The notes below the pieces were generated by a model. It had not been told where the DNA came from. It ran no database searches and saw nothing but the letters and a program-made list of their open reading frames with translations. A DNA stretch of 64,000 nucleotides from positions 62,001 through 126,000 of the forward strand of contig JAPPIK010000024.1 of assembly GCA_028820655.1 (NCBI GenBank), read 5' to 3'. This stretch comes from Candidatus Poribacteria bacterium (GTDB taxonomy: Bacteria; Poribacteria; WGA-4E; JAJDTR01). The position numbers and the translations under genes are program-made. Of this stretch, positions 1 through 64,000 are shown one piece after another; position 1 is the first letter of the stretch; each line of letters begins with the position of its first letter.

Positions 1-336
1 TTGCACGCGTACCCCGCCCGGCATCTCAAAGTGTATCACCAGACCGAATCCGGCGTCAACTACCTCGCCGTCGAATACCACGCCGCGCGCTCTCAACTCC
101 GCGACCGTGTCACGGATGTCGTCGCAGTAGAAGGAGATATCGTGGGTGCCGGCGGGCGCGCCGTGCTCGCCGTCAGGATCGGCGTCGTGCACCCCCATGT
201 CCGCCTCGGGCAGGTCGAAGATGAGCCAGCCGCCGCCAACGTCCGTATAGGAGTCGAAGCCGAGTTTGTCGCGCAGGAATTCGCGCAACGCCTCCGGCTC
301 GGAAGAGAAGAACATCGTGTGCACGCCTTTGATCAT
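1..336 (-). CDS. VOC (glyoxalase/bleomycin-resistance) family protein, partial
   Basis: The minus strand from the ATG at 336 is open for 112 codons and runs off the window edge, so the C-terminus is missing. The translation starts MIKGVHTMFFSSEP and continues with a pattern typical of the vicinal oxygen chelate fold: a His near the start of the first beta strand, FLRDKLGF in the first helix, GGGWLIFDLP, then THDISFYCDDI opening a second half-module. Such proteins are metal-dependent lyases, dioxygenases or resistance proteins; the substrate cannot be told here. The plus-strand frame over the same bases is a shadow. A tRNA gene and a terminator-like hairpin lie upstream. Confidence 0.8.
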   Translation of the reverse strand, partial: MIKGVHTMFFSSEPEALREFLRDKLGFDSYTDVGGGWLIFDLPEADMGVHDADPDGEHGAPAGTHDISFYCDDIRDTVAELRARGVVFDGEVVDAGFGLVIHFEMPGGVRVQ

Positions 337-409
337 GATTATGCCTCTGCGTTAGGTATTATCGGTTGCTTGGGGACACAAGCTGTTGACAGTGCGCCGG
401 AAATGACAA

Positions 410-437
410 GACCCCGATGGGATATACCCTCGGGGTC
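410..437 (-). terminator. Hairpin downstream of tRNA-Asn, likely terminator
   Basis: GACCCCG (410-416) pairs with CGGGGTC (431-437), and the stem extends inward by an A-T pair and GGG/CCC with one bulged base around an ATATA loop. It lies 50 nt past the tRNA 3' end in the leftward direction. The following U-rich stretch (TTGTCATTT) is weak, so efficient Rho-independent termination is inferred. Confidence 0.5.
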
Positions 438-486
438 TCGCATTAACCAGCGGGTTGCTACCGCTGTTGGTCGGAATAGAATATGG

Positions 487-559
487 CTCTCCCGGACGGA
501 CTCGAACCGCCGACAAAGTGGTTAACAGCCACCTGCTCTACCAACTGAGCTACGGGAGA
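487..559 (-). tRNA. tRNA-Asn (GTT)
   Basis: The reverse complement folds into a standard 73-nt cloverleaf. The acceptor stem is TCTCCCG/CGGGAGA with discriminator G. The D arm is GCTC/GAGC around AGTTGGTA. The anticodon arm is GGTGG/CCACT around the loop CTGTTAA, giving anticodon GTT. The T arm is GGCGG/CCGTC around TTCGAGT. The 3' CCA is not encoded. Confidence 0.96.
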
Positions 560-613
560 TCATGAAATGCAATGATGCGCCGGGTTTTCAGGGCTCTCGA
601 AAGTTGGCGCTAA

Positions 614-643
614 ATTGTACCCGATTGTTTGAGCGGATGGCAA
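614..643 (-). promoter_or_regulatory. Putative sigma70-type promoter of tRNA-Asn
   Basis: Reading leftward, TTGCCA (643-638), an 18-nt spacer and TACAAT (619-614) form a fair -35/-10 pair about 50 nt before the tRNA 5' end. The surrounding stretch 560-804 holds no convincing gene; the 101-codon minus frame at 560-865 has no family resemblance. Confidence 0.45.
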
Positions 644-804
644 ATGAAAATTGAAGTTGAGAACAGGGAAAGACGTTGCGTAATACGTAGTGCGTAAAGA
701 ATACTTGGCCAAGAAGGGAGTAAATGCGAGAGGCGGGAGTGTAGCAAGCAAAGAGGGTGATTGACGATCAATGCCGGATTCGCCATGCGCGTGCCGACAT
801 ACGG

Positions 805-833
805 TTGTACTTATCCTGGCATTGTGATAGTAT
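805..833 (+). promoter_or_regulatory. Putative promoter of the coiled-coil gene
   Basis: TTGTAC (805-810), a 17-nt spacer and TAGTAT (828-833) match a sigma70-type promoter. Transcription would begin near 840. That excludes the more upstream in-frame start at 761 and supports the GTG at 893. Confidence 0.5.
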
Positions 834-892
834 TCTGCCGGAGCAGGATAGCTTCGCGCGATCAAACGCGAATATCATTGGGAGCCCATCTC

Positions 893-1279
893 GTGAATTG
901 GCAAGATTTCACACCATTTATAGCAGCCGGCATTACAATTGGCGTGATTCTTTGGAAATTTCCCACGAAATCGGATATGAATAGAAGGTTTGCGGAATTG
1001 CGATCCGAATTTCGTGAGGGCATGAGGGGTGTGAGGGAGGAAATACAGAGTGTTCGTGGGGAGGTACGAGAGAGTATAAAGAGTGTGCGGGAGGAGATAA
1101 AGAGTGTACGGGAGGAAACAAAGAGTGTGCGCGGGGAGGTACGAGAGAGTATAAAGAGTGTGCGGGAGGAAATAAAAGATTTACGAGAGGAAATAAGGGA
1201 TGTGCGCGGGGAATTAAAGGAACTTCGCGTGGCATTTATGAACTACATCATGCATCGCAATGCGGAAGACAAGGATTAA
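893..1279 (+). CDS. Membrane-anchored coiled-coil protein, 128 aa
   Basis: I chose the GTG at 893 because a GGGAG ribosome site precedes it and a promoter sits at 805-833; the frame is also open from 761. Residues 2-20 (NWQDFTPFIAAGITIGVILW) form one hydrophobic segment. Everything after about residue 25 is a charged helix with repeating VREEIKSV-type units, predicted to be a long coiled coil. The family is unknown. The layout (one N-terminal helix, then a short-period coiled coil) matches the unrelated-looking protein at 30489-30905, which suggests a class of anchored coiled-coil proteins in this genome. Confidence 0.65.
   Translation: MNWQDFTPFIAAGITIGVILWKFPTKSDMNRRFAELRSEFREGMRGVREEIQSVRGEVRESIKSVREEIKSVREETKSVRGEVRESIKSVREEIKDLREEIRDVRGELKELRVAFMNYIMHRNAEDKD
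1061..1170 (+). repeat. Intragenic 35-nt direct repeat (75-nt period)
   Basis: An identical 35-nt segment occurs at 1061-1095 and 1136-1170, in frame 25 codons apart, inside the coiled-coil gene. It encodes GEVRESIKSVREE twice. Perfect identity suggests recent slippage or duplication. Confidence 0.85.
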
Positions 1280-1414
1280 ACGGATGCAACTAGTATTTGA
1301 TAGATACGCCGGTTACTAACGGAAAGAATGGTTAGCTCGAAGAAATGGAATTTAGAATCTCCCGTGAATATTTGAATCAGGTTACCAAGAAGTTGCCGGT
1401 ACCAACCATAGAAA

Positions 1415-2410
1415 TTACCTCTCCGACTGCTCAACGCCGGCGCTGTAGGTGTCCTCGCTGGCTGTGCCCTCCTCCGTCAGCCCGCCGGCATCAATCCATT
1501 CCTTGATGCTCCGGATGCTGTCCGCTACCGAGTAGATAGGCTCAAAATCGATGAGATTCTTTGCCTTCGACATATCGAAAGAAATCTCCTCGCCTTGCGC
1601 CATGCTCCACGGGAACCCGCACTCGACCTCGATCTCGGGAACGATGTTTTTGATGATCTCGACAAACTCCGAACCTCGTGTGGGGCTGGCGCCGCAGCAG
1701 TTGAAAATCTCGCCCACGGCGCCCGGGTGCTCCCCGGCGGCGATGTGCATTCGCGCGGCGTCACGGTAATCCACGTAGTGGCAAAGCTCCTCGGTCGAGA
1801 AATGCGGGATCTGAACCTTTACGCCTTCAGCCAGTTGAACGGCAAACTCCCGCCAACCCCGCCCGCCCCCCTGTCCGTGCGGTCCGATGACGGCTGTCAG
1901 CCGCAGAACCGTCGTCGGGACGCCGTACTGATGGTAATAGGTTAGCGCCAACTCCTCCTGCATCCGTTTGGTGGTGGAGTATATGTCCTTTGGTCTGCAC
2001 GGATGGTTCTCGTCCACCGGCATGTAGTCGGGCGGATTGAATTTCGTCCCGGGGTACCATTCGAGGGCGGATATGCTGCTAGCTTGCACAAAACGACCTA
2101 CCTCGGCACGGCGGGCATACTCTAGCAGATTCTGCAAACCGTTGACATTCAGTTCGACCATCTGCAGCGGATCGCCGGTATCGCCGGGCAGCGAAGCGAG
2201 GTGCATGATGCAGTCGAACGAATGACCGTCCAAAGCCCGGTCGAGCGCCTCGGCGTCGGTCAGATCCGCCTGAATGAAAGGAAGGTTTCCTTTCGGGTGA
2301 GTCCGCCCGAGCCCCGTGACCATTTTCTCCATCTCCAACAGTTGCCGCACAAGTTCACGTCCGACATATCCGGTGGCGCCGGTAACTAACACGTCTTTCA
2401 TGAGATTCAT
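1415..2410 (-). CDS. NAD-dependent epimerase/dehydratase (extended SDR)
   Basis: This 331-aa protein has the Rossmann motif GATGYVG at 11-17 and the catalytic YSTTK at 144-148, both diagnostic of extended short-chain dehydrogenases acting on nucleotide or free sugars. It is the last gene of a leftward operon: its start overlaps the stop of the preceding oxidoreductase gene by 4 bases (ATGA), implying translational coupling. ATG codons at 2410 and 2401 are both possible starts. The substrate is unknown; a sugar converted in concert with the upstream oxidoreductase and kinase is inferred. Confidence 0.9.
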   Translation of the reverse strand: MNLMKDVLVTGATGYVGRELVRQLLEMEKMVTGLGRTHPKGNLPFIQADLTDAEALDRALDGHSFDCIMHLASLPGDTGDPLQMVELNVNGLQNLLEYARRAEVGRFVQASSISALEWYPGTKFNPPDYMPVDENHPCRPKDIYSTTKRMQEELALTYYHQYGVPTTVLRLTAVIGPHGQGGGRGWREFAVQLAEGVKVQIPHFSTEELCHYVDYRDAARMHIAAGEHPGAVGEIFNCCGASPTRGSEFVEIIKNIVPEIEVECGFPWSMAQGEEISFDMSKAKNLIDFEPIYSVADSIRSIKEWIDAGGLTEEGTASEDTYSAGVEQSER

Positions 2411-3582
2411 GCCTCCTTCGGCGGTGGCTCATAGTAAGGCGGCGTCACTTCCTCGGTGAGCGGCAGATCGACCCACGCGCCGGTCTCCATGCTCTTCCAC
2501 GTGGCGCACATGACCTCGACGGCGCGCGCCCCGTCCTCGCCGGTGATCAACGGAGGCTTATCGTTGATGATGCAGTCCAAAAAGTGCTCGGTCATACGCT
2601 CGTAATTGTTCGGTCTGCGCGGCGGACAGATGGGCACCCACCGCTTACGGACATGCTCGTCTATAATATCCTCGACCCAGAACAGTTCGGGCCAACGGTA
2701 GTCGCTCAGCACTTCGGGCAGCGTATCCACGGTGAAATCTTTGTTCGTATACACCGCCATGGGCCAGCTCTGGAAGGGGTTGGTGGCGTCCGTGGCGGTG
2801 AAGATTGTGCCCTCCGTGCCGCACAGTTCGGTCATCTGGTTCACGGCGGGAGAGAAGCGGTTGCAACTGACGGTGGCGACCGCGCCGTTCTCGAACTCGA
2901 CCATCACTAGCGCGGTATCGTCGCATTGTGTATAGCTTTCAGGCATCGCCATACGCCGCGCGACGCCGACCGCACGCTTGACCTTGCTGTCATTGAGCCA
3001 CGTCAATAAATCTATCACATGGGCGCCGGTATCGTTCAGCGCAGCGCCGCCGGAAACTTTGCAGTCCAGGCGGAATTCCGTTCGGGCAACGTGATTCTGG
3101 TAGTTGTACCAGTGTTCGTGGAGGCTGCCTCGGCTCATCAGCAGTTTGCCTATGATGCCGTCCGATATGAGCTGTTTCGTCCACTGATTGTGCGTCCAGA
3201 ATCGGCGGTCACACCCGACCATGAGCTTCACGCCCGCGTCCTTGCAGGCGCCGACGATGTCCCATGCTTCCGTATTCGTGACGGCGAGAGGTTTCTCGAC
3301 TACTACATGCACACCCGCTGCTGCTGCCGCGACCGCGATGTTGCGATGCGAGTTGTTTGGGGTCGCAATCACGACACCGTCCAGATTCGCATGATCGAAC
3401 ATCGCTCGGTGATCGGTGAAATGTCTTTCAGCTCCCCACTTCGCCGCGGCTGCATTTGCCTGCTCTTCATCTCGATCACAAACGGCGACCAGTCTAGCCT
3501 CTTTGCGTTTCGTGATAGACGGCAGATGTGCGATTTCCGCGATGCTGCCGCAACCGACAACACCCATTCTTACGTCCGACAT
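2407..3582 (-). CDS. Gfo/Idh/MocA family oxidoreductase
   Basis: A 391-aa protein with the N-terminal dinucleotide-binding motif GVVGCGSIAE (residues 7-16) and the family motif EKPLA (96-100) that carries the conserved Lys. The C-terminal half is the usual alpha/beta substrate domain. The family oxidises or reduces sugars, inositols or related polyols with NAD(P). It lies 12 nt downstream of the PfkB kinase and overlaps the epimerase, so the three likely work on one carbohydrate. A second, divergent member is at 48711-49772. Confidence 0.93.
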   Translation of the reverse strand: MSDVRMGVVGCGSIAEIAHLPSITKRKEARLVAVCDRDEEQANAAAAKWGAERHFTDHRAMFDHANLDGVVIATPNNSHRNIAVAAAAAGVHVVVEKPLAVTNTEAWDIVGACKDAGVKLMVGCDRRFWTHNQWTKQLISDGIIGKLLMSRGSLHEHWYNYQNHVARTEFRLDCKVSGGAALNDTGAHVIDLLTWLNDSKVKRAVGVARRMAMPESYTQCDDTALVMVEFENGAVATVSCNRFSPAVNQMTELCGTEGTIFTATDATNPFQSWPMAVYTNKDFTVDTLPEVLSDYRWPELFWVEDIIDEHVRKRWVPICPPRRPNNYERMTEHFLDCIINDKPPLITGEDGARAVEVMCATWKSMETGAWVDLPLTEEVTPPYYEPPPKEA

Positions 3583-3594
3583 TCTTTCCCCTTT

Positions 3595-4515
3595 TTAATT
3601 ACCGTAATAGCCAAGATTAACGCGCTCTTCAACCTGTTCGTGTGCGGGCATACGTTCGATAGAGACGCCGCCGCTCTGTTCGATGACACAGATGGCGGTG
3701 GCGCACCCCCATTGCGCCGCTTTGAGCGGATCGGCGCTTCGCAGATACTCCGACAGAAACCCTGCCATGAAGGTATCGCCGCCGCCGGTAGTGTCCGATA
3801 CATTTCCCGGCAGCGGCGGTATCTCCCACCGGTTCTCCCGTGTATGGACAAGTGCTCCCTTCGGGCCCAGCGTAATGACAGAGACATTCGCCCCGCGTTC
3901 CAGAAACCGCTTCGCCGCCTTATTCGGATCATCCCACCCGAAGATGGTCGCCGCATCTTCATCGGAGGCTTTGACGATATCAAAGTGCTCGGCAACACCG
4001 CAGGCGAGGTCTTCGAGAGAGGGGGTGGCTTCGCGGTTGGCGACGCTCATGTGAACGCCGCCGTATCCCCCGAGGTCGACGGCGCTGACTTGCCCCAGAG
4101 CGACGACATCCGCCAAGTCTTCCGTGAGCACATCGTTATCCATCGGACAGATATAGATTAACCGGCATTCGTGGTATGATTTCGGAATATCTACAGCGGT
4201 GATGGACGAAGCCTTGGTCGGATAGCGAATCTCCTTGTGCCCCCGTTCATCGTAAATTAGCTCGGTGGTTGTGGTTCGATCGGTTGTTTGTATGCCTGTC
4301 ACATCCACTCCGGCTTGGATCAGGGGTTGAAGCAACTCTTGCGGCATATCCGATCCAATTTTTGTGGCAATCCCGGTCTTGGTATTCTGACGCGCGGCAG
4401 CCACTGAGCAATAGGCGGGCGGACTGCCCAAGAACGGCCCCTTGACGGCGTCCGGGAAGTAAATCATCTCTGATATGACATGACCGATGCAAACCAAATC
4501 AGGCGTTGATGTCAT
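3595..4515 (-). CDS. PfkB-family carbohydrate kinase
   Basis: A 306-aa ribokinase-fold protein. The C-terminal signature DTTGGGDTF at 241-249 contains the catalytic Asp (D247) and the anion-hole glycines; the family more often has GAGD here. The N-terminus (CIGHVISEMIYFPD) is the usual first strand but lacks a clear GG substrate motif. It phosphorylates a sugar or nucleoside with ATP; which one is not evident. It is the first gene of the leftward operon 4515-1415 and has a near-consensus promoter just upstream. Confidence 0.92.
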   Translation of the reverse strand: MTSTPDLVCIGHVISEMIYFPDAVKGPFLGSPPAYCSVAAARQNTKTGIATKIGSDMPQELLQPLIQAGVDVTGIQTTDRTTTTELIYDERGHKEIRYPTKASSITAVDIPKSYHECRLIYICPMDNDVLTEDLADVVALGQVSAVDLGGYGGVHMSVANREATPSLEDLACGVAEHFDIVKASDEDAATIFGWDDPNKAAKRFLERGANVSVITLGPKGALVHTRENRWEIPPLPGNVSDTTGGGDTFMAGFLSEYLRSADPLKAAQWGCATAICVIEQSGGVSIERMPAHEQVEERVNLGYYGN

Positions 4516-4600
4516 CTCTCGTTTCTACAAACCTTTCCGTAAATCCGACCCCGAATAGGCGACGCAATTGCCGTGGAATCGTGGTGCGGAAATTTTGCAC

Positions 4601-4628
4601 ATTATACGGCACAGGATGGTTATGTCAA
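4601..4628 (-). promoter_or_regulatory. Promoter of the kinase-oxidoreductase-epimerase operon
   Basis: Reading leftward, TTGACA (4628-4623), a 16-nt spacer and TATAAT (4606-4601) are both perfect hexamers. The expected start site near 4594 leaves an untranslated leader of about 80 nt before the kinase ATG. The rest of 4516-4807 is divergent intergenic DNA leading to the PhyH gene. Confidence 0.8.
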
Positions 4629-4807
4629 GCGCAAAAAAACTGTTGTAATCAGGTATGGGAGATAGTAAACTGAGGTCGTTGCCAGGGTCTTGTCCGAGTT
4701 TAAACAACATCGGATTTGGCAAAGACACACTTTGAATCGGTAGTCGAAGGTCTCCACTGCGCTAACCTTCAGCATGTCGCTTTAGGAACCTATAAAGAGG
4801 AGAGATT

Positions 4808-5632
4808 ATGCCCGTTTTAAGCGCGAAAGACCGCGCCTTCTGGGAGGAACACGGTTACGTTACTGTTCATGACGCGGTTCCGCCGGAGAACACGAAAGCC
4901 GCCGAGGATGCGGTTTGGAACTTTCTTGAGATGGGTGCGGATGATAGGGAGAGTTGGTATCCCGACCCGCCGCGTTCCAGTATAATGGTGGAGATATACC
5001 AGCATCAGGCGCTATGGGACAATCGTCAATTCCCGCGCGTACATCAAGCGTTCGCAGAAATCTGGGGTACCGAGGAATTGTGGGTTAGCTTTGATCGGGC
5101 AAGTATGAGTCCGCCCAATCTCCCACCGAAATGGCATCGTACGGATGCCGGGCTGCATTGGGATAGAAACCCGTTTAATCCGCCGGCTAGATTGGGTGTT
5201 CAAGGCGTGCTGTATCTGACCGACACGGCAGCCAATCAGGGCGCATTCACCTGCGTACCCGGGTTCCAACACAAGATGGAGGCATGGCTGAAAACTCTCC
5301 CGAAGGATGCCGATCCGCGACAGCAGGATTTGGAGAGTTTGGGCGCCGAGCCGATTGCAGGTAAGGCGGGGGACCTGATAATCTGGCACAGCAGTTTGCC
5401 TCATGGGGCGGGGCCGAATTTTGCTAACCGACCTCGTGTCGCGCAGTATATCACCATGTTTCCCGCCGGTGAGGATAGTGAAGAAGCTCGCGGAAAACGG
5501 ATTGACGGGTGGCGAAACCGCGGGGCAGGGTTTAGCGGCGAGCGAGAGGAGAAGGAAAACACGGAGGGGAAGACCGCAAAACTCACGCCGTTGGGGAGAA
5601 AACTGCTGGGACTGGATAAGTGGAGGGGTTGA
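4808..5632 (+). CDS. Phytanoyl-CoA dioxygenase (PhyH) family protein
   Basis: A 274-aa Fe(II)/2-oxoglutarate-dependent oxygenase. The metal triad is complete: HWD at 117-119 (H117, D119) and distal H199 in SLPHGAG, with R210 positioned to bind 2-oxoglutarate. The start has a strong GAGGAGA ribosome site 7 nt upstream. The family hydroxylates varied small molecules, and the phytanoyl-CoA name says little about the substrate. It is monocistronic by appearance and is one of four PhyH genes in the window. Confidence 0.92.
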   Translation: MPVLSAKDRAFWEEHGYVTVHDAVPPENTKAAEDAVWNFLEMGADDRESWYPDPPRSSIMVEIYQHQALWDNRQFPRVHQAFAEIWGTEELWVSFDRASMSPPNLPPKWHRTDAGLHWDRNPFNPPARLGVQGVLYLTDTAANQGAFTCVPGFQHKMEAWLKTLPKDADPRQQDLESLGAEPIAGKAGDLIIWHSSLPHGAGPNFANRPRVAQYITMFPAGEDSEEARGKRIDGWRNRGAGFSGEREEKENTEGKTAKLTPLGRKLLGLDKWRG

Positions 5633-5750
5633 AGAATATCGAGTTTGGGACGGTGTGAAACCGATAATCAATGACGACTTGGGAAGACCGCAAAGTGCAT
5701 CCGAAATTGTGTATATTTGGAAACACCGTGCGACTTACGCACTTTGGCGC

Positions 5751-5770
5751 GGGACGCAGATCTGCGTCCC
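5751..5770. repeat. Perfect 20-bp palindrome upstream of the selenoprotein array
   Basis: GGGACGCAGATCTGCGTCCC is perfectly self-complementary and lies 58 nt before the first selenoprotein start codon. It could be an operator, the stem of a short RNA hairpin, or one of the dispersed hairpin repeats common in this window. No second copy was noticed. Confidence 0.8.
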
Positions 5771-5828
5771 CTAAGGATCATTATTCCCTGCAATTTGACT
5801 GGTCAAGCTAAACACCGGGGAAAAGAAG

Positions 5829-6911
5829 ATGAAAATTCACCTCGACTTAAATGGGCCGGATCCGATTTTAGGCAATGCATCCATTGCTCCGATTGAGTTT
5901 ACTACGGGCGGCTTCCATGTGGACTGGGAGACACTTGCGACGCTAAGGGAAGTTGAACCGCGAAGAAACTATCCAGTTTCAACGTTCCGTGGTTTTCTCC
6001 CGTCGGAGTCAGTTGCCGTGGGCGAATATTGGGAAATTGACGATGAATCCGCACTTCAGTTGCTGAAGCAACTCGCCGAGAATCCAAGTCTTCAACTGTG
6101 GGTTAATGAAGAAATTGGACGATGGGCAACACTTCGCGCCTACAGCGAAGATTACGCGGAGATTGTGTTCCGCATCCATGCCACGTTTGAGTTGACGGAT
6201 GGATTTTTCACGCCGTCGCAATTCGCCGGAAGCTTAGTTATTGACCGGCACCTGGAGGAATTGACATATTTTGAGATGTCTGTTCCGCAGAGCACGTTGA
6301 ACTTTGATGTCCATAAGGTAATCGATGAAAATCGCGCCCTCACCGACAGCGGTGTTTGCAAGATTGAGATGGCTGTCGGCGAAGAAATCACCCAAAATCT
6401 CACCTACACGGAAGAAATCTCCGCAGAAGAGGCTCGACTCGGACTTGCGAAGCAGTGTTATCCTGCGCAATCCATAGAGTGGGTAAAGTTGGAAGAAGCG
6501 GCTGAGACGGCAAAAGCGCTTGACCGTCCCATCCATGTTGTTTCGGCGGATGGCACCTTCATGGATCAGTCGTGCTGAGGGAGCGGAAAAAACCTGAGGG
6601 CAGGTGCTCTCGCCGACAAGAAGACGATTGCTTATTTGAACGCCAATTTTGTTAATCTCTGGGTGCTCAATCTCGACATCAAACGGCATCGCGATGCGAA
6701 AGGGATTGATAGCGTTTCACCTTTGGAGCGCGTCATCATTGGCGGTTGGAATGAAAAATCTCCGGTAGATTGCCAAGTGATTTCCAGCGAGTTGAAACTG
6801 CTAGGAAGCCTGCCGCTCAATGACTTCATTTTCGCCGATCACAGCGATGAAGCACAGGTCTATCGTGAATTTTTGAAGCGTTCGTTAGCGAAAATGCCGC
6901 CAGTTTTGTAG
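5829..6911 (+). CDS. SELENON (SEPN1)-like selenoprotein, copy 1, Sec250
   Basis: Read with UGA 6576-6578 as selenocysteine this is a 360-aa protein. Reading stops at a TAG at 6909-6911. The UGA lies in SCUGSGK (residues 248-254), the same SCUG redox motif as in animal selenoprotein N. The upstream half has FTPSQFAG (127-134) and EEARLGLAKQCYP, which also resemble SELENON. The region after the UGA is thioredoxin-like (YLNANFVNLWVLN). The downstream frame has no plausible ATG start and begins in frame right after the UGA, so a separate gene is unlikely. No signal peptide, membrane helix or EF-hand is visible, so a cytosolic redox enzyme is inferred. It is the first of four tandem copies. Confidence 0.9.
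6576..6611 (+). promoter_or_regulatory. Bacterial SECIS element and recoded UGA, copy 1
   Basis: After UGA 6576-6578 there is a 17-nt spacer. Then GAGGGC (6596-6601) pairs with GCTCTC (6606-6611), with one G-U pair, around the loop AGGT. A GGU apical loop about 25 nt behind the UGA is what SelB recognises in bacterial selenoprotein mRNAs such as fdhF. Confidence 0.78.
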
Positions 6912-6975
6912 GACTCGCGCAGAAATTCCGGAGATGTCAGTGTCAACTGATTGACGACTCTAAGTGGAGTAAAGG

Positions 6976-8058
6976 ATGAGGATTCAGCTTGAGTTGAATG
7001 GTCCGGCGTCGACATTAGTCAACGCATCAATTCGCCCAATTACGTTCACCACAGCCGGTTTTCATGTGGACTGGGAGTCGCTTGCTACGATGCGAGAGGT
7101 AGAACCGCAGAAAAGCTACGCCATCTCAACCTTTCGTGGTTTCCTTCCGCTGAAGGCAGTTGCTGTGGGCGAATATTGGGATATTGATCCTGAGACCGTG
7201 CTTGAGTTGCTAAATCAGTTCACTGAAAATCCGAGACTAGAGTCGTGGATTGGTGATGACGAAGGAAAATGGGCATCACTTCGCGCCTACAATGACGATC
7301 ATGCGGAGATTGTGTTTCGTATTCACGCTGTATTTGTGTGGAAGGATGGGTTTTTTACGCCATCACAATTTGCCGGAAGTCTGATTATCGACCGTCGCTT
7401 GGAGAAATTAGACTATTTTGAGATGTCCGTTCCACCGAGTACGCTGAATTTTGATGCCGGTAGGGAATTCGATGACGGTTTCTGGGCCGCAGAGAGTGGA
7501 TTTTGTAGAATTGAGATGACCGCCGGCAAAGAAGCTACTCAAGCGTTGGCTTACTCCGAAGAAATATCCATGGAGGAGGCGCGGCTGGGACTTGCGAGGC
7601 AGTTTTACCCCGCTCAATTCATCGAATGGGTGACGCTGGAAGAGGCAAAAGAGACGGCAATAGCGCTTGATCGTCCTATCCATGTTGTTTCGACGGATGG
7701 CACCTTCATGGATGAGTCGTGCTGAGGGAGCGGAAAAATCTTGAGGGCAGGTGCCCTCGCCGACAGGGAGACGATTTATTATTTGAACACCAATTTTGTC
7801 AATCTCTGGGTTCTCAATCTCGACCTCAAACGCCACCGTGATGCGAAAGGGATTGATGGCGTTTCGCCGTTGGAACGCGTAATCATTGGGGGTTGGAACA
7901 AGGATTCACCCGTAGATTTCCAAGTGATTTCCAGCGAGTTGAAACTGTTAGGGAGCATACCGCTCAATGATTTTCTTGACGAGAACGCTAACAACGAGGT
8001 TCATGGATATCGCAAATTCTTGAAGCATTCGTTGACGGAAACGCCTCCGGAATCGTAG
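6976..8058 (+). CDS. SELENON-like selenoprotein, copy 2, Sec250
   Basis: A 360-aa protein with UGA 7723-7725 read as selenocysteine 250 in ESCUGSGK. Domain order is as in copy 1: an N-terminal domain with FTTAGFHVDW, the FTPSQFAG motif, the EEARLGLARQFYP helix, then the thioredoxin-like segment with YLNTNFVNLWVLN and SPVDFQVISS. The start ATG follows GGAGTAAAGG. It lies 64 nt after copy 1 and is probably co-transcribed. Without recoding, translation would end at Cys249, directly before the redox Sec. Confidence 0.9.
7723..7758 (+). promoter_or_regulatory. Bacterial SECIS element and recoded UGA, copy 2
   Basis: UGA 7723-7725, a 17-nt spacer, then GAGGGC (7743-7748) and GCCCTC (7753-7758) form a perfect 6-bp stem around AGGT. 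This is the most stable of the four elements. Confidence 0.8.
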
Positions 8059-8120
8059 GACTAATGCTGAATACCGGAGACAGCAGTGCCAACCAATCAA
8101 AAACCTCGGCGGAGAATAGA

Positions 8121-9203
8121 ATGAAAATCCAGCTAGAGTTAAATGGTCCCGATCCGGTTGCCGTTAACGCATCAATTCCCCCAATCACGTTTACTACAGC
8201 CGGTTATCATGTCCGCTGGAAATCGCTTTCGACGCTGAGAGAGGTCGAAGCACGTAGAAACTATCCCGCCTCAACGTTTCGAGGCTTCCTTCCACGGACG
8301 GCGGTTTCTATAGGTGAACACTGGAAAATTGACCCCGAATCCGCGCTTCAGTTACTGAAGCAACTCGCTGAAGAGCCGCAACTGGAACTGTGGAATGATG
8401 ATGGAGGAGGGCAGTGGGCATCGCTTCGGGCGTACAACGACAATTATGCGGAGATTGTATTCCGCATCCATACAGTGTTTATGTTCAAGGATGGGAGGTT
8501 TACCCCCTCTCAACTTGCCGGAACGCTGATTATTGACCGGCGCTTGGAGGAGTTGATATATTTTGAGATGTCCGTTCCACCGGGCACGCTTAACTTTGAT
8601 GCCGCCTGGAAATGGGATGACGAACTCACCGTCACCGAATGCGGCGTTTGCCAGATCGAGATGACTGCCGGCGAAAGAGCCGCCCAAGAATTGACCTACG
8701 CGGAAGAAATCTCTTTAGAGGAGGCGCGGCTGGGACTCTCGAGACAGTTTTACCCCGCCCAATCCATTGAATGGGTAAAGCTGGAGGAAGCGCCGGAGAT
8801 GGCTAAGTTGCTTGACCGTCCCATCCATGTTGTGTCGGCGGATGGCGCCCTCATGGATGAGTCGTGCTGAGGTAGCGGAAAAATCTTGAGGGCAGGTGTC
8901 CTCGGCGATAAAGCAACGATTGATTATTTAAACGCCACCTTCGTCAATCTCTATGTACAAAATCTCGACCTCAAACGGCGCCGCGATGCGAAAGGGATTG
9001 ACGGCGTTTCGCCGTTGGAACGCGTTATTATCGGGGGTTGGAACGAGGATTCACCCGTAGATTGCCAAGTGATTTCCAGCGAGTTGAAACTGCTAGGGAG
9101 CCTACCGCTGAATGATTTTCTTGGTGCGTTTAGTCCCACCAGGCCACAAGACTATCGCGATTATTTGAGACGTTCGTTGGCGGAAGCGTCTCCGGAATTG
9201 TAG
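8121..9203 (+). CDS. SELENON-like selenoprotein, copy 3, Sec250
   Basis: A 360-aa protein with UGA 8868-8870 as selenocysteine 250 in ESCUGSGK. The frame is open from 8064, but the ATG at 8121 is preceded by GGAG and aligns with the starts of the other copies. FTPSQLAG and EEARLGLSRQFYP replace the matching motifs of copies 1 and 2. The C-terminal part ends in YRDYLRRSLAEASPEL. It is 62 nt behind copy 2. Confidence 0.9.
8868..8903 (+). promoter_or_regulatory. Bacterial SECIS element and recoded UGA, copy 3
   Basis: UGA 8868-8870, a 17-nt spacer, GAGGGC (8888-8893), loop AGGT and GTCCTC (8898-8903). The C-to-T change relative to copy 2 turns one G-C pair into G-U, so the stem is kept although the encoded residue changes from Ala to Val. 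Confidence 0.78.
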
Positions 9204-9273
9204 GAGTTATGCTGAAAACTGGAGACATCTGTGCCAACTAATCAAAAACCTCAGCGGAGAAGCGGAGAAAAGG

Positions 9274-10353
9274 ATGAAGATGCAGCTTGAGTTAAATGGC
9301 CCGGAACCGATTGTCGTCAACGCATCTATTCCCCCAATCACGTTTACTACAGCCGGCTTTCATGTGGACTGGGAGCCGCTCGCGACGTTGAGAGAGGTCG
9401 AAGCACGTAGAAACTATCCCGCCTCAACGTTTCGAGGCTTCCTCCCGCGGACGTCGGTCTCTATTGGCGAGTTCTGGAAAATTGATTCCGAATCCGCACT
9501 CCAGCTACTAATGCAACTCGGCGAAGAACCGCAGTTGGAATTACAGAATGATGAAGGCGGGCAGTGGGCATGCCTTCGCGCCCAAAACGACGTCTACGCT
9601 GAGGTTGTGTTCCGCATACATACGGAATTTGCGTTCAAGGATGGGATGTTTACACCTTCTCAACTTGCCGGAACCCTGATTATTGACCGGCACCAGCAGG
9701 AGTTAGCTTATTTTGAGATGTCCGTTCCACCGAGCACGCTGAACTTTAATGCCCACAGGGTATTTGATGACGAACTCACTCTCACCGAGTGTGGTGTTTG
9801 CCAGATTAAGATGACCGCCGGCGAAAGAGTCGCCCAGGAATTGACCTACGCGGAAGAAATCGCTATCGAGGAGGCGCGGCTGGGACTCGCAAGACGGTTT
9901 TACCCGGCGCAATTCATCGAATGGGTGACGATGGAAGAAGCGCCGGAGATGGCAACGTTGCTTGACCGTCCCATCCATGTTGTTTCGGCGGACGGCACTT
10001 TCATGGATGAGTCTTGCTGAGGGAGCGGCAAATTTTTGAGGGCAGTTGTCCTCGGCGATGACGACACGATTGGCTATTTAAACGCCAATTTTGTCAATCT
10101 CTGGGTGCTTAACCTCGACCTCAAACGACGCCGCGATGCGAAAGGGATTGACGACGTTTCGCCGTTGGAGCGCGCCATCATTGGAGGTTGGAATGAGAAA
10201 TCGCCGGTAGATTGCCAAGTGATATCGAACGAGTTGAAACTGCTCGGAAGCCTACCGCTCAATGACTTTAGTGATGTGCATAGCCGCACTAAAGCACAAG
10301 ACTATCGTGATTATTTGAGTCGTTCGATAGCGGTAACCTCCCACAAAGCGTAG
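9274..10353 (+). CDS. SELENON-like selenoprotein, copy 4, Sec249
   Basis: A 359-aa protein with UGA 10018-10020 as selenocysteine 249 in ESCUGSGK; it is one residue shorter than the others in the linker near residue 90. The start ATG follows GGAGAAAAGG. Motifs are FTPSQLAG, EEARLGLARRFYP and YLNANFVNLWVLN. It closes the array and is followed by about 140 nt of gene-free DNA before a convergent aldo/keto reductase gene. Differences between copies lie mostly outside the Sec motif, consistent with selection to keep the redox site. Confidence 0.9.
10018..10053 (+). promoter_or_regulatory. Bacterial SECIS element and recoded UGA, copy 4
   Basis: UGA 10018-10020, a 17-nt spacer, GAGGGC (10038-10043), loop AGTT and GTCCTC (10048-10053). 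The loop is AGTT rather than AGGT, so this is the weakest match to a GGU loop; the stem is intact with one G-U pair. Confidence 0.7.
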
Positions 10354-10494
10354 GACCTGTGTAAATTAATTCAACCGGGTGAGTCCGCGAAGCGGCTGCC
10401 ATTTGCCGGGAGTTGAAAGGCCGAGTTGTAAGAAATACCCTTCAATGAGTTGCATACGCAACGCGAAAACCGCTGCTCCCCCACTATCCTTGCG

Positions 10495-11538
10495 TTAATT
10501 CTCAGAGAGGGGTAGCCGCGCCTGCGCGCCAACAAGCGATAAGTCTCTGAATTCGGCCCAGAAATCATTAGGGATCTTTTCCTCAAAGAAGGCAACGTTG
10601 GCTCCAATTTCGGCGGCTGATCGAGCGCCCGGAATCACCGAGGCAATACTGGGGTGACCGAACGGAAATTGTAGAGCCGCCGCTTGCAACGATACGTCGT
10701 GACGAGCGCACACCTCCTGTATTCGGCGGGTGCGATCAAGAACATCGGGAGTGGCAGGAAGGTAGTTGTAGTAAGCGCCCTCCACGGCGCCGGTGGCGAG
10801 AATTCCGGAGTTGTACGGTCCACCGATGATGACGCGAATGCCTTTTTCCTCGCAACGCGGCAGGAACTTGAGAGCCGGTTCCTGCTCAAGCAGAGTGTAG
10901 CGTCCCGCCAACAGGAAACAATCGAAGTCGCCTTCGGCGGCAAAATCGTACAACATCTGCCATTGGTTCATTGCCGCCCCTATGGCTTTCACCACTTTCT
11001 GAGTGCGAAGTTCGTCAATCGCCGGATAAACCTGATCCATCGCCCGCGAGAAATGGCTGACGGTATACGGGTCGTGAAAGTCCGGTTGAATGCTAATTCC
11101 TTCGTCGGGGTCGTGGATAAACAGGATGTCGATGTATTCGGTTTGAAGGCGTTTGAGACTCTCTTCAAAAGAACGTAGGACCGCATCACGAGAGAAATCG
11201 AAGGTTTTGTCGAGCGGCGGTACGTCCACGAACGGCGATTCGGGCGGTTCTTCTTCGGTACGCGGCACGAGTGAGTAACCGACCTTGGTAGAAATCGCCA
11301 ATTCATTCCGATTGTATCGCGATAGTGCCGCCCCCAATCGATTCTCGCTGCGACCGTAGCCGTAGAGCGGAGCGGTATCGAAGTAGCGGATGCCCGCCGC
11401 ATAAGCGCCGGCTATCGTTTCTGCGGCGCCATCCTCCTCCACAACCTCGTACAGGTTCCCGAGTGCGGCGCCGCCCATCCCCATCTTTGTGACTTCAAGA
11501 CCGTAACGTCCAATTTTCTGCCTCTTGTCACGTTTCAT
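10495..11538 (-). CDS. Aldo/keto reductase
   Basis: A 347-aa TIM-barrel NAD(P)H oxidoreductase. The catalytic tetrad is visible as D54 (FDTAPLYG), Y59, K85 (STKVGY) and H142 (FIHDPD). The reading frame is open far upstream, but that part shadows the transporter gene; the ATG at 11538 has an AGGAGGG site and lies 11 nt after the transporter stop. It resembles the L-fucose or galactose dehydrogenase-like branch of the superfamily; the substrate is not certain. It is likely co-transcribed with the transporter. Confidence 0.92.
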   Translation of the reverse strand: MKRDKRQKIGRYGLEVTKMGMGGAALGNLYEVVEEDGAAETIAGAYAAGIRYFDTAPLYGYGRSENRLGAALSRYNRNELAISTKVGYSLVPRTEEEPPESPFVDVPPLDKTFDFSRDAVLRSFEESLKRLQTEYIDILFIHDPDEGISIQPDFHDPYTVSHFSRAMDQVYPAIDELRTQKVVKAIGAAMNQWQMLYDFAAEGDFDCFLLAGRYTLLEQEPALKFLPRCEEKGIRVIIGGPYNSGILATGAVEGAYYNYLPATPDVLDRTRRIQEVCARHDVSLQAAALQFPFGHPSIASVIPGARSAAEIGANVAFFEEKIPNDFWAEFRDLSLVGAQARLPLSEN

Positions 11539-11549
11539 CAAAAGCCCTC

Positions 11550-12980
11550 CTATCCGCCGATCAACCGTCCGATTTCCCAAACAATGCATGAAACGGCGAA
11601 TCCGACATAAACCAGCGACGCGAGAATCATCATCGTGGTGCACACTCCGCCCGGCCTGGCAAACTTGGGCAAGAACCGGCGATTGATGTACAACGTCAGC
11701 GGGACATAGAGCGCCATCGCGAATCCTCCCATGTAGGCGGCGTTGAAAAGGAAACCCAATTCGCTGACGCCCATCTGCTCCATGACGAAGGTGATGAGGC
11801 AGCCGGCGATGATCCAAATGCCCGCTATCAGCATATACCACCAACTCAACGCCCGTTTCTGCGCGCCCTTGAAGTTCGTGTACACGATGTCGGAAACCGA
11901 ACGCGAGACGCCGTCAACCAAGGCGAGTTGGGTGCTGAAAAGCGTTGCCACCCCGACCAGCAAGAATATTGTACGTCCGGGCCCGCCCCACACTTCGGCG
12001 AGCACCTGCGCCTCGTCCCAGATCAACGTTCCCTTTTCGGGTACAATCCCCTTGGGATGCAATACGGCAAGGGCGCCAAAGATAAAGAGCATCATAGTCA
12101 CGGTGTTTAACGCCCAAAAGAAGAGAAGCTGATCCTTCTTCACGTAGTTCCACCATTCCCTAAAGCGCGAGCGGTTTTCTTCGGAATCCTCGATGATAAA
12201 TCCGGTGGACGGGACTGTTTCGGTCCGACCCCGTAGCGGATTCTGCAACTGTGGAAGACGCCCGCCCATCCCGATGTTCTTGTCGCGCAGGTAGAATGTG
12301 TAGAACAGATTGGCTGTGCCGCCCGCGCCGGCAAAGACGAGCGCGATGAAGAGCGTTTTTACCGACATCCTCGGATCTTTATATCCTACATTGACCAATC
12401 CGCTCCCCAATTCTTTCCACGTGTCGGCGGAGCCTATGGCGATCACTACGGCAATCAAACCGATGGTTACAATCGCCACGAGCACTTCAATGGTTTTCTC
12501 GACGGAGTTGTAGATAAGTTTGGGGCCGAACAGAATGAGCGTCACCGCGCCGAATGTAACCACCGTCCAGAACGTGTCGGAACCCCAACCCCCGGGACCG
12601 ATGAGCAGCGCTTTGAGTGCAAGCCCCGACGCACGCGCCCAACCGGGCGCAATCCAACTCACCAACGTCAGAAGAATGAACAGCGGCGCAAACCCGCGCC
12701 ACACACGGCTATAACCGGTGTACACGGTTTCGCCCGTCGCGATGGTCCACCGCGCAACCTCAAAATTTACCCACAACTGAATGAAAATCCCGACCACTGC
12801 CGCCCAAACCATGCTTCCGCCGTATTCCGCGGCTATTCTGGGCCAGATTACAATCTCGCCCGCACCGATGGAGAGACCGACCAGTATCGCGCCGGGACCG
12901 GCAATCTTCCAAAACGGAAGCGTCTTCTGCGGCAACTCCGCAGTCTTGAGGTCGTCAAGCGGTTCATAGATTTTGCTCAT
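11550..12980 (-). CDS. Nramp-related transporter with atypical motifs
   Basis: A 476-aa integral membrane protein with about 11-12 hydrophobic segments and an Nramp-like N-terminus (WKIAGPGAILVGLSIGAGE). Classical Nramp metal transporters have DPGN in helix 1 and an MPH motif in helix 6; here helix 1 has GAGE (39-42) and the helix 6 region reads AGAGGTANLFYTFYLRD. Divalent-metal transport therefore cannot be assumed. The ATG at 12995 is in frame, but its codons ATGGAGGAG contain the ribosome site for the ATG at 12980, which I prefer. Confidence 0.85.
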   Translation of the reverse strand: MSKIYEPLDDLKTAELPQKTLPFWKIAGPGAILVGLSIGAGEIVIWPRIAAEYGGSMVWAAVVGIFIQLWVNFEVARWTIATGETVYTGYSRVWRGFAPLFILLTLVSWIAPGWARASGLALKALLIGPGGWGSDTFWTVVTFGAVTLILFGPKLIYNSVEKTIEVLVAIVTIGLIAVVIAIGSADTWKELGSGLVNVGYKDPRMSVKTLFIALVFAGAGGTANLFYTFYLRDKNIGMGGRLPQLQNPLRGRTETVPSTGFIIEDSEENRSRFREWWNYVKKDQLLFFWALNTVTMMLFIFGALAVLHPKGIVPEKGTLIWDEAQVLAEVWGGPGRTIFLLVGVATLFSTQLALVDGVSRSVSDIVYTNFKGAQKRALSWWYMLIAGIWIIAGCLITFVMEQMGVSELGFLFNAAYMGGFAMALYVPLTLYINRRFLPKFARPGGVCTTMMILASLVYVGFAVSCIVWEIGRLIGG

Positions 12981-14056
12981 ACACTTCTCCTCCAAAATCT
13001 AGGTTGTATTGACATATGAAAATTGAACCAATATTGATTCACTCGAGGCAGAATGTTGGGCAATCACGATGGTTGCCCCTACAGTGGGTCAATGCCCGTA
13101 GGCGTTGGGTTTCCAAACACGTTGGGCAAGGTAGGATTTCTACCGCGTTCGCTATTCACTCACTTGCTGGATCTCTATGGGATTTCTATCGCGCTCGCTA
13201 TTCACTTCCTTGATCACTCTCAAGTAACACTCGACATTGCACTCCTCTGGAGTGCAGACGCGAGGAGTAATCGTGTACTATTGACATTTCACTCCGCTGG
13301 AGTGAAAACCAGACCACGAAGGAACACTTTTACGGCCAGTCATAGAGCGAAAAATGAATGTGTCCCGCTGATGGATTGTGATCGCAAACTAACAGTTTGC
13401 GGTACAAATATGTTACTTGCTGAAAGAATTATTCCGACAGGGATAATGGCGCGCTCTCAAGAAACACTCGACATTTCACTCCGCTGGAGTGCAGACGCGA
13501 GGAGTAAACGTGTACTATTGACATTGCACTCCGCTGGAGTGAAAACCAGACCACGAAGGAACACTTTTACGGCCAGTCATAGAGCGAAAAATGAATGTGT
13601 CCCGCTGATGGATTGTGATCGCAAACTAACAGTTTGCGGTACAAATATGTTACTTGCTGAAAGAATTATTCCGACAGGGATAATGGCGCGCTCTCAAGAA
13701 ACACTCGACATTGCCGGGATCTCTATCGCGGTCGCTATCCACTCCCTTGATCCGCTGGAGTGCGGTGGTTGGACGCATCGCGATTCTATTGACATTTCAC
13801 TCCGCCGGAGTGAAAGCACTCTACGAAAGAACGCTCGTTCAAAACCTGCCATAGAGCGAAAAACGAGTGTGACTTGCTGAAAGAATAATTCCGACGGGGA
13901 TAATGGTACGCTCCTACGATAGTTACTTATCGGCGAAATATGGACACGCCTCGCATAAATGTCTACACGCCACAACCTCTCTGTAATAGCAGTGCGCCAA
14001 TGCGGTCAATCAAATCTATCGAAGGCGGGGGAACGGATTTCGATCGTTCTCGCTAT
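12981..14056. repeat. Gene-free repeat-rich region
   Basis: About 1.1 kb without a credible gene. Besides the 237-bp tandem repeat it has copies of the CTATCGC-GCTCGCTATTCACTC family at about 13135-13215 and 13717-13752, hairpins of the type CACTCCGCTGGAGTG, and AACAGTTTGCGGTACA hairpins near 13385 and 13622. An open frame at 13053-13880 exists only because the repeat has a length divisible by three. Confidence 0.85.
13217..13690. repeat. Two tandem copies of a 237-bp repeat
   Basis: 13217-13453 and 13454-13690 are near-identical direct copies, starting CTCTCAAG and ending ATGGCGCG or its equivalent. A third, broken copy starts at 13691 and reappears in pieces to about 13910. Each unit contains the CACTCCGCTGGAGTG hairpin and a GCAAACTAACAGTTTGC hairpin. 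It lacks the short unit and spacer structure of CRISPR. Confidence 0.88.
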
Positions 14057-14908
14057 TCAAGCGTCGCCAGGATCCATAAGATTCTCTCGATTAACGATTT
14101 CTTTGGTATGATCGACGGGTGCCATCTCCAAGAATTCCCGCGTCTCGGGAGATAGTCTGTCAAGGTCTTCCTGCGGCAAATCCTCCCTCGGCTCGGAGCC
14201 AACCACATGCTGCGGACCACAGCCTAACAGGAATACGATCCGATTTCTATCGGTCGGGTTCCACTTCATCGTTCCATGCGTAAGTTCCTCGTTGACAATC
14301 ACAACATCTCCGGCTCTCGGCGTAACGTTGACCAAACCTTGTGGAAGGCTCCCATCGGAGAAGAATTCACCGCTATTGAACAGACCTCTTGACACCTCCG
14401 GCGGGCGCGCCAACTGACTCTTGTGGGATCCCGGCACCAGAACCAACCCCCCGTCACCGGGAAAAACGTCGGTAAAATACCAGAAGACATTGAAGTAGTC
14501 ACACAGGATTTTCCCTTCATGGCAGTAGGTGTGCCCCCCTTGCCAATAGGGTTCGGGTCGAGGCCCCAGTTTGCCCATGACAGGTTCTCTAAGGGAGTGC
14601 AGTCTTAAAGGGGCATCGTTATGCGTAGTGATCTTCAAGTGGCTGCCCGTCAACATCCGCGGTTTGCCTCCGGTCAGTTCCGTGATAATCGGCCAAATTG
14701 TCGGATGCAGGACGAGGTTCTCGAGCGACTTGTCAAAGACCAAAAACGGCAGGAAGTCGCCGGGACCGAACGGTATCTTGTCGGTCGATGCGTCAATAAA
14801 ACGACGGACAGCATGTTGAGCGTTCCCCAACTCGTCGGACGCGAGAACGTCCTTGATATGCAGGTATCCCGTCGTATCGAATAGATACCGCTGCAGCGGG
14901 GTCATCAT
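14057..14908 (-). CDS. PhyH-family protein with non-canonical iron site
   Basis: A 283-aa protein with the general PhyH layout: DTTGYLHIKDVL near the N-terminus, VPGSHKSQ at about 148-155, distal His 211 (LTHGT) and Arg 223. The usual HxD is not visible: the corresponding stretch is HTYCHEGKILCDYFN (126-140), so the first two ligands are uncertain (H126 or H130). Either it belongs to a subgroup with a rearranged site or it is not a conventional 2-oxoglutarate oxygenase. A promoter lies 67 nt upstream. Confidence 0.85.
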   Translation of the reverse strand: MMTPLQRYLFDTTGYLHIKDVLASDELGNAQHAVRRFIDASTDKIPFGPGDFLPFLVFDKSLENLVLHPTIWPIITELTGGKPRMLTGSHLKITTHNDAPLRLHSLREPVMGKLGPRPEPYWQGGHTYCHEGKILCDYFNVFWYFTDVFPGDGGLVLVPGSHKSQLARPPEVSRGLFNSGEFFSDGSLPQGLVNVTPRAGDVVIVNEELTHGTMKWNPTDRNRIVFLLGCGPQHVVGSEPREDLPQEDLDRLSPETREFLEMAPVDHTKEIVNRENLMDPGDA

Positions 14909-14974
14909 TGATATAGTGCCTCGTTGCGTTCAACGATGCGCGGATGAATCGGAGTCACTCCAGTCGCTCGGCAA

Positions 14975-15003
14975 ATTATAGCAAAGCGTCCATAAATCCT
15001 CAA
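14975..15003 (-). promoter_or_regulatory. Promoter of the 14057-14908 PhyH gene
   Basis: Reading leftward, TTGAGG (15003-14998), a 17-nt spacer and a perfect TATAAT (14980-14975). The start site would be near 14968, 60 nt before the ATG. Confidence 0.65.
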
Positions 15004-15480
15004 GCGAAAAGGCTGCTAACCACGTGTCTGTAGGGGACGACGCCTGTGTCGTTCGATGGATGATTCGAAAATCGAAGATTTTCTAGACTATCCGTGGTTA
15101 GGGTGAACGTAACCGACCAATACACATTCGGTTTCCACTTAGGTTCCGATGATTGATGGCGCTCACATCCCCACTAAGCGTAGTGAAACCCAACGTAGAC
15201 GCAATTTATAAAATGCGGGTGTCGGGTTTCACTATGTCTATTCATAAACTGGCAGTATTGTATGTTGGGATTTCTCTTCGCGTAGACACGTATTTGTGTT
15301 TGGCCATTCAAACAAACTACATGACAGGTGCGATAGCTCCGCTGCGCGATGCAAAGCCTATTCTCCAAACTTCCCCAAGTGTGATATACTAGAATCGCAA
15401 GTCACGGGTAGGTGTAGAAATCCCCCGTGTGAATAGTTGAGATTGCATTTCCACTGCGCGGGACAAACATGTGAAGTACC
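15004..15480. other. Gene-free interval with one inverted repeat
   Basis: No convincing gene is seen. TAGTGAAACCCAAC (15180-15193) and GTCGGGTTTCACTA (15221-15234) form an imperfect inverted repeat. It belongs to a GGGTTTCACT-type hairpin family also seen near 37190 and 51650. Confidence 0.6.
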
Positions 15481-17295
15481 ATGGAACTCCTAAACAACCC
15501 CAATCACGCATACACCGAACGTGCTGAAGCCATTGCCAAATCGCTGTATCCCCATCAGATCGAGGGAGTTGCGTTTTTGCTTGGGCGCCGCCGCTCTCTG
15601 CTGACGGACGATATGGGCTTGGGCAAAACCCGACAGTCCATCATCGCCATGATCGAAGCCGAGCCCGAGGGACCTTATCTGGTAATATGCCCGGCATCGG
15701 TGAAACGGAATTGGGTGCGCGAAATCGAGATTGTCCTGCCGGAGGCGGAAACCGCAATTGTTGGTCCGGCCTCGTTGCCGGCACGCGATTTCCGTGGTTG
15801 GATTGTGCTCAACTACGATATCCTCGGCAAACATCTGGAAGGCTTGATGCAATTCGACTGGTCGGGAATGGTATTCGACGAAGCGCACTACCTGAAAAAC
15901 CATAGAAGCCAACGTTCTCGCCACGCGAGTAAGTTGGTCAAGCAAACTGCGGGCGAGCCGGTGGTGCACGCTTTGACGGGGACGCCCTTGACGAGCCGCC
16001 CGCGCGATCTTTTCCCGCTGCTCCAACTCATCGAACACCCGCTTGGCAAGAGTTTCTTGAGTTTCGCCAAGCGATACTGCGAAGGGTACCAGGGCGAGTT
16101 TGGACTGGTTGCGGACGGCGCCAGTAACATTGAAGAATTGACGCTCCAACTGCACGGCATCATGCTCCGCCGGACAAAGGAGGAAGTGCTGGATCTTCCT
16201 CCAAAATTCCGGACGTGGTTGGACATCGATCTGCATCCGCATGCGGTCGAACATTTTAACAAGGCGGTGCGCGAATTTCTCATGTCAACCGATAATCTCT
16301 CGGAACTTCCGGATTTTCAAGTGGATAGTGAATCGGAGGCTAGTCAAAGACGGGGACGTGTTATCGGTCAACTGACGAGCGCCCGGCGGAAGTTAGCGTT
16401 CGCGAAGTGTCGAGACACAATTAAAGTCGTCGAAAATGCACTGGAACAGGACGAAAAGGTCATTGTGTTTTCAGCCTTCGTGAACACCATCGAACGGTTT
16501 TCCAAGCGTTTTGGCGACGAGGCGGTAGCCGTCTTCGGCGAAGTTCCGGCCGAGGAACGCCAAGAACGGGTAGACCGATTTCAGAATGACCCGGAGGTCA
16601 GAGTGTTTCTCGCCAACCTCCATATTGGCGGGGTGGGACTGAATCTAACCGCCGCCCGGCAGGTGGTGTTCAACGACCTTGATTGGGTGCCGGCGAACCA
16701 CTGGCAGGCGGAAGACCGCGCTTACCGAATCGGACAGACGGCGCCCGTAAATGTCACGTACATGATTGCGCGCGGCACGGTTGACGAATTTGTGCGAACC
16801 GTGTTGGAAACCAAAGCCCGGTTGATGGAGGACCTCGTCGAAGGCAAGGCGCTCGGGGTTGACTTGGGTACCGATGTCATCAGCGAACTCAAACAGATGA
16901 TGAAAGCCATCCCGACCCGATTGGACGAACTTTCGGACGGCAACCGCGGGGAAGCCAAAATGGGATCCGTGCTTCGAGAAGCGGGCGATGCCTACATCAA
17001 GGAAAACGCCTCGTATCTGGATGAGGCCGCCCGGCGGCAACTCCTGCCACATTCGCGGAAAGCCATTGAAACATTGGCGAAAGTGCTCGCAGGACCCATG
17101 CGAACCGTGTATCGGGCGGAGAGCACATCCAAACCTGGTCAGTTTTACCAGCTCGAGGTGGTCGGTGCGGACATTACGTGCGACTGCGCCGGTTTCACGC
17201 ACCGGGGCAGTTGCCGGCATGTGCGGGCACTAAAACCGGCTCTGGTAGCGCACAAACCCCTACCGGAGGGTTACTCGCCAATGGAGAACCTGTAG
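15481..17295 (+). CDS. SNF2/RapA-type DEAH helicase with C-terminal SWIM zinc finger
   Basis: A 604-aa superfamily 2 ATPase. Motif I is GLGKT (46-50) within DDMGLGKT, motif II is DEAH (133-136), LTGTPL is motif III, and the second RecA domain has VFLANLHIGGVGLNLTAA and AEDRAYRIGQT. The C-terminus has a SWIM finger, C567, C569, C578 and H580 (CxCx8CxH), which binds zinc and DNA or protein. The layout recalls annealing or remodelling helicases of the SMARCAL1 type. It sits just upstream of polA in the same direction, so a repair role is plausible. Confidence 0.93.
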   Translation: MELLNNPNHAYTERAEAIAKSLYPHQIEGVAFLLGRRRSLLTDDMGLGKTRQSIIAMIEAEPEGPYLVICPASVKRNWVREIEIVLPEAETAIVGPASLPARDFRGWIVLNYDILGKHLEGLMQFDWSGMVFDEAHYLKNHRSQRSRHASKLVKQTAGEPVVHALTGTPLTSRPRDLFPLLQLIEHPLGKSFLSFAKRYCEGYQGEFGLVADGASNIEELTLQLHGIMLRRTKEEVLDLPPKFRTWLDIDLHPHAVEHFNKAVREFLMSTDNLSELPDFQVDSESEASQRRGRVIGQLTSARRKLAFAKCRDTIKVVENALEQDEKVIVFSAFVNTIERFSKRFGDEAVAVFGEVPAEERQERVDRFQNDPEVRVFLANLHIGGVGLNLTAARQVVFNDLDWVPANHWQAEDRAYRIGQTAPVNVTYMIARGTVDEFVRTVLETKARLMEDLVEGKALGVDLGTDVISELKQMMKAIPTRLDELSDGNRGEAKMGSVLREAGDAYIKENASYLDEAARRQLLPHSRKAIETLAKVLAGPMRTVYRAESTSKPGQFYQLEVVGADITCDCAGFTHRGSCRHVRALKPALVAHKPLPEGYSPMENL

Positions 17296-17401
17296 ATATA
17301 TCCAAGTCTAGCAGATTAACTTATCCAAAAAGCAATCTTTGCACCAACTTACGAATTGCCCAATGACACAAACGCCGTAATCAAAGAAGAGGGAGACCAA
17401 G

Positions 17402-20236
17402 ATGGAATCAGAAAATAAACCGATTGAAACATTATATCTTATCGACGGACACGCTCAGATCTTTCGCGCTTACTACGCCATTCGCGGTGGGCTGCGCAGC
17501 CCGGCGGGGGAACCGACGCATGCCGTCTTCGGCTTTACCGGCATGTTGATTAAGCTGCTATCCGAACTTCGTCCTCAATATGTCGTGGCGGCGATGGATA
17601 TGCCGGGACGTACGTTTCGCGACGAGCTTTATGACGAATACAAGGGAACGCGCGAAGCCACTCCCGACGACTTAATCTCACAAATACCGCGAATCACTCA
17701 GGTGCTAGAGAACTTCGCCATCCCAGTGGTCGGCGTAGAGGGGCTGGAAGCGGACGACGTTATCGCCACCATTACCCAGCGTGTGCTTGATGACCCCTCG
17801 TGCAATGATGTGCACATACGCATCATCTCCAAGGACAAAGACCTTGAGCAGCTTCTGGGCGAACGTGTGACGATGTTCGATATCCATACGGACAAGACCA
17901 TCGACGCGGCGTCGCTGCGGGAGGACAAGGGAATCACACCGGAACAAGTGATTGACCTGCTGGCGTTGATGGGCGATACCGTTGACAACGTGCCCGGTGT
18001 TGATGGAGTCGGACCGAAGACCGCCGCCAAGCTGATTCAGGACTTTGAATCAATCGACGGCATCTTTGCCAACATCGACAAAATCAAAGGCAAACGCCGC
18101 GAAAACTTGGAGAAGGCGCAGGCTCACCTGCCCCTGTCGCGCACGCTTGTGACACTGAAACGCGACGCCGATTTCCCGTTTTCGCTTGAGCAAGCGCGAG
18201 TCAACCCGATTGAGCTACAGAAAATCCTGCCGCTGTTTCAGGAATTGGGCTTTAACCGCTTTCAGCGCGAGGTGGAGCAACTTGCCGGCGGCGCCGAAGT
18301 CGCGTCCGCTCCCAAGACCGGCGAACGCGAGACAAGAGGGGAGCGAGTCGCCGTTCTTGAGGAGCAAACGTCGGCGATTCTGGAAAAAGGCGAATACGAG
18401 ACTGCGGACAGCGGCGACTATAGGGCAATCACGACAGCCGAGCAGTTGGAATCGCTCGCAGTCACCCTCCGTGAACAGCAGATTATCAGCGTTGATACCG
18501 AAACCACCAGCTTGGCGCGGGATGCAGCGCTTTGCGGGTTGAGTTTCGCATGGCAACCCGGTCACAGCGTGTACGTGCCCGTGCGCTCGCCGAATCCCGG
18601 CGACCACCTCGACACTGAAACCGTCCTCACCGCTTTGGGCCCCATCCTGTCGGATAACAATCTGCACAAATGCGGTCACAATCTGAAGTTTGACGCACAA
18701 GTGTTGCTTCGAAACGGCGTAAAACTGGGCGGCGTGGTATTCGACTCGATGCTTGCCAGCCTGCTAATCGATCCGGAGCAGCCGGGCCATCGTCTTGACA
18801 CCGTCGCCTTGCTGCACCTGAACTACAAGATGATCCCGCTTTCCGACCTGATCGGCGAGGGAGATAACGAGACCAGTATCGACACGGTCCCGTTAGCGCA
18901 AGTGACGAGCTATGCGTCGGAAGACACCGACATCGTATTGCGCCTTTATCATCACCTCCTGCCAAAGTTGGAGGAGATGGGCATGACCGCTCTCGTAAGG
19001 GACATCGAATCGCCTCTCGCACCCGTCATCGCGGAAATCGAGTTTAATGGCATCGTCTGCGACCCAGAGGAGTTGAAGCGTCAAGGCGAGGTCATAAACG
19101 AGCGTATCGACGCTCTGCGGGGTGAGATATGGGAGCTTGCGGGCGGTGAATTCCATATTGAGTCCACGCACCAACTCGGGGATGTTCTCTTCAACAAACT
19201 CGGTTTTGAGCCCGTGAAGAAGACGAAGAGCGGTAGATATGGAACGGACGTGACCGTCTTGGAGCGGTTAGCGGGGAAGGAGGATGCGAACAATCCGCCC
19301 ACGGCGGTGCCGCGCCTCATTATCGAATATCGCCAACTCACGAAATTGGCGAGCACCTACCTAGGACAACTGGCGAGCGCCGTTAACAAGGACACCGGGC
19401 GGATTCATGCGACATTTCACCAACTCACCACAGCGACCGGACGGCTGGCATCTCATGGACCAAACCTTCAGAATATCCCGGTGCGGACGGAGGTGGGACG
19501 GCAAATTCGCAAAGCTTTCAAGGCACCCGAGGATTGCAAGTTGATTTGCGCGGACTATTCGCAAATCGAACTTCGACTACTGGCGCATTTCAGCGAGGAC
19601 CCCAATCTGGTCGAGGTCTTTGAGCAGGGACTGGACATCCACACCTCCGTAGCTTCGCAGGTGCACGGCGTCCCCGTCGAAGACGTGACTCGGGAGCAAC
19701 GCGACCAAGCAAAGACTATCAACTTCGGAATTATCTACGGGATTTCCGCGTTCGGGCTTTCCCAACGGATTAAGGGCATGGACGTGAAAACCGCGGGGGC
19801 GCTAATCAACGACTACAAGGAACGCTTCCCGGGTATCGACGCTTTCTTGAACCGGTGTATCCAACACGCTTTGGAACACGGCTACGTTACCACGATCACC
19901 GGAAGACGGCGCGCCATTCCGGAGATTCAGTCGCCGAACCGGGTCCGACAGAGTCAAGGCGAGCGGTTGGCGTTCAACACCGTGGTTCAGGGGAGCGCGG
20001 CAGACTTAATCAAGGCGGCGATGGTCAATGTACACAACCGGATTGACCGGGACGGTTTGCAGATGAAGCTGTTGCTTCAAATCCACGACGAGTTAGTCTA
20101 CGAAACCCCGGATGCGCTCGCCGACGATTACGCCGCTGTCGTGCGCGACGAGATGGAGCATGCGATGGACTTGAGGGTGCCTCTTCTCACCGATGTGGGT
20201 ATTGGTGACAACTGGATGTCCGCCAAGACTGCGTAG
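17402..20236 (+). CDS. polA: DNA polymerase I
   Basis: A 944-aa family A polymerase with all three domains. The N-terminal 5' nuclease begins LYLIDGHAQIFRAYYA. The 3'-5' proofreading domain is active by sequence (D365 and E367 in VDTETTS, then HNLKFD and YASEDTD). The polymerase has motif A DYSQIELR (D718), motif B with NFGIIYG, and motif C QIHDEL (D896). The O-helix carries Phe rather than Tyr, as in E. coli. It fills gaps and removes RNA primers in repair and replication. The start follows AGAGGGAGACC. Confidence 0.98.
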   Translation: MESENKPIETLYLIDGHAQIFRAYYAIRGGLRSPAGEPTHAVFGFTGMLIKLLSELRPQYVVAAMDMPGRTFRDELYDEYKGTREATPDDLISQIPRITQVLENFAIPVVGVEGLEADDVIATITQRVLDDPSCNDVHIRIISKDKDLEQLLGERVTMFDIHTDKTIDAASLREDKGITPEQVIDLLALMGDTVDNVPGVDGVGPKTAAKLIQDFESIDGIFANIDKIKGKRRENLEKAQAHLPLSRTLVTLKRDADFPFSLEQARVNPIELQKILPLFQELGFNRFQREVEQLAGGAEVASAPKTGERETRGERVAVLEEQTSAILEKGEYETADSGDYRAITTAEQLESLAVTLREQQIISVDTETTSLARDAALCGLSFAWQPGHSVYVPVRSPNPGDHLDTETVLTALGPILSDNNLHKCGHNLKFDAQVLLRNGVKLGGVVFDSMLASLLIDPEQPGHRLDTVALLHLNYKMIPLSDLIGEGDNETSIDTVPLAQVTSYASEDTDIVLRLYHHLLPKLEEMGMTALVRDIESPLAPVIAEIEFNGIVCDPEELKRQGEVINERIDALRGEIWELAGGEFHIESTHQLGDVLFNKLGFEPVKKTKSGRYGTDVTVLERLAGKEDANNPPTAVPRLIIEYRQLTKLASTYLGQLASAVNKDTGRIHATFHQLTTATGRLASHGPNLQNIPVRTEVGRQIRKAFKAPEDCKLICADYSQIELRLLAHFSEDPNLVEVFEQGLDIHTSVASQVHGVPVEDVTREQRDQAKTINFGIIYGISAFGLSQRIKGMDVKTAGALINDYKERFPGIDAFLNRCIQHALEHGYVTTITGRRRAIPEIQSPNRVRQSQGERLAFNTVVQGSAADLIKAAMVNVHNRIDRDGLQMKLLLQIHDELVYETPDALADDYAAVVRDEMEHAMDLRVPLLTDVGIGDNWMSAKTA

Positions 20237-20300
20237 GATCCTGTTTGCAGAGTAAATTTGATCGTTCGCTATTCACTCGCTTGATCATCGCCCCTACGAC

Positions 20301-20363
20301 GACACACCGCCGAACAGACATGTCAATGAATCCTAGTCGGCTTCAATGGGGCGGCGGTGTGTC
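20301..20363. repeat. 12-bp perfect inverted repeat at the polA convergent junction
   Basis: GACACACCGCCG (20301-20312) pairs with CGGCGGTGTGTC (20352-20363), the latter inside the 3' end of the convergent gene. The 39-nt loop and lack of a T-run make it a poor terminator, but it may still separate the two converging transcripts. A fragment of the CGCTATTCACTCGCTTGATC repeat lies at about 20267-20287. Confidence 0.5.
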
Positions 20364-21026
20364 TCGTTTTCTTCGCGCCAAGTTCTCCCAAATTTCGTCA
20401 TTCTCGACATAGCGTTTCAGCTTGGCTTTGGGGTCGTCAAAAATCGGTGATCCATGTCCGAAACAGATGAAATCATATGAGTAGTTCAACAGTTGCGAGA
20501 TTGAACTCCGCGCCTTCTCAAAATCCGCAATAAAATGGGGTGCATAGATTCCCAAATCCCCATCGGCGATGCCCGCGTCTTTCCTGCCGCCGGAAAGCAT
20601 ATCGCCGATGATTAACCCGCCGCCAAACTCGCGCACCAGCAGAACGGTCTCTGGAAAATAGACATCCGGAACGTAAATCGGGTCGATAAAATCCCACAAT
20701 CGTCCACCGTGGACAAACGTCCCGTCAATGGACACTTCGTACCTGTCGAGTTCAACCTCATTCGCCCAGATCTCGCACCCCCAGCGTTGTTTGAGCAGTT
20801 CCGATTCACGGAGATGAAACTCACAGGTCAGAAGGATGTGCGTGGGAATCCGAATCTGCTCAATCTCTCGCGCCTCATCGGAGGCCACCGGCAGCGGGTC
20901 GATCAAGACTACGACATCGTCATTCGGAACATCTATCAGGAAGCTGTTCCACGGGTACGCCTCATGTCTCGCCTCTCCGTGAATTTCTGACCAGCAGTAG
21001 ATATGGGGAGTAACCTGCCGTGGCAT
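20343..21026 (-). CDS. Metallo-beta-lactamase-fold protein with degenerate metal site
   Basis: A 227-aa protein with the overall MBL-fold pattern (NSFLIDVP, VVVLIDPLP, FGGGLIIGDML, FGHGSPIF). The HxHxDH motif that binds the metals is replaced by TCEFHLRES (67-75): only one His (H71) remains. FGHG near residue 195 is kept. It probably no longer hydrolyses substrates by a dinuclear site, or binds one metal differently. It is convergent with polA. Confidence 0.8.
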   Translation of the reverse strand: MPRQVTPHIYCWSEIHGEARHEAYPWNSFLIDVPNDDVVVLIDPLPVASDEAREIEQIRIPTHILLTCEFHLRESELLKQRWGCEIWANEVELDRYEVSIDGTFVHGGRLWDFIDPIYVPDVYFPETVLLVREFGGGLIIGDMLSGGRKDAGIADGDLGIYAPHFIADFEKARSSISQLLNYSYDFICFGHGSPIFDDPKAKLKRYVENDEIWENLARRKRDTPPPH

Positions 21027-21085
21027 CGAATGACCTTCTTTAGGAGCGCATTCTTTCTAAATATGTATAAGGTGAGGATTTACGT

Positions 21086-23086
21086 CTATTGAAAGGGCAC
21101 CGGGATTCGATCTCCATGCCAAGGGAAGGCATAGCTTGGTTGATTCGCAAAGCGCTTCATGCCGATGTCTAGGCGGATACTCGTCGCCGGGGGAAGTTGA
21201 ACCGCGAAATACTTGCCATTGATCGACGCAACTTTGTCAACCGGTTCTCTTTCTTCCCGCATCCATGAGTACGGATTTTTCTCCAACCCCTTCTGGCTTA
21301 CTTCTTTGAAGCGCACATCCGTAAACTGGTGTTCGCCGAATGCCCCTGCCCCCACAATCAAGTTGCGAGTTTCAGTTGTGTTTAGATTCACCAGTTGAAC
21401 GCCTGTTGCGTCAGATGCCAATCTGTCCACGAGAGCAGTTACATCGCGCGGCAAACCCGGCCTCTCCCGATCCGGATCGAAGTAGCGCACACTAGCACGC
21501 AGGAGTCCGCCGTTATAAACCGACTGCGGGGCACCCAACATGACTTGCGTCAGCCCCTTCGTGAAAACGGGGTTGTAGGCATACGCATTTTCGGCGATGA
21601 GTGTCGCAAGATCACGAGTATCGCGCCGGATATGCTCAGACGCCGAAAGCGCCATGCGATACTCGGATCGCAATATCTGCTCGGGCCATTCCGGATTGCG
21701 ACCGTCATAGTAATTGAAACGCGCCATGTTCTGATGGCCGTCCCGCAACTGGACATTTTTTTCTGCCGAATCCTCCACTTGATTCCAATCGCGTTCGATG
21801 TCGCCCGCGCGTATCCTTGCGAACAGTTCGTAATCCTCGGTAGACATCGAGGCGTGGTACAAATGAGCAATCTCAAGTATCCGCATCGGTTGATAACTGT
21901 CCCAGCCATCGGGGCCGTACCGGGCAGGCGTGAGAAGTTGCCCATCTTCACGGGTGATTGAGTTTTCTAACAGTAGGTTAATCTGGGAACGCAGGAGGTC
22001 GAGATAGCCAAAGTCTCCGGTAAGCAGCAACGCACATTCAACCGCAGTGATGAGACCGTGAAACATGATGTTGAGCCCTTGGTAGTGATTCCATCCGTAC
22101 AGTCCACCCCACCACTGTCCGTGCCGATTTTCTCCAATCTTGCCCGTCGGACCAACGTTATCCGGCAGAATCCCGTTGTTCTCCCGCGTTCGTTCCATCC
22201 AAGCTTCCGTGTAGTCTAGCACCCATTTTTTGTACTTCTCATCACTCGTGTAGAGAAAGGCGTTGGTCACCAGTCCGACGGCAGCCAGATTGTTGGACGA
22301 GTCGCTATTGAGGACGATTTTGTCGAACAGAGCTATAATCTCGTCCGCACGCGCCGGATTCTCCCACCAACCATCTTCCAATTCCTTCACAACGGGATAA
22401 AGGCTTGCTCGCACGCCCATGGGTTTTGGAATCCACGGATCCTGCAGGGCGGGATGTCCGCCCTGCAGATACCCCATAGTCTGGTGCAGCGTCGCGCTGT
22501 GCCATGGGCCCCCGCCGGTTTGCGACGGGGAACGGAGGATTTTATATTTTTTATCGTAATTCGGTGCATGCGCATCCTCGCCGATGTACCATCCCGCAAA
22601 CTGCTTCGCGCGCCGCACGTTTTCCGAGACCGTCGGACAGGCGAGTCCGAAATCGTAGAACGCCATGTTACCTTCGCCTTTGTGATGCCATTCCGCATCC
22701 CCGGGATGCGCCAAACTATAGTATTCCCGGTAAGCGCTCTGCGTGAACCGAGGGTGTTTCCGGTGAACAATTCCTTCGTCACTGATACGGGTTGACGCGT
22801 TCCATGCCGTTAAAGCCATATCCAGTAAGCTCTCATCCGCACCCATTGCGTAGAAAAGCCCCCAGTTGTAACACCTCTCATAAAGGTCATCGAGATCATC
22901 GGAATACAGAAATGCGCCGCCCGGTTCAGTGTGCTTTTTAATCATAAGCGGAGCGGCTTCTTCCATGAGGTTTATCAACTGACGCTCAAGGAGCGCCCAT
23001 GCGGGGGGCGCGGTGATTTCGGTTGCTTTGATTGTCGTTAGTCCGGGAATAGAGACGGGATTCACTGATGCATTTGCCGATGCCAT
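21086..23086 (-). CDS. Large uncharacterised protein, (alpha/alpha)-barrel-like, paralogue 1
   Basis: A 666-aa protein, clearly homologous along its length to the next gene (23701-25641). Conserved stretches include ALLERxLI near the N-terminus, NVRRAKxFAGxYxGED, DYTEAWMERTR, LPDNVGPTGKIG, GQWWGGLYGW and a Phe/Pro-rich end (PSYAFPWHG). Alternating Trp-, Tyr- and Gly-rich helices recall six-hairpin glycosidase-like barrels, but I cannot assign catalytic residues. No signal peptide or membrane segment is seen. Function unknown; carbohydrate processing is a guess. Confidence 0.8.
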   Translation of the reverse strand: MASANASVNPVSIPGLTTIKATEITAPPAWALLERQLINLMEEAAPLMIKKHTEPGGAFLYSDDLDDLYERCYNWGLFYAMGADESLLDMALTAWNASTRISDEGIVHRKHPRFTQSAYREYYSLAHPGDAEWHHKGEGNMAFYDFGLACPTVSENVRRAKQFAGWYIGEDAHAPNYDKKYKILRSPSQTGGGPWHSATLHQTMGYLQGGHPALQDPWIPKPMGVRASLYPVVKELEDGWWENPARADEIIALFDKIVLNSDSSNNLAAVGLVTNAFLYTSDEKYKKWVLDYTEAWMERTRENNGILPDNVGPTGKIGENRHGQWWGGLYGWNHYQGLNIMFHGLITAVECALLLTGDFGYLDLLRSQINLLLENSITREDGQLLTPARYGPDGWDSYQPMRILEIAHLYHASMSTEDYELFARIRAGDIERDWNQVEDSAEKNVQLRDGHQNMARFNYYDGRNPEWPEQILRSEYRMALSASEHIRRDTRDLATLIAENAYAYNPVFTKGLTQVMLGAPQSVYNGGLLRASVRYFDPDRERPGLPRDVTALVDRLASDATGVQLVNLNTTETRNLIVGAGAFGEHQFTDVRFKEVSQKGLEKNPYSWMREEREPVDKVASINGKYFAVQLPPATSIRLDIGMKRFANQPSYAFPWHGDRIPVPFQ

Positions 23087-23700
23087 GATTTCTGACTCCG
23101 TGTATTATGTTAGAACCTGATTGAATAGTCATTTCGAGTAGAATCATGCGTATCGAAACCGAGTTTTTTCCTCAAAACTTGGTTTCTTTCAACCACAACT
23201 CTGTGGGTTGCGCAGTGCGCGCCGTACAAACGGGACTTTTCAAACAGGATCTTAGGTTAGGTACGATGAAGGGATTGAACCTGTAGGGCAGTGTTTAGCT
23301 CTGCTTTGGAGGTCTGATTCAAGAGCGAGTTTCGTTTCTATAGTCATTTTAACTAAGGATTATACATTTAGGACTAGACAGTTCGCTCTGTAGTAACACT
23401 GTTCGCTCCGCATCTTTTATGGGAGCGAGTTTGCGCGCGATAGGAGGTCGCGATTCGGAGATCGCTCCTACAATCGATTGGATGCCTCACCGTGAAAGTC
23501 CTAAATGAATTTCATTTCCACACTTAACTCTGAAGAGCTTTGAACTAAAGCCCGTAAAACTGGAACCGTGCAAACTTGCCGGACGTGGGATGCATTGCGC
23601 TACTACAACCAATCGCAAGACGGAGCGACAGGAAATAGGCGCTCTGTTGGCGATTCACGTATCACGTTTCAAGCCTTTTTCCGACCTTCGGATCTTCTGC
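23087..23700. repeat. Gene-free interval with two hairpin repeats
   Basis: No gene is credible here. GAAACC...GGTTTC (23155-23186) is an A/T-rich hairpin also found at 56655-56686. AGGTCGCGATTCGGAGATCGCTCCTAC (23445-23471) is a dispersed element also found near 49840, 54426 and 60307. Confidence 0.7.
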
Positions 23701-25641
23701 TCACTTGCCTCCGTGCCAAGGGAAGGCATAGCTTGGTTGATTCACGAATCGTTTCATGCCCACATCCAAGCGGATACTCGCCGAGGGCGGAAGTTCCACC
23801 GCAAAATGTTTCGCATTAACAGGCACGTTTCGCTTTGCCGGTCCGGTGCCTGGCTTTGACTCATCGGAATTCGCTTCCTCGAATTGGACCTGAGTGAACT
23901 GGTGTTCTCCGAAAGCGCCTGCCTGGACGATGAGGTTTCGAGACTCGGTTCTGTTGAGATTTACAAGCTGGATCCCGGTTTCATTGGGTTCGACTTTATC
24001 AACTAGCGCCGCCACATCTTTAGGTAGACCGGCTCGGGCGTTCACCGGATCGAAGTAGCGTACCTGCGCACGCAGCAAGCCGCCGTTGTAGACGGGTTGC
24101 GGCGACCCCATGGTTACCTGCGTCAGTCCTTTGGTGACAACCGGATTTGGCGGCCACAGGTTTTCGGCAATGATCTGAGAAACATTACGGGCATCGCCCT
24201 GCATGAACCGGAACATTCCCAGGATGTATTCATACTCCGCCTGTAACCGCCTTTCTGGCCAATCGGGGTTTTTGCCATCATAGTATTGAAACCGCGCTTC
24301 CAAACTTCCACTGCTCCGATCTCCAGCCACGTCAATCGCATTCCAATCGTTTTCCCTTTCTCCCTCGCGCAACCTTAGGATTAACTCATAGTCTCTCGTA
24401 TCCATCGAAGCGTGATATACGCGCGCCAACCACTGGATACCTCTCGGCTGGAATCCCTCCCAGCCATCAGGCGTGATTCGCGTGGGTACAAGCAGTTGAC
24501 CATCCTCACGCGTCTTTGCCATGCTTAGCAAGAACTCTATCTGCGATCTTATCAACTCGAGATAGCCGTAATCGCCGGTAAGTAACAGGGCACATTCTGC
24601 CGCGATGGTCGCCGCAAGGAACGCATTACGCGCGGAGTTCCGACTGTTCCAACCGTACAACCCGCCCCACCATTGCCCTGCCCGCTGCTCGCCGATCTTC
24701 CCGGTGGGTCCCACGTTATCCGGTATGATTCCACCGTTATCCCGCGTCCGTTCCATCCAGGCTTCCGTATAATCCAAAACCCACTGTTTGTATTTTTGCT
24801 CTCCGGTATAGAGATAGGCGTTGGTGACAAGACCGGTTGCTGCAAGATTGTCGGGTACATCGCCGTTCAGTACCACGTTATCGAAGATTTTCAGAATCTC
24901 TCCGGCGCGCGCCGGATCCTCGAACCAGTTGTCCTTCAAATCTACCACAACGGGATGTAGATTCGAACGCTGCGCATGTCCCCTCGCCACGCCATCCGGA
25001 TAATACACAGGGTCGAGCATGAATTTCACCATGTCAAGGTCGGCATGGAAACGGGGACCGACGCCGCCGTGAAATGGGGAGCGAATGATTCTGTAGGTTG
25101 GGTCATAATTCGGGGCTTCCGGATCCTCGCCCATGTACATACCCGCGAACCGTTTGGCTCGTCGGATGTTTTCGGGATTGGTGGGGTCTGCCAAGCCGAA
25201 ACAGTAAAACGACTGATTGCCTTCACCCATGTGAAACCAGTCGGCAGGACCATTGAGATTGTAGTATTCGTTGTGGAGTTGCACCCGGAAGTTCGGATGT
25301 ACGGGATCGTCGTCCCGACGCACGACGCTATCATCATAGAATCGGGTAATGGCATTCCATTCACGGAGCCCGGTTTCAAGTACCCGTTCATCAGCGCCGA
25401 TAGCATAGAGCAACCCTTTGTAGGAATGTGCTTCGTATGTGTCGTCCACGTCGTCTACTCTGTACGGCGTACCGTCCGGACGCGCATATTTCTTTGCCGC
25501 TAGATCGACAGCCGCCTCCATAATTCTTATAAGTTCACGCTCCAAGAGCGCCCATCCGGGTGGGGGTGAAACCCGTGTCGCCTTGATATGCGTCAATTCA
25601 GACATGGTGACCGCATTTCCCGATGTGTTAGCGGCTGTCAT
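23701..25641 (-). CDS. Large uncharacterised protein, (alpha/alpha)-barrel-like, paralogue 2
   Basis: A 646-aa paralogue of the 21086-23086 product, sharing the same landmark motifs in order (WALLERELI, NIRRAKRFAGMYMGED, DYTEAWMERTR, IPDNVGPTGKIG, GQWWGGLYGW, NQPSYAFPWHG). The two genes face the same way with a 614-nt gap full of repeats, so they arose by duplication but may be transcribed separately. Divergence is considerable, pointing to an old duplication and perhaps different substrates. Function not recognised. Confidence 0.8.
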   Translation of the reverse strand: MTAANTSGNAVTMSELTHIKATRVSPPPGWALLERELIRIMEAAVDLAAKKYARPDGTPYRVDDVDDTYEAHSYKGLLYAIGADERVLETGLREWNAITRFYDDSVVRRDDDPVHPNFRVQLHNEYYNLNGPADWFHMGEGNQSFYCFGLADPTNPENIRRAKRFAGMYMGEDPEAPNYDPTYRIIRSPFHGGVGPRFHADLDMVKFMLDPVYYPDGVARGHAQRSNLHPVVVDLKDNWFEDPARAGEILKIFDNVVLNGDVPDNLAATGLVTNAYLYTGEQKYKQWVLDYTEAWMERTRDNGGIIPDNVGPTGKIGEQRAGQWWGGLYGWNSRNSARNAFLAATIAAECALLLTGDYGYLELIRSQIEFLLSMAKTREDGQLLVPTRITPDGWEGFQPRGIQWLARVYHASMDTRDYELILRLREGERENDWNAIDVAGDRSSGSLEARFQYYDGKNPDWPERRLQAEYEYILGMFRFMQGDARNVSQIIAENLWPPNPVVTKGLTQVTMGSPQPVYNGGLLRAQVRYFDPVNARAGLPKDVAALVDKVEPNETGIQLVNLNRTESRNLIVQAGAFGEHQFTQVQFEEANSDESKPGTGPAKRNVPVNAKHFAVELPPSASIRLDVGMKRFVNQPSYAFPWHGGK

Positions 25642-26071
25642 AGCCCGACCTCCAGAGTTCGCAGATAGAAATTTCGCGGGGTTTCAAACTTCCTTGACGC
25701 GATTGCTTTCGGCACGGGGTCATTTGCGGGGATGTTTATGTGGGTGAGACGTAAATGCGTAGAGCTTGTATTTCTGCCGCGGATTCACGATGAATTTCCA
25801 TTATCGCATAGAACGGCTGATCACGCAATAGCTAATCTTCATGACCTAAGGGGAAGTGAGCTTGAGAAAGGGTTATAGATTACAGGGGAGGATGGCAATG
25901 TCTATTGATAGGCTATTAGTGCGACGAAGTATTGGGATTCTCTCAGATTTCGGAGACATCAAGCAAATCGAGAATTCTACCTGCTATTCAAATTCTCGGC
26001 TTTTTCGGGGTGGTTTTGTTCAACAGTATTGTCTATCAACCACCCTCCACAATCGCGATCTCCTCATCGGT
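25642..26071. other. Intergenic interval, nothing recognised
   Basis: Both strands were inspected; short frames exist but none has a ribosome site, family resemblance or good composition. No strong hairpin was seen. Confidence 0.5.
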
Positions 26072-29000
26072 CTAGTCGTAGAGTTGATAGACAACCTTAT
26101 CAATAAGCTCATCGGTCTGCTGAATGCGGGCAAGTAAAGGTTTGAGTTTAGCGAGGCTGCAGTTGAACCCGCGCTCCAACGATTCTTGGAAACTCCGGCT
26201 TGATGGATCCACTTGCATAAATCGACGGTTTTTCTTCAGGATACCGAGCAGTTGGTCATAGGACAGATCGAAGTAACTCCGAATCGCGGTCTTGCTCTGC
26301 AGCGAATCAATTTCTTTTCCGATTTCCCGTCCCAGCCAATGTAGGAAGTTTCGAATCTCCTCTCCTTTGGCTTTATTCATCTCAACCATTTGCTCCGCGA
26401 GGAAGGCGAGCAGGTCGTGGACGATGTCGGCACGTTCTGGATCAACGGCAAGATGATGCTTGACGAACCCCAGAACGCACTCCGTGCTGCCTTTGTTGAG
26501 GCAAAATTCGTAGAGCGTTTTGGCTTTTTCGAGTTGGCGGGCGCGTTCGTCGTCAGGTGTGGTGAAGTTGATGCGCCGGATGGGTAAACTCTTGGCGTCT
26601 TTAATCAGAATCTTTTGAAATCGTTGAAGCGCAACATCAAGAAATACCTGCCTGTGATAGAAGCTCATTAACCTAGAGTTTAAAATTGACAGAATAAACT
26701 TCAGATTTGTGCAGCGTAACGCTAAAAGATTAAACTGGTTTTGCGTATTGTAGAGTTCTTCATCAGTCCATCCTACCAACATTCGAAGAGAACTCCAGTC
26801 AATAATTTGCTGGACTAAAATTCTCTCCTGTTTGAAAAATCTTTGTTCTCTAGGAGCCGCTAACCATGGGCCATATTTTATCCAATCTTTACCCTTCCAT
26901 TCAACGACATACCGTTGTATATCACCACTAAGGAGCAACTTTCGACACGTTGTATCGGATTGCGATTTCGCGTGGAAAATCTTGTCTTCAATTTGCTCTT
27001 TTGTATGCCCAGAGTATTTGTCGTAAGGGGTGAGACCAAGACAGAATTCACAAAGGTTTTCTAACGACGTCGATATCTGCTCAATGTGATTTATGATATT
27101 CAGCAACTGTGGTTCCGTTAGTGTAATAATTCCCTCCTCTTGTTTAGTCCATCTTTGCTGTGATATTTCAAACGCTGTTGTAGCAGTTTTTGGCGAGAGG
27201 CTCTCAACGCGTTCAAACGTGTCATAAATCATAACTTGGGTAGACGGTTGAGCGCTCGAAACAGATTTTTGGACAAGTACGATACAGGTGTCAACCTTCA
27301 CTTCGCCAGTTGATCTGCCAAATAACTCGTTGGGTAAACGGATGATGCTTTGGATGTAGTAATGGCTGAGAATCAGTTTTCTTAGATTTGCATAAGACAC
27401 TTGCGTTAAAAATGATGTAGGAATAATTAGTCCCATCTTCCCGTTTTGGGACTGTGAAACGCTAATCGCACGTTCCATATAGGCGGCGAATAAGTTTATT
27501 CTCAATCGCGCCGTAGAATATTCATCGAATATATATTTGCTCAGCGTCCTTTCTAACCCTTTAATATCTACATACGGCGGATTTCCTATCACGGCATCAA
27601 ATCCCGGATTGTCCTTCTCCCGCCCGTATTTGTCGCGAAACACGTCGGGGAACTCAATTTCCCAATGGAAAAACCGTTTTTCCTTCCCTATCTCCTGTGC
27701 CCGCCGATAGCAGTGCAGGTTTTCAAGGGTATCGGTGTTTTTGGCGCGGAGGGACTTCAGGGCTTGATCGTAGTCGGAGCGTGACACATCGTTCTCGAAG
27801 TAAACGCTCGTCCAGAGATTCGCCACCCCTTTATGAAAGCGGAGCATCGTCTGGGCAATGTCCAATTCGCGTTCCTTCGCGTGAATCTGGTCTGCGTTGC
27901 GGCTCCCAGTTTTCTCGATCAGCAGGTAGTGTCCGATGGCTCTTGCGACCGTGTCGGTGAATGGGAATTCCATCGCAAATTCTGGTTGGTGTTCGTTAGC
28001 TCTGCGACGGCTTTTCTTCAAGTCCGGCAGGTTGGACAGATTCTCAATCTTTGCTCCAATTAGAGAATTGCCGCAACGGATGTGATGGTCGAGGAATGAG
28101 AGCGGTTCACCCTTTGCCACCGTGTGCAGCCAGAGGGAGAGCTTCGCCAGCTCCACCGCCATCGGGTTGAGATCAACGCCGTAAACACACGACTCCACAA
28201 CACGCCGCCGCCAATAGGCGAGTTCCGTCTCTTCGCTCTCAGTCTCGGTCATGAACGGCGCCTTTGGGTGCGTAATCAATTCCTCGGCGAGATAATCGAC
28301 CACGCCGACGAGAAAATGACCGCTCCCGGTGGCGGGATCGAGAACTTTGAGCGATAGAATCTCATCAACGCTTTTGTCCTTACAGAGCGGCGCCAACGTG
28401 TTTTCGACGATGTAGCGGACGATGTATTCGGGCGTGTAATAGCTCCCCGTCGCCTTCCGTTCACCCTTGTCGGTCAACAGATAGACCTCTCCCTCCCGAT
28501 ACGCAATTTCCTGATTGGATCGAATTGGCGGCGCGACTGTTTCGCTTTTCTTCTTTGAAACGATGACCAAATCTTGGTCGGCGATTTGCGGTTGATATTC
28601 AAGCAAGCCCTCGTAGATATTCCCCAGATGACGCACGTCGAGATCACGGTAGGTAATGCGCTCATTCTCCGCGGTGTGTGTCAGGAGCTCAATAACTGGT
28701 GCCAACACTGCATCGCCAAGTCGGTACTTCTCAAGAAACGGGTGATGTTTCGGATTGAAAAGCCCACCGTTGTATTGGGGGATGTGGTCTTCCCAGCCGT
28801 CGTTGATTAGCGTAAACAAATCCTGCAGTCGTGTCCAATAGCGGCTTGCCCCCGGCGCGAACGTGATACCGCTATCCAGCTTCTCGTGAACATCGGTGGT
28901 CAAACGATCAAGGCTATATTCTATTGCATAATCGCGATTGTCTAGGGGCAGTAGCCCTCGACTTTCGGCGTAGAGGGTAAACAGGAGGCGGTACAGCAGA

Positions 29001-29860
29001 ATTAGACAGTTGGAGTGAAGCTCGTCCAGCGGAGGGTTATCTTTGTCGAATCCGTTGCGCGGGAAATGGAGGAAACCGCCGATAAGCAGGCGTAGGGCAT
29101 CGTAAACACGATTCTTCAGGTCATCGGAAACAGCGATGGTGTGTTGCTGGCTTTCCGCCAATACGAGGTCAAGGAATGATCTCCCGCTTGCATCGGGAAT
29201 GAAAGCGTCGCGCCGGAAGAGGCAATAGAAGTAACGGAAGCTGTCCAAGTCTCCGTTTCCGCCGAGAAGTGCGGCGAGGTCTACCTCATAGAAACTGTCC
29301 AGCCGATAACTGCTTTGACGATGGTAGAGCCGCCACTGTCTGCCGTTGGTCAAGATGCCCCAGTCTTTATCCGCACATCGGAGATAGAAGTCTATCTGAT
29401 AGTTCGGATTCTGGTTATTGAACGGGTCGCCTGTACCCTCTACCTTCCGATCCAGGTTGCGGGACCACGCCTTGGCGTCGCCGAGGGCGAGAGCGGTTTG
29501 GAAGAACTGGTTTGTGTTGATGTGCGGTTGCGCCTTTTCGTGGACATCCGTCGAGGCGAAGAAGGCATAATCGGGGCGTTTGGCGCTCTGCGGCGTTTGG
29601 AGAGTAGGTTGCACCTCGAATACGTGCGCCAACCATTTCAGCAGCGGTTGGATGAACTCATGTTCGAGTTGTGACTCGTTGCGGTTCGGCGCATTCGGAA
29701 CAACAGCATCGAAAAGCTGCTTGATCGCGGCATAGTCCGATTCGATGTCGGGCGTATCCACCCACTGCGGTTGTTCCACGACGAGGGATTCGAGGTAGTA
29801 ATCCGAGAAGAGCGACTGATTTTTTACGGCGTCGGGAAGTTTCTTGGCGTCGATAGACAT
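26072..29860 (-). CDS. Type IIG-like restriction-modification enzyme (nuclease-methyltransferase fusion)
   Basis: A 1262-aa protein. The N-terminal third has a PD-(D/E)xK-like site (RPDYAFF ... GDAKAW). The middle holds an N6-adenine methyltransferase: SAM motif DPATGSGHFL (508-517) and catalytic NPPY (760-763). The C-terminal third should recognise the DNA target. A single polypeptide would both methylate and cut, as in Eco57I-type enzymes. No separate specificity or nuclease gene flanks it. The ribosome site at the chosen ATG is weak. It lies about 10 kb from the second defence cluster. Confidence 0.9.
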   Translation of the reverse strand: MSIDAKKLPDAVKNQSLFSDYYLESLVVEQPQWVDTPDIESDYAAIKQLFDAVVPNAPNRNESQLEHEFIQPLLKWLAHVFEVQPTLQTPQSAKRPDYAFFASTDVHEKAQPHINTNQFFQTALALGDAKAWSRNLDRKVEGTGDPFNNQNPNYQIDFYLRCADKDWGILTNGRQWRLYHRQSSYRLDSFYEVDLAALLGGNGDLDSFRYFYCLFRRDAFIPDASGRSFLDLVLAESQQHTIAVSDDLKNRVYDALRLLIGGFLHFPRNGFDKDNPPLDELHSNCLILLYRLLFTLYAESRGLLPLDNRDYAIEYSLDRLTTDVHEKLDSGITFAPGASRYWTRLQDLFTLINDGWEDHIPQYNGGLFNPKHHPFLEKYRLGDAVLAPVIELLTHTAENERITYRDLDVRHLGNIYEGLLEYQPQIADQDLVIVSKKKSETVAPPIRSNQEIAYREGEVYLLTDKGERKATGSYYTPEYIVRYIVENTLAPLCKDKSVDEILSLKVLDPATGSGHFLVGVVDYLAEELITHPKAPFMTETESEETELAYWRRRVVESCVYGVDLNPMAVELAKLSLWLHTVAKGEPLSFLDHHIRCGNSLIGAKIENLSNLPDLKKSRRRANEHQPEFAMEFPFTDTVARAIGHYLLIEKTGSRNADQIHAKERELDIAQTMLRFHKGVANLWTSVYFENDVSRSDYDQALKSLRAKNTDTLENLHCYRRAQEIGKEKRFFHWEIEFPDVFRDKYGREKDNPGFDAVIGNPPYVDIKGLERTLSKYIFDEYSTARLRINLFAAYMERAISVSQSQNGKMGLIIPTSFLTQVSYANLRKLILSHYYIQSIIRLPNELFGRSTGEVKVDTCIVLVQKSVSSAQPSTQVMIYDTFERVESLSPKTATTAFEISQQRWTKQEEGIITLTEPQLLNIINHIEQISTSLENLCEFCLGLTPYDKYSGHTKEQIEDKIFHAKSQSDTTCRKLLLSGDIQRYVVEWKGKDWIKYGPWLAAPREQRFFKQERILVQQIIDWSSLRMLVGWTDEELYNTQNQFNLLALRCTNLKFILSILNSRLMSFYHRQVFLDVALQRFQKILIKDAKSLPIRRINFTTPDDERARQLEKAKTLYEFCLNKGSTECVLGFVKHHLAVDPERADIVHDLLAFLAEQMVEMNKAKGEEIRNFLHWLGREIGKEIDSLQSKTAIRSYFDLSYDQLLGILKKNRRFMQVDPSSRSFQESLERGFNCSLAKLKPLLARIQQTDELIDKVVYQLYD

Positions 29861-30007
29861 CGGCGGGTCCGGTCTTGCTATAGGGTTTTTAACCTATGGT
29901 TACCCTGAGTGTTTGGTTCGTGGCAGCGATTCGCAATTTGGCGATCGACCATCAGTACCACGTACCTCAAGCTGTTCAACCGTAAAAATCTCAACACGGA
30001 TTATGAA

Positions 30008-30172
30008 TCAGTCCTTGTCGTTAAAGCGGCTAAAAACAGCTATCAAAGGGAACCCGGCGAAGATTATCAGTGCCCCGAGGGATATCACGCTTGCGTTCGC
30101 GCTGAGCAGCCCCGATGCGATGCCCAGGATAAAAGCGACGATAATGGCAGTAATAGCGAGATTCCAACGCAT
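30008..30172 (-). CDS. Small two-helix membrane protein, 54 aa
   Basis: A short frame starting MRWNLAITAIIVAFILGIAS and ending SRFNDKD. It contains two hydrophobic segments (about residues 4-21 and 28-46) separated by a short polar turn, with basic residues near both ends of the membrane region. A GAGA sequence lies about 10 nt before the ATG. I recognise no family. The plus-strand frames over the same bases look like shadows. Confidence 0.5.
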   Translation of the reverse strand: MRWNLAITAIIVAFILGIASGLLSANASVISLGALIIFAGFPLIAVFSRFNDKD

Positions 30173-30423
30173 CTTGATTTTCTCTCATGGCATGTCAATG
30201 TAGTATATAAAACTCGGATTGAAGAAACTAACGCTCAACCGTGTTGCATCGTTTCATTCCCTATTGGTCCAGTTCTCTTAACGGGCCGCCGAAAAGTAGA
30301 GTTAAGATGTGCCTAGTCTGCGTTGTTGAAACGACGTTATGCGCGCTGCCTCGCTGTGACGCTTATGCGCAAAGAAACTGCGTTTTCAGGAAAAAACTCA
30401 ACTTCGATTTCAGACGATATAGC

Positions 30424-30452
30424 TTGAAGTTCGGTGGTGAAGATGTTATAGT
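30424..30452 (+). promoter_or_regulatory. Putative promoter of the second coiled-coil gene
   Basis: TTGAAG (424-429 of 30 kb), a 17-nt spacer and TATAGT (30447-30452). The start site falls near 30459, followed by AAGGGAGG at 30471-30478 and the ATG at 30489. The rest of 30173-30488 holds no gene; a GTTTT/AAAAC hairpin lies near 30381. Confidence 0.55.
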
Positions 30453-30488
30453 GAATTTATCCTTGACGCGAAGGGAGGATTTGGGACG

Positions 30489-30905
30489 ATGGACGAATGG
30501 GGCGTAACCATTGCCCACACGGTCACACCGCTGCTCGGAATAGCCGCACTGTGGTGGAAAATCACAACCTCTGTAGCGACAAAGGAGGACGTGAATAGGC
30601 TGGCAGAAAACGTTCAAAAGCAAATCAATCAATCGGTTGAATTAACACTTGACTTGACTAGAGACATTAGAGAAGAAATGCGGCAGATGCGATCTGAGAT
30701 GCAGTTGTTGCGTACGGACATTAGCAAGGTCGATGACAAAATTGATGCTAATTCTCAAACCCTTCATAACAAAATTGATGCTAATTCTCAAGCCCTTCAT
30801 GACAAAATTGATGCCACTTCCCTAACCCTTCATGGCAAAATAGACAGCGTGGCACACGAGTTGCGCGCAGAAATAAGAGGGCAGAAGCATGGCATTGATA
30901 GCTGA
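30489..30905 (+). CDS. Membrane-anchored coiled-coil protein, 138 aa
   Basis: The N-terminus has one hydrophobic segment (VTIAHTVTPLLGIAALWW, about 6-23), then KEDVNRLAENVQKQI and a helical region ending in near-identical 11-residue units KIDANSQTLHN, KIDANSQALHD, KIDATSLTLHG. An 11-residue (hendecad) period fits a coiled coil. The build parallels the protein at 893-1279. No enzyme motif is present; a scaffold or tether at the membrane is inferred. Start supported by AAGGGAGG 10 nt upstream. Confidence 0.7.
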   Translation: MDEWGVTIAHTVTPLLGIAALWWKITTSVATKEDVNRLAENVQKQINQSVELTLDLTRDIREEMRQMRSEMQLLRTDISKVDDKIDANSQTLHNKIDANSQALHDKIDATSLTLHGKIDSVAHELRAEIRGQKHGIDS

Positions 30906-31016
30906 GTGTACGATCGTAGCTATAGGCCGCGATTTGGAGAAAATCTCAGATAATCGTCTGCTCGGTTGATCCTACCGGGAGGGCATTCCCAATTCAGATT
31001 AACGGAGGATGCGTCA

Positions 31017-31853
31017 ATGCCGAAAGTGTTAACCGAAAATGCCATTGACCAATACCACCGGGAGGGGTACTTCTTCCCTATTAGAATCTTGGACGATGAG
31101 GGTGTTGCAGCCAATCGGTGCCGGCTCGAGGATTTCGAAGCGAATCAGGGCAAACCGGTAGAGGGCGCGCAGCGCAGCAAAAGCCATCTCCTGTTCAAAT
31201 GGGTTGATGATCTGATGCGGGATTCAAAGTTGCTGGACGCCGTGGAGGATTTAATCGGTCCCGACATCCTGTGTTGGAATACGATATTTTGGATCAAGGA
31301 GGCGGGGAGTCAAAGTTACGTTTCTTGGCATCAGGACTTGCGTTACTGGGGGCTTGATGCCAACGATTTGGTCAGCGTGTGGTTGGCGCTTTCGCCAGCG
31401 ACGCTTGAGAGCGGTTGCATGCGCGTGCTGCCAAGGAGCCACACGGGAGACTTGCTGCCTCACAACGATGAATACGAGCGGGACAATCTCTTGACCCGCG
31501 GACAGGAGATTGCGGTAAAGGTTAATGAATCGGAATCTGTCGCCATGCCGCTAGAACCTGGCGAGATTTCGCTGCACAATGTGCGGTTGGCGCACGCCTC
31601 CGGTCCAAACCGTTCAAGCGACCGGCGCATCGGTATCTCGCTCCACTACATGCCCACCCGATCAAAACAGATGATCGGAGAGTGGGACACGGCGGCGCTC
31701 GTGCGCGGCGAGGATCGATTCGGTCACTTCACCCTTGCACCGCGCCCAACCAAAGATCTCGACCCTTCGGCGGTTAAGTTTCACGAAAAAGCGACCGACG
31801 CCACACGTGAGATCCTGTACAAAGACGCCCAAGAGTCTCGGCATACGATTTAA
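31017..31853 (+). CDS. Phytanoyl-CoA dioxygenase (PhyH) family protein
   Basis: A 278-aa Fe(II)/2-oxoglutarate oxygenase. Metal ligands H105 and D107 (WHQD) and H193 (LAHAS), with Arg 203/204 for 2-oxoglutarate. LPRSHTG matches the conserved turn before the distal strand. The frame opens at 30966, but the ATG at 31017 has GGAGG 11 nt upstream. This sequence type (HQDLRYWGL ... CMRVLPRSHTGDLLPH) is common among bacterial PhyH proteins of unknown substrate. It is convergent with the next PhyH gene. Confidence 0.92.
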   Translation: MPKVLTENAIDQYHREGYFFPIRILDDEGVAANRCRLEDFEANQGKPVEGAQRSKSHLLFKWVDDLMRDSKLLDAVEDLIGPDILCWNTIFWIKEAGSQSYVSWHQDLRYWGLDANDLVSVWLALSPATLESGCMRVLPRSHTGDLLPHNDEYERDNLLTRGQEIAVKVNESESVAMPLEPGEISLHNVRLAHASGPNRSSDRRIGISLHYMPTRSKQMIGEWDTAALVRGEDRFGHFTLAPRPTKDLDPSAVKFHEKATDATREILYKDAQESRHTI

Positions 31854-31919
31854 TCGATTCGTGCATTTTTGCCACATAGTGGCGAGCGGCTTTGTGACTC
31901 AATCCGCAGTCTAACCGCC

Positions 31920-33146
31920 TCATCCATTCCAACTTCGGATAAAGTCCTCTACGTCAAACCCCGCCGGCATCTCCGTCAGCCGGTATCGCATAACTCTTGA
32001 CCCCCTATCGACGACGCACCGCTCAATCTCAGCTTCTATTTTCTCAAACAGGATTGAAAAACGACCCCGGATCTGATTCGCCTCGTCTTCGGAAAAACGC
32101 CGAGCAAAATCCCTAATCGCGTGGAAACCGATCCGGTGCTCCCCTGTCGCGTTAATCTGTTCCTCCAGTGAAAGATTGGCGTTCTCCCGAGATTTCAACG
32201 TGTGCAGTTTGTCAACCCACTTCGATAGGAACACGACGCACACCATCCGCCCTTCATCCCCCGGATGCAACGTTTCCAGTCCATTCATGAAAGCCGTCCT
32301 ATCCCCCTTCAGGACGGCGCGAAGGGTAGACTCCACCACATCGCACTGTTCTTGGTACAACCGAGCGAACTCTCGAAACCGGTCGCGTATTCTTCGCGGG
32401 AGAGAATTGGTGAATTCCAATTCCCAGCCATGTGCGTTAACAACCGGGAATACCGGACCGCCCAGAGCACGATAGCCGAGATGAACCGTGCGCCGAAACT
32501 TCGTACTGTAGTTGCTGCCCCAGTGCAACATGAAGTGGGTATAGACAATCCCATCCCCCGCTTTAAGCTCGATTGGCGTGCCTCCCGGCATCGGCTGCTG
32601 CGGGTTTGTAAGTAGATGTTGGTGTTCCTCCTCGGTATTTGGGCGGGAGTGACTACCCGGCACCACCCAGAATACACTGTCATCGTACAGCGGAATATTC
32701 CATTGAACATAACCGGGTGCGTTTGCCAGCATGTCCTTCTGCATACCGCGCAGGGGCGCTTGCGCAACGGGATTTATATCGCGATGCCAACTCGCAGGAC
32801 CATGGTCTCGCGGAGGACTGCACATCAGCGCCATCAGTGTGACTGCGGCGTCTGACGAACGCATCAGTTGTTGGCTCACGCCTAGCGTGTTCTCATGCAG
32901 GCAAAACTCTACCGTGTCCGCGGTTTTTTCGTCAACGACTTCGTTGAAAAACACCCTCGGTTGGGCGGCAGTTTCCCAAGTCCCGCCCGGCGGGTCATCC
33001 GGTTTACGCTCACGCCTCCACACCGCTCTCTGTCGATCAACGAGAATCTCGAAACTCGTGCGGAGTGCATCCAATCGCTCCGGCGGAATTAGTTGACGCA
33101 ATATGATGAAACCGTCGTCCAATAGTTGCTGCGGGTTGACTTTCAT
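31920..33146 (-). CDS. Phytanoyl-CoA dioxygenase (PhyH) family protein, long form
   Basis: A 408-aa protein. The core has H121 and D123 (WHRD), GSHSRPN, distal H208 (MLHWGSN) and Arg 218/219. About 150 extra C-terminal residues, mostly helical, extend beyond the usual 270-300 aa and have no recognised motif. The ATG at 33146 is used, with GAGGT upstream; a TTG at 33161 is in frame but overlaps that site. It faces the preceding PhyH gene tail to tail. Confidence 0.9.
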   Translation of the reverse strand: MKVNPQQLLDDGFIILRQLIPPERLDALRTSFEILVDRQRAVWRRERKPDDPPGGTWETAAQPRVFFNEVVDEKTADTVEFCLHENTLGVSQQLMRSSDAAVTLMALMCSPPRDHGPASWHRDINPVAQAPLRGMQKDMLANAPGYVQWNIPLYDDSVFWVVPGSHSRPNTEEEHQHLLTNPQQPMPGGTPIELKAGDGIVYTHFMLHWGSNYSTKFRRTVHLGYRALGGPVFPVVNAHGWELEFTNSLPRRIRDRFREFARLYQEQCDVVESTLRAVLKGDRTAFMNGLETLHPGDEGRMVCVVFLSKWVDKLHTLKSRENANLSLEEQINATGEHRIGFHAIRDFARRFSEDEANQIRGRFSILFEKIEAEIERCVVDRGSRVMRYRLTEMPAGFDVEDFIRSWNG

Positions 33147-33161
33147 AGTCGTTAACCTCAA

Positions 33162-33190
33162 GACCGCCTTGGGGAATTTCGCGGGCGGTC
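33162..33190 (-). promoter_or_regulatory. Hairpin directly before the PhyH ribosome site
   Basis: In the leftward transcript, GACCGCC (33190-33184) and GGCGGTC (33168-33162) form a 7-bp GC-rich stem immediately before the GAGGT ribosome site. It may protect the 5' end or tune translation. No ligand-binding class was recognised. Confidence 0.4.
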
Positions 33191-33405
33191 ATAGTAATGT
33201 AGGTTTATGCGTGTGTCAGAATTGAACTCGACGTAATGAGTGTGACGTAGAACGATAGTCAAGATCGCGCCCGATGGGTTGCACGATCCAGCAATACCGT
33301 ATGCAACTATCTAGGCCAGATATTCTACTCCAAATCCATGCGATTGATCGCAGGAAACTTGCTTACGCATAGTTTAAATGCGCCGCGCGGGAGGCGGACT
33401 CTTCC

Positions 33406-34308
33406 CTAGTCGTCATCGCGATCGGTTCGAAATTCGCCCCAAACCGGGCGGTGATCGCTCACGGCAAGCGATGCGGCCATATCATCGTTTCCGAAATCCG
33501 TCTCGTCGAATCTATCGATGCCGCTGTTCCCGGTGTATTCGGTCACAAAGGATGATTGGAAAAAGATGTTGTCGTACAGGCTCGTGTCTCTGATGTGTGA
33601 TTTATGCGGCGCGTCAAAGAGGCGCGTCATCAACGGGATTGACATCAGCGGCTGATATGCCGATATGTCATCGGGATTGCGATTGAAGTCTCCAAGCAGT
33701 ATCACGTCCTGTTCAGCTCCGTTCATCGCCTGCACCGCCCGATACACGTTTGCCAGTTCCCGTACCTCACGTTGGCGCGGAGGTACCGAATCGCCCCAAA
33801 TCACATGCGCGGTGATTGCGGTGAAATCGAATTTCCCCGCGCTGAACGATGCGACGTACGGCTCACGCAGGAAGGCGTCGTTCGGATCGGGGAACACCAT
33901 CCCGCTTTCCAGGACATTGACCAGCCCTTCGTCGAACATAAAGGCGTAACGTTCCTTGACGTTTCCGCCCACCGGACGGCTCAGCAGGTAGTCGTAGTCC
34001 CTACCCATCTGTTTTAGCACACGTTCCGTACGCTGCAAAACCGCTTCGTCTCTCAACTCAACGATAGCGATAAAGTCGTAGTCTATCAGCACGTTGGCGA
34101 TGAGTTGCAGTTCGCGGTCGTCTCGGCTGTTATCGCTGAAGATACGAATGTTCCACGTTGCCAATCGAACAGTGGATGTTTCTTGGGTTGATGAGACATC
34201 AATGTCGGGAATCGGATAGTCACGCCGTTCAGAACAGGCCGCAAGGAGACAGATCGCGATGAATAGCCGCCCGCAGCGATTTGGCGGCGTCAAGCAGCGA
34301 TTTCTCAT
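33406..34308 (-). CDS. Lipoprotein endonuclease/exonuclease/phosphatase family protein
   Basis: A 300-aa protein. The N-terminus is a lipoprotein signal: basic residues, hydrophobic LFIAIC, and a LLAAC lipobox with Cys25. The mature part has DNase I-like motifs: LATWNIRIF, a metal-binding Glu in AIVELRDE, VILLGDFNRNP and the terminal SDHRP. The family cleaves phosphodiesters in nucleic acids, inositol phosphates or lipids. It would sit on a membrane facing the periplasm. Substrate unknown; extracytoplasmic DNA is a possibility. Confidence 0.9.
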   Translation of the reverse strand: MRNRCLTPPNRCGRLFIAICLLAACSERRDYPIPDIDVSSTQETSTVRLATWNIRIFSDNSRDDRELQLIANVLIDYDFIAIVELRDEAVLQRTERVLKQMGRDYDYLLSRPVGGNVKERYAFMFDEGLVNVLESGMVFPDPNDAFLREPYVASFSAGKFDFTAITAHVIWGDSVPPRQREVRELANVYRAVQAMNGAEQDVILLGDFNRNPDDISAYQPLMSIPLMTRLFDAPHKSHIRDTSLYDNIFFQSSFVTEYTGNSGIDRFDETDFGNDDMAASLAVSDHRPVWGEFRTDRDDD

Positions 34309-34832
34309 AGTGTGATGATGGCTAGACGGATGGACATCCTCCGGAGATTGTCACTCCTGCAGGTATGCGAGTATGCCCATACGGAATAACGATCTTACAT
34401 GTTATAGGATTCAAACAGGATTGGTTATGCGCGTTCTACTTGGTAACAATTTCTCCAAAGTAAGTGATAGAGCGAAAAACGAGTTGTGGAATGAGGGCAT
34501 CGTATCGTTACGCATAATTGCGTGCTTTGTATCACAATCTGTTAGATTGTGATCGCAAACCAACAGTTTGCGGTACAGGGTCGCGTTCGATTTTGGGAGT
34601 GATTCCGTTTAATTCTCTTTGGGGTTTTTAGAGGCTGGTGCGCGGAAGATCTCTATAGGAGTTCTACGGGATTTCTATCGCGGTCATTGTCCATTCCCTT
34701 GATCACTCGCTATTCACTCGCTTGCTGGATTTCTATCGCGGTCATTGTCCATTCCCTTGATCACTCGCTGTCCACTCGCTTGAGGGATTTCTATCGCGCT
34801 CCCTATCCAGTCGCTTGATTACCCTACAACTG
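34309..34832. repeat. Gene-free interval rich in dispersed repeats
   Basis: A double hairpin at 34531-34577 joins CACAATCTGTTAGATTGTG to GCAAACCAACAGTTTGC and ends CGGTACA. From about 34653 to 34820 the CTATCGC-type repeat is present four times in a row with small changes (ATTTCTATCGCGGTCATTGTCCATTCCCTTGATC and variants). No gene. Confidence 0.8.
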
Positions 34833-36482
34833 CTATCTGAATGCGGCGTTCAATCGGGAGATTCGTTTGGTGTAGGCTTCGACTTCGGATGCTATTTTGG
34901 ATTCGTTCCAATGCCCCTTTTCACCAAGGAGGCGCGCGATTTTCGGCGCCAGGTCAACGCCTTGGCCCGGCGTGAAACCGATGCGCAAACGCCGCCAGAG
35001 CAGATCGTCAAGCGTCATCGCCATCTCGCCCCAAAAGGCGTAGAGCACCTCGGCTTTCATGAAGGGGGACGACTCCGATACCGGCTCCGCCAGCGTCCGA
35101 TCCTCGTCAATGAACTTCCCGATGGCGGCTTCGCCAGTACCGTAACGTCCGATAATTCGTTCCCTTTGCGCGGTCGGAATCAGTTTGACGTCTCCATGAA
35201 ACTCGTGCTGCATACTGTCTCCCAGTAGGTACGAAGCGGTTTTGCAGGAGCGCGGCTTCCCCAGTTCCTCGGCGATGCGGTCGACGGCCTCCTCGGCGAT
35301 TTTTCGGTGCGTCGTCAGCTTGCCTCCGTAGATATACATCGCTCCGCTTTTGCTTTCAGTGATTAGGTGCTCGCGAGAAACAAAGCCGTCGCTCTTGGGG
35401 GCAATCAGGGGGCGCACACCCGCATAGGCGGACACGATGCTCGCCCGATTGACGGCTGCCGCCGGGAAAATTCGATTGACTTCTGAAAGCAGATAGTCCA
35501 CTTCGCCGGCGGAGGGGCGCACGGAATCGGGATCCGCCTCGGGATCGGATTCGGTGGTGCCGACCGCAGAGAGAGCGTCGTCGAAGCGGAGCGTGAAAAG
35601 GAAGCGAGGTTTTTCATTCCGACGTTTTTCCGCGCGGGTGAACGTCGCGATGCCGCAGTCGCCCCGATTCAAGCGGGAAAAGATGAGATGGATTCCCTTC
35701 GCCTTTCGGGTTGTCAATCGCGGCACGCCATCGTAGGCGGGATCTTTCTCCCAAAGCCGATCCGTCCACGGACCGGCGGCGGACACAACTTGCCGCGCGA
35801 CGACCTCGAACCGTGTGCCGGAGAGGACGTCCTCCAAAAGCACCGTATGAGCCCGGTCCGCTTTTCCGGGCGGGTCTATGAATTCCACGAAGCGGACGTA
35901 ATTTGCTACCAGAGCGCCGTTCAGGTGCGCATCCTTCAGCGTCAGCAGCGTCAAACGCGCATCGTCGACCATGCTATCCCAAACGACAACGCACCCTTTC
36001 AGCGAGCGCGCCTCAACCGGTCCGACCAGATCTCGAATCCGTTCCGGATCACGTATGGTGCGGGCTCTCTCCGCCTTGTCGGCTTTCGAAAGGTGATTGT
36101 AGTAATGCGCCGCCAAGCTCATACCGGCGAGCGGATAGGGATCTCCCTTGTAATTTAGAATGGCAATCGGCGCCGACTTGACGAGGTTCGGCGCGATACG
36201 CAGCAGGATTTCCCGTTCGCGCCGCGCCTCCTTGATTAGCGCGAAATCCCGTTTGATGAGGTACCGAAATCCGCCGTGAATGAGTTGGGAGGTGGCGCCG
36301 CTGGTGCCGTTGGCGAAATCGCCCTTGTCGACCAACCCGGTTCGTAGACCGCCGTTTAAGGCGAGATCGCGAATCAGCCCGGCGCCCACGATGCCGCCGC
36401 CGATGACCAACACATCCAACGGTTCGCGTTGAAGGTTTTGGATGTTTTGTGCGCGAGTGCGTGCGGAGAATTCGACCGGCAT
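34833..36482 (-). CDS. glpD: Glycerol-3-phosphate dehydrogenase (FAD-dependent)
   Basis: A 549-aa flavoprotein. The FAD-binding motif VIGGGIVGAG (26-35) and the family stretch GTSGATSQLIHGGFRYL (59-75) are present, as is YIYGGKLTTHRKIAEEA in the second half. It oxidises sn-glycerol 3-phosphate to dihydroxyacetone phosphate, passing electrons to quinones at the inner membrane face. The length fits the family. The start (ATG 36480-36482) is one base after the stop of a small upstream frame, suggesting coupled translation. Confidence 0.95.
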   Translation of the reverse strand: MPVEFSARTRAQNIQNLQREPLDVLVIGGGIVGAGLIRDLALNGGLRTGLVDKGDFANGTSGATSQLIHGGFRYLIKRDFALIKEARREREILLRIAPNLVKSAPIAILNYKGDPYPLAGMSLAAHYYNHLSKADKAERARTIRDPERIRDLVGPVEARSLKGCVVVWDSMVDDARLTLLTLKDAHLNGALVANYVRFVEFIDPPGKADRAHTVLLEDVLSGTRFEVVARQVVSAAGPWTDRLWEKDPAYDGVPRLTTRKAKGIHLIFSRLNRGDCGIATFTRAEKRRNEKPRFLFTLRFDDALSAVGTTESDPEADPDSVRPSAGEVDYLLSEVNRIFPAAAVNRASIVSAYAGVRPLIAPKSDGFVSREHLITESKSGAMYIYGGKLTTHRKIAEEAVDRIAEELGKPRSCKTASYLLGDSMQHEFHGDVKLIPTAQRERIIGRYGTGEAAIGKFIDEDRTLAEPVSESSPFMKAEVLYAFWGEMAMTLDDLLWRRLRIGFTPGQGVDLAPKIARLLGEKGHWNESKIASEVEAYTKRISRLNAAFR

Positions 36483-36483
36483 G

Positions 36484-36654
36484 TCAATCGGTGTCGCTCT
36501 TGACGAGCATTTCGGCGTTGCGGGCTACTTTGTCAATGGCGGCAAGGACGCGTTCCACGGCGTACGGAATCGGACCGGTCAAGACCGGAAGGAACACGAG
36601 GCGCGAGCAGGCTTTTTCGCTGACGAGCAGGCCGTGAAGGTCGGTGTTCGGCAT
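36484..36654 (-). CDS. Small protein of 56 aa, coupled to glpD
   Basis: A frame starting MPNTDLHGLLVSEKACSR and ending MLVKSDTD. Its TGA stop is separated by a single base from the glpD ATG (TGAcATG). GGAGG lies about 14 nt before its ATG and a strong promoter starts the transcript about 30 nt upstream, so it would be the first frame translated. No family recognised. It could be a leader peptide for glpD or a functional small protein. Confidence 0.5.
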   Translation of the reverse strand: MPNTDLHGLLVSEKACSRLVFLPVLTGPIPYAVERVLAAIDKVARNAEMLVKSDTD

Positions 36655-36690
36655 GGGATATGTAAAACCTCCGACAAACTTTATGCGGGT

Positions 36691-36719
36691 ATCCTATCAA
36701 GTCCGGATGTTGCTGTCAA
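36691..36719 (-). promoter_or_regulatory. Promoter of the small gene-glpD operon
   Basis: Reading leftward, a perfect TTGACA (36719-36714), a 17-nt spacer and TAGGAT (36696-36691). The predicted start near 36684 lies about 30 nt before the small gene's ATG. Confidence 0.72.
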
Positions 36720-37266
36720 GAGGGGAAAAAGCAGTGGCCAGTGGTCAGTGACTAGTGAGCAGTGAGCAGTGTCTAGTTGGGGTGGCATAAGCGTGAATTG
36801 CGTATGGCGGATGAGGATGGGGCGATGCAGAGGTCAACGTGTGGAACCAAAATTGTAGCCGTAAGCTACAATTGCGCGCGACCAGTGGTCCGTGATTAGG
36901 GGATCTCTATGGGATTTCTATCGCGTTCGTTTTTCACTTACTTGATCGTTCGCGTGATCCCCGCCCCCACGAATAATGTGTAGTCTGCGCTCAAAGAAAT
37001 TGCGGCATGGGCAAGCAATGGTCGGGGTTGGGTCTCCCAACTTGTTGTGTGTCTCCCTCGATTCACCTGCACGCCTAACATAAATGTCAACAGAACCTAT
37101 TGATTCATAAAAGCTATGGAATTGTAGGACGGACGATGACGGTTTCCATCTTTAATTCTGTAGTCAAAACCGTGTGCGTTGGAACGTTGGGTTTCACTCG
37201 AATTTCGCGTGTTGGAGGGCCGAAGGAGTTCTTGACATTCTCCTACCGCAGAAGATTTCTTGTAAA
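36720..37266. repeat. Gene-free interval with hairpins and short repeats
   Basis: Short AGTG-rich direct repeats (AGTGGCCAGTGGTCAGTG and on) fill about 36731-36776. AATTGTAGCCGTAAGCTACAATT (36851-36873) is a perfect 9-bp hairpin. The CTATCGC-type repeat is at about 36899-36955, and a GGGTTTCACT element is near 37187. No gene is seen. Confidence 0.7.
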
Positions 37267-37588
37267 TTAGCGTTCAACCCAACCTACGAACTGCGGGAAA
37301 AGCAGAATACAACTCGAATTTAATACGTCATACGTTTTTCTTGCAGCGAAATGAAATCGCCAATTTGTCGCTAGACCACAGCCGCCGGTCTTAGCCCCCG
37401 TTAGCCCAGATGAAGCTTTATCCGGGCGGCTGAGCGGGTAGAAGGAGGCTGAGGAATGCAGTCGCAGCCTACGTTGACGGCGTTCCGGCCAGGGCAAAAA
37501 CAGACGGTCGCCGCGATTTTGGGCTAACGCAAATGATTTGGAGGATACCACTCCCTTTTGTGTCCGTTTGACTGTCCGATCCCGTTGA
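37267..37588 (-). ncRNA. Candidate structured transcript behind an orphan promoter
   Basis: A consensus promoter at 37589-37617 drives leftward into this stretch, which lacks a credible gene. The transcript would contain complementary segments: GTTAGCCC with GGGCTAAC, and CAGCCGCCCGG with CCGGCGGCTG. I compared it by eye with tmRNA, RNase P RNA and 6S RNA and could not match their conserved cores. A 116-codon frame overlaps but begins inside the promoter -35 box. The 3' end is unknown; the given end is only where I stop seeing structure. Confidence 0.3.
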
Positions 37589-37617
37589 ATTATACTATAC
37601 ATGTGTAAAGTTGTCAA
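37589..37617 (-). promoter_or_regulatory. Perfect consensus promoter facing gene-free DNA
   Basis: Reading leftward, TTGACA (37617-37612), a 17-nt spacer and TATAAT (37594-37589). All twelve bases match the sigma70 consensus. No ribosome site and start codon of a recognisable gene follow for about 900 nt, until the glpD unit, which has its own promoter. Confidence 0.75.
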
Positions 37618-37659
37618 TGCAAAAATTGAAGCCGATTGGTGGAACGCTGAGCAGCGGTG

Positions 37660-38439
37660 CTATTCGGCGACGGTGCGGTACATTTCTCGCATAATCTCAC
37701 GGATGTCCGGCGCGCCGGCGAGGTATTGGCTTTCCACCCGTTCCTTTAACTCGTCAGGGATTCCGTGCAGCGCTTCGGCGATGGGACCGGCGATGGCGGC
37801 GAGGGTGTCGGCATCGCCGCCGAGAGAGATTGCATTGCGCACCGCATCTTCAAAACTGTCCGATTCGAGGGCGCACGTAATCGCTTCCGGTACGGTGCCT
37901 TGGCAGGTCTCGTCGAAATAGTAACCGGGACGGATTTGGTCGACGGTGCGCGTCAGATCATAGTCATATTTTGCGGCGATTGTCTTGCGAATCTGCGCCG
38001 GGGTCTCGCCTTGAAACGCCAACCAGATGGCGTGCGTGGTTGCGCGCGCGCCTTTCATACCTTCGGGATGGTCGTGCGTGATGGCGGTGGCTCTGTCGGA
38101 GGCGTTGAGCGCAGCCTCAAGGTCGCCGGGGTGGAGGAACGCCGCGGGTGAGATGCGCATCGCGGCGCCGTTGCCGTAACTTTGATAGGGCGCCGGTACA
38201 TCGTAGTAGATCCACTGGCTAAAGAATCCGCCGTAACCGCGCCCGGGATAGCGGCGGCAGCACTCCTGCATGGTGGCTGCCGGGGGGAGGTCGTGCAGCA
38301 GAATGTCGGCGACCGCCGCGGTGCACACGGTATCGTCCGTGAATTGGCAGCGTTCGCCGAATAAGTCGAAATCCTTGGTTTTGATATGATCCCATTCGTA
38401 GATGGAACCGGCAATGTCGCCGATGATTGCGCCTAGCAT
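37660..38439 (-). CDS. ADP-ribosylglycohydrolase family protein
   Basis: A 259-aa protein. MLGAIIGDIAGSIYEW at the start, FTDDT at 33-37 and SLGGDADTLAAIAG in the C-terminal part carry the Asp and Thr residues that bind the Mg ions. The family (DraG, ARH) removes ADP-ribose from proteins, nucleic acids or small molecules. No ADP-ribosyltransferase gene is visible nearby, so the target is unknown. Length is typical. Confidence 0.93.
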   Translation of the reverse strand: MLGAIIGDIAGSIYEWDHIKTKDFDLFGERCQFTDDTVCTAAVADILLHDLPPAATMQECCRRYPGRGYGGFFSQWIYYDVPAPYQSYGNGAAMRISPAAFLHPGDLEAALNASDRATAITHDHPEGMKGARATTHAIWLAFQGETPAQIRKTIAAKYDYDLTRTVDQIRPGYYFDETCQGTVPEAITCALESDSFEDAVRNAISLGGDADTLAAIAGPIAEALHGIPDELKERVESQYLAGAPDIREIMREMYRTVAE

Positions 38440-38641
38440 GGTTTGGTCCTGTTTGAACTGTGATTTTTGGGATTATGGGATTACCTTGATTTCCCGTGTT
38501 CAGTTGGTATTGTTGTGCCGCCTGAATCGTTGCCTTGGAGTTCACTAACGAGTTCGGTTTATTCCTCGTTATTCACCCGGTTGATTACACCCTACAACTT
38601 CTGCGTGCTATAGAGAGGGTGTGAAAACCGTATGACTACCG

Positions 38642-39442
38642 TCACCCCTGCCGTGCATCATATTCTGACCGGATCAGGCGGCCGATTCTTGAGAATCGAA
38701 TGTCGTCGATCATCTTCCAGATTTCCCAGGGCTTTTTCGGATTGAGCATGTCGTACGACCAGAAGATCATGAAAGCCTGCCCTTTGATTTGGCTCACGGG
38801 GACGGTGCCCCAAGTGCGGCTGTCACTGCTCAAGTCGCGATTGGCACCCATGGCGAAGACGTGACCTTCCGGAACCGTGAAGGGGTTGCCAGCCGGGAAC
38901 TTCGCGCGGAAATGGCGGGGCGGGAGTTTGTAGTCCGCAAATGCCTCGTGCTCGGGTAGGAGGTGGGGGGCGCGGAACGGGGGAAAGTCGTGGGGAGAAC
39001 CGCCGTACCCCACACGCTTGGTGTAGGCGCTGTCTTGGATGGGGATGCCGTTGACGTAGAGCGCGCCGCCCTTCGTCTCGACGGTGTCGCCGCCGACGGC
39101 GACGATCCGTTTGATGAAACGCCTAGATTTCTCGTGAGGGGGAACGAACACGAACACATCTCCTCTTGCGGGTTCGTGCACGTCGAATAGTTTAATGTCC
39201 GTGCCCGGGATGCCGACGCCGTATATGAAGTTGCAGACGAAGATCCGGTCTCCCACGAGCAGGGTGTCTTCCATGGAGCCGGAGGGGATTTGGTACGGCT
39301 CGACGACAAAGGGACGCATGAACCCGAAGACGAATATGACGGCGATTAGGATGGGGCGGAGGTGTACCCATGCGCGGGCGCGTTGGGAGCGGGGCTGTTG
39401 TGAGGGCGTTTCTTCGTGGGTATTCGGGGGTGTTTGGGGCAT
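38642..39442 (-). CDS. lepB: Signal peptidase I
   Basis: A 266-aa membrane peptidase. After a polar N-terminal stretch there is one membrane helix (about 29-45), then the catalytic Ser56 in PSGSMEDTL and the Lys111 general base in RRFIKRIVAVGGD. The box GHVFAMGANRDLSSDSRTWG near residue 200 is the conserved box E. It cleaves signal peptides from exported proteins at the outer face of the inner membrane. Proteins such as the 33406 lipoprotein instead need signal peptidase II, not seen here. Confidence 0.96.
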   Translation of the reverse strand: MPQTPPNTHEETPSQQPRSQRARAWVHLRPILIAVIFVFGFMRPFVVEPYQIPSGSMEDTLLVGDRIFVCNFIYGVGIPGTDIKLFDVHEPARGDVFVFVPPHEKSRRFIKRIVAVGGDTVETKGGALYVNGIPIQDSAYTKRVGYGGSPHDFPPFRAPHLLPEHEAFADYKLPPRHFRAKFPAGNPFTVPEGHVFAMGANRDLSSDSRTWGTVPVSQIKGQAFMIFWSYDMLNPKKPWEIWKMIDDIRFSRIGRLIRSEYDARQG

Positions 39443-39973
39443 AGGGGTGTTTAATCAGATGGAATTTAGGAAGATTAACGGATGGGGGTTAGTTGGAGTT
39501 GACAAGTCCTCAGTCCCAAGGTTCAAGATGATGGTTACCAATGAGAAAGGGAAGTTAACTTCACGTTGCACCAGTGGAGTGGTCAACGGCGTTTACTTGG
39601 AGAATAAAGGAGAGGCAAAGCGGGATAGTGAGCTGGGGACAATTCAAAATTGTAACAGAGCGTTAAGGCGTAAAATTGCCACCTTCATCGAAAAAAGGAA
39701 TCTCATCCACGCTTAACTCGAAAGAATCATAAACCGCCTTTACTAATTCGTATGCTACGCGATCTAGGACAAAATTCGAGTAAACTGTTTTTTAAGCAAT
39801 CGGCTACAGGGAAGTTTCATGCATTCTGCTCAAACTCGAATTGTCGCGATTAGCAAGGAGTGGCAGTTAATTTGCTAGTAAAGATTTCAATTGGATTTCT
39901 TAACGGTCAGATAGTGTGCTTGAGTGAAATGTCTAATCTGTGCAATTATAACGCATTTTGTTCTGCTTTTTGA
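39443..39973. other. Intergenic interval, nothing recognised
   Basis: About 530 bases between lepB and the GIY-YIG-like gene. A plus-strand frame at 39195-39716 is the antisense of lepB for half its length and looks spurious. The segment 39720-39973 is A/T-rich compared with neighbouring genes and may mark the edge of an acquired island. Confidence 0.5.
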
Positions 39974-40450
39974 TCATCGGTGAAACTGCATAATCCAACG
40001 CTGCAAAACACTAGCAATTCGGTCTGCCTCCTCCTCGACATATCCAAGTCTGCAGTAAGCATTAGGATACGTTCGCGAAACGATGCAGATTTTAAGGCGA
40101 TGTTCACGTAACCAATTAAGCAATCTTCGTTGCACCAAATCTTCGACCGCTTTACGATATTCGGGGTTATCGATCCAAAACATTTTGCTTTCCGAGAATG
40201 TTATTGCCGCGAAATCTACTCTTTCTAACTGTATTTCTTGGTGGCGATAAAGACTAGAAAGGCGTTGTAAATAGGTATTACTTTCCGTATCAGATAAATG
40301 TTGAGCCAGTCGACCGAGAGCCCCTTTACCGCCTCGTGTTTGACCAACGTAGAGAGCGACATTATTTTCAAGTACGCCGCATATCGCGTACAAGAACCGA
40401 CTTCGTTTCGCTATGGTTACGTCAAAGACTGTCGCGCGCCCAAGTTCCAT
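39974..40450 (-). CDS. GIY-YIG-like nuclease domain protein
   Basis: A 158-aa protein. Residues 19-50 fit the GIY-YIG nuclease core: FLYAICG for the first strand (GIY), ALYVGQT for the second (YIG), and an Arg (R47) in GRLAQH as the catalytic helix. The rest shows no domain I know. It begins 8 nt after the GHKL ATPase stop, so the two are co-translated or co-transcribed. Together they look like the effector pair of the neighbouring Ssp-like island; this is inferred from position. Confidence 0.7.
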   Translation of the reverse strand: MELGRATVFDVTIAKRSRFLYAICGVLENNVALYVGQTRGGKGALGRLAQHLSDTESNTYLQRLSSLYRHQEIQLERVDFAAITFSESKMFWIDNPEYRKAVEDLVQRRLLNWLREHRLKICIVSRTYPNAYCRLGYVEEEADRIASVLQRWIMQFHR

Positions 40451-40458
40451 GTGTTGTT

Positions 40459-42165
40459 TCAGGCCTCGGCTAGAAAGCTAGATGGATCGAGTCGTCGGAT
40501 CATGCCTGAGAGAGTCTCACCAACTCTTTCGCGATATTCAGCCATAATCGCTTCGATTTCGTCGTCGTCATGTTCGGATTTGTAGACAAGATCGTATTCA
40601 CCCCTAGCGAGGGCAAAAAAGAGAACATCTATAACCTTTAGCAGGTTGTTATTGTCATAAACAGCGTCTAGAATTCCTTGACAAAATCTATGGGATTTAT
40701 TGACTCTAACAATGAGACCATGCGTAGGGTCATGGGCTCTTTCCCAAAGTTGGTCGTTGTCTAATGTATCAACATATAGTACGCGGTGCCCCGTTTCGGT
40801 GACATGCTGGTGATCTTCTTCATTTATTGGCTTTGATTTCTCGGCTTTTTTTCGACGTGCTTCTAACTTCTTCCTTTCCTCTAACGAAGCCACATTCTCA
40901 TCACGTTTATCGTCATCCGCTTGAAGGTTTGAAATCCGATTCAAGTCTTCATTGGCAGTATCATGTGGATTTTCGCTTACAGCTCGGGTTATGTTTCGTT
41001 TTGCATTCCGCCACGCGTCACGACTCTTTTTTAATGATTCCTGAATCTGTGGTTTCAGTTGTTCTTGCGCGATTTCTGAAAGATGAATACGACTCTTTGT
41101 AACATCTATATTCAAAACATCATCGGAATCACTCCTGATTAACAACCGACCACGGAAAGCATAATGATCCTGGTCTGGCGACACGAAGCCCAAGCTATCC
41201 GCCCATGAAATCAACCTAAAGTTACGATAAATATAGAAACCATAATTGCCAGCTCCAATCATGTAATGATCGCGACAATCTCTTCGACTCATTGATCCTG
41301 CACGCTCTACGGTCGGAGGGTGCACCAATTGTGTCATTGCAACTTCAGCGTACCGGTCTCCGTCGGTGGTAACTTGTATGTGTTGTGGTCTCGTAATCCA
41401 TTTTGGGCTCAATCCATCCCAAGAATTTTCATTTAAATCCGCATCATCGGGAGCAATCTCATCTTCGAATAATGGATTCACTGCCTCAACATCGTGGTCA
41501 TCAATTTTTAATGTGACAGGTTCCAATCCGTCTACCATACCTTTCAAAAAATAGTAATAGATTACTCTAGCTCTTGTTCTTAATCCTTCGACAATTTCGG
41601 AGGTACGTGGCAGAGATTCATGAAATAACTTGGAAATACGAACTAGAGTCCCAGATTGTCCTTGTGCACAGATTTCCAATTCGTCCAAATCTTCCTTGGT
41701 AGGTTGGGTTAAGTTGTAAACATATCTTCCCTCCTGAACAATCAAATCATGGTCTATCACTACTTTGCGAACGTCGTTCAAGTCGCATTCGGCACGTGAT
41801 ATGATTTCTAATTGTTTTCCCAGAGATGAAGCCGCTGACTTTAAACCGATGCCGAATCTGGAAAGTGTGTCCTCCCGATATAGCTGCGCTGAAGATCCTA
41901 AAGTAAGGGCGTTATGTAACCCATCCTCGTCCATCCCACACCCATCGTCTACGATTGTAAATGACTTTAAAACTGCTCTAGGCCTTCCACGTCGCCCTTC
42001 TGCCTGTTCAGCTCTTTCCTCATTCACTTTTATAATGATGGATGTGGCCCCAGCCGACACTGAATTGTCCACGAGATCCAGAATAGCAGATACTGGATCG
42101 TATCCTATGCGACCTAAGGACTGGAATACACGTCCTGCATCCCAAGAACCCTCTTTTATAATCAT
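40459..42165 (-). CDS. MORC/MutL-like GHKL ATPase
   Basis: A 568-aa protein. The N-terminal ATPase has the Bergerat fold motifs: DLVDNSVSAGA (N34 for Mg-ATP), DDGCGMD (73-79) and FGIGLKSA (104-111). The middle is an S5-fold-like extension, and residues about 400-450 are highly charged and probably coiled. Prokaryotic MORC-like GHKL ATPases are known from restriction and conflict systems, where ATP closes a DNA clamp. The ATG at 42165 follows TTGGAG; the frame stays open upstream to about 42325. It precedes the GIY-YIG-like gene. Confidence 0.85.
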   Translation of the reverse strand: MIIKEGSWDAGRVFQSLGRIGYDPVSAILDLVDNSVSAGATSIIIKVNEERAEQAEGRRGRPRAVLKSFTIVDDGCGMDEDGLHNALTLGSSAQLYREDTLSRFGIGLKSAASSLGKQLEIISRAECDLNDVRKVVIDHDLIVQEGRYVYNLTQPTKEDLDELEICAQGQSGTLVRISKLFHESLPRTSEIVEGLRTRARVIYYYFLKGMVDGLEPVTLKIDDHDVEAVNPLFEDEIAPDDADLNENSWDGLSPKWITRPQHIQVTTDGDRYAEVAMTQLVHPPTVERAGSMSRRDCRDHYMIGAGNYGFYIYRNFRLISWADSLGFVSPDQDHYAFRGRLLIRSDSDDVLNIDVTKSRIHLSEIAQEQLKPQIQESLKKSRDAWRNAKRNITRAVSENPHDTANEDLNRISNLQADDDKRDENVASLEERKKLEARRKKAEKSKPINEEDHQHVTETGHRVLYVDTLDNDQLWERAHDPTHGLIVRVNKSHRFCQGILDAVYDNNNLLKVIDVLFFALARGEYDLVYKSEHDDDEIEAIMAEYRERVGETLSGMIRRLDPSSFLAEA

Positions 42166-42274
42166 ATTATTCTCCAATTCTCCGTGGATGTGGTTAATGC
42201 TTCTTGCCCAAAAGACATTGAGGGCGTGACATTGACCTAAATGTATTGGTTTTCTTATGAGATTGTCCTTCAGT

Positions 42275-42544
42275 TCAGCATTTAAATCTCGGCAAGTGCG
42301 TTTGAGATATTCCAGATAGGTCTGTCATCGTGCTGTGGTTACAAACAATCTCAGAATTTCGGTCAGTCGCAGAAAAAAGTTCGCCCTGCAACTGACTTGG
42401 GAGGAGGACTTGAAACATGGAAAAAAGTACTTCTTCAGCGAACGGGTCATCAGGTAATATGTAGAGTGGCTTAATATCTACCAAAAATCTAAGATTAATG
42501 CCGTTAAATTCCATTACCTTTGAAACCTTTTTAGGCGCATCCAA
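42275..42544 (-). CDS. Small uncharacterised frame between the PP-loop and GHKL genes
   Basis: An 89-codon frame from a TTG at 42544, or 79 codons from an ATG at 42514. It starts 11 nt after the PP-loop gene stop. The product (with VDIKPLYILPDDPFAEEV) has protein-like composition but no family I know. The frame of the downstream GHKL gene is open from about 42325 and reads sensibly (YLEYLKRTC, HALNVFWARS), so a frameshifted remnant of a longer gene is possible. Confidence 0.4.
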   Translation of the reverse strand: MDAPKKVSKVMEFNGINLRFLVDIKPLYILPDDPFAEEVLFSMFQVLLPSQLQGELFSATDRNSEIVCNHSTMTDLSGISQTHLPRFKC

Positions 42545-42555
42545 TTTGACTAAAC

Positions 42556-43374
42556 CTACAAATCACAGATTAAACATGGCTGTTCATCATCCTCGTCATC
42601 AAGGGTATCGCCGAGGATTTCTACCAAAGAACGACTCGGTTGAGAAGTTTTCTTCCGCGTTAAAGCTTTCGCGTAGCTCTCCTTAATCTGCTCAATCCGT
42701 TCGGCATCCGAAAGTTCTACCAAACTTTCACTTTGGCTCCATGTGTACCGCTCACCGGTTTCTTCGTTGAATTTTTCGTAAGTCTTTGCGAGTTCAAAGA
42801 GGTCGGGATGATTTTCCATCAAGCCGACCCATTCGGCTTTACGCTGGTAGAAACAGAAATAGCACCCGGAGCGTGTCCGCCATTTGTAATAATCGGGCAA
42901 ACCAAGACCGCTCTCATCCAGAATCCGATAAACATCCGCTTCGGTGATGCCGTCCTCTTTGAACGGGTATTTGGGTTCGATGTTTCGGTTTTCGACATTC
43001 TTCAACGGTTTATAACCGACGCGATTTTCATCGGCGCGGATGGCGACATAGTTATACGCCAGGTTGTCGCCAATGAATTCCTCGAAGGGTTTAATTTTCA
43101 GGAGTCGGGTGCACCAGCGCACTTGGGACGATGGAAGTAGCCCGCCGAAAACGGATAGCCAATGATCGAAATCGCGTTCGGCATTTAGACGATTAACCTT
43201 CTTCCCCAAGAAAGCTTCCAAGCGATCAAGGAATTCATACGTCTCCGGCAGTTCCTTTCCTGTATCGCAGAAGGCGTATTCCATCTCTGGCACCCTGTCT
43301 CGCATATAGATTGCGAGCGCCGAACTGTCTTTGCCGCCGGAAAGCCCGAGGATGTGGCGTCTTTTTTGGCTCAT
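42556..43374 (-). CDS. SspD/DndC-like PAPS-reductase-fold protein
   Basis: A 272-aa ATP-pyrophosphatase. The PP-loop SGGKDSS lies at 12-18. Cysteines C88 (VRWCTR), C171 and C174 (GCYFCFYQRK) fit the iron-sulfur site of DndC/SspD proteins; CLIC near the C-terminus adds two more. In phosphorothioation systems this protein activates the DNA backbone for sulfur insertion. It starts 2 nt after the DUF2283 gene stop with AGAGGTAG as ribosome site. The DUF4007 and ATPase genes nearby support the Ssp assignment. Confidence 0.82.
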   Translation of the reverse strand: MSQKRRHILGLSGGKDSSALAIYMRDRVPEMEYAFCDTGKELPETYEFLDRLEAFLGKKVNRLNAERDFDHWLSVFGGLLPSSQVRWCTRLLKIKPFEEFIGDNLAYNYVAIRADENRVGYKPLKNVENRNIEPKYPFKEDGITEADVYRILDESGLGLPDYYKWRTRSGCYFCFYQRKAEWVGLMENHPDLFELAKTYEKFNEETGERYTWSQSESLVELSDAERIEQIKESYAKALTRKKTSQPSRSLVEILGDTLDDEDDEQPCLICDL

Positions 43375-43376
43375 GG

Positions 43377-43574
43377 CTACCTCTTGATGGATAGATTGAG
43401 ATTCGCTTTCCCAAAGTATCGTGAAAAATCGATGAATGTGATTCCGACCAAGCGCTTGGTGTCGGGGGCGAGGCGGAGAATTACATCCTCGGAATGTTCA
43501 ACGTAGTCTGTATATTCGGTTGAGACGAGAGTAACGTAAAGAACATCGGCTTCACAGTCATAGTCGATTTTCAT
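43377..43574 (-). CDS. DUF2283 family small protein
   Basis: A 65-aa protein with the DUF2283 pattern: MKIDYDCEADVLYVTLVS, then DVILRLAP and VGITFIDFSRYF. The function of this family is unknown; members are often found near toxin-antitoxin or defence genes. Here it heads the transcript with the PP-loop gene. A cis-acting regulator or antitoxin-like role is speculative. Confidence 0.75.
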   Translation of the reverse strand: MKIDYDCEADVLYVTLVSTEYTDYVEHSEDVILRLAPDTKRLVGITFIDFSRYFGKANLNLSIKR

Positions 43575-43642
43575 CTCGTTTTGGTGCGCCGCAATCTTGC
43601 GCCAACTAAATGGCGTAGATTCCTTCTTGGCAAGCAGTCGGT

Positions 43643-43750
43643 TGAGGGAACTCTATCGACCGCGTTATTCACTCGGTTAATCTTACAAGAAATGGTGGGC
43701 AGGGGATTCCTATCGCACTCACTATCCGTTCGCTTGATCCCACCCTCCAA
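43643..43750. repeat. Dispersed CTATCGC repeat in the leader of the DUF2283 operon
   Basis: Two degenerate copies (about 43647-43680 and 43700-43748) with CTATCGCACTCACTATCCGTTCGCTTGATC. GAAATGGTGGGCAGGGGAT just before the second copy is repeated almost exactly at 48624-48642. Confidence 0.65.
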
Positions 43751-43770
43751 ATGTACAAAGGCGGTTTGAT

Positions 43771-43799
43771 ATTATAAGCCGTAAACGCTCAATTGTCAA
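43771..43799 (-). promoter_or_regulatory. Perfect consensus promoter of the DUF2283-sspD-like-GHKL operon
   Basis: Reading leftward, TTGACA (43799-43794), a 17-nt spacer and TATAAT (43776-43771). The start site near 43764 gives a leader of about 190 nt containing dispersed repeats. The unit downstream is therefore expressed separately from the large ATPase gene that ends at 43850. Confidence 0.82.
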
Positions 43800-43849
43800 C
43801 TATGCTGCTAGCTAGCGGCACATTCCGGCTGCCTATTGAAGTTCTCTAA

Positions 43850-46800
43850 TTAATCCTCGGCGCGGTCCATTAACTTTCTGGAAAGGCGCGCAAGCACGGC
43901 AAGACGAAGTTCGGTATCCTCAGAAACGCCTGCGAGTTCGAAGATCTGCTCAATTTCACGCTCGATTTGCTTCGCCTGCATCTCAGCAGTTGGCGGCACG
44001 GCGATCACGCGCGCCTGTTCCTCCGCCCTGAGCGTGGTGATACCGACACGCATCACATCTTCGGTGCCATCAGAAAACTCATCGGATCGTTTGCGCCGCT
44101 CGAATGAAACGGCTTCAAAGTGGTGGAACTTCCTCCCAAGTTCGGCAAGGTTCATCTGAAACTGGGTTTTGTCGGTATCGTTCCACGCTGTCGGGGGCTT
44201 TTGGACGACATAGGTGCCGATTGCCTCAAGCCATTCCTTAAAATCAAGCTCTTCGTCACAGACGCGAAGGAAGAATCCCTTAAGTTTCGTCTCAATCGTC
44301 AAATCAAGCAGCGGTTCGGATCGACGATACAGTTCTACTCGTATTTCCTCATTGCTTCCTCTCAATGAAAATGCCGACGCAAGCAGTCCCGCAATCGAAT
44401 CCAGCAAGCCATCATAAGCCCGATTTAATTCAGACAATACACTGCGCAACGTATTGAAGAATCGTCCCACGGTGATTGGATCCATTCCTTCGTGTGGACC
44501 GAAGGCGTCAAAACCGAGGGCTTTAGGCAACTGGACAAAAAGAAGCGCATCGGGTTCTCGCGCGTTGCTAACTGCTTTCCGCAGTTCGATGGCTTCGGGG
44601 TTTAGATCTTGGGTGAGCATCGTATAGCGCGGCAGCACCGTGACGAAACGCACGAGCGGTCTGACTACCGCAAGCAGATTCGACTGCCCCGTCTCTGGTG
44701 ATGGTTTGGATATCATTGACAAAAACTGCGAGAATACCTCCGAACGGATTCCGCTCATCCGGAAACGTTTGAGTTCAAATCTATCGGGCGACCGGATGAG
44801 ACGCTCAAAAACCGCGATTGTGATGTCTGTGACAAAGGAGCCATCTTCGTAGAGCGCTATTTCGGCTTCGTGATGGAGCAACACAGCGCACAACAGGATA
44901 GGTATAGGGCCGCTTCTCAGACCTATCGGAGGCTCCTCCAAACGTCTATAGAGTTCTGACAATGACTGGCGTTCTTCCTCGCAATCGTCGAGGAATTGCT
45001 CGATAGCTTCCCACGTTAGCCACACCCTGTTATCTGACTTTCGCGGCGGGTGAAATCCCAATTCACCGGAAACGCTACGGTGGATTCCAGAGTCCGACAG
45101 GAGCGAGAGGTAGACACTCATCTCGGGTGGATAACCAACGATGCCGAGGTTTTCTTCAGTTCCGCATTCAAGCATCCCCTTGATCAGCATTCTTCGCGCC
45201 CGCGCGGCGGAGTGAGAGAGTTGGCGTTGATTGATGAGTTCGTTGCGTATGATCGGCGTTTTGTCGTAGACGCTATCGCACATTTTTGAAAGATGTGCAT
45301 TCAACTCTCGCCTCGAGTTAATCCGTACCGTGTTACCGGCATGAAACCAGGTAGTTTTCTTTTCGTCTTGCCCAGAGAAAGTTGCTCCAAAGAGGGATGA
45401 CAACTGATCGAACACCGTTCGATCTGCCTCGGTGATTCTCGCCGCAATTTCGCGCCGCGCCGTGTCATCCCCGGCAATTTCTAGCGTGTTCTTCTCAACC
45501 CAGCGCAGGCGCGCGAGCTCGGCGACAGCATCCTGCAAAACCCCAATTGATTGGGGAATCGCAATGAGTACCTCTCTTCGATGTTCCACTTCGGTTGCTT
45601 TTTTCACAAGCGTCTCGGCCTCAAATTCACTTGCGGGCAACGCATAGAGCACCAAACCGTCGGCACCGCCTAACGGCTCTTTTAGGTCTGCGTCAAATCT
45701 TTCAACGTCGGTGAATCGAACAGTGAAGTATCGAAGCGTTCCGGTCAAAAATAGATGACGGCGGGCAATGAGCGGTTGGGGCGAAAGCACATCCGAAATA
45801 ACGGACGCCAATCGCTGATTCGCGTCTAACTGGCTCCCCGCTTCGCCGAGTCTTGATTCGATATCAACGTCGCTTCCTTCCCAAAGGGAATAAGCGCCGC
45901 TGTGGCGGCGGTAGATTGCGATAGATCGCCGTTCTAACTCCGTCAACGAGCGCTCAAACTCTTGAGCGTAGGTTTCCGAGCCATCGTTAAGCGCATACCG
46001 GAGTAAATCTGCTGAACTCTTCAGATTTACGCTCACCTCTCCGACGACGCCGAGCAGACCGATGGTTTTGATGAGCGCCACCATTAGTGGCGAGGGGTTC
46101 GGCAACCGCCCAATGGCGGATTCGATCCCCGCCCACTTTTTGCCGTCGCTCGACCCGTAGAGTCGATTTCCGAATGCGGTGTTGATGTAATCGTACAGGT
46201 CGGAGAGGGAATAGAGCGGCAGACCGCGAATATCGTAGCTGCGATTTGCAAGGAAATCTTGGAGGCCGTGCGGTTCGCCGGAATTGAGCAAAGCGAACAG
46301 GGAACGTTCATTTTGGGCGAATCGGCGGAACAGCGGTCCGACTATTAGTGCAACTGTCGGGTGAAGGGGCAAACAGTTTTCAAGGAGCTGAAGGAATTCG
46401 TAGGTGCCAAGTTGGCGCGGTTTGAGTTCCAAGTCAAGCGAATCGGCAAGGAAACCTCGCGCTTTATCTAGAGCCTTTGTCCCATTCACATCTCGCTCAA
46501 TCGCGTCTCCAATCAATCGGAGTACCTGCTCGGTTGGTTCGATGAAGGCGACATCCTCGAAACGCCCCTGTACCTTTGACCATTCCTCGCGATGGGATTG
46601 CTCTAACCGCTGTGCGTACTGTTCAAAGGCTTGGTGGAGAATCGTCAACAGAAACAGGGGGGTGTCTCCACTCCTCGCCGCGGACTCGGCGAGGCTCTGT
46701 AGGACAAACATATCGCCCTGCGAGGGGTGTTGGGCTGCATATTCGAGGAATTTGCCGAGTTCGTCGACGACCAGTATCAGTCCTGCGCCGCCGGTTTCAC

Positions 46801-47398
46801 CGATTTTGCTTGACGCTTCTTCGAAGAATTCCGTTATCTCGGAAGCGTAGGGCGGATTTTCGGGAGTTGCGGTTTCCAATCGGTTGTTGATTGACCTGAT
46901 CAGCTTAAAGCGCCGTGAACCGTAACCGAAAGCGGCGAGACCGCTCGCCAATCCGCGAAGCAGGGCGAGAGTAATGGGCGCTCGTTCACCGGAGATGAGG
47001 ATGGGACAGAAGCCTCTACCCTTTAGACGGCTGTCGCGGACATCTGCAAATCGGTTCCATAACAGAATATCGCCGTTTTCCAACAGATGGGAGGCTTGCA
47101 ATGTCGCCGGTGATTCGGGGTCTCCAAGCAGCTTTGCGGCAAAGAGCGCGAACGCGGATTTGCCGGAACCGTAGGGACCGGTGAGGGACCAGGCTTTCGA
47201 CGCCGAGGGGTTCTCAAGGGCGGAGATCAGGCGGCGCAGCATTTCGCGCGCGGTGACGGTAACGACGTAGCCATCCAACGAGTTCTCGACATAGAAATCG
47301 CGTTCGAGGTGAACCGACCGGCGGAAGCGGCTGCTGACGCGGAAGATATCGGATAGGGGGATTTCTTTATTCATGGGTTCCAATTTGTTTTGAGGCAT
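43850..47398 (-). CDS. SspC-like large P-loop ATPase of a DNA modification system
   Basis: A 1182-aa protein. The Walker A motif GPYGSGKS is at 74-81, and Walker B is in LILVVDELGKFLEYAA near residue 205. About 900 further residues are mostly helical with a charged C-terminus. Large ATPases of this layout accompany DUF4007 and PAPS-reductase-fold proteins in the Ssp phosphorothioation system, where they drive sulfur insertion. An ATG at 47374 is an alternative start. It is followed by a divergent-looking regulatory gap with a promoter for the next genes. Confidence 0.8.
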   Translation of the reverse strand: MPQNKLEPMNKEIPLSDIFRVSSRFRRSVHLERDFYVENSLDGYVVTVTAREMLRRLISALENPSASKAWSLTGPYGSGKSAFALFAAKLLGDPESPATLQASHLLENGDILLWNRFADVRDSRLKGRGFCPILISGERAPITLALLRGLASGLAAFGYGSRRFKLIRSINNRLETATPENPPYASEITEFFEEASSKIGETGGAGLILVVDELGKFLEYAAQHPSQGDMFVLQSLAESAARSGDTPLFLLTILHQAFEQYAQRLEQSHREEWSKVQGRFEDVAFIEPTEQVLRLIGDAIERDVNGTKALDKARGFLADSLDLELKPRQLGTYEFLQLLENCLPLHPTVALIVGPLFRRFAQNERSLFALLNSGEPHGLQDFLANRSYDIRGLPLYSLSDLYDYINTAFGNRLYGSSDGKKWAGIESAIGRLPNPSPLMVALIKTIGLLGVVGEVSVNLKSSADLLRYALNDGSETYAQEFERSLTELERRSIAIYRRHSGAYSLWEGSDVDIESRLGEAGSQLDANQRLASVISDVLSPQPLIARRHLFLTGTLRYFTVRFTDVERFDADLKEPLGGADGLVLYALPASEFEAETLVKKATEVEHRREVLIAIPQSIGVLQDAVAELARLRWVEKNTLEIAGDDTARREIAARITEADRTVFDQLSSLFGATFSGQDEKKTTWFHAGNTVRINSRRELNAHLSKMCDSVYDKTPIIRNELINQRQLSHSAARARRMLIKGMLECGTEENLGIVGYPPEMSVYLSLLSDSGIHRSVSGELGFHPPRKSDNRVWLTWEAIEQFLDDCEEERQSLSELYRRLEEPPIGLRSGPIPILLCAVLLHHEAEIALYEDGSFVTDITIAVFERLIRSPDRFELKRFRMSGIRSEVFSQFLSMISKPSPETGQSNLLAVVRPLVRFVTVLPRYTMLTQDLNPEAIELRKAVSNAREPDALLFVQLPKALGFDAFGPHEGMDPITVGRFFNTLRSVLSELNRAYDGLLDSIAGLLASAFSLRGSNEEIRVELYRRSEPLLDLTIETKLKGFFLRVCDEELDFKEWLEAIGTYVVQKPPTAWNDTDKTQFQMNLAELGRKFHHFEAVSFERRKRSDEFSDGTEDVMRVGITTLRAEEQARVIAVPPTAEMQAKQIEREIEQIFELAGVSEDTELRLAVLARLSRKLMDRAED

Positions 47399-47437
47399 GT
47401 CTAGGGATTACCGAGTTAATTTTCAAACCACCGGGAT

Positions 47438-48523
47438 TCATCTCGCCGAATGTTCTACGTAGACACCTTTGGCTTCAAGGAGCGGGATGTGCGTGCCGAT
47501 TGTTTTCGGGATCAGGGGGTTCGACCGCAGATCCAACTCTTTGAGCTTGGTTAGTTTCACCAAGGGCGATAGGTCGGACACCCGATTGTCCACGAGACCG
47601 AGCCGCTCCAGATTGGTCAATCCGGTTAGGGGCGACAGGTCGGATACGCGGTTTTTGAAGAGGTGCAACTGTTTCAGGTTTGTTAGTCCCTTTAGTGGGG
47701 AGAGGTGCTCTATCTCGTTCTCGTCGAGACTCAATTCCCTCAAGTTGGTTAACTTCGCCAAGGGCGACAGGTCGGACACGCTGTTTACGGAAACGTCAAG
47801 TTTTTGCAGTTTCGCGAGTTGCGCCATAGGCGCCAGATCCGAGACTTCGTTGTTCTTCAGCAGGAGTTGAACGAGACTGGGCAATTTCGATAGGGGCGCC
47901 AGATCGGAGACTTTGTTGTCCGCCAACCAGAGCAATTTCAGGTTTTTCAACGTTTCCAAGGGCGACAGGTCGGATATTTGGTTTCCCGTCAGATCGATCC
48001 ATTCCAAACGCTTTAACCTTGCGAGGGGCGCGAGATCGGTTATTTGGTTGTCCGCGAGATTCAGGTTTGACAGTTGGCTCAACGCCTTTAACGGCGTTAG
48101 GTCGACAATTTCACTTTCGGGGATTTCCAGAAATTCCAGGTTCGTCAATCCCGCGAGGGGCGACAGGTGAGTTATCGGGTTGCCGCCAATGTCGAGGGCT
48201 TCCAGATTGGTCAATCCGCTCAACTGCGACAGGTCGGAACACCGGTTATTGTTAAGGATTAGGACTTTGAGGTTGACCCCGAACTCCAGACCGGTCAGAT
48301 CGCGAATCTTTGCGCCGGTTGCCGAAAGGTCGGTCAACCCCGCCATGTCGGAGGCGGTGATTTCCGCGTCGCCTGGCTTGTCGAGCGCTTTCACGATTGC
48401 GGCGCGGAGATTGGGGTCGGGGATGTTCACCGGCCCTTCGGAGGAAGCGCTGTTCCCGACCGGTGCAATCGTGAGAGCCAGCAGTACGATGAAGGATGCG
48501 GCGCGGCGTAGATAGTATACCAT
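47438..48523 (-). CDS. Exported leucine-rich repeat protein (SDS22-like)
   Basis: A 361-aa protein. The N-terminus (MVYYLRRAASFIVLLALTIAPVGNS) is a signal peptide. From about residue 75 to the end there are some 12-13 repeats of 22 residues with the pattern LxxLTNLxxLDLxxNxVSDLSPLAxL, as in SDS22- and internalin-type LRRs. Such domains bind proteins. A frame upstream is open to 48577, but the signal peptide and an AAGGG ribosome site fix the start at 48523. It lies between the sspC-like and sspB-like genes. Confidence 0.92.
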   Translation of the reverse strand: MVYYLRRAASFIVLLALTIAPVGNSASSEGPVNIPDPNLRAAIVKALDKPGDAEITASDMAGLTDLSATGAKIRDLTGLEFGVNLKVLILNNNRCSDLSQLSGLTNLEALDIGGNPITHLSPLAGLTNLEFLEIPESEIVDLTPLKALSQLSNLNLADNQITDLAPLARLKRLEWIDLTGNQISDLSPLETLKNLKLLWLADNKVSDLAPLSKLPSLVQLLLKNNEVSDLAPMAQLAKLQKLDVSVNSVSDLSPLAKLTNLRELSLDENEIEHLSPLKGLTNLKQLHLFKNRVSDLSPLTGLTNLERLGLVDNRVSDLSPLVKLTKLKELDLRSNPLIPKTIGTHIPLLEAKGVYVEHSAR

Positions 48524-48623
48524 ATTTCCCTTTGGTCGTGGGTGGATTCGGATTTTCCCGTGATGTTCAAGCGGCAATGTGAGGATGGGCGCCCGATGGA
48601 TAACCGTACAGGTTGTCCTATGA

Positions 48624-48687
48624 GGAAATGGTGGGCAGGGGATCTCTATCGCACTCGCTATTCACTCGCTTGATTCCACCCTACAGA
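48624..48687. repeat. Copy of the dispersed CTATCGC repeat
   Basis: GGGGATCTCTATCGCACTCGCTATTCACTCGCTTGAT in pieces across 48640-48676, ended by CCACCCTACAG. It is one of the cleanest copies in the window and lies between the LRR and oxidoreductase genes. Confidence 0.75.
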
Positions 48688-48710
48688 AGAGAGACAACGA
48701 ACATTGTGCA

Positions 48711-49772
48711 TTACGGCTCATTGCCCCAATCAAATGATTTGATTTGGAGGGAGCGGGTTTTGGCGGGGAGTTCGATCTTCGCGCCGCCCTGCTTCGAGGA
48801 GAGGTGAATTGCGAAGCCGATTTCTGTTGCCGCATTCGCTTGTTTCGCATCGCAGGCGGTTCTCCCGCCGCTCTCCACGGCGTTGATTAGGTCTTCTACC
48901 ATGGCACGACCCGCGGGCCAGGGTTCGGTTTCCGCCGGAAGCTCCAATCGCTGGATATTGGAGGGGTCGTTCTCGTGCCAGAGGAAACTTTCGGCCGCGT
49001 CGCTCAGGAGGAAGAGGCGTCCGTTCTCTCCGACGACCTCGAAACTCATGGGCAGTCCGGGACCTTTATGGGCACCATCAGGGGTGATGTATAGGACGGC
49101 GCCGTTCGATAATCCGATCGTTGCTCTGCCTGTGGGGTCCAGCCGTTTGCGTGAGTCCGCCGGCTCGCCGGATAGGTCTTGGACGAATCCGCTCACCCAG
49201 GCGGGCGCGATGTCGCCGGCTAACGCGAGCAGGGAATCGTACCAGTGGCAGCCGTGGTTAATCAGATTCGACAGCCCGTAGGCGGTTACGCCGGTAACGG
49301 GACCGATGATTCCGTCAGCCAATTGCTCTCTCAAGCGGCGGTAGCGGGCGGACCAGCGTCGATCGAGGGCGAATAAAAGCGGCACGTCACCGCAGGCGGC
49401 GTTGATCCGGTCGAGTTCTTCGAGGCTGGTGACGAGCGGTTTGTCGCAGAGGATTCCGTGGACGCCGGATTGGACGGCAAGTTCGATCTGGTCGGCGTGC
49501 ATGGTTTGGCGGGTGGCGATGCATACGATATCGGGGCGCGTCTCGGACAGCATGCGTTCGTAGTCGTCGTAGGTCGGCACTTCGCCCCACACGTCCCGCC
49601 AACACGCCGCAAACTCGGCGCGGGTATCGCCGCCGTAATCGAAAACGCCGACGACTTGGACGTCCGGCACCGCATGGAAGGCGGCGCCGAAGTTGTGGCT
49701 GCCGGGGGTTTGCGTCACCATGCGGTGGCAGCCGGCGATTGCCACGCGCCATTTTGGTTTGTCTTGTGTCAT
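48711..49772 (-). CDS. Gfo/Idh/MocA family oxidoreductase
   Basis: A 353-aa protein. The NAD(P) motif is divergent (VAIAGCHRMV, with CHRM where GxG is usual). The family motif is CDKPLV near residue 132 instead of EKP. HGCHWYD near 200 supplies the usual active-site His. The N-terminal GSHNFGAAFHAVPDV is unusual. Substrate unknown. It has no close operon partner; a dispersed-repeat gap separates it from the enolase-superfamily gene that points the other way. Confidence 0.87.
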   Translation of the reverse strand: MTQDKPKWRVAIAGCHRMVTQTPGSHNFGAAFHAVPDVQVVGVFDYGGDTRAEFAACWRDVWGEVPTYDDYERMLSETRPDIVCIATRQTMHADQIELAVQSGVHGILCDKPLVTSLEELDRINAACGDVPLLFALDRRWSARYRRLREQLADGIIGPVTGVTAYGLSNLINHGCHWYDSLLALAGDIAPAWVSGFVQDLSGEPADSRKRLDPTGRATIGLSNGAVLYITPDGAHKGPGLPMSFEVVGENGRLFLLSDAAESFLWHENDPSNIQRLELPAETEPWPAGRAMVEDLINAVESGGRTACDAKQANAATEIGFAIHLSSKQGGAKIELPAKTRSLQIKSFDWGNEP

Positions 49773-50343
49773 GGGTTGTGCCTCGGGGGATTGTGCCGTT
49801 TTTCTAATATGATAGTGTCTTGAAAGCGCGAAGGAAAGTCGCGATTCGGAGATCGCTCCTACAAGGAAAATATCACGAAGTGCGGCGTGGTAGAAATTCT
49901 ATCGTTTATCTGAGTGGATAGCGAAGGCGATAGGAAATCATCCTAATTATTCACTTGTTTAATCCCGGCTAGCAGTCTCAAAGGCTGGTGCGCAGTGCGC
50001 ACCCTACATAAGTTGCGTGATGTTGGGGAGACATGCTATCATGAATCTTCGGTATAGGCAACATCAAGGGGATTTTCTTGGCAATGAGATGCTGACCGAA
50101 CACTCGGCAGCAAAGCCATTTTTGGTCATTCGTTGGAAGTCTCTTCATGTATTAGTTGTTGCTTACTACATACCTGTGGGATCTCTATCGCACTCGTTAT
50201 CCACTCGCTTGATCCCCGCTGGGGCTTTTAGATGCTAGTGCGCAGGGGAACTCTATCGAACTCGCTATTCGTTCTCTTGATCAGCGCCTACATAGAAAGA
50301 GACCGATATAAACAAGACATCGCATACACTGAGGAGGAGAGGC
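49773..50343. repeat. Gene-free interval with several dispersed repeats
   Basis: AGTCGCGATTCGGAGATCGCTCCTAC at 49837-49862; AAAGGCTGGTGCGCAGTGCGCACCCTACA at about 49980-50009 (a GTGCGC hairpin); CTATCGC-type copies at about 50177-50216 and 50251-50282. No gene; the promoter of the following gene was not identified. Confidence 0.78.
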
Positions 50344-51471
50344 GTGAAGATTACGGATGTGAAGGCTCTGTCGCTAAAGGGGTACAAGCAGTGGAACTAT
50401 GTTCGGATTGAAACGGACGAGGGTTTGACGGGGTTGGGCGAGGCGCATCCCGGCGCGGGAATCGCAGACATTATCGCGGAAATCGGGGACAGGCTGGTAG
50501 GAACGGACCCGAGAAATATCGAGCCGTTGACCAATCGGCTGACCGGCTCCGTGAACAACCGGTACGGGATGGGTTTGTCGGCTATCGGCGGGATTGAGAC
50601 CGCTCTATGGGATTTGCTCGGAAAAAGCCTCGGCGTGCCAATCTACCAGTTGCTGGGCGGGAAGTACCGGGAGCGTATTCGACTCTATGCGGATGTCGGG
50701 CATGGAGAGGGAAACACGCCGGAGGGTTGGGCGAAGCGGGCGCGGGAAGGTGTTGAGGATGGCTACCAGGCAATCAAGTTTGACATCGACAATTCGGCAA
50801 ACGAGCTCAAGCAGGATGCGGTCAATCGGGAATTGAGCACGGCGGAGTTGCAAAAAATGACATCGTTGGTCGAGGCCGCACGGGAGGCGGTCGGCGACGA
50901 GATCGATATCAGCATCGACTGTCACAGTCTATACAGCGTGCACTCGGCTATGAAACTCGCGGAATGTTTGGAGCCGTTCGATTTGATGTTCTTGGAGGAC
51001 CCCGTTCCGAACGATAACCCAGAAGCGATGGCGAAGGTAAGCGCCGCGACTACTATCCCGATATGTACGGGCGAGTTTCTGTTTCGCCGGGATGGTTTCA
51101 GGGATCTGATTCAGTCGCAAGCGTTCGATATGCTTCACGTCGACGTGTCGGGGACGGGAGGGATACTGGAGGCAAAGAAGATTGCGGATTTGGCGGATCT
51201 GTATTATATGCCGTTTGCGGCGCACAACATTACATCGCCAATCGGTATGACGGCGACGGCGCATGTTTGCGCCGCGGTACGCAATTTCATCGTGATGGAA
51301 CTCCCGTATCACGCGGATCAGGTGGCGTGGCGATGGGATTTGGCGGTATCGGAGGAACCGCTCATACAGGATAACGCGTTTGTGGTTCCGGAGAAACCGG
51401 GACTAGGGGTTGAACTGAACGAGGAGGTTGCGCGGGAACATCTGATGCCCGGATCCAGCTACTTCGAGTAA
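50344..51471 (+). CDS. Enolase-superfamily (mandelate racemase/muconate lactonizing) enzyme
   Basis: A 375-aa protein. The capping domain is N-terminal (VRIETDEGLTGLGEA). In the barrel, IKFDID carries the Lys-type base position, then metal ligands follow in DISIDCHS, FLEDP and CTGEF, and AAHNITSPIG supplies the His near the C-terminal end. The family abstracts the alpha-proton of carboxylates; acid-sugar dehydration is likely by similarity to galactonate/gluconate dehydratase types. GTG start with AGGAGGAG upstream. Confidence 0.92.
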   Translation: MKITDVKALSLKGYKQWNYVRIETDEGLTGLGEAHPGAGIADIIAEIGDRLVGTDPRNIEPLTNRLTGSVNNRYGMGLSAIGGIETALWDLLGKSLGVPIYQLLGGKYRERIRLYADVGHGEGNTPEGWAKRAREGVEDGYQAIKFDIDNSANELKQDAVNRELSTAELQKMTSLVEAAREAVGDEIDISIDCHSLYSVHSAMKLAECLEPFDLMFLEDPVPNDNPEAMAKVSAATTIPICTGEFLFRRDGFRDLIQSQAFDMLHVDVSGTGGILEAKKIADLADLYYMPFAAHNITSPIGMTATAHVCAAVRNFIVMELPYHADQVAWRWDLAVSEEPLIQDNAFVVPEKPGLGVELNEEVAREHLMPGSSYFE

Positions 51472-51795
51472 GGTTGATTTGGCGGAGCGGGTGAAATCGG
51501 GGATCTAATGATTGCACTCTACAAGCCTACACGTTGTAGGGCGAGGAAAAATCCCTATCGCACTGGGATCTCTATCGCACGGGATTTGGAATCGCGGTAG
51601 CTGAACACTTCCTGGATCACTTGCTAATTTCCCGGTTGGTCTCATACAGTTGGGTTTCGCTTGACTCAACCCAACCTACGGAGAATAATTCAGCGCATGG
51701 CTGCTGGATTTGTCAATCCACTGTGAGCGGCGATAGACTCGATTTAGTTCGCATTCTGCCAATTAGCAGAATTTCCTAAGATGTGATTACCAAGA
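51472..51795. repeat. Gene-free interval with repeats
   Basis: CTATCGCACTGGGATCTCTATCGCAC at about 51555-51580 is a scrambled copy of the dispersed repeat. GTTGGGTT ... AACCCAAC (51649-51675) forms an 8-bp hairpin ending AACCTACGG, a family also seen near 15180 and 37275. No gene. Confidence 0.6.
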
Positions 51796-52125
51796 TTAGC
51801 GACACACTTCCCTGTTCTCGAAATCAATAGTTTTCTCTACCTTGTCTTGACCTACCAGGATTGGTATACCTCTCACTACGCCGCGGTTCGGTGTGCATAC
51901 AAGATAGGTGGTTGATTCTAGAATGGCAATCACCAACTCATGGCTCCGCGGATCTGGTTTCCCTACTTCTACATGGTAGTTCTTGCCTTTGTGCTTATAG
52001 GCGATGCTGAAAATTCGGCGTTCCGAAATCTTCCAACCCAACATCTCTTCCGCAAATTTCTTGGTTGCTTCCCAGACCATCTCCGCGTCTGCCTCATCCT
52101 TCACTGCAGGAACAAAAAATCTCAT
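51796..52125 (-). CDS. Uncharacterised 109-aa protein
   Basis: A well-formed small gene with GGGAGG 8 nt before its ATG. The product starts MRFFVPAVKDEADAEMVWEA and has a helix-strand pattern (MLGWKISERRIFSIAYKHKGKNYHVEVG), with no signal or membrane segment. I do not recognise the family. It lies upstream of the HigBA-like pair in the same orientation but with its own spacing. Confidence 0.7.
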   Translation of the reverse strand: MRFFVPAVKDEADAEMVWEATKKFAEEMLGWKISERRIFSIAYKHKGKNYHVEVGKPDPRSHELVIAILESTTYLVCTPNRGVVRGIPILVGQDKVEKTIDFENREVCR

Positions 52126-52268
52126 TTATCATGCCTCCCGCTTCCTAGCGAAACAACCTATACACGGTCAAAACGCAACTTCTTGCCTCAAACCGCCCTC
52201 TGTTAATTGATGTTAGGAGGGAAAAAATTGGCCTCGCAACGCACAACAATCGGTTAGCCCAATTAGAT

Positions 52269-52724
52269 TCAATGTGGCTTATCCCCTTCTTGAGGAAACT
52301 GGCTCAACGATTCCGAAATAACTGACCCCTTGTCTGCACGAAGAAGGTGATAATTCGGCTGTCGCACCTTAGAAGCAACGCGATTCAACGTCTCTGCGGC
52401 TTCTTTATTGAGATGGGCATCTTCGCTGTTTACGACGGAAAGCCGGCACCCCAGACCGCAGAGAATCGCAGCGAACGTGTCGAGGTTTGGTATTTCGTCG
52501 CGTGACAAACCTTCTAGGAGATTTTGTGGGGTGATGGGTGTCCGCCGGATGAACTCGGACGAATTTCCTTGAGCCTCGACAACGCTTCGTAGCGCCATCA
52601 AAAGTACAAACGAATCACCGTTGTCCTGGTATTCTTCCAGTGCAATTTGAATATGGGCGATTGACTCCTCGCTGTCGGAAAGTTCCTGCATCAAATAATC
52701 ATGATATTCTCTCATTTCTCTCAT
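52269..52724 (-). CDS. HigA-like antitoxin (helix-turn-helix)
   Basis: A 151-aa protein encoded second in a two-gene unit; its ATG overlaps the toxin stop by 4 bases. Residues about 53-97 (SSEFIRRTPITPQNLLEGLS ... FAAILCGLGCRLSVV) match the HTH region of HigA-type antitoxins, in which LSRDEIPNLDTFAAIL is the recognition and following helix. It should neutralise the upstream toxin and repress the operon. The N-terminal 50 residues resemble a leader helix and the C-terminal tail is disordered-looking. Confidence 0.8.
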   Translation of the reverse strand: MREMREYHDYLMQELSDSEESIAHIQIALEEYQDNGDSFVLLMALRSVVEAQGNSSEFIRRTPITPQNLLEGLSRDEIPNLDTFAAILCGLGCRLSVVNSEDAHLNKEAAETLNRVASKVRQPNYHLLRADKGSVISESLSQFPQEGDKPH

Positions 52725-53059
52725 TTCTTAGACCTCTTAATTTCATTCCAGTAGGCTTTAGCGCGTTTAATGTCTCTAACTTGGGAAGATTTGTCTCCGC
52801 CACAGAGCAATAGGATAATGGTATTATCAGCTTCTCCAAAATAGACTCGATAGCCAGGACCAAATTGGAAACGGAGTTCAAAAACACCGTCCCCAATCGA
52901 TCTGTAATCGCCTAAGTTACCTGCACGAACATGATAGAGTCGAAATTGAATTCTCTGGCGTGTGTTCCGATCTCGCAGTGCAGTCAACCATTCAGTGAAA
53001 GGTTGTCGACCGTTTGGGGTACGGTAGATTTGTAATTTTCTCGGATGGGCATCTGTCAT
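52721..53059 (-). CDS. HigB/RelE-type toxin
   Basis: A 112-aa protein of the RelE/ParE fold as found in phage Gp49/HigB-like toxins: LQIYRTPNGRQPFTEWLTALRD, IQFRLYHVRAGNLGDYR, FELRFQFGPGYRVYFGE and ILLLCGGDKSSQ, with a basic C-terminus. Such toxins cut mRNA on the ribosome. Toxin-first order with an ATGA overlap to the antitoxin gene fits the higBA arrangement. The pair stands between the sspB-like and sspC-like genes and could stabilise the island. Confidence 0.9.
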   Translation of the reverse strand: MTDAHPRKLQIYRTPNGRQPFTEWLTALRDRNTRQRIQFRLYHVRAGNLGDYRSIGDGVFELRFQFGPGYRVYFGEADNTIILLLCGGDKSSQVRDIKRAKAYWNEIKRSKK

Positions 53060-53221
53060 TACTGTCCTAGGATTTCACAGTTAAGATGACATCGAATCTA
53101 TCAGTATTCATCAAGTCTTGTCTTATACTGAGGACAGGGATTGCCTTTCGCCTCTCACCATTTTCGCCTCGTTGGCGTTGGAGCGAAAGCCTTGTGGACA
53201 AGCACGAGGGTTTGCCTCCAC

Positions 53222-53313
53222 GGGTGTGCAGAGGAACTCTATCGCAGTCACTACGGAATCTCAATCCTACTTGCTGTTCACTCGTTTGGTTGTTCCTTTG
53301 ATTCCACCCTACA
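53222..53313. repeat. Dispersed CTATCGC repeat, degenerate
   Basis: GGAACTCTATCGCAGTCACTACGGAATCTC, then TTGCTGTTCACTCGTTTGG and TTGATTCCACCCTACAG: the repeat split by inserted bases, between the DUF4007 gene and the toxin gene. Confidence 0.6.
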
Positions 53314-53317
53314 GCTA

Positions 53318-54244
53318 TCATGAGGATTGTCTGTAATAGTTGCGAAGTAATTCAATTTCGTCAACCGTTTTCTCCCGGTAGACCTGTTTTAGTCCTGCCG
53401 TTTCGTCGTAGCGGAGGGAGCCGTCGGTGAGAGATTCAAGTTCTTCAAGATAACCGACGACGGAATCTTCGTCCAGCTTAAAGATTTGTCCCGGACTCTC
53501 GGGTAAATAGGCGATTTCCGCCAATGCGAGCGAGTTTCTATCGCTAAAGCGGGATTCCCACAGTCGGGACAGCACGGCGGCGAAAACCGGGGCCGGCAGG
53601 GAGGGTTTTTCGCCACGGTGGAATTGGTAGGTGAGTGCATCGGATGAGTCCGAGATAAGCCCCAATTCCACGAGGGGACAGTTGAAGGAATCCTCCATGA
53701 TCGTTCCCTTCGTCATACGCGAGGGGACGTAGGTGCGAAGAAAGCAATCCACATCCCGGTGGATTGAATTCTCGGAGATTCGATTCCAGCCATTTTTCCC
53801 AGTCCAGTCCATTAGCTCGGAGGCAAATATGTCCTTTCTGAACTCGTTCTGATTAAAGAACCCGAACGCCCAATACCACGTGGCCGCTCTACTGGCTTTC
53901 GACGTAAGCTGCGCATGGATGAGCCAGAGGGTTGCGCTGTCCTCGAGGTACGGGTCGAATCCTTCGTCGGCAAAGATGGCTTTTCCGAGTTTGGTCGGCT
54001 CCAATCGTGCCCGATCAGCTTGGGCTTGAACGAGTCCCGCCGCGGTGCACCAGTGACGGATGGAACGCACCATGTTTTTCCCGACGCCGAGCGTGATAGT
54101 GGCTCGATCGCTGCCGAATACGGTTGGATCGTCCGTTACGGCGTCGACGCCTTTCTTCAGCCAGGTGTAGCGGAAGGGGAAGGTTTCGTGACCGGAGAAG
54201 GAGGGTTTGATGTTGTCCGGGGAGGTCGTGCGCGGTGTTGTCAT
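53318..54244 (-). CDS. DUF4007 protein, SspB-like
   Basis: A 308-aa protein. The diagnostic N-terminal block FSGHETFPFRYTWLKKG (16-32) and the following LGVGKNMVRSIRHWC identify DUF4007. In the Ssp system this family member (SspB) nicks DNA to allow sulfur insertion. It is normally next to sspC; here about 6 kb of unrelated genes, including a toxin-antitoxin pair, lie between. No cysteine desulfurase (SspA) is seen on either side. Confidence 0.88.
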   Translation of the reverse strand: MTTPRTTSPDNIKPSFSGHETFPFRYTWLKKGVDAVTDDPTVFGSDRATITLGVGKNMVRSIRHWCTAAGLVQAQADRARLEPTKLGKAIFADEGFDPYLEDSATLWLIHAQLTSKASRAATWYWAFGFFNQNEFRKDIFASELMDWTGKNGWNRISENSIHRDVDCFLRTYVPSRMTKGTIMEDSFNCPLVELGLISDSSDALTYQFHRGEKPSLPAPVFAAVLSRLWESRFSDRNSLALAEIAYLPESPGQIFKLDEDSVVGYLEELESLTDGSLRYDETAGLKQVYREKTVDEIELLRNYYRQSS

Positions 54245-54760
54245 TTTTTGATGTTATGGTTGGTTACGCATATTATGATTGAGATTTAAAGAACGATGAT
54301 ATGTATGGTTGCCCTCAATATGCGACCCGCTCTCGTAGCGCAAGCGTTTAGCTTGCGGATGCCACAATCTAACAGATTGTGGTACAGAAGAATGTTATTT
54401 CCTACAAGCGTCTAATCCAAGGGGAGTCGCGACCTGGAGATCGCTCCTACAGATGATACGGGGAATCGCGACGTAGAGAAGATCTCTATGGGATCTCTAT
54501 CGCGTTCATTGTTCACTCTCTTGATCAGTCATTATCCATTTGCGTGATCTGTTAGTTTTCGGATTCCACAATCTAACAGATTGTGGTACAGAAGAATGTC
54601 ATTCCCAATACGCATCTAGCCTTTAAGGGAATTATGGGAGGAGCCTACTGAAAAGGCTGGTGGGCGGTGCCCACCCTACAATAAAGGCTGGTGCGCAGAA
54701 GATTAGCTATCGCGCTCGCTATCCACTCGCTTGATTGCACCCTACGGAATTACTACGGTA
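54245..54760. repeat. Gene-free interval with the densest repeat cluster
   Basis: GCAAGCGTTTAGCTTGC and CACAATCTAACAGATTGTG hairpins at about 54339-54387, repeated at 54567-54590; GTCGCGACCTGGAGATCGCTCCTAC at 54426-54450; CTATCGC-type copies at 54479-54548 and 54688-54745; AAAGGCTGGTGGGCGGTGCCCACCCTACA at about 54652-54681. Four families occur within 500 bases. No gene. Confidence 0.82.
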
Positions 54761-56575
54761 TTATTGTTTCTTGAGGACCATGAGGGTCAGGTCGTCGAAT
54801 TGTTCGGCTTCGCCCTGAAATTCGATGACCTCATCGTATATGGCACGACATATCGTTTCCGCGCTTTCGTTTCGAAGGCGTACGGCGATATCCTGTAACC
54901 GGGCTTCGCCGTAAAGTTCATCGTTAATGTTCGTGGTTTCGGTGACGCCATCGGTGTAGAACAGAACGATGTCCCCGCTGGCGAGATGCGTGGTTTCCTG
55001 CTCGAAGGGAGGCATCTTCGCAATCATATCGTCGGGAAATATCCCGAGCATCACTCCGCCTTTTTTCAGCCATTCACACCGTCCGTCGCTGCGGATGACC
55101 ATCGGGTCGTTGTGACCTGCGTTGATGGATATCAACTGATTCGTTTCGGCGTGCAACTGGGCAAAAAAGAAGGTCGCATATTTGCCGAAGTCGCCGCTCG
55201 CATTCAGGAGCGAATTGAGAGTCAGCGCCATAGTCGGCAAATCGGTTTTTCGGGTTGCCTCGGAGCGCAATCCGGCTCGCAATGTTGCCATCAGAAGCGC
55301 CGCCTGCATTCCTTTTCCGGAGACATCGGCAATGGCGAGTCCCCACGTGCCGTCCGATTCCGGAATGCAATCGTAGTAATCCCCGCCGACACCGCCTCGG
55401 GGTTGATAACGCCCGGTCGCCTCATAGCCGGGAATATCGGGAAGCGTGTCGGGAATCAGAGTTTGCTGGATTTTCTCGGCTTCCTCCATCTCTGCTTGCA
55501 ATCGCCGCGCCTCCAGCGCCTCTTGATACAGGAAAGCGTTCTCGATGGCGACCCCCGCCTGATTGGCAAAGGCTTCAAGTAGAGTCTTGTCACCATCGGT
55601 AAAATCGAGCGTAGCGCCGCTCCGCCCCACCTTGTCGGCGACAACCAAGACGCCAAGTATTTCCTCGCGGCCGCGCATCGGGACGGCAATAAGATTTTTG
55701 CGGCCAAACAACGCGGCATTCTTCTCGTCGTTGTATACCAACGTTTTGTCCGCTTGCGTTGCGACTTCAGCGATCATGGACAACGCCGGATGCAGATTCT
55801 CTTCCGTATCGAGGGGAATCGAGAGGCGCCGCAACTCGTCGTTGGCGTGAGATTCAAGACTGAACAGGGATTTCATTTCTAGCCGCTTTGTGCTTGGATT
55901 TATTTGCATCAGCCCCGCGGCGTTCGCGTCCAATAGTGTGACGACATGCGCCACCACTTCCTCCTGCACCGCCTCCGTGTCGAGTGATTTGCAGATCTGG
56001 GTTGCGGTATCGGAGAGCATAAAGAGTCGAAAGCGTTCGGCGCGGCTCCTGATCTGCAACTGCGAGTAAGCGATCGCAATGGAGGTGTGATTGGCGAACA
56101 CGTTGAGGAGTTCCCGATTCCAATCCTCCATTGCGTCGGCGTTAAAGAATGCCCCAATACTAATTACGCCGAGAAATTCATCGCGAATCTTCAACGGAAA
56201 CCAGAACCGGGCGTCAAGCGATTTCAATAGGGGATGAATCTGTTCCAGAAACTGCCGGAGAACCGCGGGAGGTTCGGCGAGGTCGATGAATGGGTGATCC
56301 AAGAATCCCGGAATTTGGCCGGGCGGCACCCGAATGACCAGCGACTCATCGCGCACATTGACCGAGGATTTGATGGTGAGGGTGTTCTCGGTCGGGTGGA
56401 ACAGCAGGATAGCGCCGCCCGTCACCTGCAGCGTGCCTAGGATCATGCGCAGATAGGTCCTGCTTGAAACGCTGAAATTGCCGTGTCCGGAGATGATGGT
56501 TTCGCCGAGTTCATCGAGTTCGGATAGACCGAAAATCAGTCGTTGTATGGTCTCGTCGGCGGAAGGCGCTTGCAT
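54761..56575 (-). CDS. GAF-domain PP2C (SpoIIE-type) serine phosphatase
   Basis: A 604-aa protein. Two GAF-like sensor domains (about 30-175 and 195-345) precede a short coiled linker (EEAEKIQQTLIP) and a SpoIIE-type PP2C phosphatase with GGDYYDCIP, IADVSGKGMQAALLM, INAGHNDPM, YTDGVTET and DDLTLMV carrying the metal-binding Asp residues. It should dephosphorylate the STAS antagonist encoded just upstream and so switch on a sigma factor. No membrane segment, so it senses a cytoplasmic signal. A strong terminator separates it from the STAS gene. Confidence 0.94.
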   Translation of the reverse strand: MQAPSADETIQRLIFGLSELDELGETIISGHGNFSVSSRTYLRMILGTLQVTGGAILLFHPTENTLTIKSSVNVRDESLVIRVPPGQIPGFLDHPFIDLAEPPAVLRQFLEQIHPLLKSLDARFWFPLKIRDEFLGVISIGAFFNADAMEDWNRELLNVFANHTSIAIAYSQLQIRSRAERFRLFMLSDTATQICKSLDTEAVQEEVVAHVVTLLDANAAGLMQINPSTKRLEMKSLFSLESHANDELRRLSIPLDTEENLHPALSMIAEVATQADKTLVYNDEKNAALFGRKNLIAVPMRGREEILGVLVVADKVGRSGATLDFTDGDKTLLEAFANQAGVAIENAFLYQEALEARRLQAEMEEAEKIQQTLIPDTLPDIPGYEATGRYQPRGGVGGDYYDCIPESDGTWGLAIADVSGKGMQAALLMATLRAGLRSEATRKTDLPTMALTLNSLLNASGDFGKYATFFFAQLHAETNQLISINAGHNDPMVIRSDGRCEWLKKGGVMLGIFPDDMIAKMPPFEQETTHLASGDIVLFYTDGVTETTNINDELYGEARLQDIAVRLRNESAETICRAIYDEVIEFQGEAEQFDDLTLMVLKKQ

Positions 56576-56647
56576 GGGTTAACCTTTGTCAAGGCAGGGC
56601 TGTGAATGGAGTGCTGTGTAGGGCGGGGCTTCCTTTCCCGAATTGCG

Positions 56648-56686
56648 AAAAAAAGAAACCAAGTTTTCAAGAAAAAACTTGGTTTC
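56648..56686 (-). terminator. Rho-independent terminator after the STAS gene
   Basis: In the leftward transcript GAAACCAAGTTTT pairs with AAAACTTGGTTTC around TCTTG, followed by seven Ts (56654-56648). It would end the anti-sigma/STAS transcript before the phosphatase gene. The hairpin sequence itself recurs at 23155-23186 without the T-run. Confidence 0.85.
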
Positions 56687-56695
56687 ACGGTATAT

Positions 56696-57052
56696 CTATG
56701 GGTTGTCGAGGGCGGCGATTGCCGAATCTTCATCCGGGAAGATTCCGGCGTGGCGCGCCAGCGCTACGAGCCTGAATGTGTGCTCGATTGTCGGTGTCAA
56801 TCCGCAGAAGTTTAGAATCCCGCGGCGCTCTTCGAGCAGTTCGATAATCTCAATCAGGATGGAGATGCCGATGCTGTTGATGAGTTTTGTCTCGGCGAGG
56901 TTGATGACAAATCTGGTATGTCCCTTCTGCATGAGGTTTTTCGCCGTTTCGGCGAGGCTCTCACCCCTGGGACCATTCAAATATCCTTCCGTTTGAATGA
57001 CGGCGTAATCCTCTTCTTCGCGAGTCTGAACCTCAAATTTACCACTAAGCAC
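56696..57052 (-). CDS. STAS-domain anti-sigma factor antagonist
   Basis: A 118-aa protein with the STAS pattern: FEVQTREEEDYAVIQTEGYLNG, RFVINLAETKLINSIGISIL, with Ser60 at the expected phosphorylation site. I chose the GTG at 57052 because AAGGAG lies 6 nt upstream; the frame is open to a TTG at 57088, immediately after the stop of the anti-sigma gene. It would be phosphorylated by the upstream kinase and dephosphorylated by the downstream phosphatase. Confidence 0.9.
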   Translation of the reverse strand: MLSGKFEVQTREEEDYAVIQTEGYLNGPRGESLAETAKNLMQKGHTRFVINLAETKLINSIGISILIEIIELLEERRGILNFCGLTPTIEHTFRLVALARHAGIFPDEDSAIAALDNP

Positions 57053-57088
57053 TTTAGTCTCCTTCACCTCTCGGGTTAGGCAACTCAA

Positions 57089-57520
57089 TCAATAGTCGGG
57101 TTTCTTTTTTACCAATGTAATTGTGGTTTCGTGCTCGTTGCTATCGACATAGAGACTGTCCATCATATTTTTTATTAATTCCAGTCCCCAACCGCGTTTT
57201 CGCAACTCCCGCGGCTCCGGTTCGTCTACCGTCGACAATTTGTCCGGATCGATCTGGAAGCCTACGCCGCGATCCGTGATTTTGAACTCCAACTCGTTGT
57301 CCTTGATTATGAACGTGATGTGCACCCGTTGATCGTCGCTCTTGCTGTGCTCGAAGGCGTTGATGCACGTCTCGATTAGCGCGAGTTGAATCTCTTCGAT
57401 GCATTTCTGATCGAACCCGTTCGCTTCGGCGATCAGAGAGCCGGTCTGTGCCGCCACGAGCTCCATACTCGGGTGCATTGGTATCGTCAAAACGACTTCG
57501 CTACCGGTTTGCTTTGACAC
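57089..57520 (-). CDS. Anti-sigma factor serine kinase (RsbW-like HATPase)
   Basis: A 143-aa single-domain GHKL kinase. N-box ALIETCINAFEHS (E50, N54, H58), G1 box ITDRGVGF (D83, G85, G87) and G2-like RGWGLELIKNMMDS. It should bind a sigma factor and phosphorylate the STAS protein. GTG start with GAGGAGGT upstream. It is first in the unit. The sigma factor itself is not in the window. Confidence 0.92.
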   Translation of the reverse strand: MSKQTGSEVVLTIPMHPSMELVAAQTGSLIAEANGFDQKCIEEIQLALIETCINAFEHSKSDDQRVHITFIIKDNELEFKITDRGVGFQIDPDKLSTVDEPEPRELRKRGWGLELIKNMMDSLYVDSNEHETTITLVKKKPDY

Positions 57521-57610
57521 CGTTGGTTGACCTCCTCTCTTTTTACGGGGTTAACTGCGGACAACTCGGGGACATGTTCCTATCGTCAAGTTCATCAAAC
57601 ATCAAGCAAA

Positions 57611-57976
57611 CTAGGTAGTGACGATTTGCGGAGCGAGCGACCAGTCAAATTCCGCCTGCTTGCCTTCTCGGATGGATTCCAGCAACTCGCGGCAGCGCCG
57701 CATCTTGGCAAGGAGTAACTTCAGGTTTACGCCCAAGTGTTCGTCGTCATAATCGGCTAACTTTGACATTCCCTTTTCCCATTGACTTGCCGCTCCGCGG
57801 AGGTTGCGATTGAGCAGGTGGAAGAAACCTACGCTAAGTTGGATTAGCCCCTGGTAGAATCGCTTGTCTCCGCCAGTCTCAAGCATCCAGACGTCTTCCA
57901 AAGTTTCGTGACACTCGAAATAGTCGCCGCGATTGAATTCCTCGATCCCTTTACGAAGTTCGGCTTTTTTGTTCAT
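57611..57976 (-). CDS. DUF309 family protein
   Basis: A 121-aa helical protein. IEEFNRGDYFECHETLEDVW (11-30) is the DUF309 signature with conserved His and Glu residues, followed by FYQGLIQLSVGFFHLLNRN. The function of the family is unknown, although the HxxxExxW arrangement could bind a metal. It sits just upstream of the partner-switching genes, separated by about 90 nt. Confidence 0.87.
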   Translation of the reverse strand: MNKKAELRKGIEEFNRGDYFECHETLEDVWMLETGGDKRFYQGLIQLSVGFFHLLNRNLRGAASQWEKGMSKLADYDDEHLGVNLKLLLAKMRRCRELLESIREGKQAEFDWSLAPQIVTT

Positions 57977-58067
57977 TTTGTCCGAGGCGCTTTTTCATGA
58001 TTTTGGGCGAGATCCTGTCGCCCCTCCGGGGCTTAGATGCTAAGCGTTCAGGCGTTTCTATACACCT

Positions 58068-58150
58068 TCAGTATCTCTATGGGATCTCTATCGCGTTCGT
58101 TATCCACTCACTTGATCACTCGCTATCCGCTCCCTTGATCCCCTCCGGGG
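58068..58150. repeat. Dispersed CTATCGC repeat
   Basis: GGATCTCTATCGCGTTCGTTATCCACTCACTTGATC followed by a second half-copy (CTCGCTATCCGCTCCCTTGATC) across 58075-58142, between the DUF309 gene and a membrane protein gene. Confidence 0.7.
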
Positions 58151-58168
58151 TTTACTGGTACCAGGATT

Positions 58169-58942
58169 TTATTTTGACACGTTCCAATATTCAAACGACG
58201 CGAAGAATTCGGAGAGGTGCCCGTCGTACCGCTCCGGCGGTGCGCCAAGCGCCGAGCGAATCTGACTGTAATCGAAACTTAGGCGTTGTTTCTCGGGACC
58301 ATAGGATTCCGTGCGAAGCGCGCTCGGCACGGCACTGGCGACATCCTCAACGAAGGAGCCCAAGCTGTCGTTTAATTCTTCACGGGCCTCAAACATCGGC
58401 GCCATCTCCTCCTTCGCTTCCACAATCGCGCGTTCCTCTTCCTTTGTAGGGTTCTTGGGGTCGCGGACGCTGCGTTTCCAGTCGCCGAATACTCGGTCGA
58501 CCTCTTTGTCGATGCGCTCTATCTGCTTCATGACCGACTGAATTTTCTCCGCGGCGTCAATCAGATGGTCGTATATCTTGTCATAAGCGGGAGCTTCCTC
58601 GACCTGTTCATCTTCCCCCCATTCTTCAAAGTCTGCGGCGTCAAAACCCTCGTCTGTTTCATCGGGTTCGTGCGCCGATCCGGCATGATCCGATTCCACC
58701 TCGCCGCGGTCGTTGGATTTCACCGCAGCGGCTTGCGGCGCCCGTCTCACCTGGGCGCGGGTGATTCGTTCAAGGAGTTGCTTTCGCTGCTCGGAGTGTT
58801 TCGACTTGGGGAGTTGATAAACGACGCGAGGAGTTTCGTCGGATGAGGCGGTGATGCGGCGTACAACCAGCACACCGGCAGTGATGATGGCGAGGAGTAT
58901 TACGCCGACCACAACTTTCGTTGTCAAAGTGTTCGTTGGCAT
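58169..58942 (-). CDS. Single-pass membrane protein with acidic linker, paralogue 1
   Basis: A 257-aa protein. One membrane helix near the N-terminus (VVVGVILLAIITAGVLVV, about 10-27), then RRITASSDETPRVVYQLPKS, a Glu/Asp-rich stretch at about 80-120, and a helical C-terminal domain with IEKIDKEVDRVF-like heptads. Homologous to the next gene along most of its length. No known family. Topology suggests an anchored periplasmic or cytoplasmic helical domain. Confidence 0.8.
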   Translation of the reverse strand: MPTNTLTTKVVVGVILLAIITAGVLVVRRITASSDETPRVVYQLPKSKHSEQRKQLLERITRAQVRRAPQAAAVKSNDRGEVESDHAGSAHEPDETDEGFDAADFEEWGEDEQVEEAPAYDKIYDHLIDAAEKIQSVMKQIERIDKEVDRVFGDWKRSVRDPKNPTKEEERAIVEAKEEMAPMFEAREELNDSLGSFVEDVASAVPSALRTESYGPEKQRLSFDYSQIRSALGAPPERYDGHLSEFFASFEYWNVSK

Positions 58943-59053
58943 TGATAAAATTTTCTCTTTCGCTTGTGGTATAAATATTCGTTAATACGTGGGTGGAGCG
59001 CTGCGCGCGGCGCGAAGCCGCAACCAAGTTGAACCGGTGCTTGACAAATACGT

Positions 59054-59839
59054 CTATCTTCGCCAATGGTTGAACGATTCAAAGAAATTAGATAGATGCG
59101 AATCGTATTCATCCGGCGGTGTTCCTATAGCCGACCGGATATATTGATAATCAATACTCACGCGCTGCATTGTGCCTAACTCGTGCAGTTCTGCGTCAAG
59201 GGATTGGGTCCGGATTGAGCCGGGTACAGCGGACGCAATCTCCTCAATGAGGGCATCCAATCTATCATTAAATTCCTGAAGTACATCGGCCATGGAGTCT
59301 ACTTCATCTTTAATTTCTTGGCCTTGGCGTATTTCGTCCTCCGTCAGATTCTCCGGATCTTCGATATTGTCCGACCAATCGTTGAGTATTCGATCCAATT
59401 TTTCGTTAATGGGTTTTGCCTCGGCAAGGATTGCTTCCATTTTCCTTGTCACGCTCATCAACGTATCGAACCGTTCATCATAGTCAGACTGCCCCCCGTT
59501 TTGTTCCGCTTGGTCAAACGCTTGGGTACCGGAGTTGCCATTACTTTCCTGTGTCTCAATCGAGTCGGCCACCGGGTTGACCTGGCTTGAATCGGACTCA
59601 TGCCGGTCATCGGCCTGCGCGGGGAGTGTTTTTGATGTCCGTGCAACCTGCGCACGTGTAATTCGTTCAAGGAGTTGCTTTCTGTGTTCGGAATTTCTCG
59701 TGTCGGGGAGTTGATACACGACACGAGGCGAATCGCCGGACGAGGCGGTGATACGACGTACAATCAGCGCGCCGACGATGATGATGGCGAGGAATGCTGC
59801 GCCGATTACGGCTTTGGTTGTTCGTGAATTCGCTTGCAT
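59054..59839 (-). CDS. Single-pass membrane protein with acidic linker, paralogue 2
   Basis: A 261-aa paralogue of the preceding entry. The region RRITASSGDSPRVVYQLPDTRNS and KQLLERITRAQV is nearly identical in both, as is the end (YQYIRSAIGTPPDEYDSHLSNFF). The middle is acidic and Gln/Asn-rich with a poor match. The two genes are 111 nt apart, in tandem. Function unknown. Confidence 0.8.
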   Translation of the reverse strand: MQANSRTTKAVIGAAFLAIIIVGALIVRRITASSGDSPRVVYQLPDTRNSEHRKQLLERITRAQVARTSKTLPAQADDRHESDSSQVNPVADSIETQESNGNSGTQAFDQAEQNGGQSDYDERFDTLMSVTRKMEAILAEAKPINEKLDRILNDWSDNIEDPENLTEDEIRQGQEIKDEVDSMADVLQEFNDRLDALIEEIASAVPGSIRTQSLDAELHELGTMQRVSIDYQYIRSAIGTPPDEYDSHLSNFFESFNHWRR

Positions 59840-59901
59840 TGCCGGTAGTTTCGGTTGGGATTTGAGTTTAATTCATGCTGTCTCTAAACTCGACTTAGTA
59901 C

Positions 59902-59929
59902 ATTTAAGTGGTATAACAAGCGGTGTCAA
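59902..59929 (-). promoter_or_regulatory. Possible promoter of the tandem membrane-protein genes
   Basis: A perfect TTGACA (59929-59924) with a weak -10, TTAAAT (59907-59902), 16 nt away. The start would be about 60 nt before the 59839 ATG. Confidence 0.35.
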
Positions 59930-59989
59930 TCAATCGTGTGAGAATAACAGGAAAGATTTTAACCATCTAGTCTTTATGGTTGACGTGTG

Positions 59990-60378
59990 AAAAAGTCTTC
60001 CCTATAGACTAGAACTAGTGTTTCACGCGACCCGATGCATCGGGAGAAGTCGCGGGCGATTTCTAAAAGCCTCTAACCTTTAAGATTTCTATCGCCTTGG
60101 GATCTCTATCGCACTAGCTATTTGCTCGCTTGATCTATCCGCTCAGTTGATCCCACGCTGGGGCTTTGGTTTAGTATGGCTTGGCTTGCTATACACCTTT
60201 CGCGCCGCTGGCGCTCTCAAAGGCTGGTGCGCGGTGCGCACCCTACAGACTTCAGTTTTGTACAAAGTCGAGCTAAAATGACAGCGTATAAATGGCGTGA
60301 ATTAAAGTCGCGATTCGGAAATCGCTCCTACGGATGCTTGTTTACGCAAATGGCGCGTAGTGAAATTCCACCCTACAA
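59990..60378. repeat. Gene-free interval with dispersed repeats
   Basis: CTATCGC-type copy at about 60086-60160 (twice interrupted); AAAGGCTGGTGCGCGGTGCGCACCCTACAG at 60219-60248, a GTGCGC hairpin; AGTCGCGATTCGGAAATCGCTCCTAC at 60306-60331. No gene. Confidence 0.78.
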
Positions 60379-61245
60379 CTATTTCTTGTCGCGTATAAAG
60401 GGATAGATGTCCGTTTGGTCGCTGTCGGGGTTCTCGTCGTCGAACGCTTCTATGAGGTCAAGCGTGGCTCTCGCCAGGCTATGACGGCATCCGTCGGCTA
60501 TTGACTCTCGAACGAACAAGCCGATGTCCTTCCGAATGATCGATGCCGGACCGCCGCTGTCGTAGGTTTCGGGGAGGACGAAGTTCGGGAAAATGTGCTC
60601 GGTGGTGTAGCTTCGCCCGGATGACACATTCAGTATTTCCAGCATGGTTTTCATGTCGAGCCCGCCCGCTTCACCGTACGCCAACGCTTCGCTCGTGGTT
60701 AGCAGGGTTGAGATTGCCAAATGATTGTTCACCATCTTCATCCGCTGCCCTTGACCGGGTTGGCTGCCGACGTTGAAACTGTTGGCGCCGATGACATCGA
60801 ACAACGGTTGCAACCGCGTGAACAGCCTTGCGTCGCCGGAAAAGATAATGGTGAGGGTGGCGTTTTGAGCGCCGGATGCGCCGCCGGACACCGGGGCATC
60901 AGCATAACCGACGCCTTTTTCGCTTAGTTGTTGGTGAGATTCGGCGGCGGCACTTGCTCCCACGGTCGAGGTGTTTACCACGGCGAGCTCGGCGCTAACA
61001 TCGCTATCGGCAATCTGTTTTATCACTTCGGAATTGGCGGCAAGCGTAGGTAGGCTGAGGAATACTGTTGTCGATTGTTCCACGACGCCTCCTACGGACG
61101 CCGCAACCGCCGCTCCTTCCGGGGCGCGTTCGGCTGTCCCTGCGATATCGAAGACCACCATATCGTATCCCGCACGGCTGACATTCTCCGACATCGGTTT
61201 GCCCATATTGCCGAGACCGATGAAACCAACGACTTCCTTGGGCAT
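60379..61245 (-). CDS. NAD(P)-dependent beta-hydroxyacid dehydrogenase (3-hydroxyisobutyrate dehydrogenase type)
   Basis: A 288-aa protein. GFIGLGNMGKPMSEN (7-21) binds the dinucleotide, DAPVSGGASGA (117-127) is the substrate loop, and K170 in RMKMVNNHLA is the catalytic Lys. The family oxidises beta-hydroxyacids such as 3-hydroxyisobutyrate or tartronate semialdehyde. It lies 74 nt downstream of the cupin gene on the same strand. The exact acid is not determinable. Confidence 0.93.
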   Translation of the reverse strand: MPKEVVGFIGLGNMGKPMSENVSRAGYDMVVFDIAGTAERAPEGAAVAASVGGVVEQSTTVFLSLPTLAANSEVIKQIADSDVSAELAVVNTSTVGASAAAESHQQLSEKGVGYADAPVSGGASGAQNATLTIIFSGDARLFTRLQPLFDVIGANSFNVGSQPGQGQRMKMVNNHLAISTLLTTSEALAYGEAGGLDMKTMLEILNVSSGRSYTTEHIFPNFVLPETYDSGGPASIIRKDIGLFVRESIADGCRHSLARATLDLIEAFDDENPDSDQTDIYPFIRDKK

Positions 61246-61319
61246 GGTAGTATTCTCCTTAAGCAGAGCGGCACTATACCTCGGTGAACCAGCTCATCTT
61301 GGAACTGTTTCCGCGGATG

Positions 61320-61760
61320 TTATTCGTCGTCATGGCCGGGCACGCCTTCAACCTCTTCGGTCTCGTGCACGGCGGGGGAAAAAATTTCCAACGCCTCGAA
61401 GTCCTCTGATGATTCCAGCCCGTCATGGACGATGCCTGCCGGTTGAAAATACATATCCCCGGCGCGGAAAGTGAATACGCCTTCCTGCCCCTCGTATACC
61501 ATCTTCGTCCACCCCTTCAGCACATAAATCATCTGAAAATCGACGTGGTGGCGGTGCGGGCGCGTATGTTTCTCGCCGGCGAACTCGGGCTTTACGCGAC
61601 CAACGTGAGCGTGAAATTTGCCGCCAGTGGCTTCGCTCAGTCCAAGATCCCGATATTCGATGTAGGAACGTTGCCCATCCTTGGCGGTCGAGTTTAGGCT
61701 ATCCGTGTAAACGGCGTTTTTGGAATAGTTGACGTGGAATTTTTGCTTCGGCTGACTCAT
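61320..61760 (-). CDS. Cupin-domain protein
   Basis: A 146-aa single-domain cupin. Metal-ligand His at 69, 71 and 72 (RPHRHHVDFQ) and H112 (GIVHDG) occur in the two conserved motifs around YVLKGWTKMVYEGQEG. Start at 61760 has AAGGAGGG; the frame is open to 61799. It may isomerise or epimerise a sugar or bind a small acid, and precedes the hydroxyacid dehydrogenase in the same direction. Confidence 0.9.
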   Translation of the reverse strand: MSQPKQKFHVNYSKNAVYTDSLNSTAKDGQRSYIEYRDLGLSEATGGKFHAHVGRVKPEFAGEKHTRPHRHHVDFQMIYVLKGWTKMVYEGQEGVFTFRAGDMYFQPAGIVHDGLESSEDFEALEIFSPAVHETEEVEGVPGHDDE

Positions 61761-61933
61761 ATTTACACCCTCCTTCGCGTTGCTTTGTTTGCGTTCCATT
61801 TACCTTGAAAAAAGCATACCTGAAGAGGCTTGCGATGTCAATTCAAAATACCCGGCGGGGGATGGACGGCGCCGTACACTTTCGAGATTTTTGTCGCACT
61901 CGCCGAACGCTCGCTTCGAACGCGGCAGCCGAG

Positions 61934-63337
61934 TCAAATGCTGCCATCTTCTTCGTATACATCTTCGTCGAGACGTTTTGTGACCATAAGCGCCAAGACA
62001 CCGCAGGCGACGGACATGAGGAACAACCCGCCAAAATCCACGATGTTGACCAAAACGCCTCCGAGCAGCGGTGCGAAACTCATCGGAAAAAGAATGGTGT
62101 TCATGAATCCGAGATAGGTTGGTCGGCTCAGTGGCGGGGCAATGTTGAGCAGATATGCCATAAAACCGACCCACATGCCGCTTACGGCGGCTCCCTCTGC
62201 CGAGAACACAAGATAGTAGAATGGCGTCTGCCAAGAGAGCGGCAGAAACCGCACCAAGAGAGCAAACAGCGGCGGCAGCGCCAAGATTGCCGCAGTCATA
62301 ATCAAGACCCATCGGACGCCGTAGTGTTTTCCGACGTGCGCCCACCAGATGTTTGAAACTACGCCCGTGAGCGCCATGGTGATGAGGAAGGAGCCGATTG
62401 TCGCCTCCGAGATGCCCAAGTTCTGCATGGCAAAGGGAACGAAGAACGGCACTGACATCCCGGCGGAATGATGGCAGATTCGGAGCAAGAGAAGCCGCCG
62501 ATAATTCGCATCTATCCGTAGGAAATAGGGACCGCGCTTCAGGTGCTGCCGAATTGGCTGACGCGAGGCTTGCACCGGAACGACCGGTTCACGGATTCTG
62601 AGAAAGAAGATCACCGACAGGCTGAAGGTCACGATTGCACAGGCGAACAGGGTGCAATAGGTGTAAGGAAACGACAACTCGGTGTCCAGTCCAAACACCG
62701 AGAATACGAAGAAATTGACAATCGACTTAAAGAAGCGTGTGACGCCTCCAAAGGGACCGGTGAACTCCGATTCTTTGCCCAGCACCGCTCGAATGAAGAA
62801 ACCGAGAAGGATGCCGCACAGGCCGCCATAGAGTTGGCGCAAACTAAAAAATTGTGTTCGTCGGCGCGGACTGAAGGCTTTCGAGATGATGTCCATGTAG
62901 GGAATCGTCGAGACGCCCATCGCGGAGGCGGCAATGAAGTAAAACAGCAGAAAGCAGACAGCGAGCGTCACGGGCCGACGGGCGCCGATGAGGATTACGG
63001 CGAGACAGATAACGAGCCACATCGAGATGCGGACAGACATTCCCAATGCGTAGAACTTCATCTTTCGCGGACGATGCTCAAGCAGATTCGACATCAAGAG
63101 TTGCGGCCACATCCAGCCGGCGGGTTGCAGCGATCCCGTCAGTCCGACCAAGATCTTTGATTGAGTGAGGGTATGAACAAAGGCGGGGAGAATTGTCGCG
63201 GCGTCGATCAGGGTGAAACTCATTCGCATGAACACGCCTTGGAGCATGGCCAATCTGAAGTTGCGATCACGCTCGCGTCTTCTTTCTTCTTTATTCTGTA
63301 TTTCTGACTCGGGTGTATCGGTTACGGTGGTCCGCAT
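61934..63337 (-). CDS. Major facilitator superfamily transporter
   Basis: A 467-aa membrane protein with about 12 hydrophobic helices. The first half starts RLAMLQGVFMRMSFTLIDAATILPAF; the intracellular loop between helices 2 and 3 has LEHRPRKMKFY, a variant of the MFS motif A. Helices 6-7 are separated by a charged loop (REPVVPVQASRQPIRQHLKRG). It is oriented away from the partial gene at the right end and could share a promoter region. Substrate unknown. Confidence 0.88.
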   Translation of the reverse strand: MRTTVTDTPESEIQNKEERRRERDRNFRLAMLQGVFMRMSFTLIDAATILPAFVHTLTQSKILVGLTGSLQPAGWMWPQLLMSNLLEHRPRKMKFYALGMSVRISMWLVICLAVILIGARRPVTLAVCFLLFYFIAASAMGVSTIPYMDIISKAFSPRRRTQFFSLRQLYGGLCGILLGFFIRAVLGKESEFTGPFGGVTRFFKSIVNFFVFSVFGLDTELSFPYTYCTLFACAIVTFSLSVIFFLRIREPVVPVQASRQPIRQHLKRGPYFLRIDANYRRLLLLRICHHSAGMSVPFFVPFAMQNLGISEATIGSFLITMALTGVVSNIWWAHVGKHYGVRWVLIMTAAILALPPLFALLVRFLPLSWQTPFYYLVFSAEGAAVSGMWVGFMAYLLNIAPPLSRPTYLGFMNTILFPMSFAPLLGGVLVNIVDFGGLFLMSVACGVLALMVTKRLDEDVYEEDGSI

Positions 63338-63667
63338 AGGACTTGGGACGTTCCTTGAGTGTCGACTCCGGAGAAGGTAACAATCACATCAACGACACCG
63401 GATCTAGCCTGTTTCGATTGAGGACGATCTGCCTCGATGGACGAAAACCGGTTTTAATGCGGCAATGCATTGTTTGACGGGATTAACCGAGCGTTGTTAG
63501 CCGACACGCAACGGCACAGGGCTAGAAAAGGCGGTTTACAGTTTCGCCGAGAGTGTGCTAAAATGGCATATTAAGGATACAGGATTATGGCGATAATATC
63601 CAGTAGAAAACCGATCTTTTTGCACCGTCAACCAATCGTATTCCCGCGATGGTGAAGGAGATGGACC
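63338..63667. other. Divergent intergenic region
   Basis: 330 bases between the leftward transporter and the rightward isomerase gene. It contains the rightward promoter described separately, the ribosome site AAGGAG and little else. No gene. Confidence 0.6.
63535..63564 (+). promoter_or_regulatory. Putative promoter of the isomerase gene
   Basis: TTTACA (63535-63540), an 18-nt spacer and TAAAAT (63559-63564). The start site would be near 63571, leaving a leader of about 97 nt. Confidence 0.5.
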
Positions 63668-64000
63668 ATGAGACTTGGTGGACCTGTTTTTGTCGACCCG
63701 GAAGACCCGGCAGCGTTAGCGAAAGCCCATACGGCAGAGGGATTCCGTGCCGCTTATTGCCCGAGGGTTAGCTTGCAGGAACCTGAGCGTATGCGTGAGA
63801 TTGAGCGAGCCTTTGATGCGGAAGGGGTTGCGATTGCGGAGGTCGGAGGCGCATGGGGAAATATGATTGCGCCGGACTTGGAAAAACGGGGAGCGCAGAT
63901 TGACATCGTCTGCGAACGTCTTGCGGTGGCGGACGAAGTCGGCGCACTGGGCTGTGTAAACTATGCGGGCACATACGATCCGTCCTCTTCAACCGCACCG
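63668..64000 (+). CDS. Sugar phosphate isomerase/epimerase family protein, partial
   Basis: From the ATG at 63668 (AAGGAG about 8 nt upstream) the frame is open for 111 codons to the window edge. MRLGGPVFVDPEDPAALAKAHTAEG and YCPRVSL, then IAEVGGAWGN fit the xylose isomerase-like TIM barrel (first two strands with a conserved Glu). The C-terminal two thirds, with the metal site, are outside. The nearby leftward frame is a shadow. Confidence 0.82.
   Translation, partial: MRLGGPVFVDPEDPAALAKAHTAEGFRAAYCPRVSLQEPERMREIERAFDAEGVAIAEVGGAWGNMIAPDLEKRGAQIDIVCERLAVADEVGALGCVNYAGTYDPSSSTAP

Follow-up and report, generated by a model that had tools for sequence, protein, structure and literature searches.

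In the present study, four tandem SELENON-family selenoprotein genes were found to fill positions 5829-10353, all on the same strand, of a 64,000-nucleotide stretch of a Candidatus Poribacteria genome (hereafter, the window). Taken as a whole, the evidence makes it very probable that these genes are four SELENON-homologous paralogues in which a SECIS element guides selenocysteine (Sec) to an in-frame UGA, and that their products would act as Cys-Sec oxidoreductases.

Results

Reading TGA as a residue opened four co-directional frames of 359-360 codons, each with one internal TGA at codon 249/250 in the context (Q/E)SCUGSGK. In each copy the stretch after the UGA runs for 110 codons to a TAG, and the only internal Met in these four stretches lies in copy 1, six codons before the end. 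The first-pass annotation had described four pairs of frames, each split by a single in-frame UGA in SC-UGA-GSGK, with long downstream frames lacking an ATG start, and both descriptions are borne out. The features of the array are as follows.

5829..6911, + strand: copy 1, SELENON-family selenoprotein gene, 360 aa, Sec250 (open with TGA=U; dN/dS; BLAST E 1.5e-18 against the human SELENON query described below)
6576..6578, + strand: Sec UGA codon of copy 1
6596..6611, + strand: SECIS apical hairpin of copy 1, GAGGGC-AGGT-GCTCTC
6912..6975, + strand: spacer between copies 1 and 2, 64 nt, with a purine-rich Shine-Dalgarno-like end
6976..8058, + strand: copy 2, SELENON-family selenoprotein gene, 360 aa, Sec250, modelled with AlphaFold2 (open frame; dN/dS)
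7723..7725, + strand: Sec UGA codon of copy 2
7743..7758, + strand: SECIS apical hairpin of copy 2, GAGGGC-AGGT-GCCCTC
8121..9203, + strand: copy 3, SELENON-family selenoprotein gene, 360 aa, Sec250 (open frame; dN/dS)
8868..8870, + strand: Sec UGA codon of copy 3
8888..8903, + strand: SECIS apical hairpin of copy 3, GAGGGC-AGGT-GTCCTC
9274..10353, + strand: copy 4, SELENON-family selenoprotein gene, 359 aa, Sec249 (open frame; dN/dS)
10018..10020, + strand: Sec UGA codon of copy 4
10038..10053, + strand: SECIS apical hairpin of copy 4, GAGGGC-AGTT-GTCCTC

For copy 3, an alternative in-frame ATG at 8064 is the less likely start, judging from the alignment with the other copies. The remaining two spacers measure 62 and 70 nt, and a purine-rich Shine-Dalgarno-like stretch precedes the ATG of every copy. 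Spacer sizes of 62-70 nt are consistent with a single operon; promoter and terminator scans of the array gave nothing above chance. The array is flanked by a PhyH-type dioxygenase gene upstream (4808-5632) and by an aldo/keto reductase gene downstream on the opposite strand (10495-11550). Elsewhere in the window, a 237-bp unit is repeated 2.1 times with 97% identity (13217-13714).

The four copies are well separated from one another, with a protein identity of 67-73%, such that about 30% of the residues differ, and a dS of approximately 0.5-1.1. In the tree, the array forms a clade of its own with 100/99 support. The same locus in the related genome G013 holds three copies behind collinear upstream DNA (85% identity), and these copies correspond as orthologues, in the same order, to window copies 1, 3 and 4, the pairing of copy 3 being modestly supported. 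The orthologues in G013 indicate that the array is older than the split of the two species, and this age speaks against a recent dosage amplification; the results fit old, diversified paralogues. Thus, the amplification by dosage selection proposed in the first-pass annotation is not supported. Retention of the copies for the dosage of a single activity also appears unlikely: equal length, equal motif and the tandem, operon-like order speak for it, but the old divergence, the level of identity and the orthologous copies in the sister genome argue against it.

The likeness to SELENON was assessed with a human query (590 aa) that did not come from a database but that agrees with the published variant positions R5, Q8, R27, H52, S78, R291, U462 and R466 (PMC8967691). 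Against this query, the family profile scored 187 bits, with an E value of 4e-56 in a set that contained 2000 shuffles, and this comparison, of the kind suggested in the first-pass annotation, upholds the likeness claimed there. By BLAST against the same query, the window copies gave E values of 7e-15 to 1.5e-18, and class II members showed 28-31% identity over approximately 350-370 residues (E 1e-42 to 2e-34), as in L144, with 30% over 355 aa (E 1e-42). These sequence comparisons support the homology of the family to animal SELENON. Common to both are a two-part core (human residues ~152-537), the (S)CUG motif followed by SG(K/R)xLR, and the motifs FxPxQFxG and FRIHAEF; SCUGSGK is present in 4/4 window copies. 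A fifth copy in the genome of the window (L145; G000:C22:9683-10783, minus strand) belongs to the more SELENON-like class II and reads ILLWGALDDESCUANGK.

Several differences from SELENON were also observed. The bacterial family lacks the EF-hand region, the alignment beginning after it; no PS00018-like match was found in the window copies, and since this pattern also missed human SELENON, the alignment limits are the basis for this statement. The four window copies lack the ER membrane anchor, the bacterial genes are multi-copy, and their SECIS is bacterial and in-frame. The longest bacterial relatives add C-terminal beta-sandwich domains that SELENON does not have. Many longer relatives (A6 members, e.g. 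L129:5090-5572) carry one or two of these domains, which belong to no Pfam family and whose predicted fold resembles binding modules of the collagen-binding (PPC-like), CBM6 and GOLD types.

An AlphaFold2 model of copy 2, built from 57 family members, reached a pLDDT of 92.7. In the predicted architecture, the N-terminal domain is rich in beta structure and has no known relative, and the C-terminal domain is thioredoxin-like, of the DsbH/AGR type. The top Foldseek matches, DsbH and AGR2/AGR3, were weak and covered the C-terminal half only (TM-score to the query 0.24), and the N-terminal beta domain gave no Foldseek match. Searches of Pfam, NCBIfam and PDB sequences returned no match for the family above cut-off; Thioredox_DsbH (PF03190) scored 15.7 bits with the relative L050, against a gathering cut-off of 27, and left the window copies unmatched. 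The predicted fold of the C-terminal domain is shared with Thioredox_DsbH and AGR2-AGR3. DsbH and AGR2-AGR3 thioredoxin-fold proteins carry CxxC or CxxS, whereas the present family has C-U-x-x-G together with the N-terminal beta domain. It is improbable that the genes encode a Sec-containing thioredoxin or DsbH-like protein whose likeness to SELENON is confined to the surroundings of SCUG. Although the thioredoxin-like C-terminal domain and the weak DsbH matches (Pfam E 0.015 and E 0.045, plus Foldseek) point in this direction, the similarity to SELENON extends over approximately 355-370 residues and includes the N-terminal domain (FRIHAEF, FTPSQF/FSPAQF, P.MEL), which DsbH does not possess.

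With regard to the UGA codon, the pairwise dN/dS among the four copies is approximately 0.18-0.25 before the UGA and 0.17-0.44 past the SECIS stretch, and the similar values on both sides indicate that the downstream part is translated. Across the family, among the distinct full-length copies read, the site is UGA in 174/175, Ser in 1 and Cys in 0. A hairpin with a 6-bp stem occupies UGA+20 to +35 (the U of UGA being 0). In 64 diverse copies, 97.1% of the cells are paired, with 9 double changes, a result matched by 0/500 shuffles; RNAalifold recovers the identical helix unaided, and the basal G-C is swapped for U-A and C-G in two copies. Synonymous codon choice is frozen inside the hairpin and free beyond it: Arg+7 is AGG/AGA in 161/161 copies (against a 29% share of AGR among Arg codons), Leu+11 is CTC in 154/161 (against 19%), Ala+8 is GCA, and Gly+9 is GGT in 102/103. 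The published bSECIS rules specify a loop of 3-9 nt with G in the first two positions, a stem of 4-16 bp, a spacing of 16-37 nt and an MFE of at most -7.5, and all four window hairpins pass them, with the loop AGGU/AGUU, a 6-bp stem, a spacing of 23 nt and an MFE of -9.9 to -13.6.

The first-pass annotation had also proposed searching the same genome for selA, selB, selD and selC, and all four are present: selB and selA adjoin the tRNA-Sec gene (selC; Rfam 76.6 bits), and selD lies at G000:C22:246651-247577. Among 85 Poribacteria genomes, selB, selA and selD exceeded the curated cut-off in 76/85, 72/85 and 76/85, respectively. An in-frame TGA marks the selD of Poribacteria as a selenoprotein gene in its own right. 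The SECIS together with selA, selB, selC and selD supports decoding of the four UGAs as Sec, and the earlier claim of Sec-dependence stands. Insertion of another amino acid, by an altered code or a suppressor, would likewise leave the frame open through the UGA, but many other genes in the window stop at UGA, the Sec machinery of the genome is complete, the hairpins conform to the SECIS rules and the selD of the phylum has an in-frame UGA too, so that this reading is very remote. Equally hard to credit is a true stop, by which each pair would be two distinct genes, or a truncated gene whose 3' remnant is decaying: of the other long ORFs in the window that do not overlap, UGA closes 11/29 and is therefore a normal stop there, but the sequence past the UGA has no starts, is held by the same purifying selection as the part before it, is conserved throughout the phylum (A3) and contains a covarying hairpin at fixed spacing, and a nonsense mutation in the same codon of 174/175 copies is not credible.

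Sec has been lost naturally in one variant, a full-length copy within a tandem array (L042:9904-11025), which contains no TGA and carries Ser where the other copies have Sec (EACSESGK). Given the conservation of this copy, some family members may still be active without Sec.

Discussion

Herein, we propose a mechanism for the Sec-containing paralogues. First, SelB would bring Sec to the UGA. Second, Sec would replace the nucleophilic first Cys of the thioredoxin WCxxC motif; in alignments with single-domain WCGWC/WCxxC thioredoxins, Sec falls on this Cys and the preceding Cys falls on Trp, which suggests that the redox pair is likely the vicinal Cys249-Sec250. Third, the resolving partner of Sec would be the preceding Cys, not a downstream Cys, resulting in a vicinal Cys-Sec pair. 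The protein would then act in the cytosol as an oxidoreductase on thiols and disulfides (or on peroxides), and its N-terminal domain might set a partner specificity that differs between paralogues. As regards function, an oxidoreductase of thioredoxin fold that works through a vicinal Cys-Sec pair is the likeliest. The vicinal Cys-Sec of SELENON has been compared with the GCUG of thioredoxin reductase (PMC12839072). The C-terminus of the mammalian reductase has such a pair in common with the present family, but the fold and the position are different, and the flavin domain is absent in the family. The cytosolic location claimed in the first-pass annotation is likely for the four window copies because they have no hydrophobic segment (maximum 19-residue hydropathy 0.8-1.2). 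Certain relatives start with signal or lipobox-like N-termini.

One published account describes Poribacteria as largely sponge-associated (PMC3909097). In the present study, the family was present in 65/85 Poribacteria genomes, with 1 to 18 matches each. In eight genomes that were fully scored, with split genes joined, the copy number rises to approximately 15 per genome (G071, G081) and the largest array has eight copies (G071:C38:59750-72183), so that an array of four is not as unusual as first thought. In a scan of a genome collection, the best 80 of 182 relatives belonged to Candidatus Poribacteria, a count that, taken alone, leaves room for members in other phyla. Outside the phylum, no convincing relative was observed in 302 genomes and in another sample of 386 that shares some genomes with the first, where only weak thioredoxin-type matches appeared; the ones inspected, in G241, G399, G460 and G514, were rejected as single-domain thioredoxins with WCGWC/WCGYC, and a further match lay in G379 (E 5.5e-5). 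No family match was found among the viral contigs, plasmids and viral structures searched.

Poribacteria are major symbionts of sponges. Tentatively, SELENON might have been exchanged between Poribacteria and early animals, the animal gene descending from a class II-like poribacterial selenoprotein or the transfer running the other way, with the Sec codon retained across a full change of SECIS type. This reading, which we consider possible and somewhat less than an even prospect, fits a distribution that covers Poribacteria, lacks a convincing match in more than 300 other sampled genomes and, according to the literature, includes animals. SELENON orthologues are limited to vertebrates and some invertebrates in one review (PMC12839072), and SelN is counted among the animal additions in another report (PMC7016017). 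In a tree that included the human SELENON query, the human sequence lay on a long branch, without placement.

Among the 119 families of prokaryotic selenoproteins catalogued in 2026, none is SELENON-like, and the bacterial selenoproteins of that catalogue have a UGA and a bSECIS within the coding sequence and a Trx-like redox fold, as in the present family (PMC13188914). A literature search, with preprints and most subscription journals outside its range, found no paper joining Poribacteria with selenoproteins or SEPN1. Poribacterial SelN has reportedly been mentioned before, and a prior description is possible.

Defects in SELENON lead to congenital myopathy, and the biochemical reaction of this protein is poorly defined. 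The present family offers an equivalent of this human protein in a simpler, bacterial form, and with soluble homologues lacking the anchor and the EF-hand, the Cys-Sec core could be studied alone. Moreover, up to approximately 15 paralogues per genome, nearly all with Sec and none in a Cys form, are unusual and offer a test of the reason for Sec retention. With no Pfam or NCBIfam model for the family, standard annotation likely cuts these genes at the UGA. One class II copy, at G072:C107:18902-19996, carries two in-frame TGA codons.
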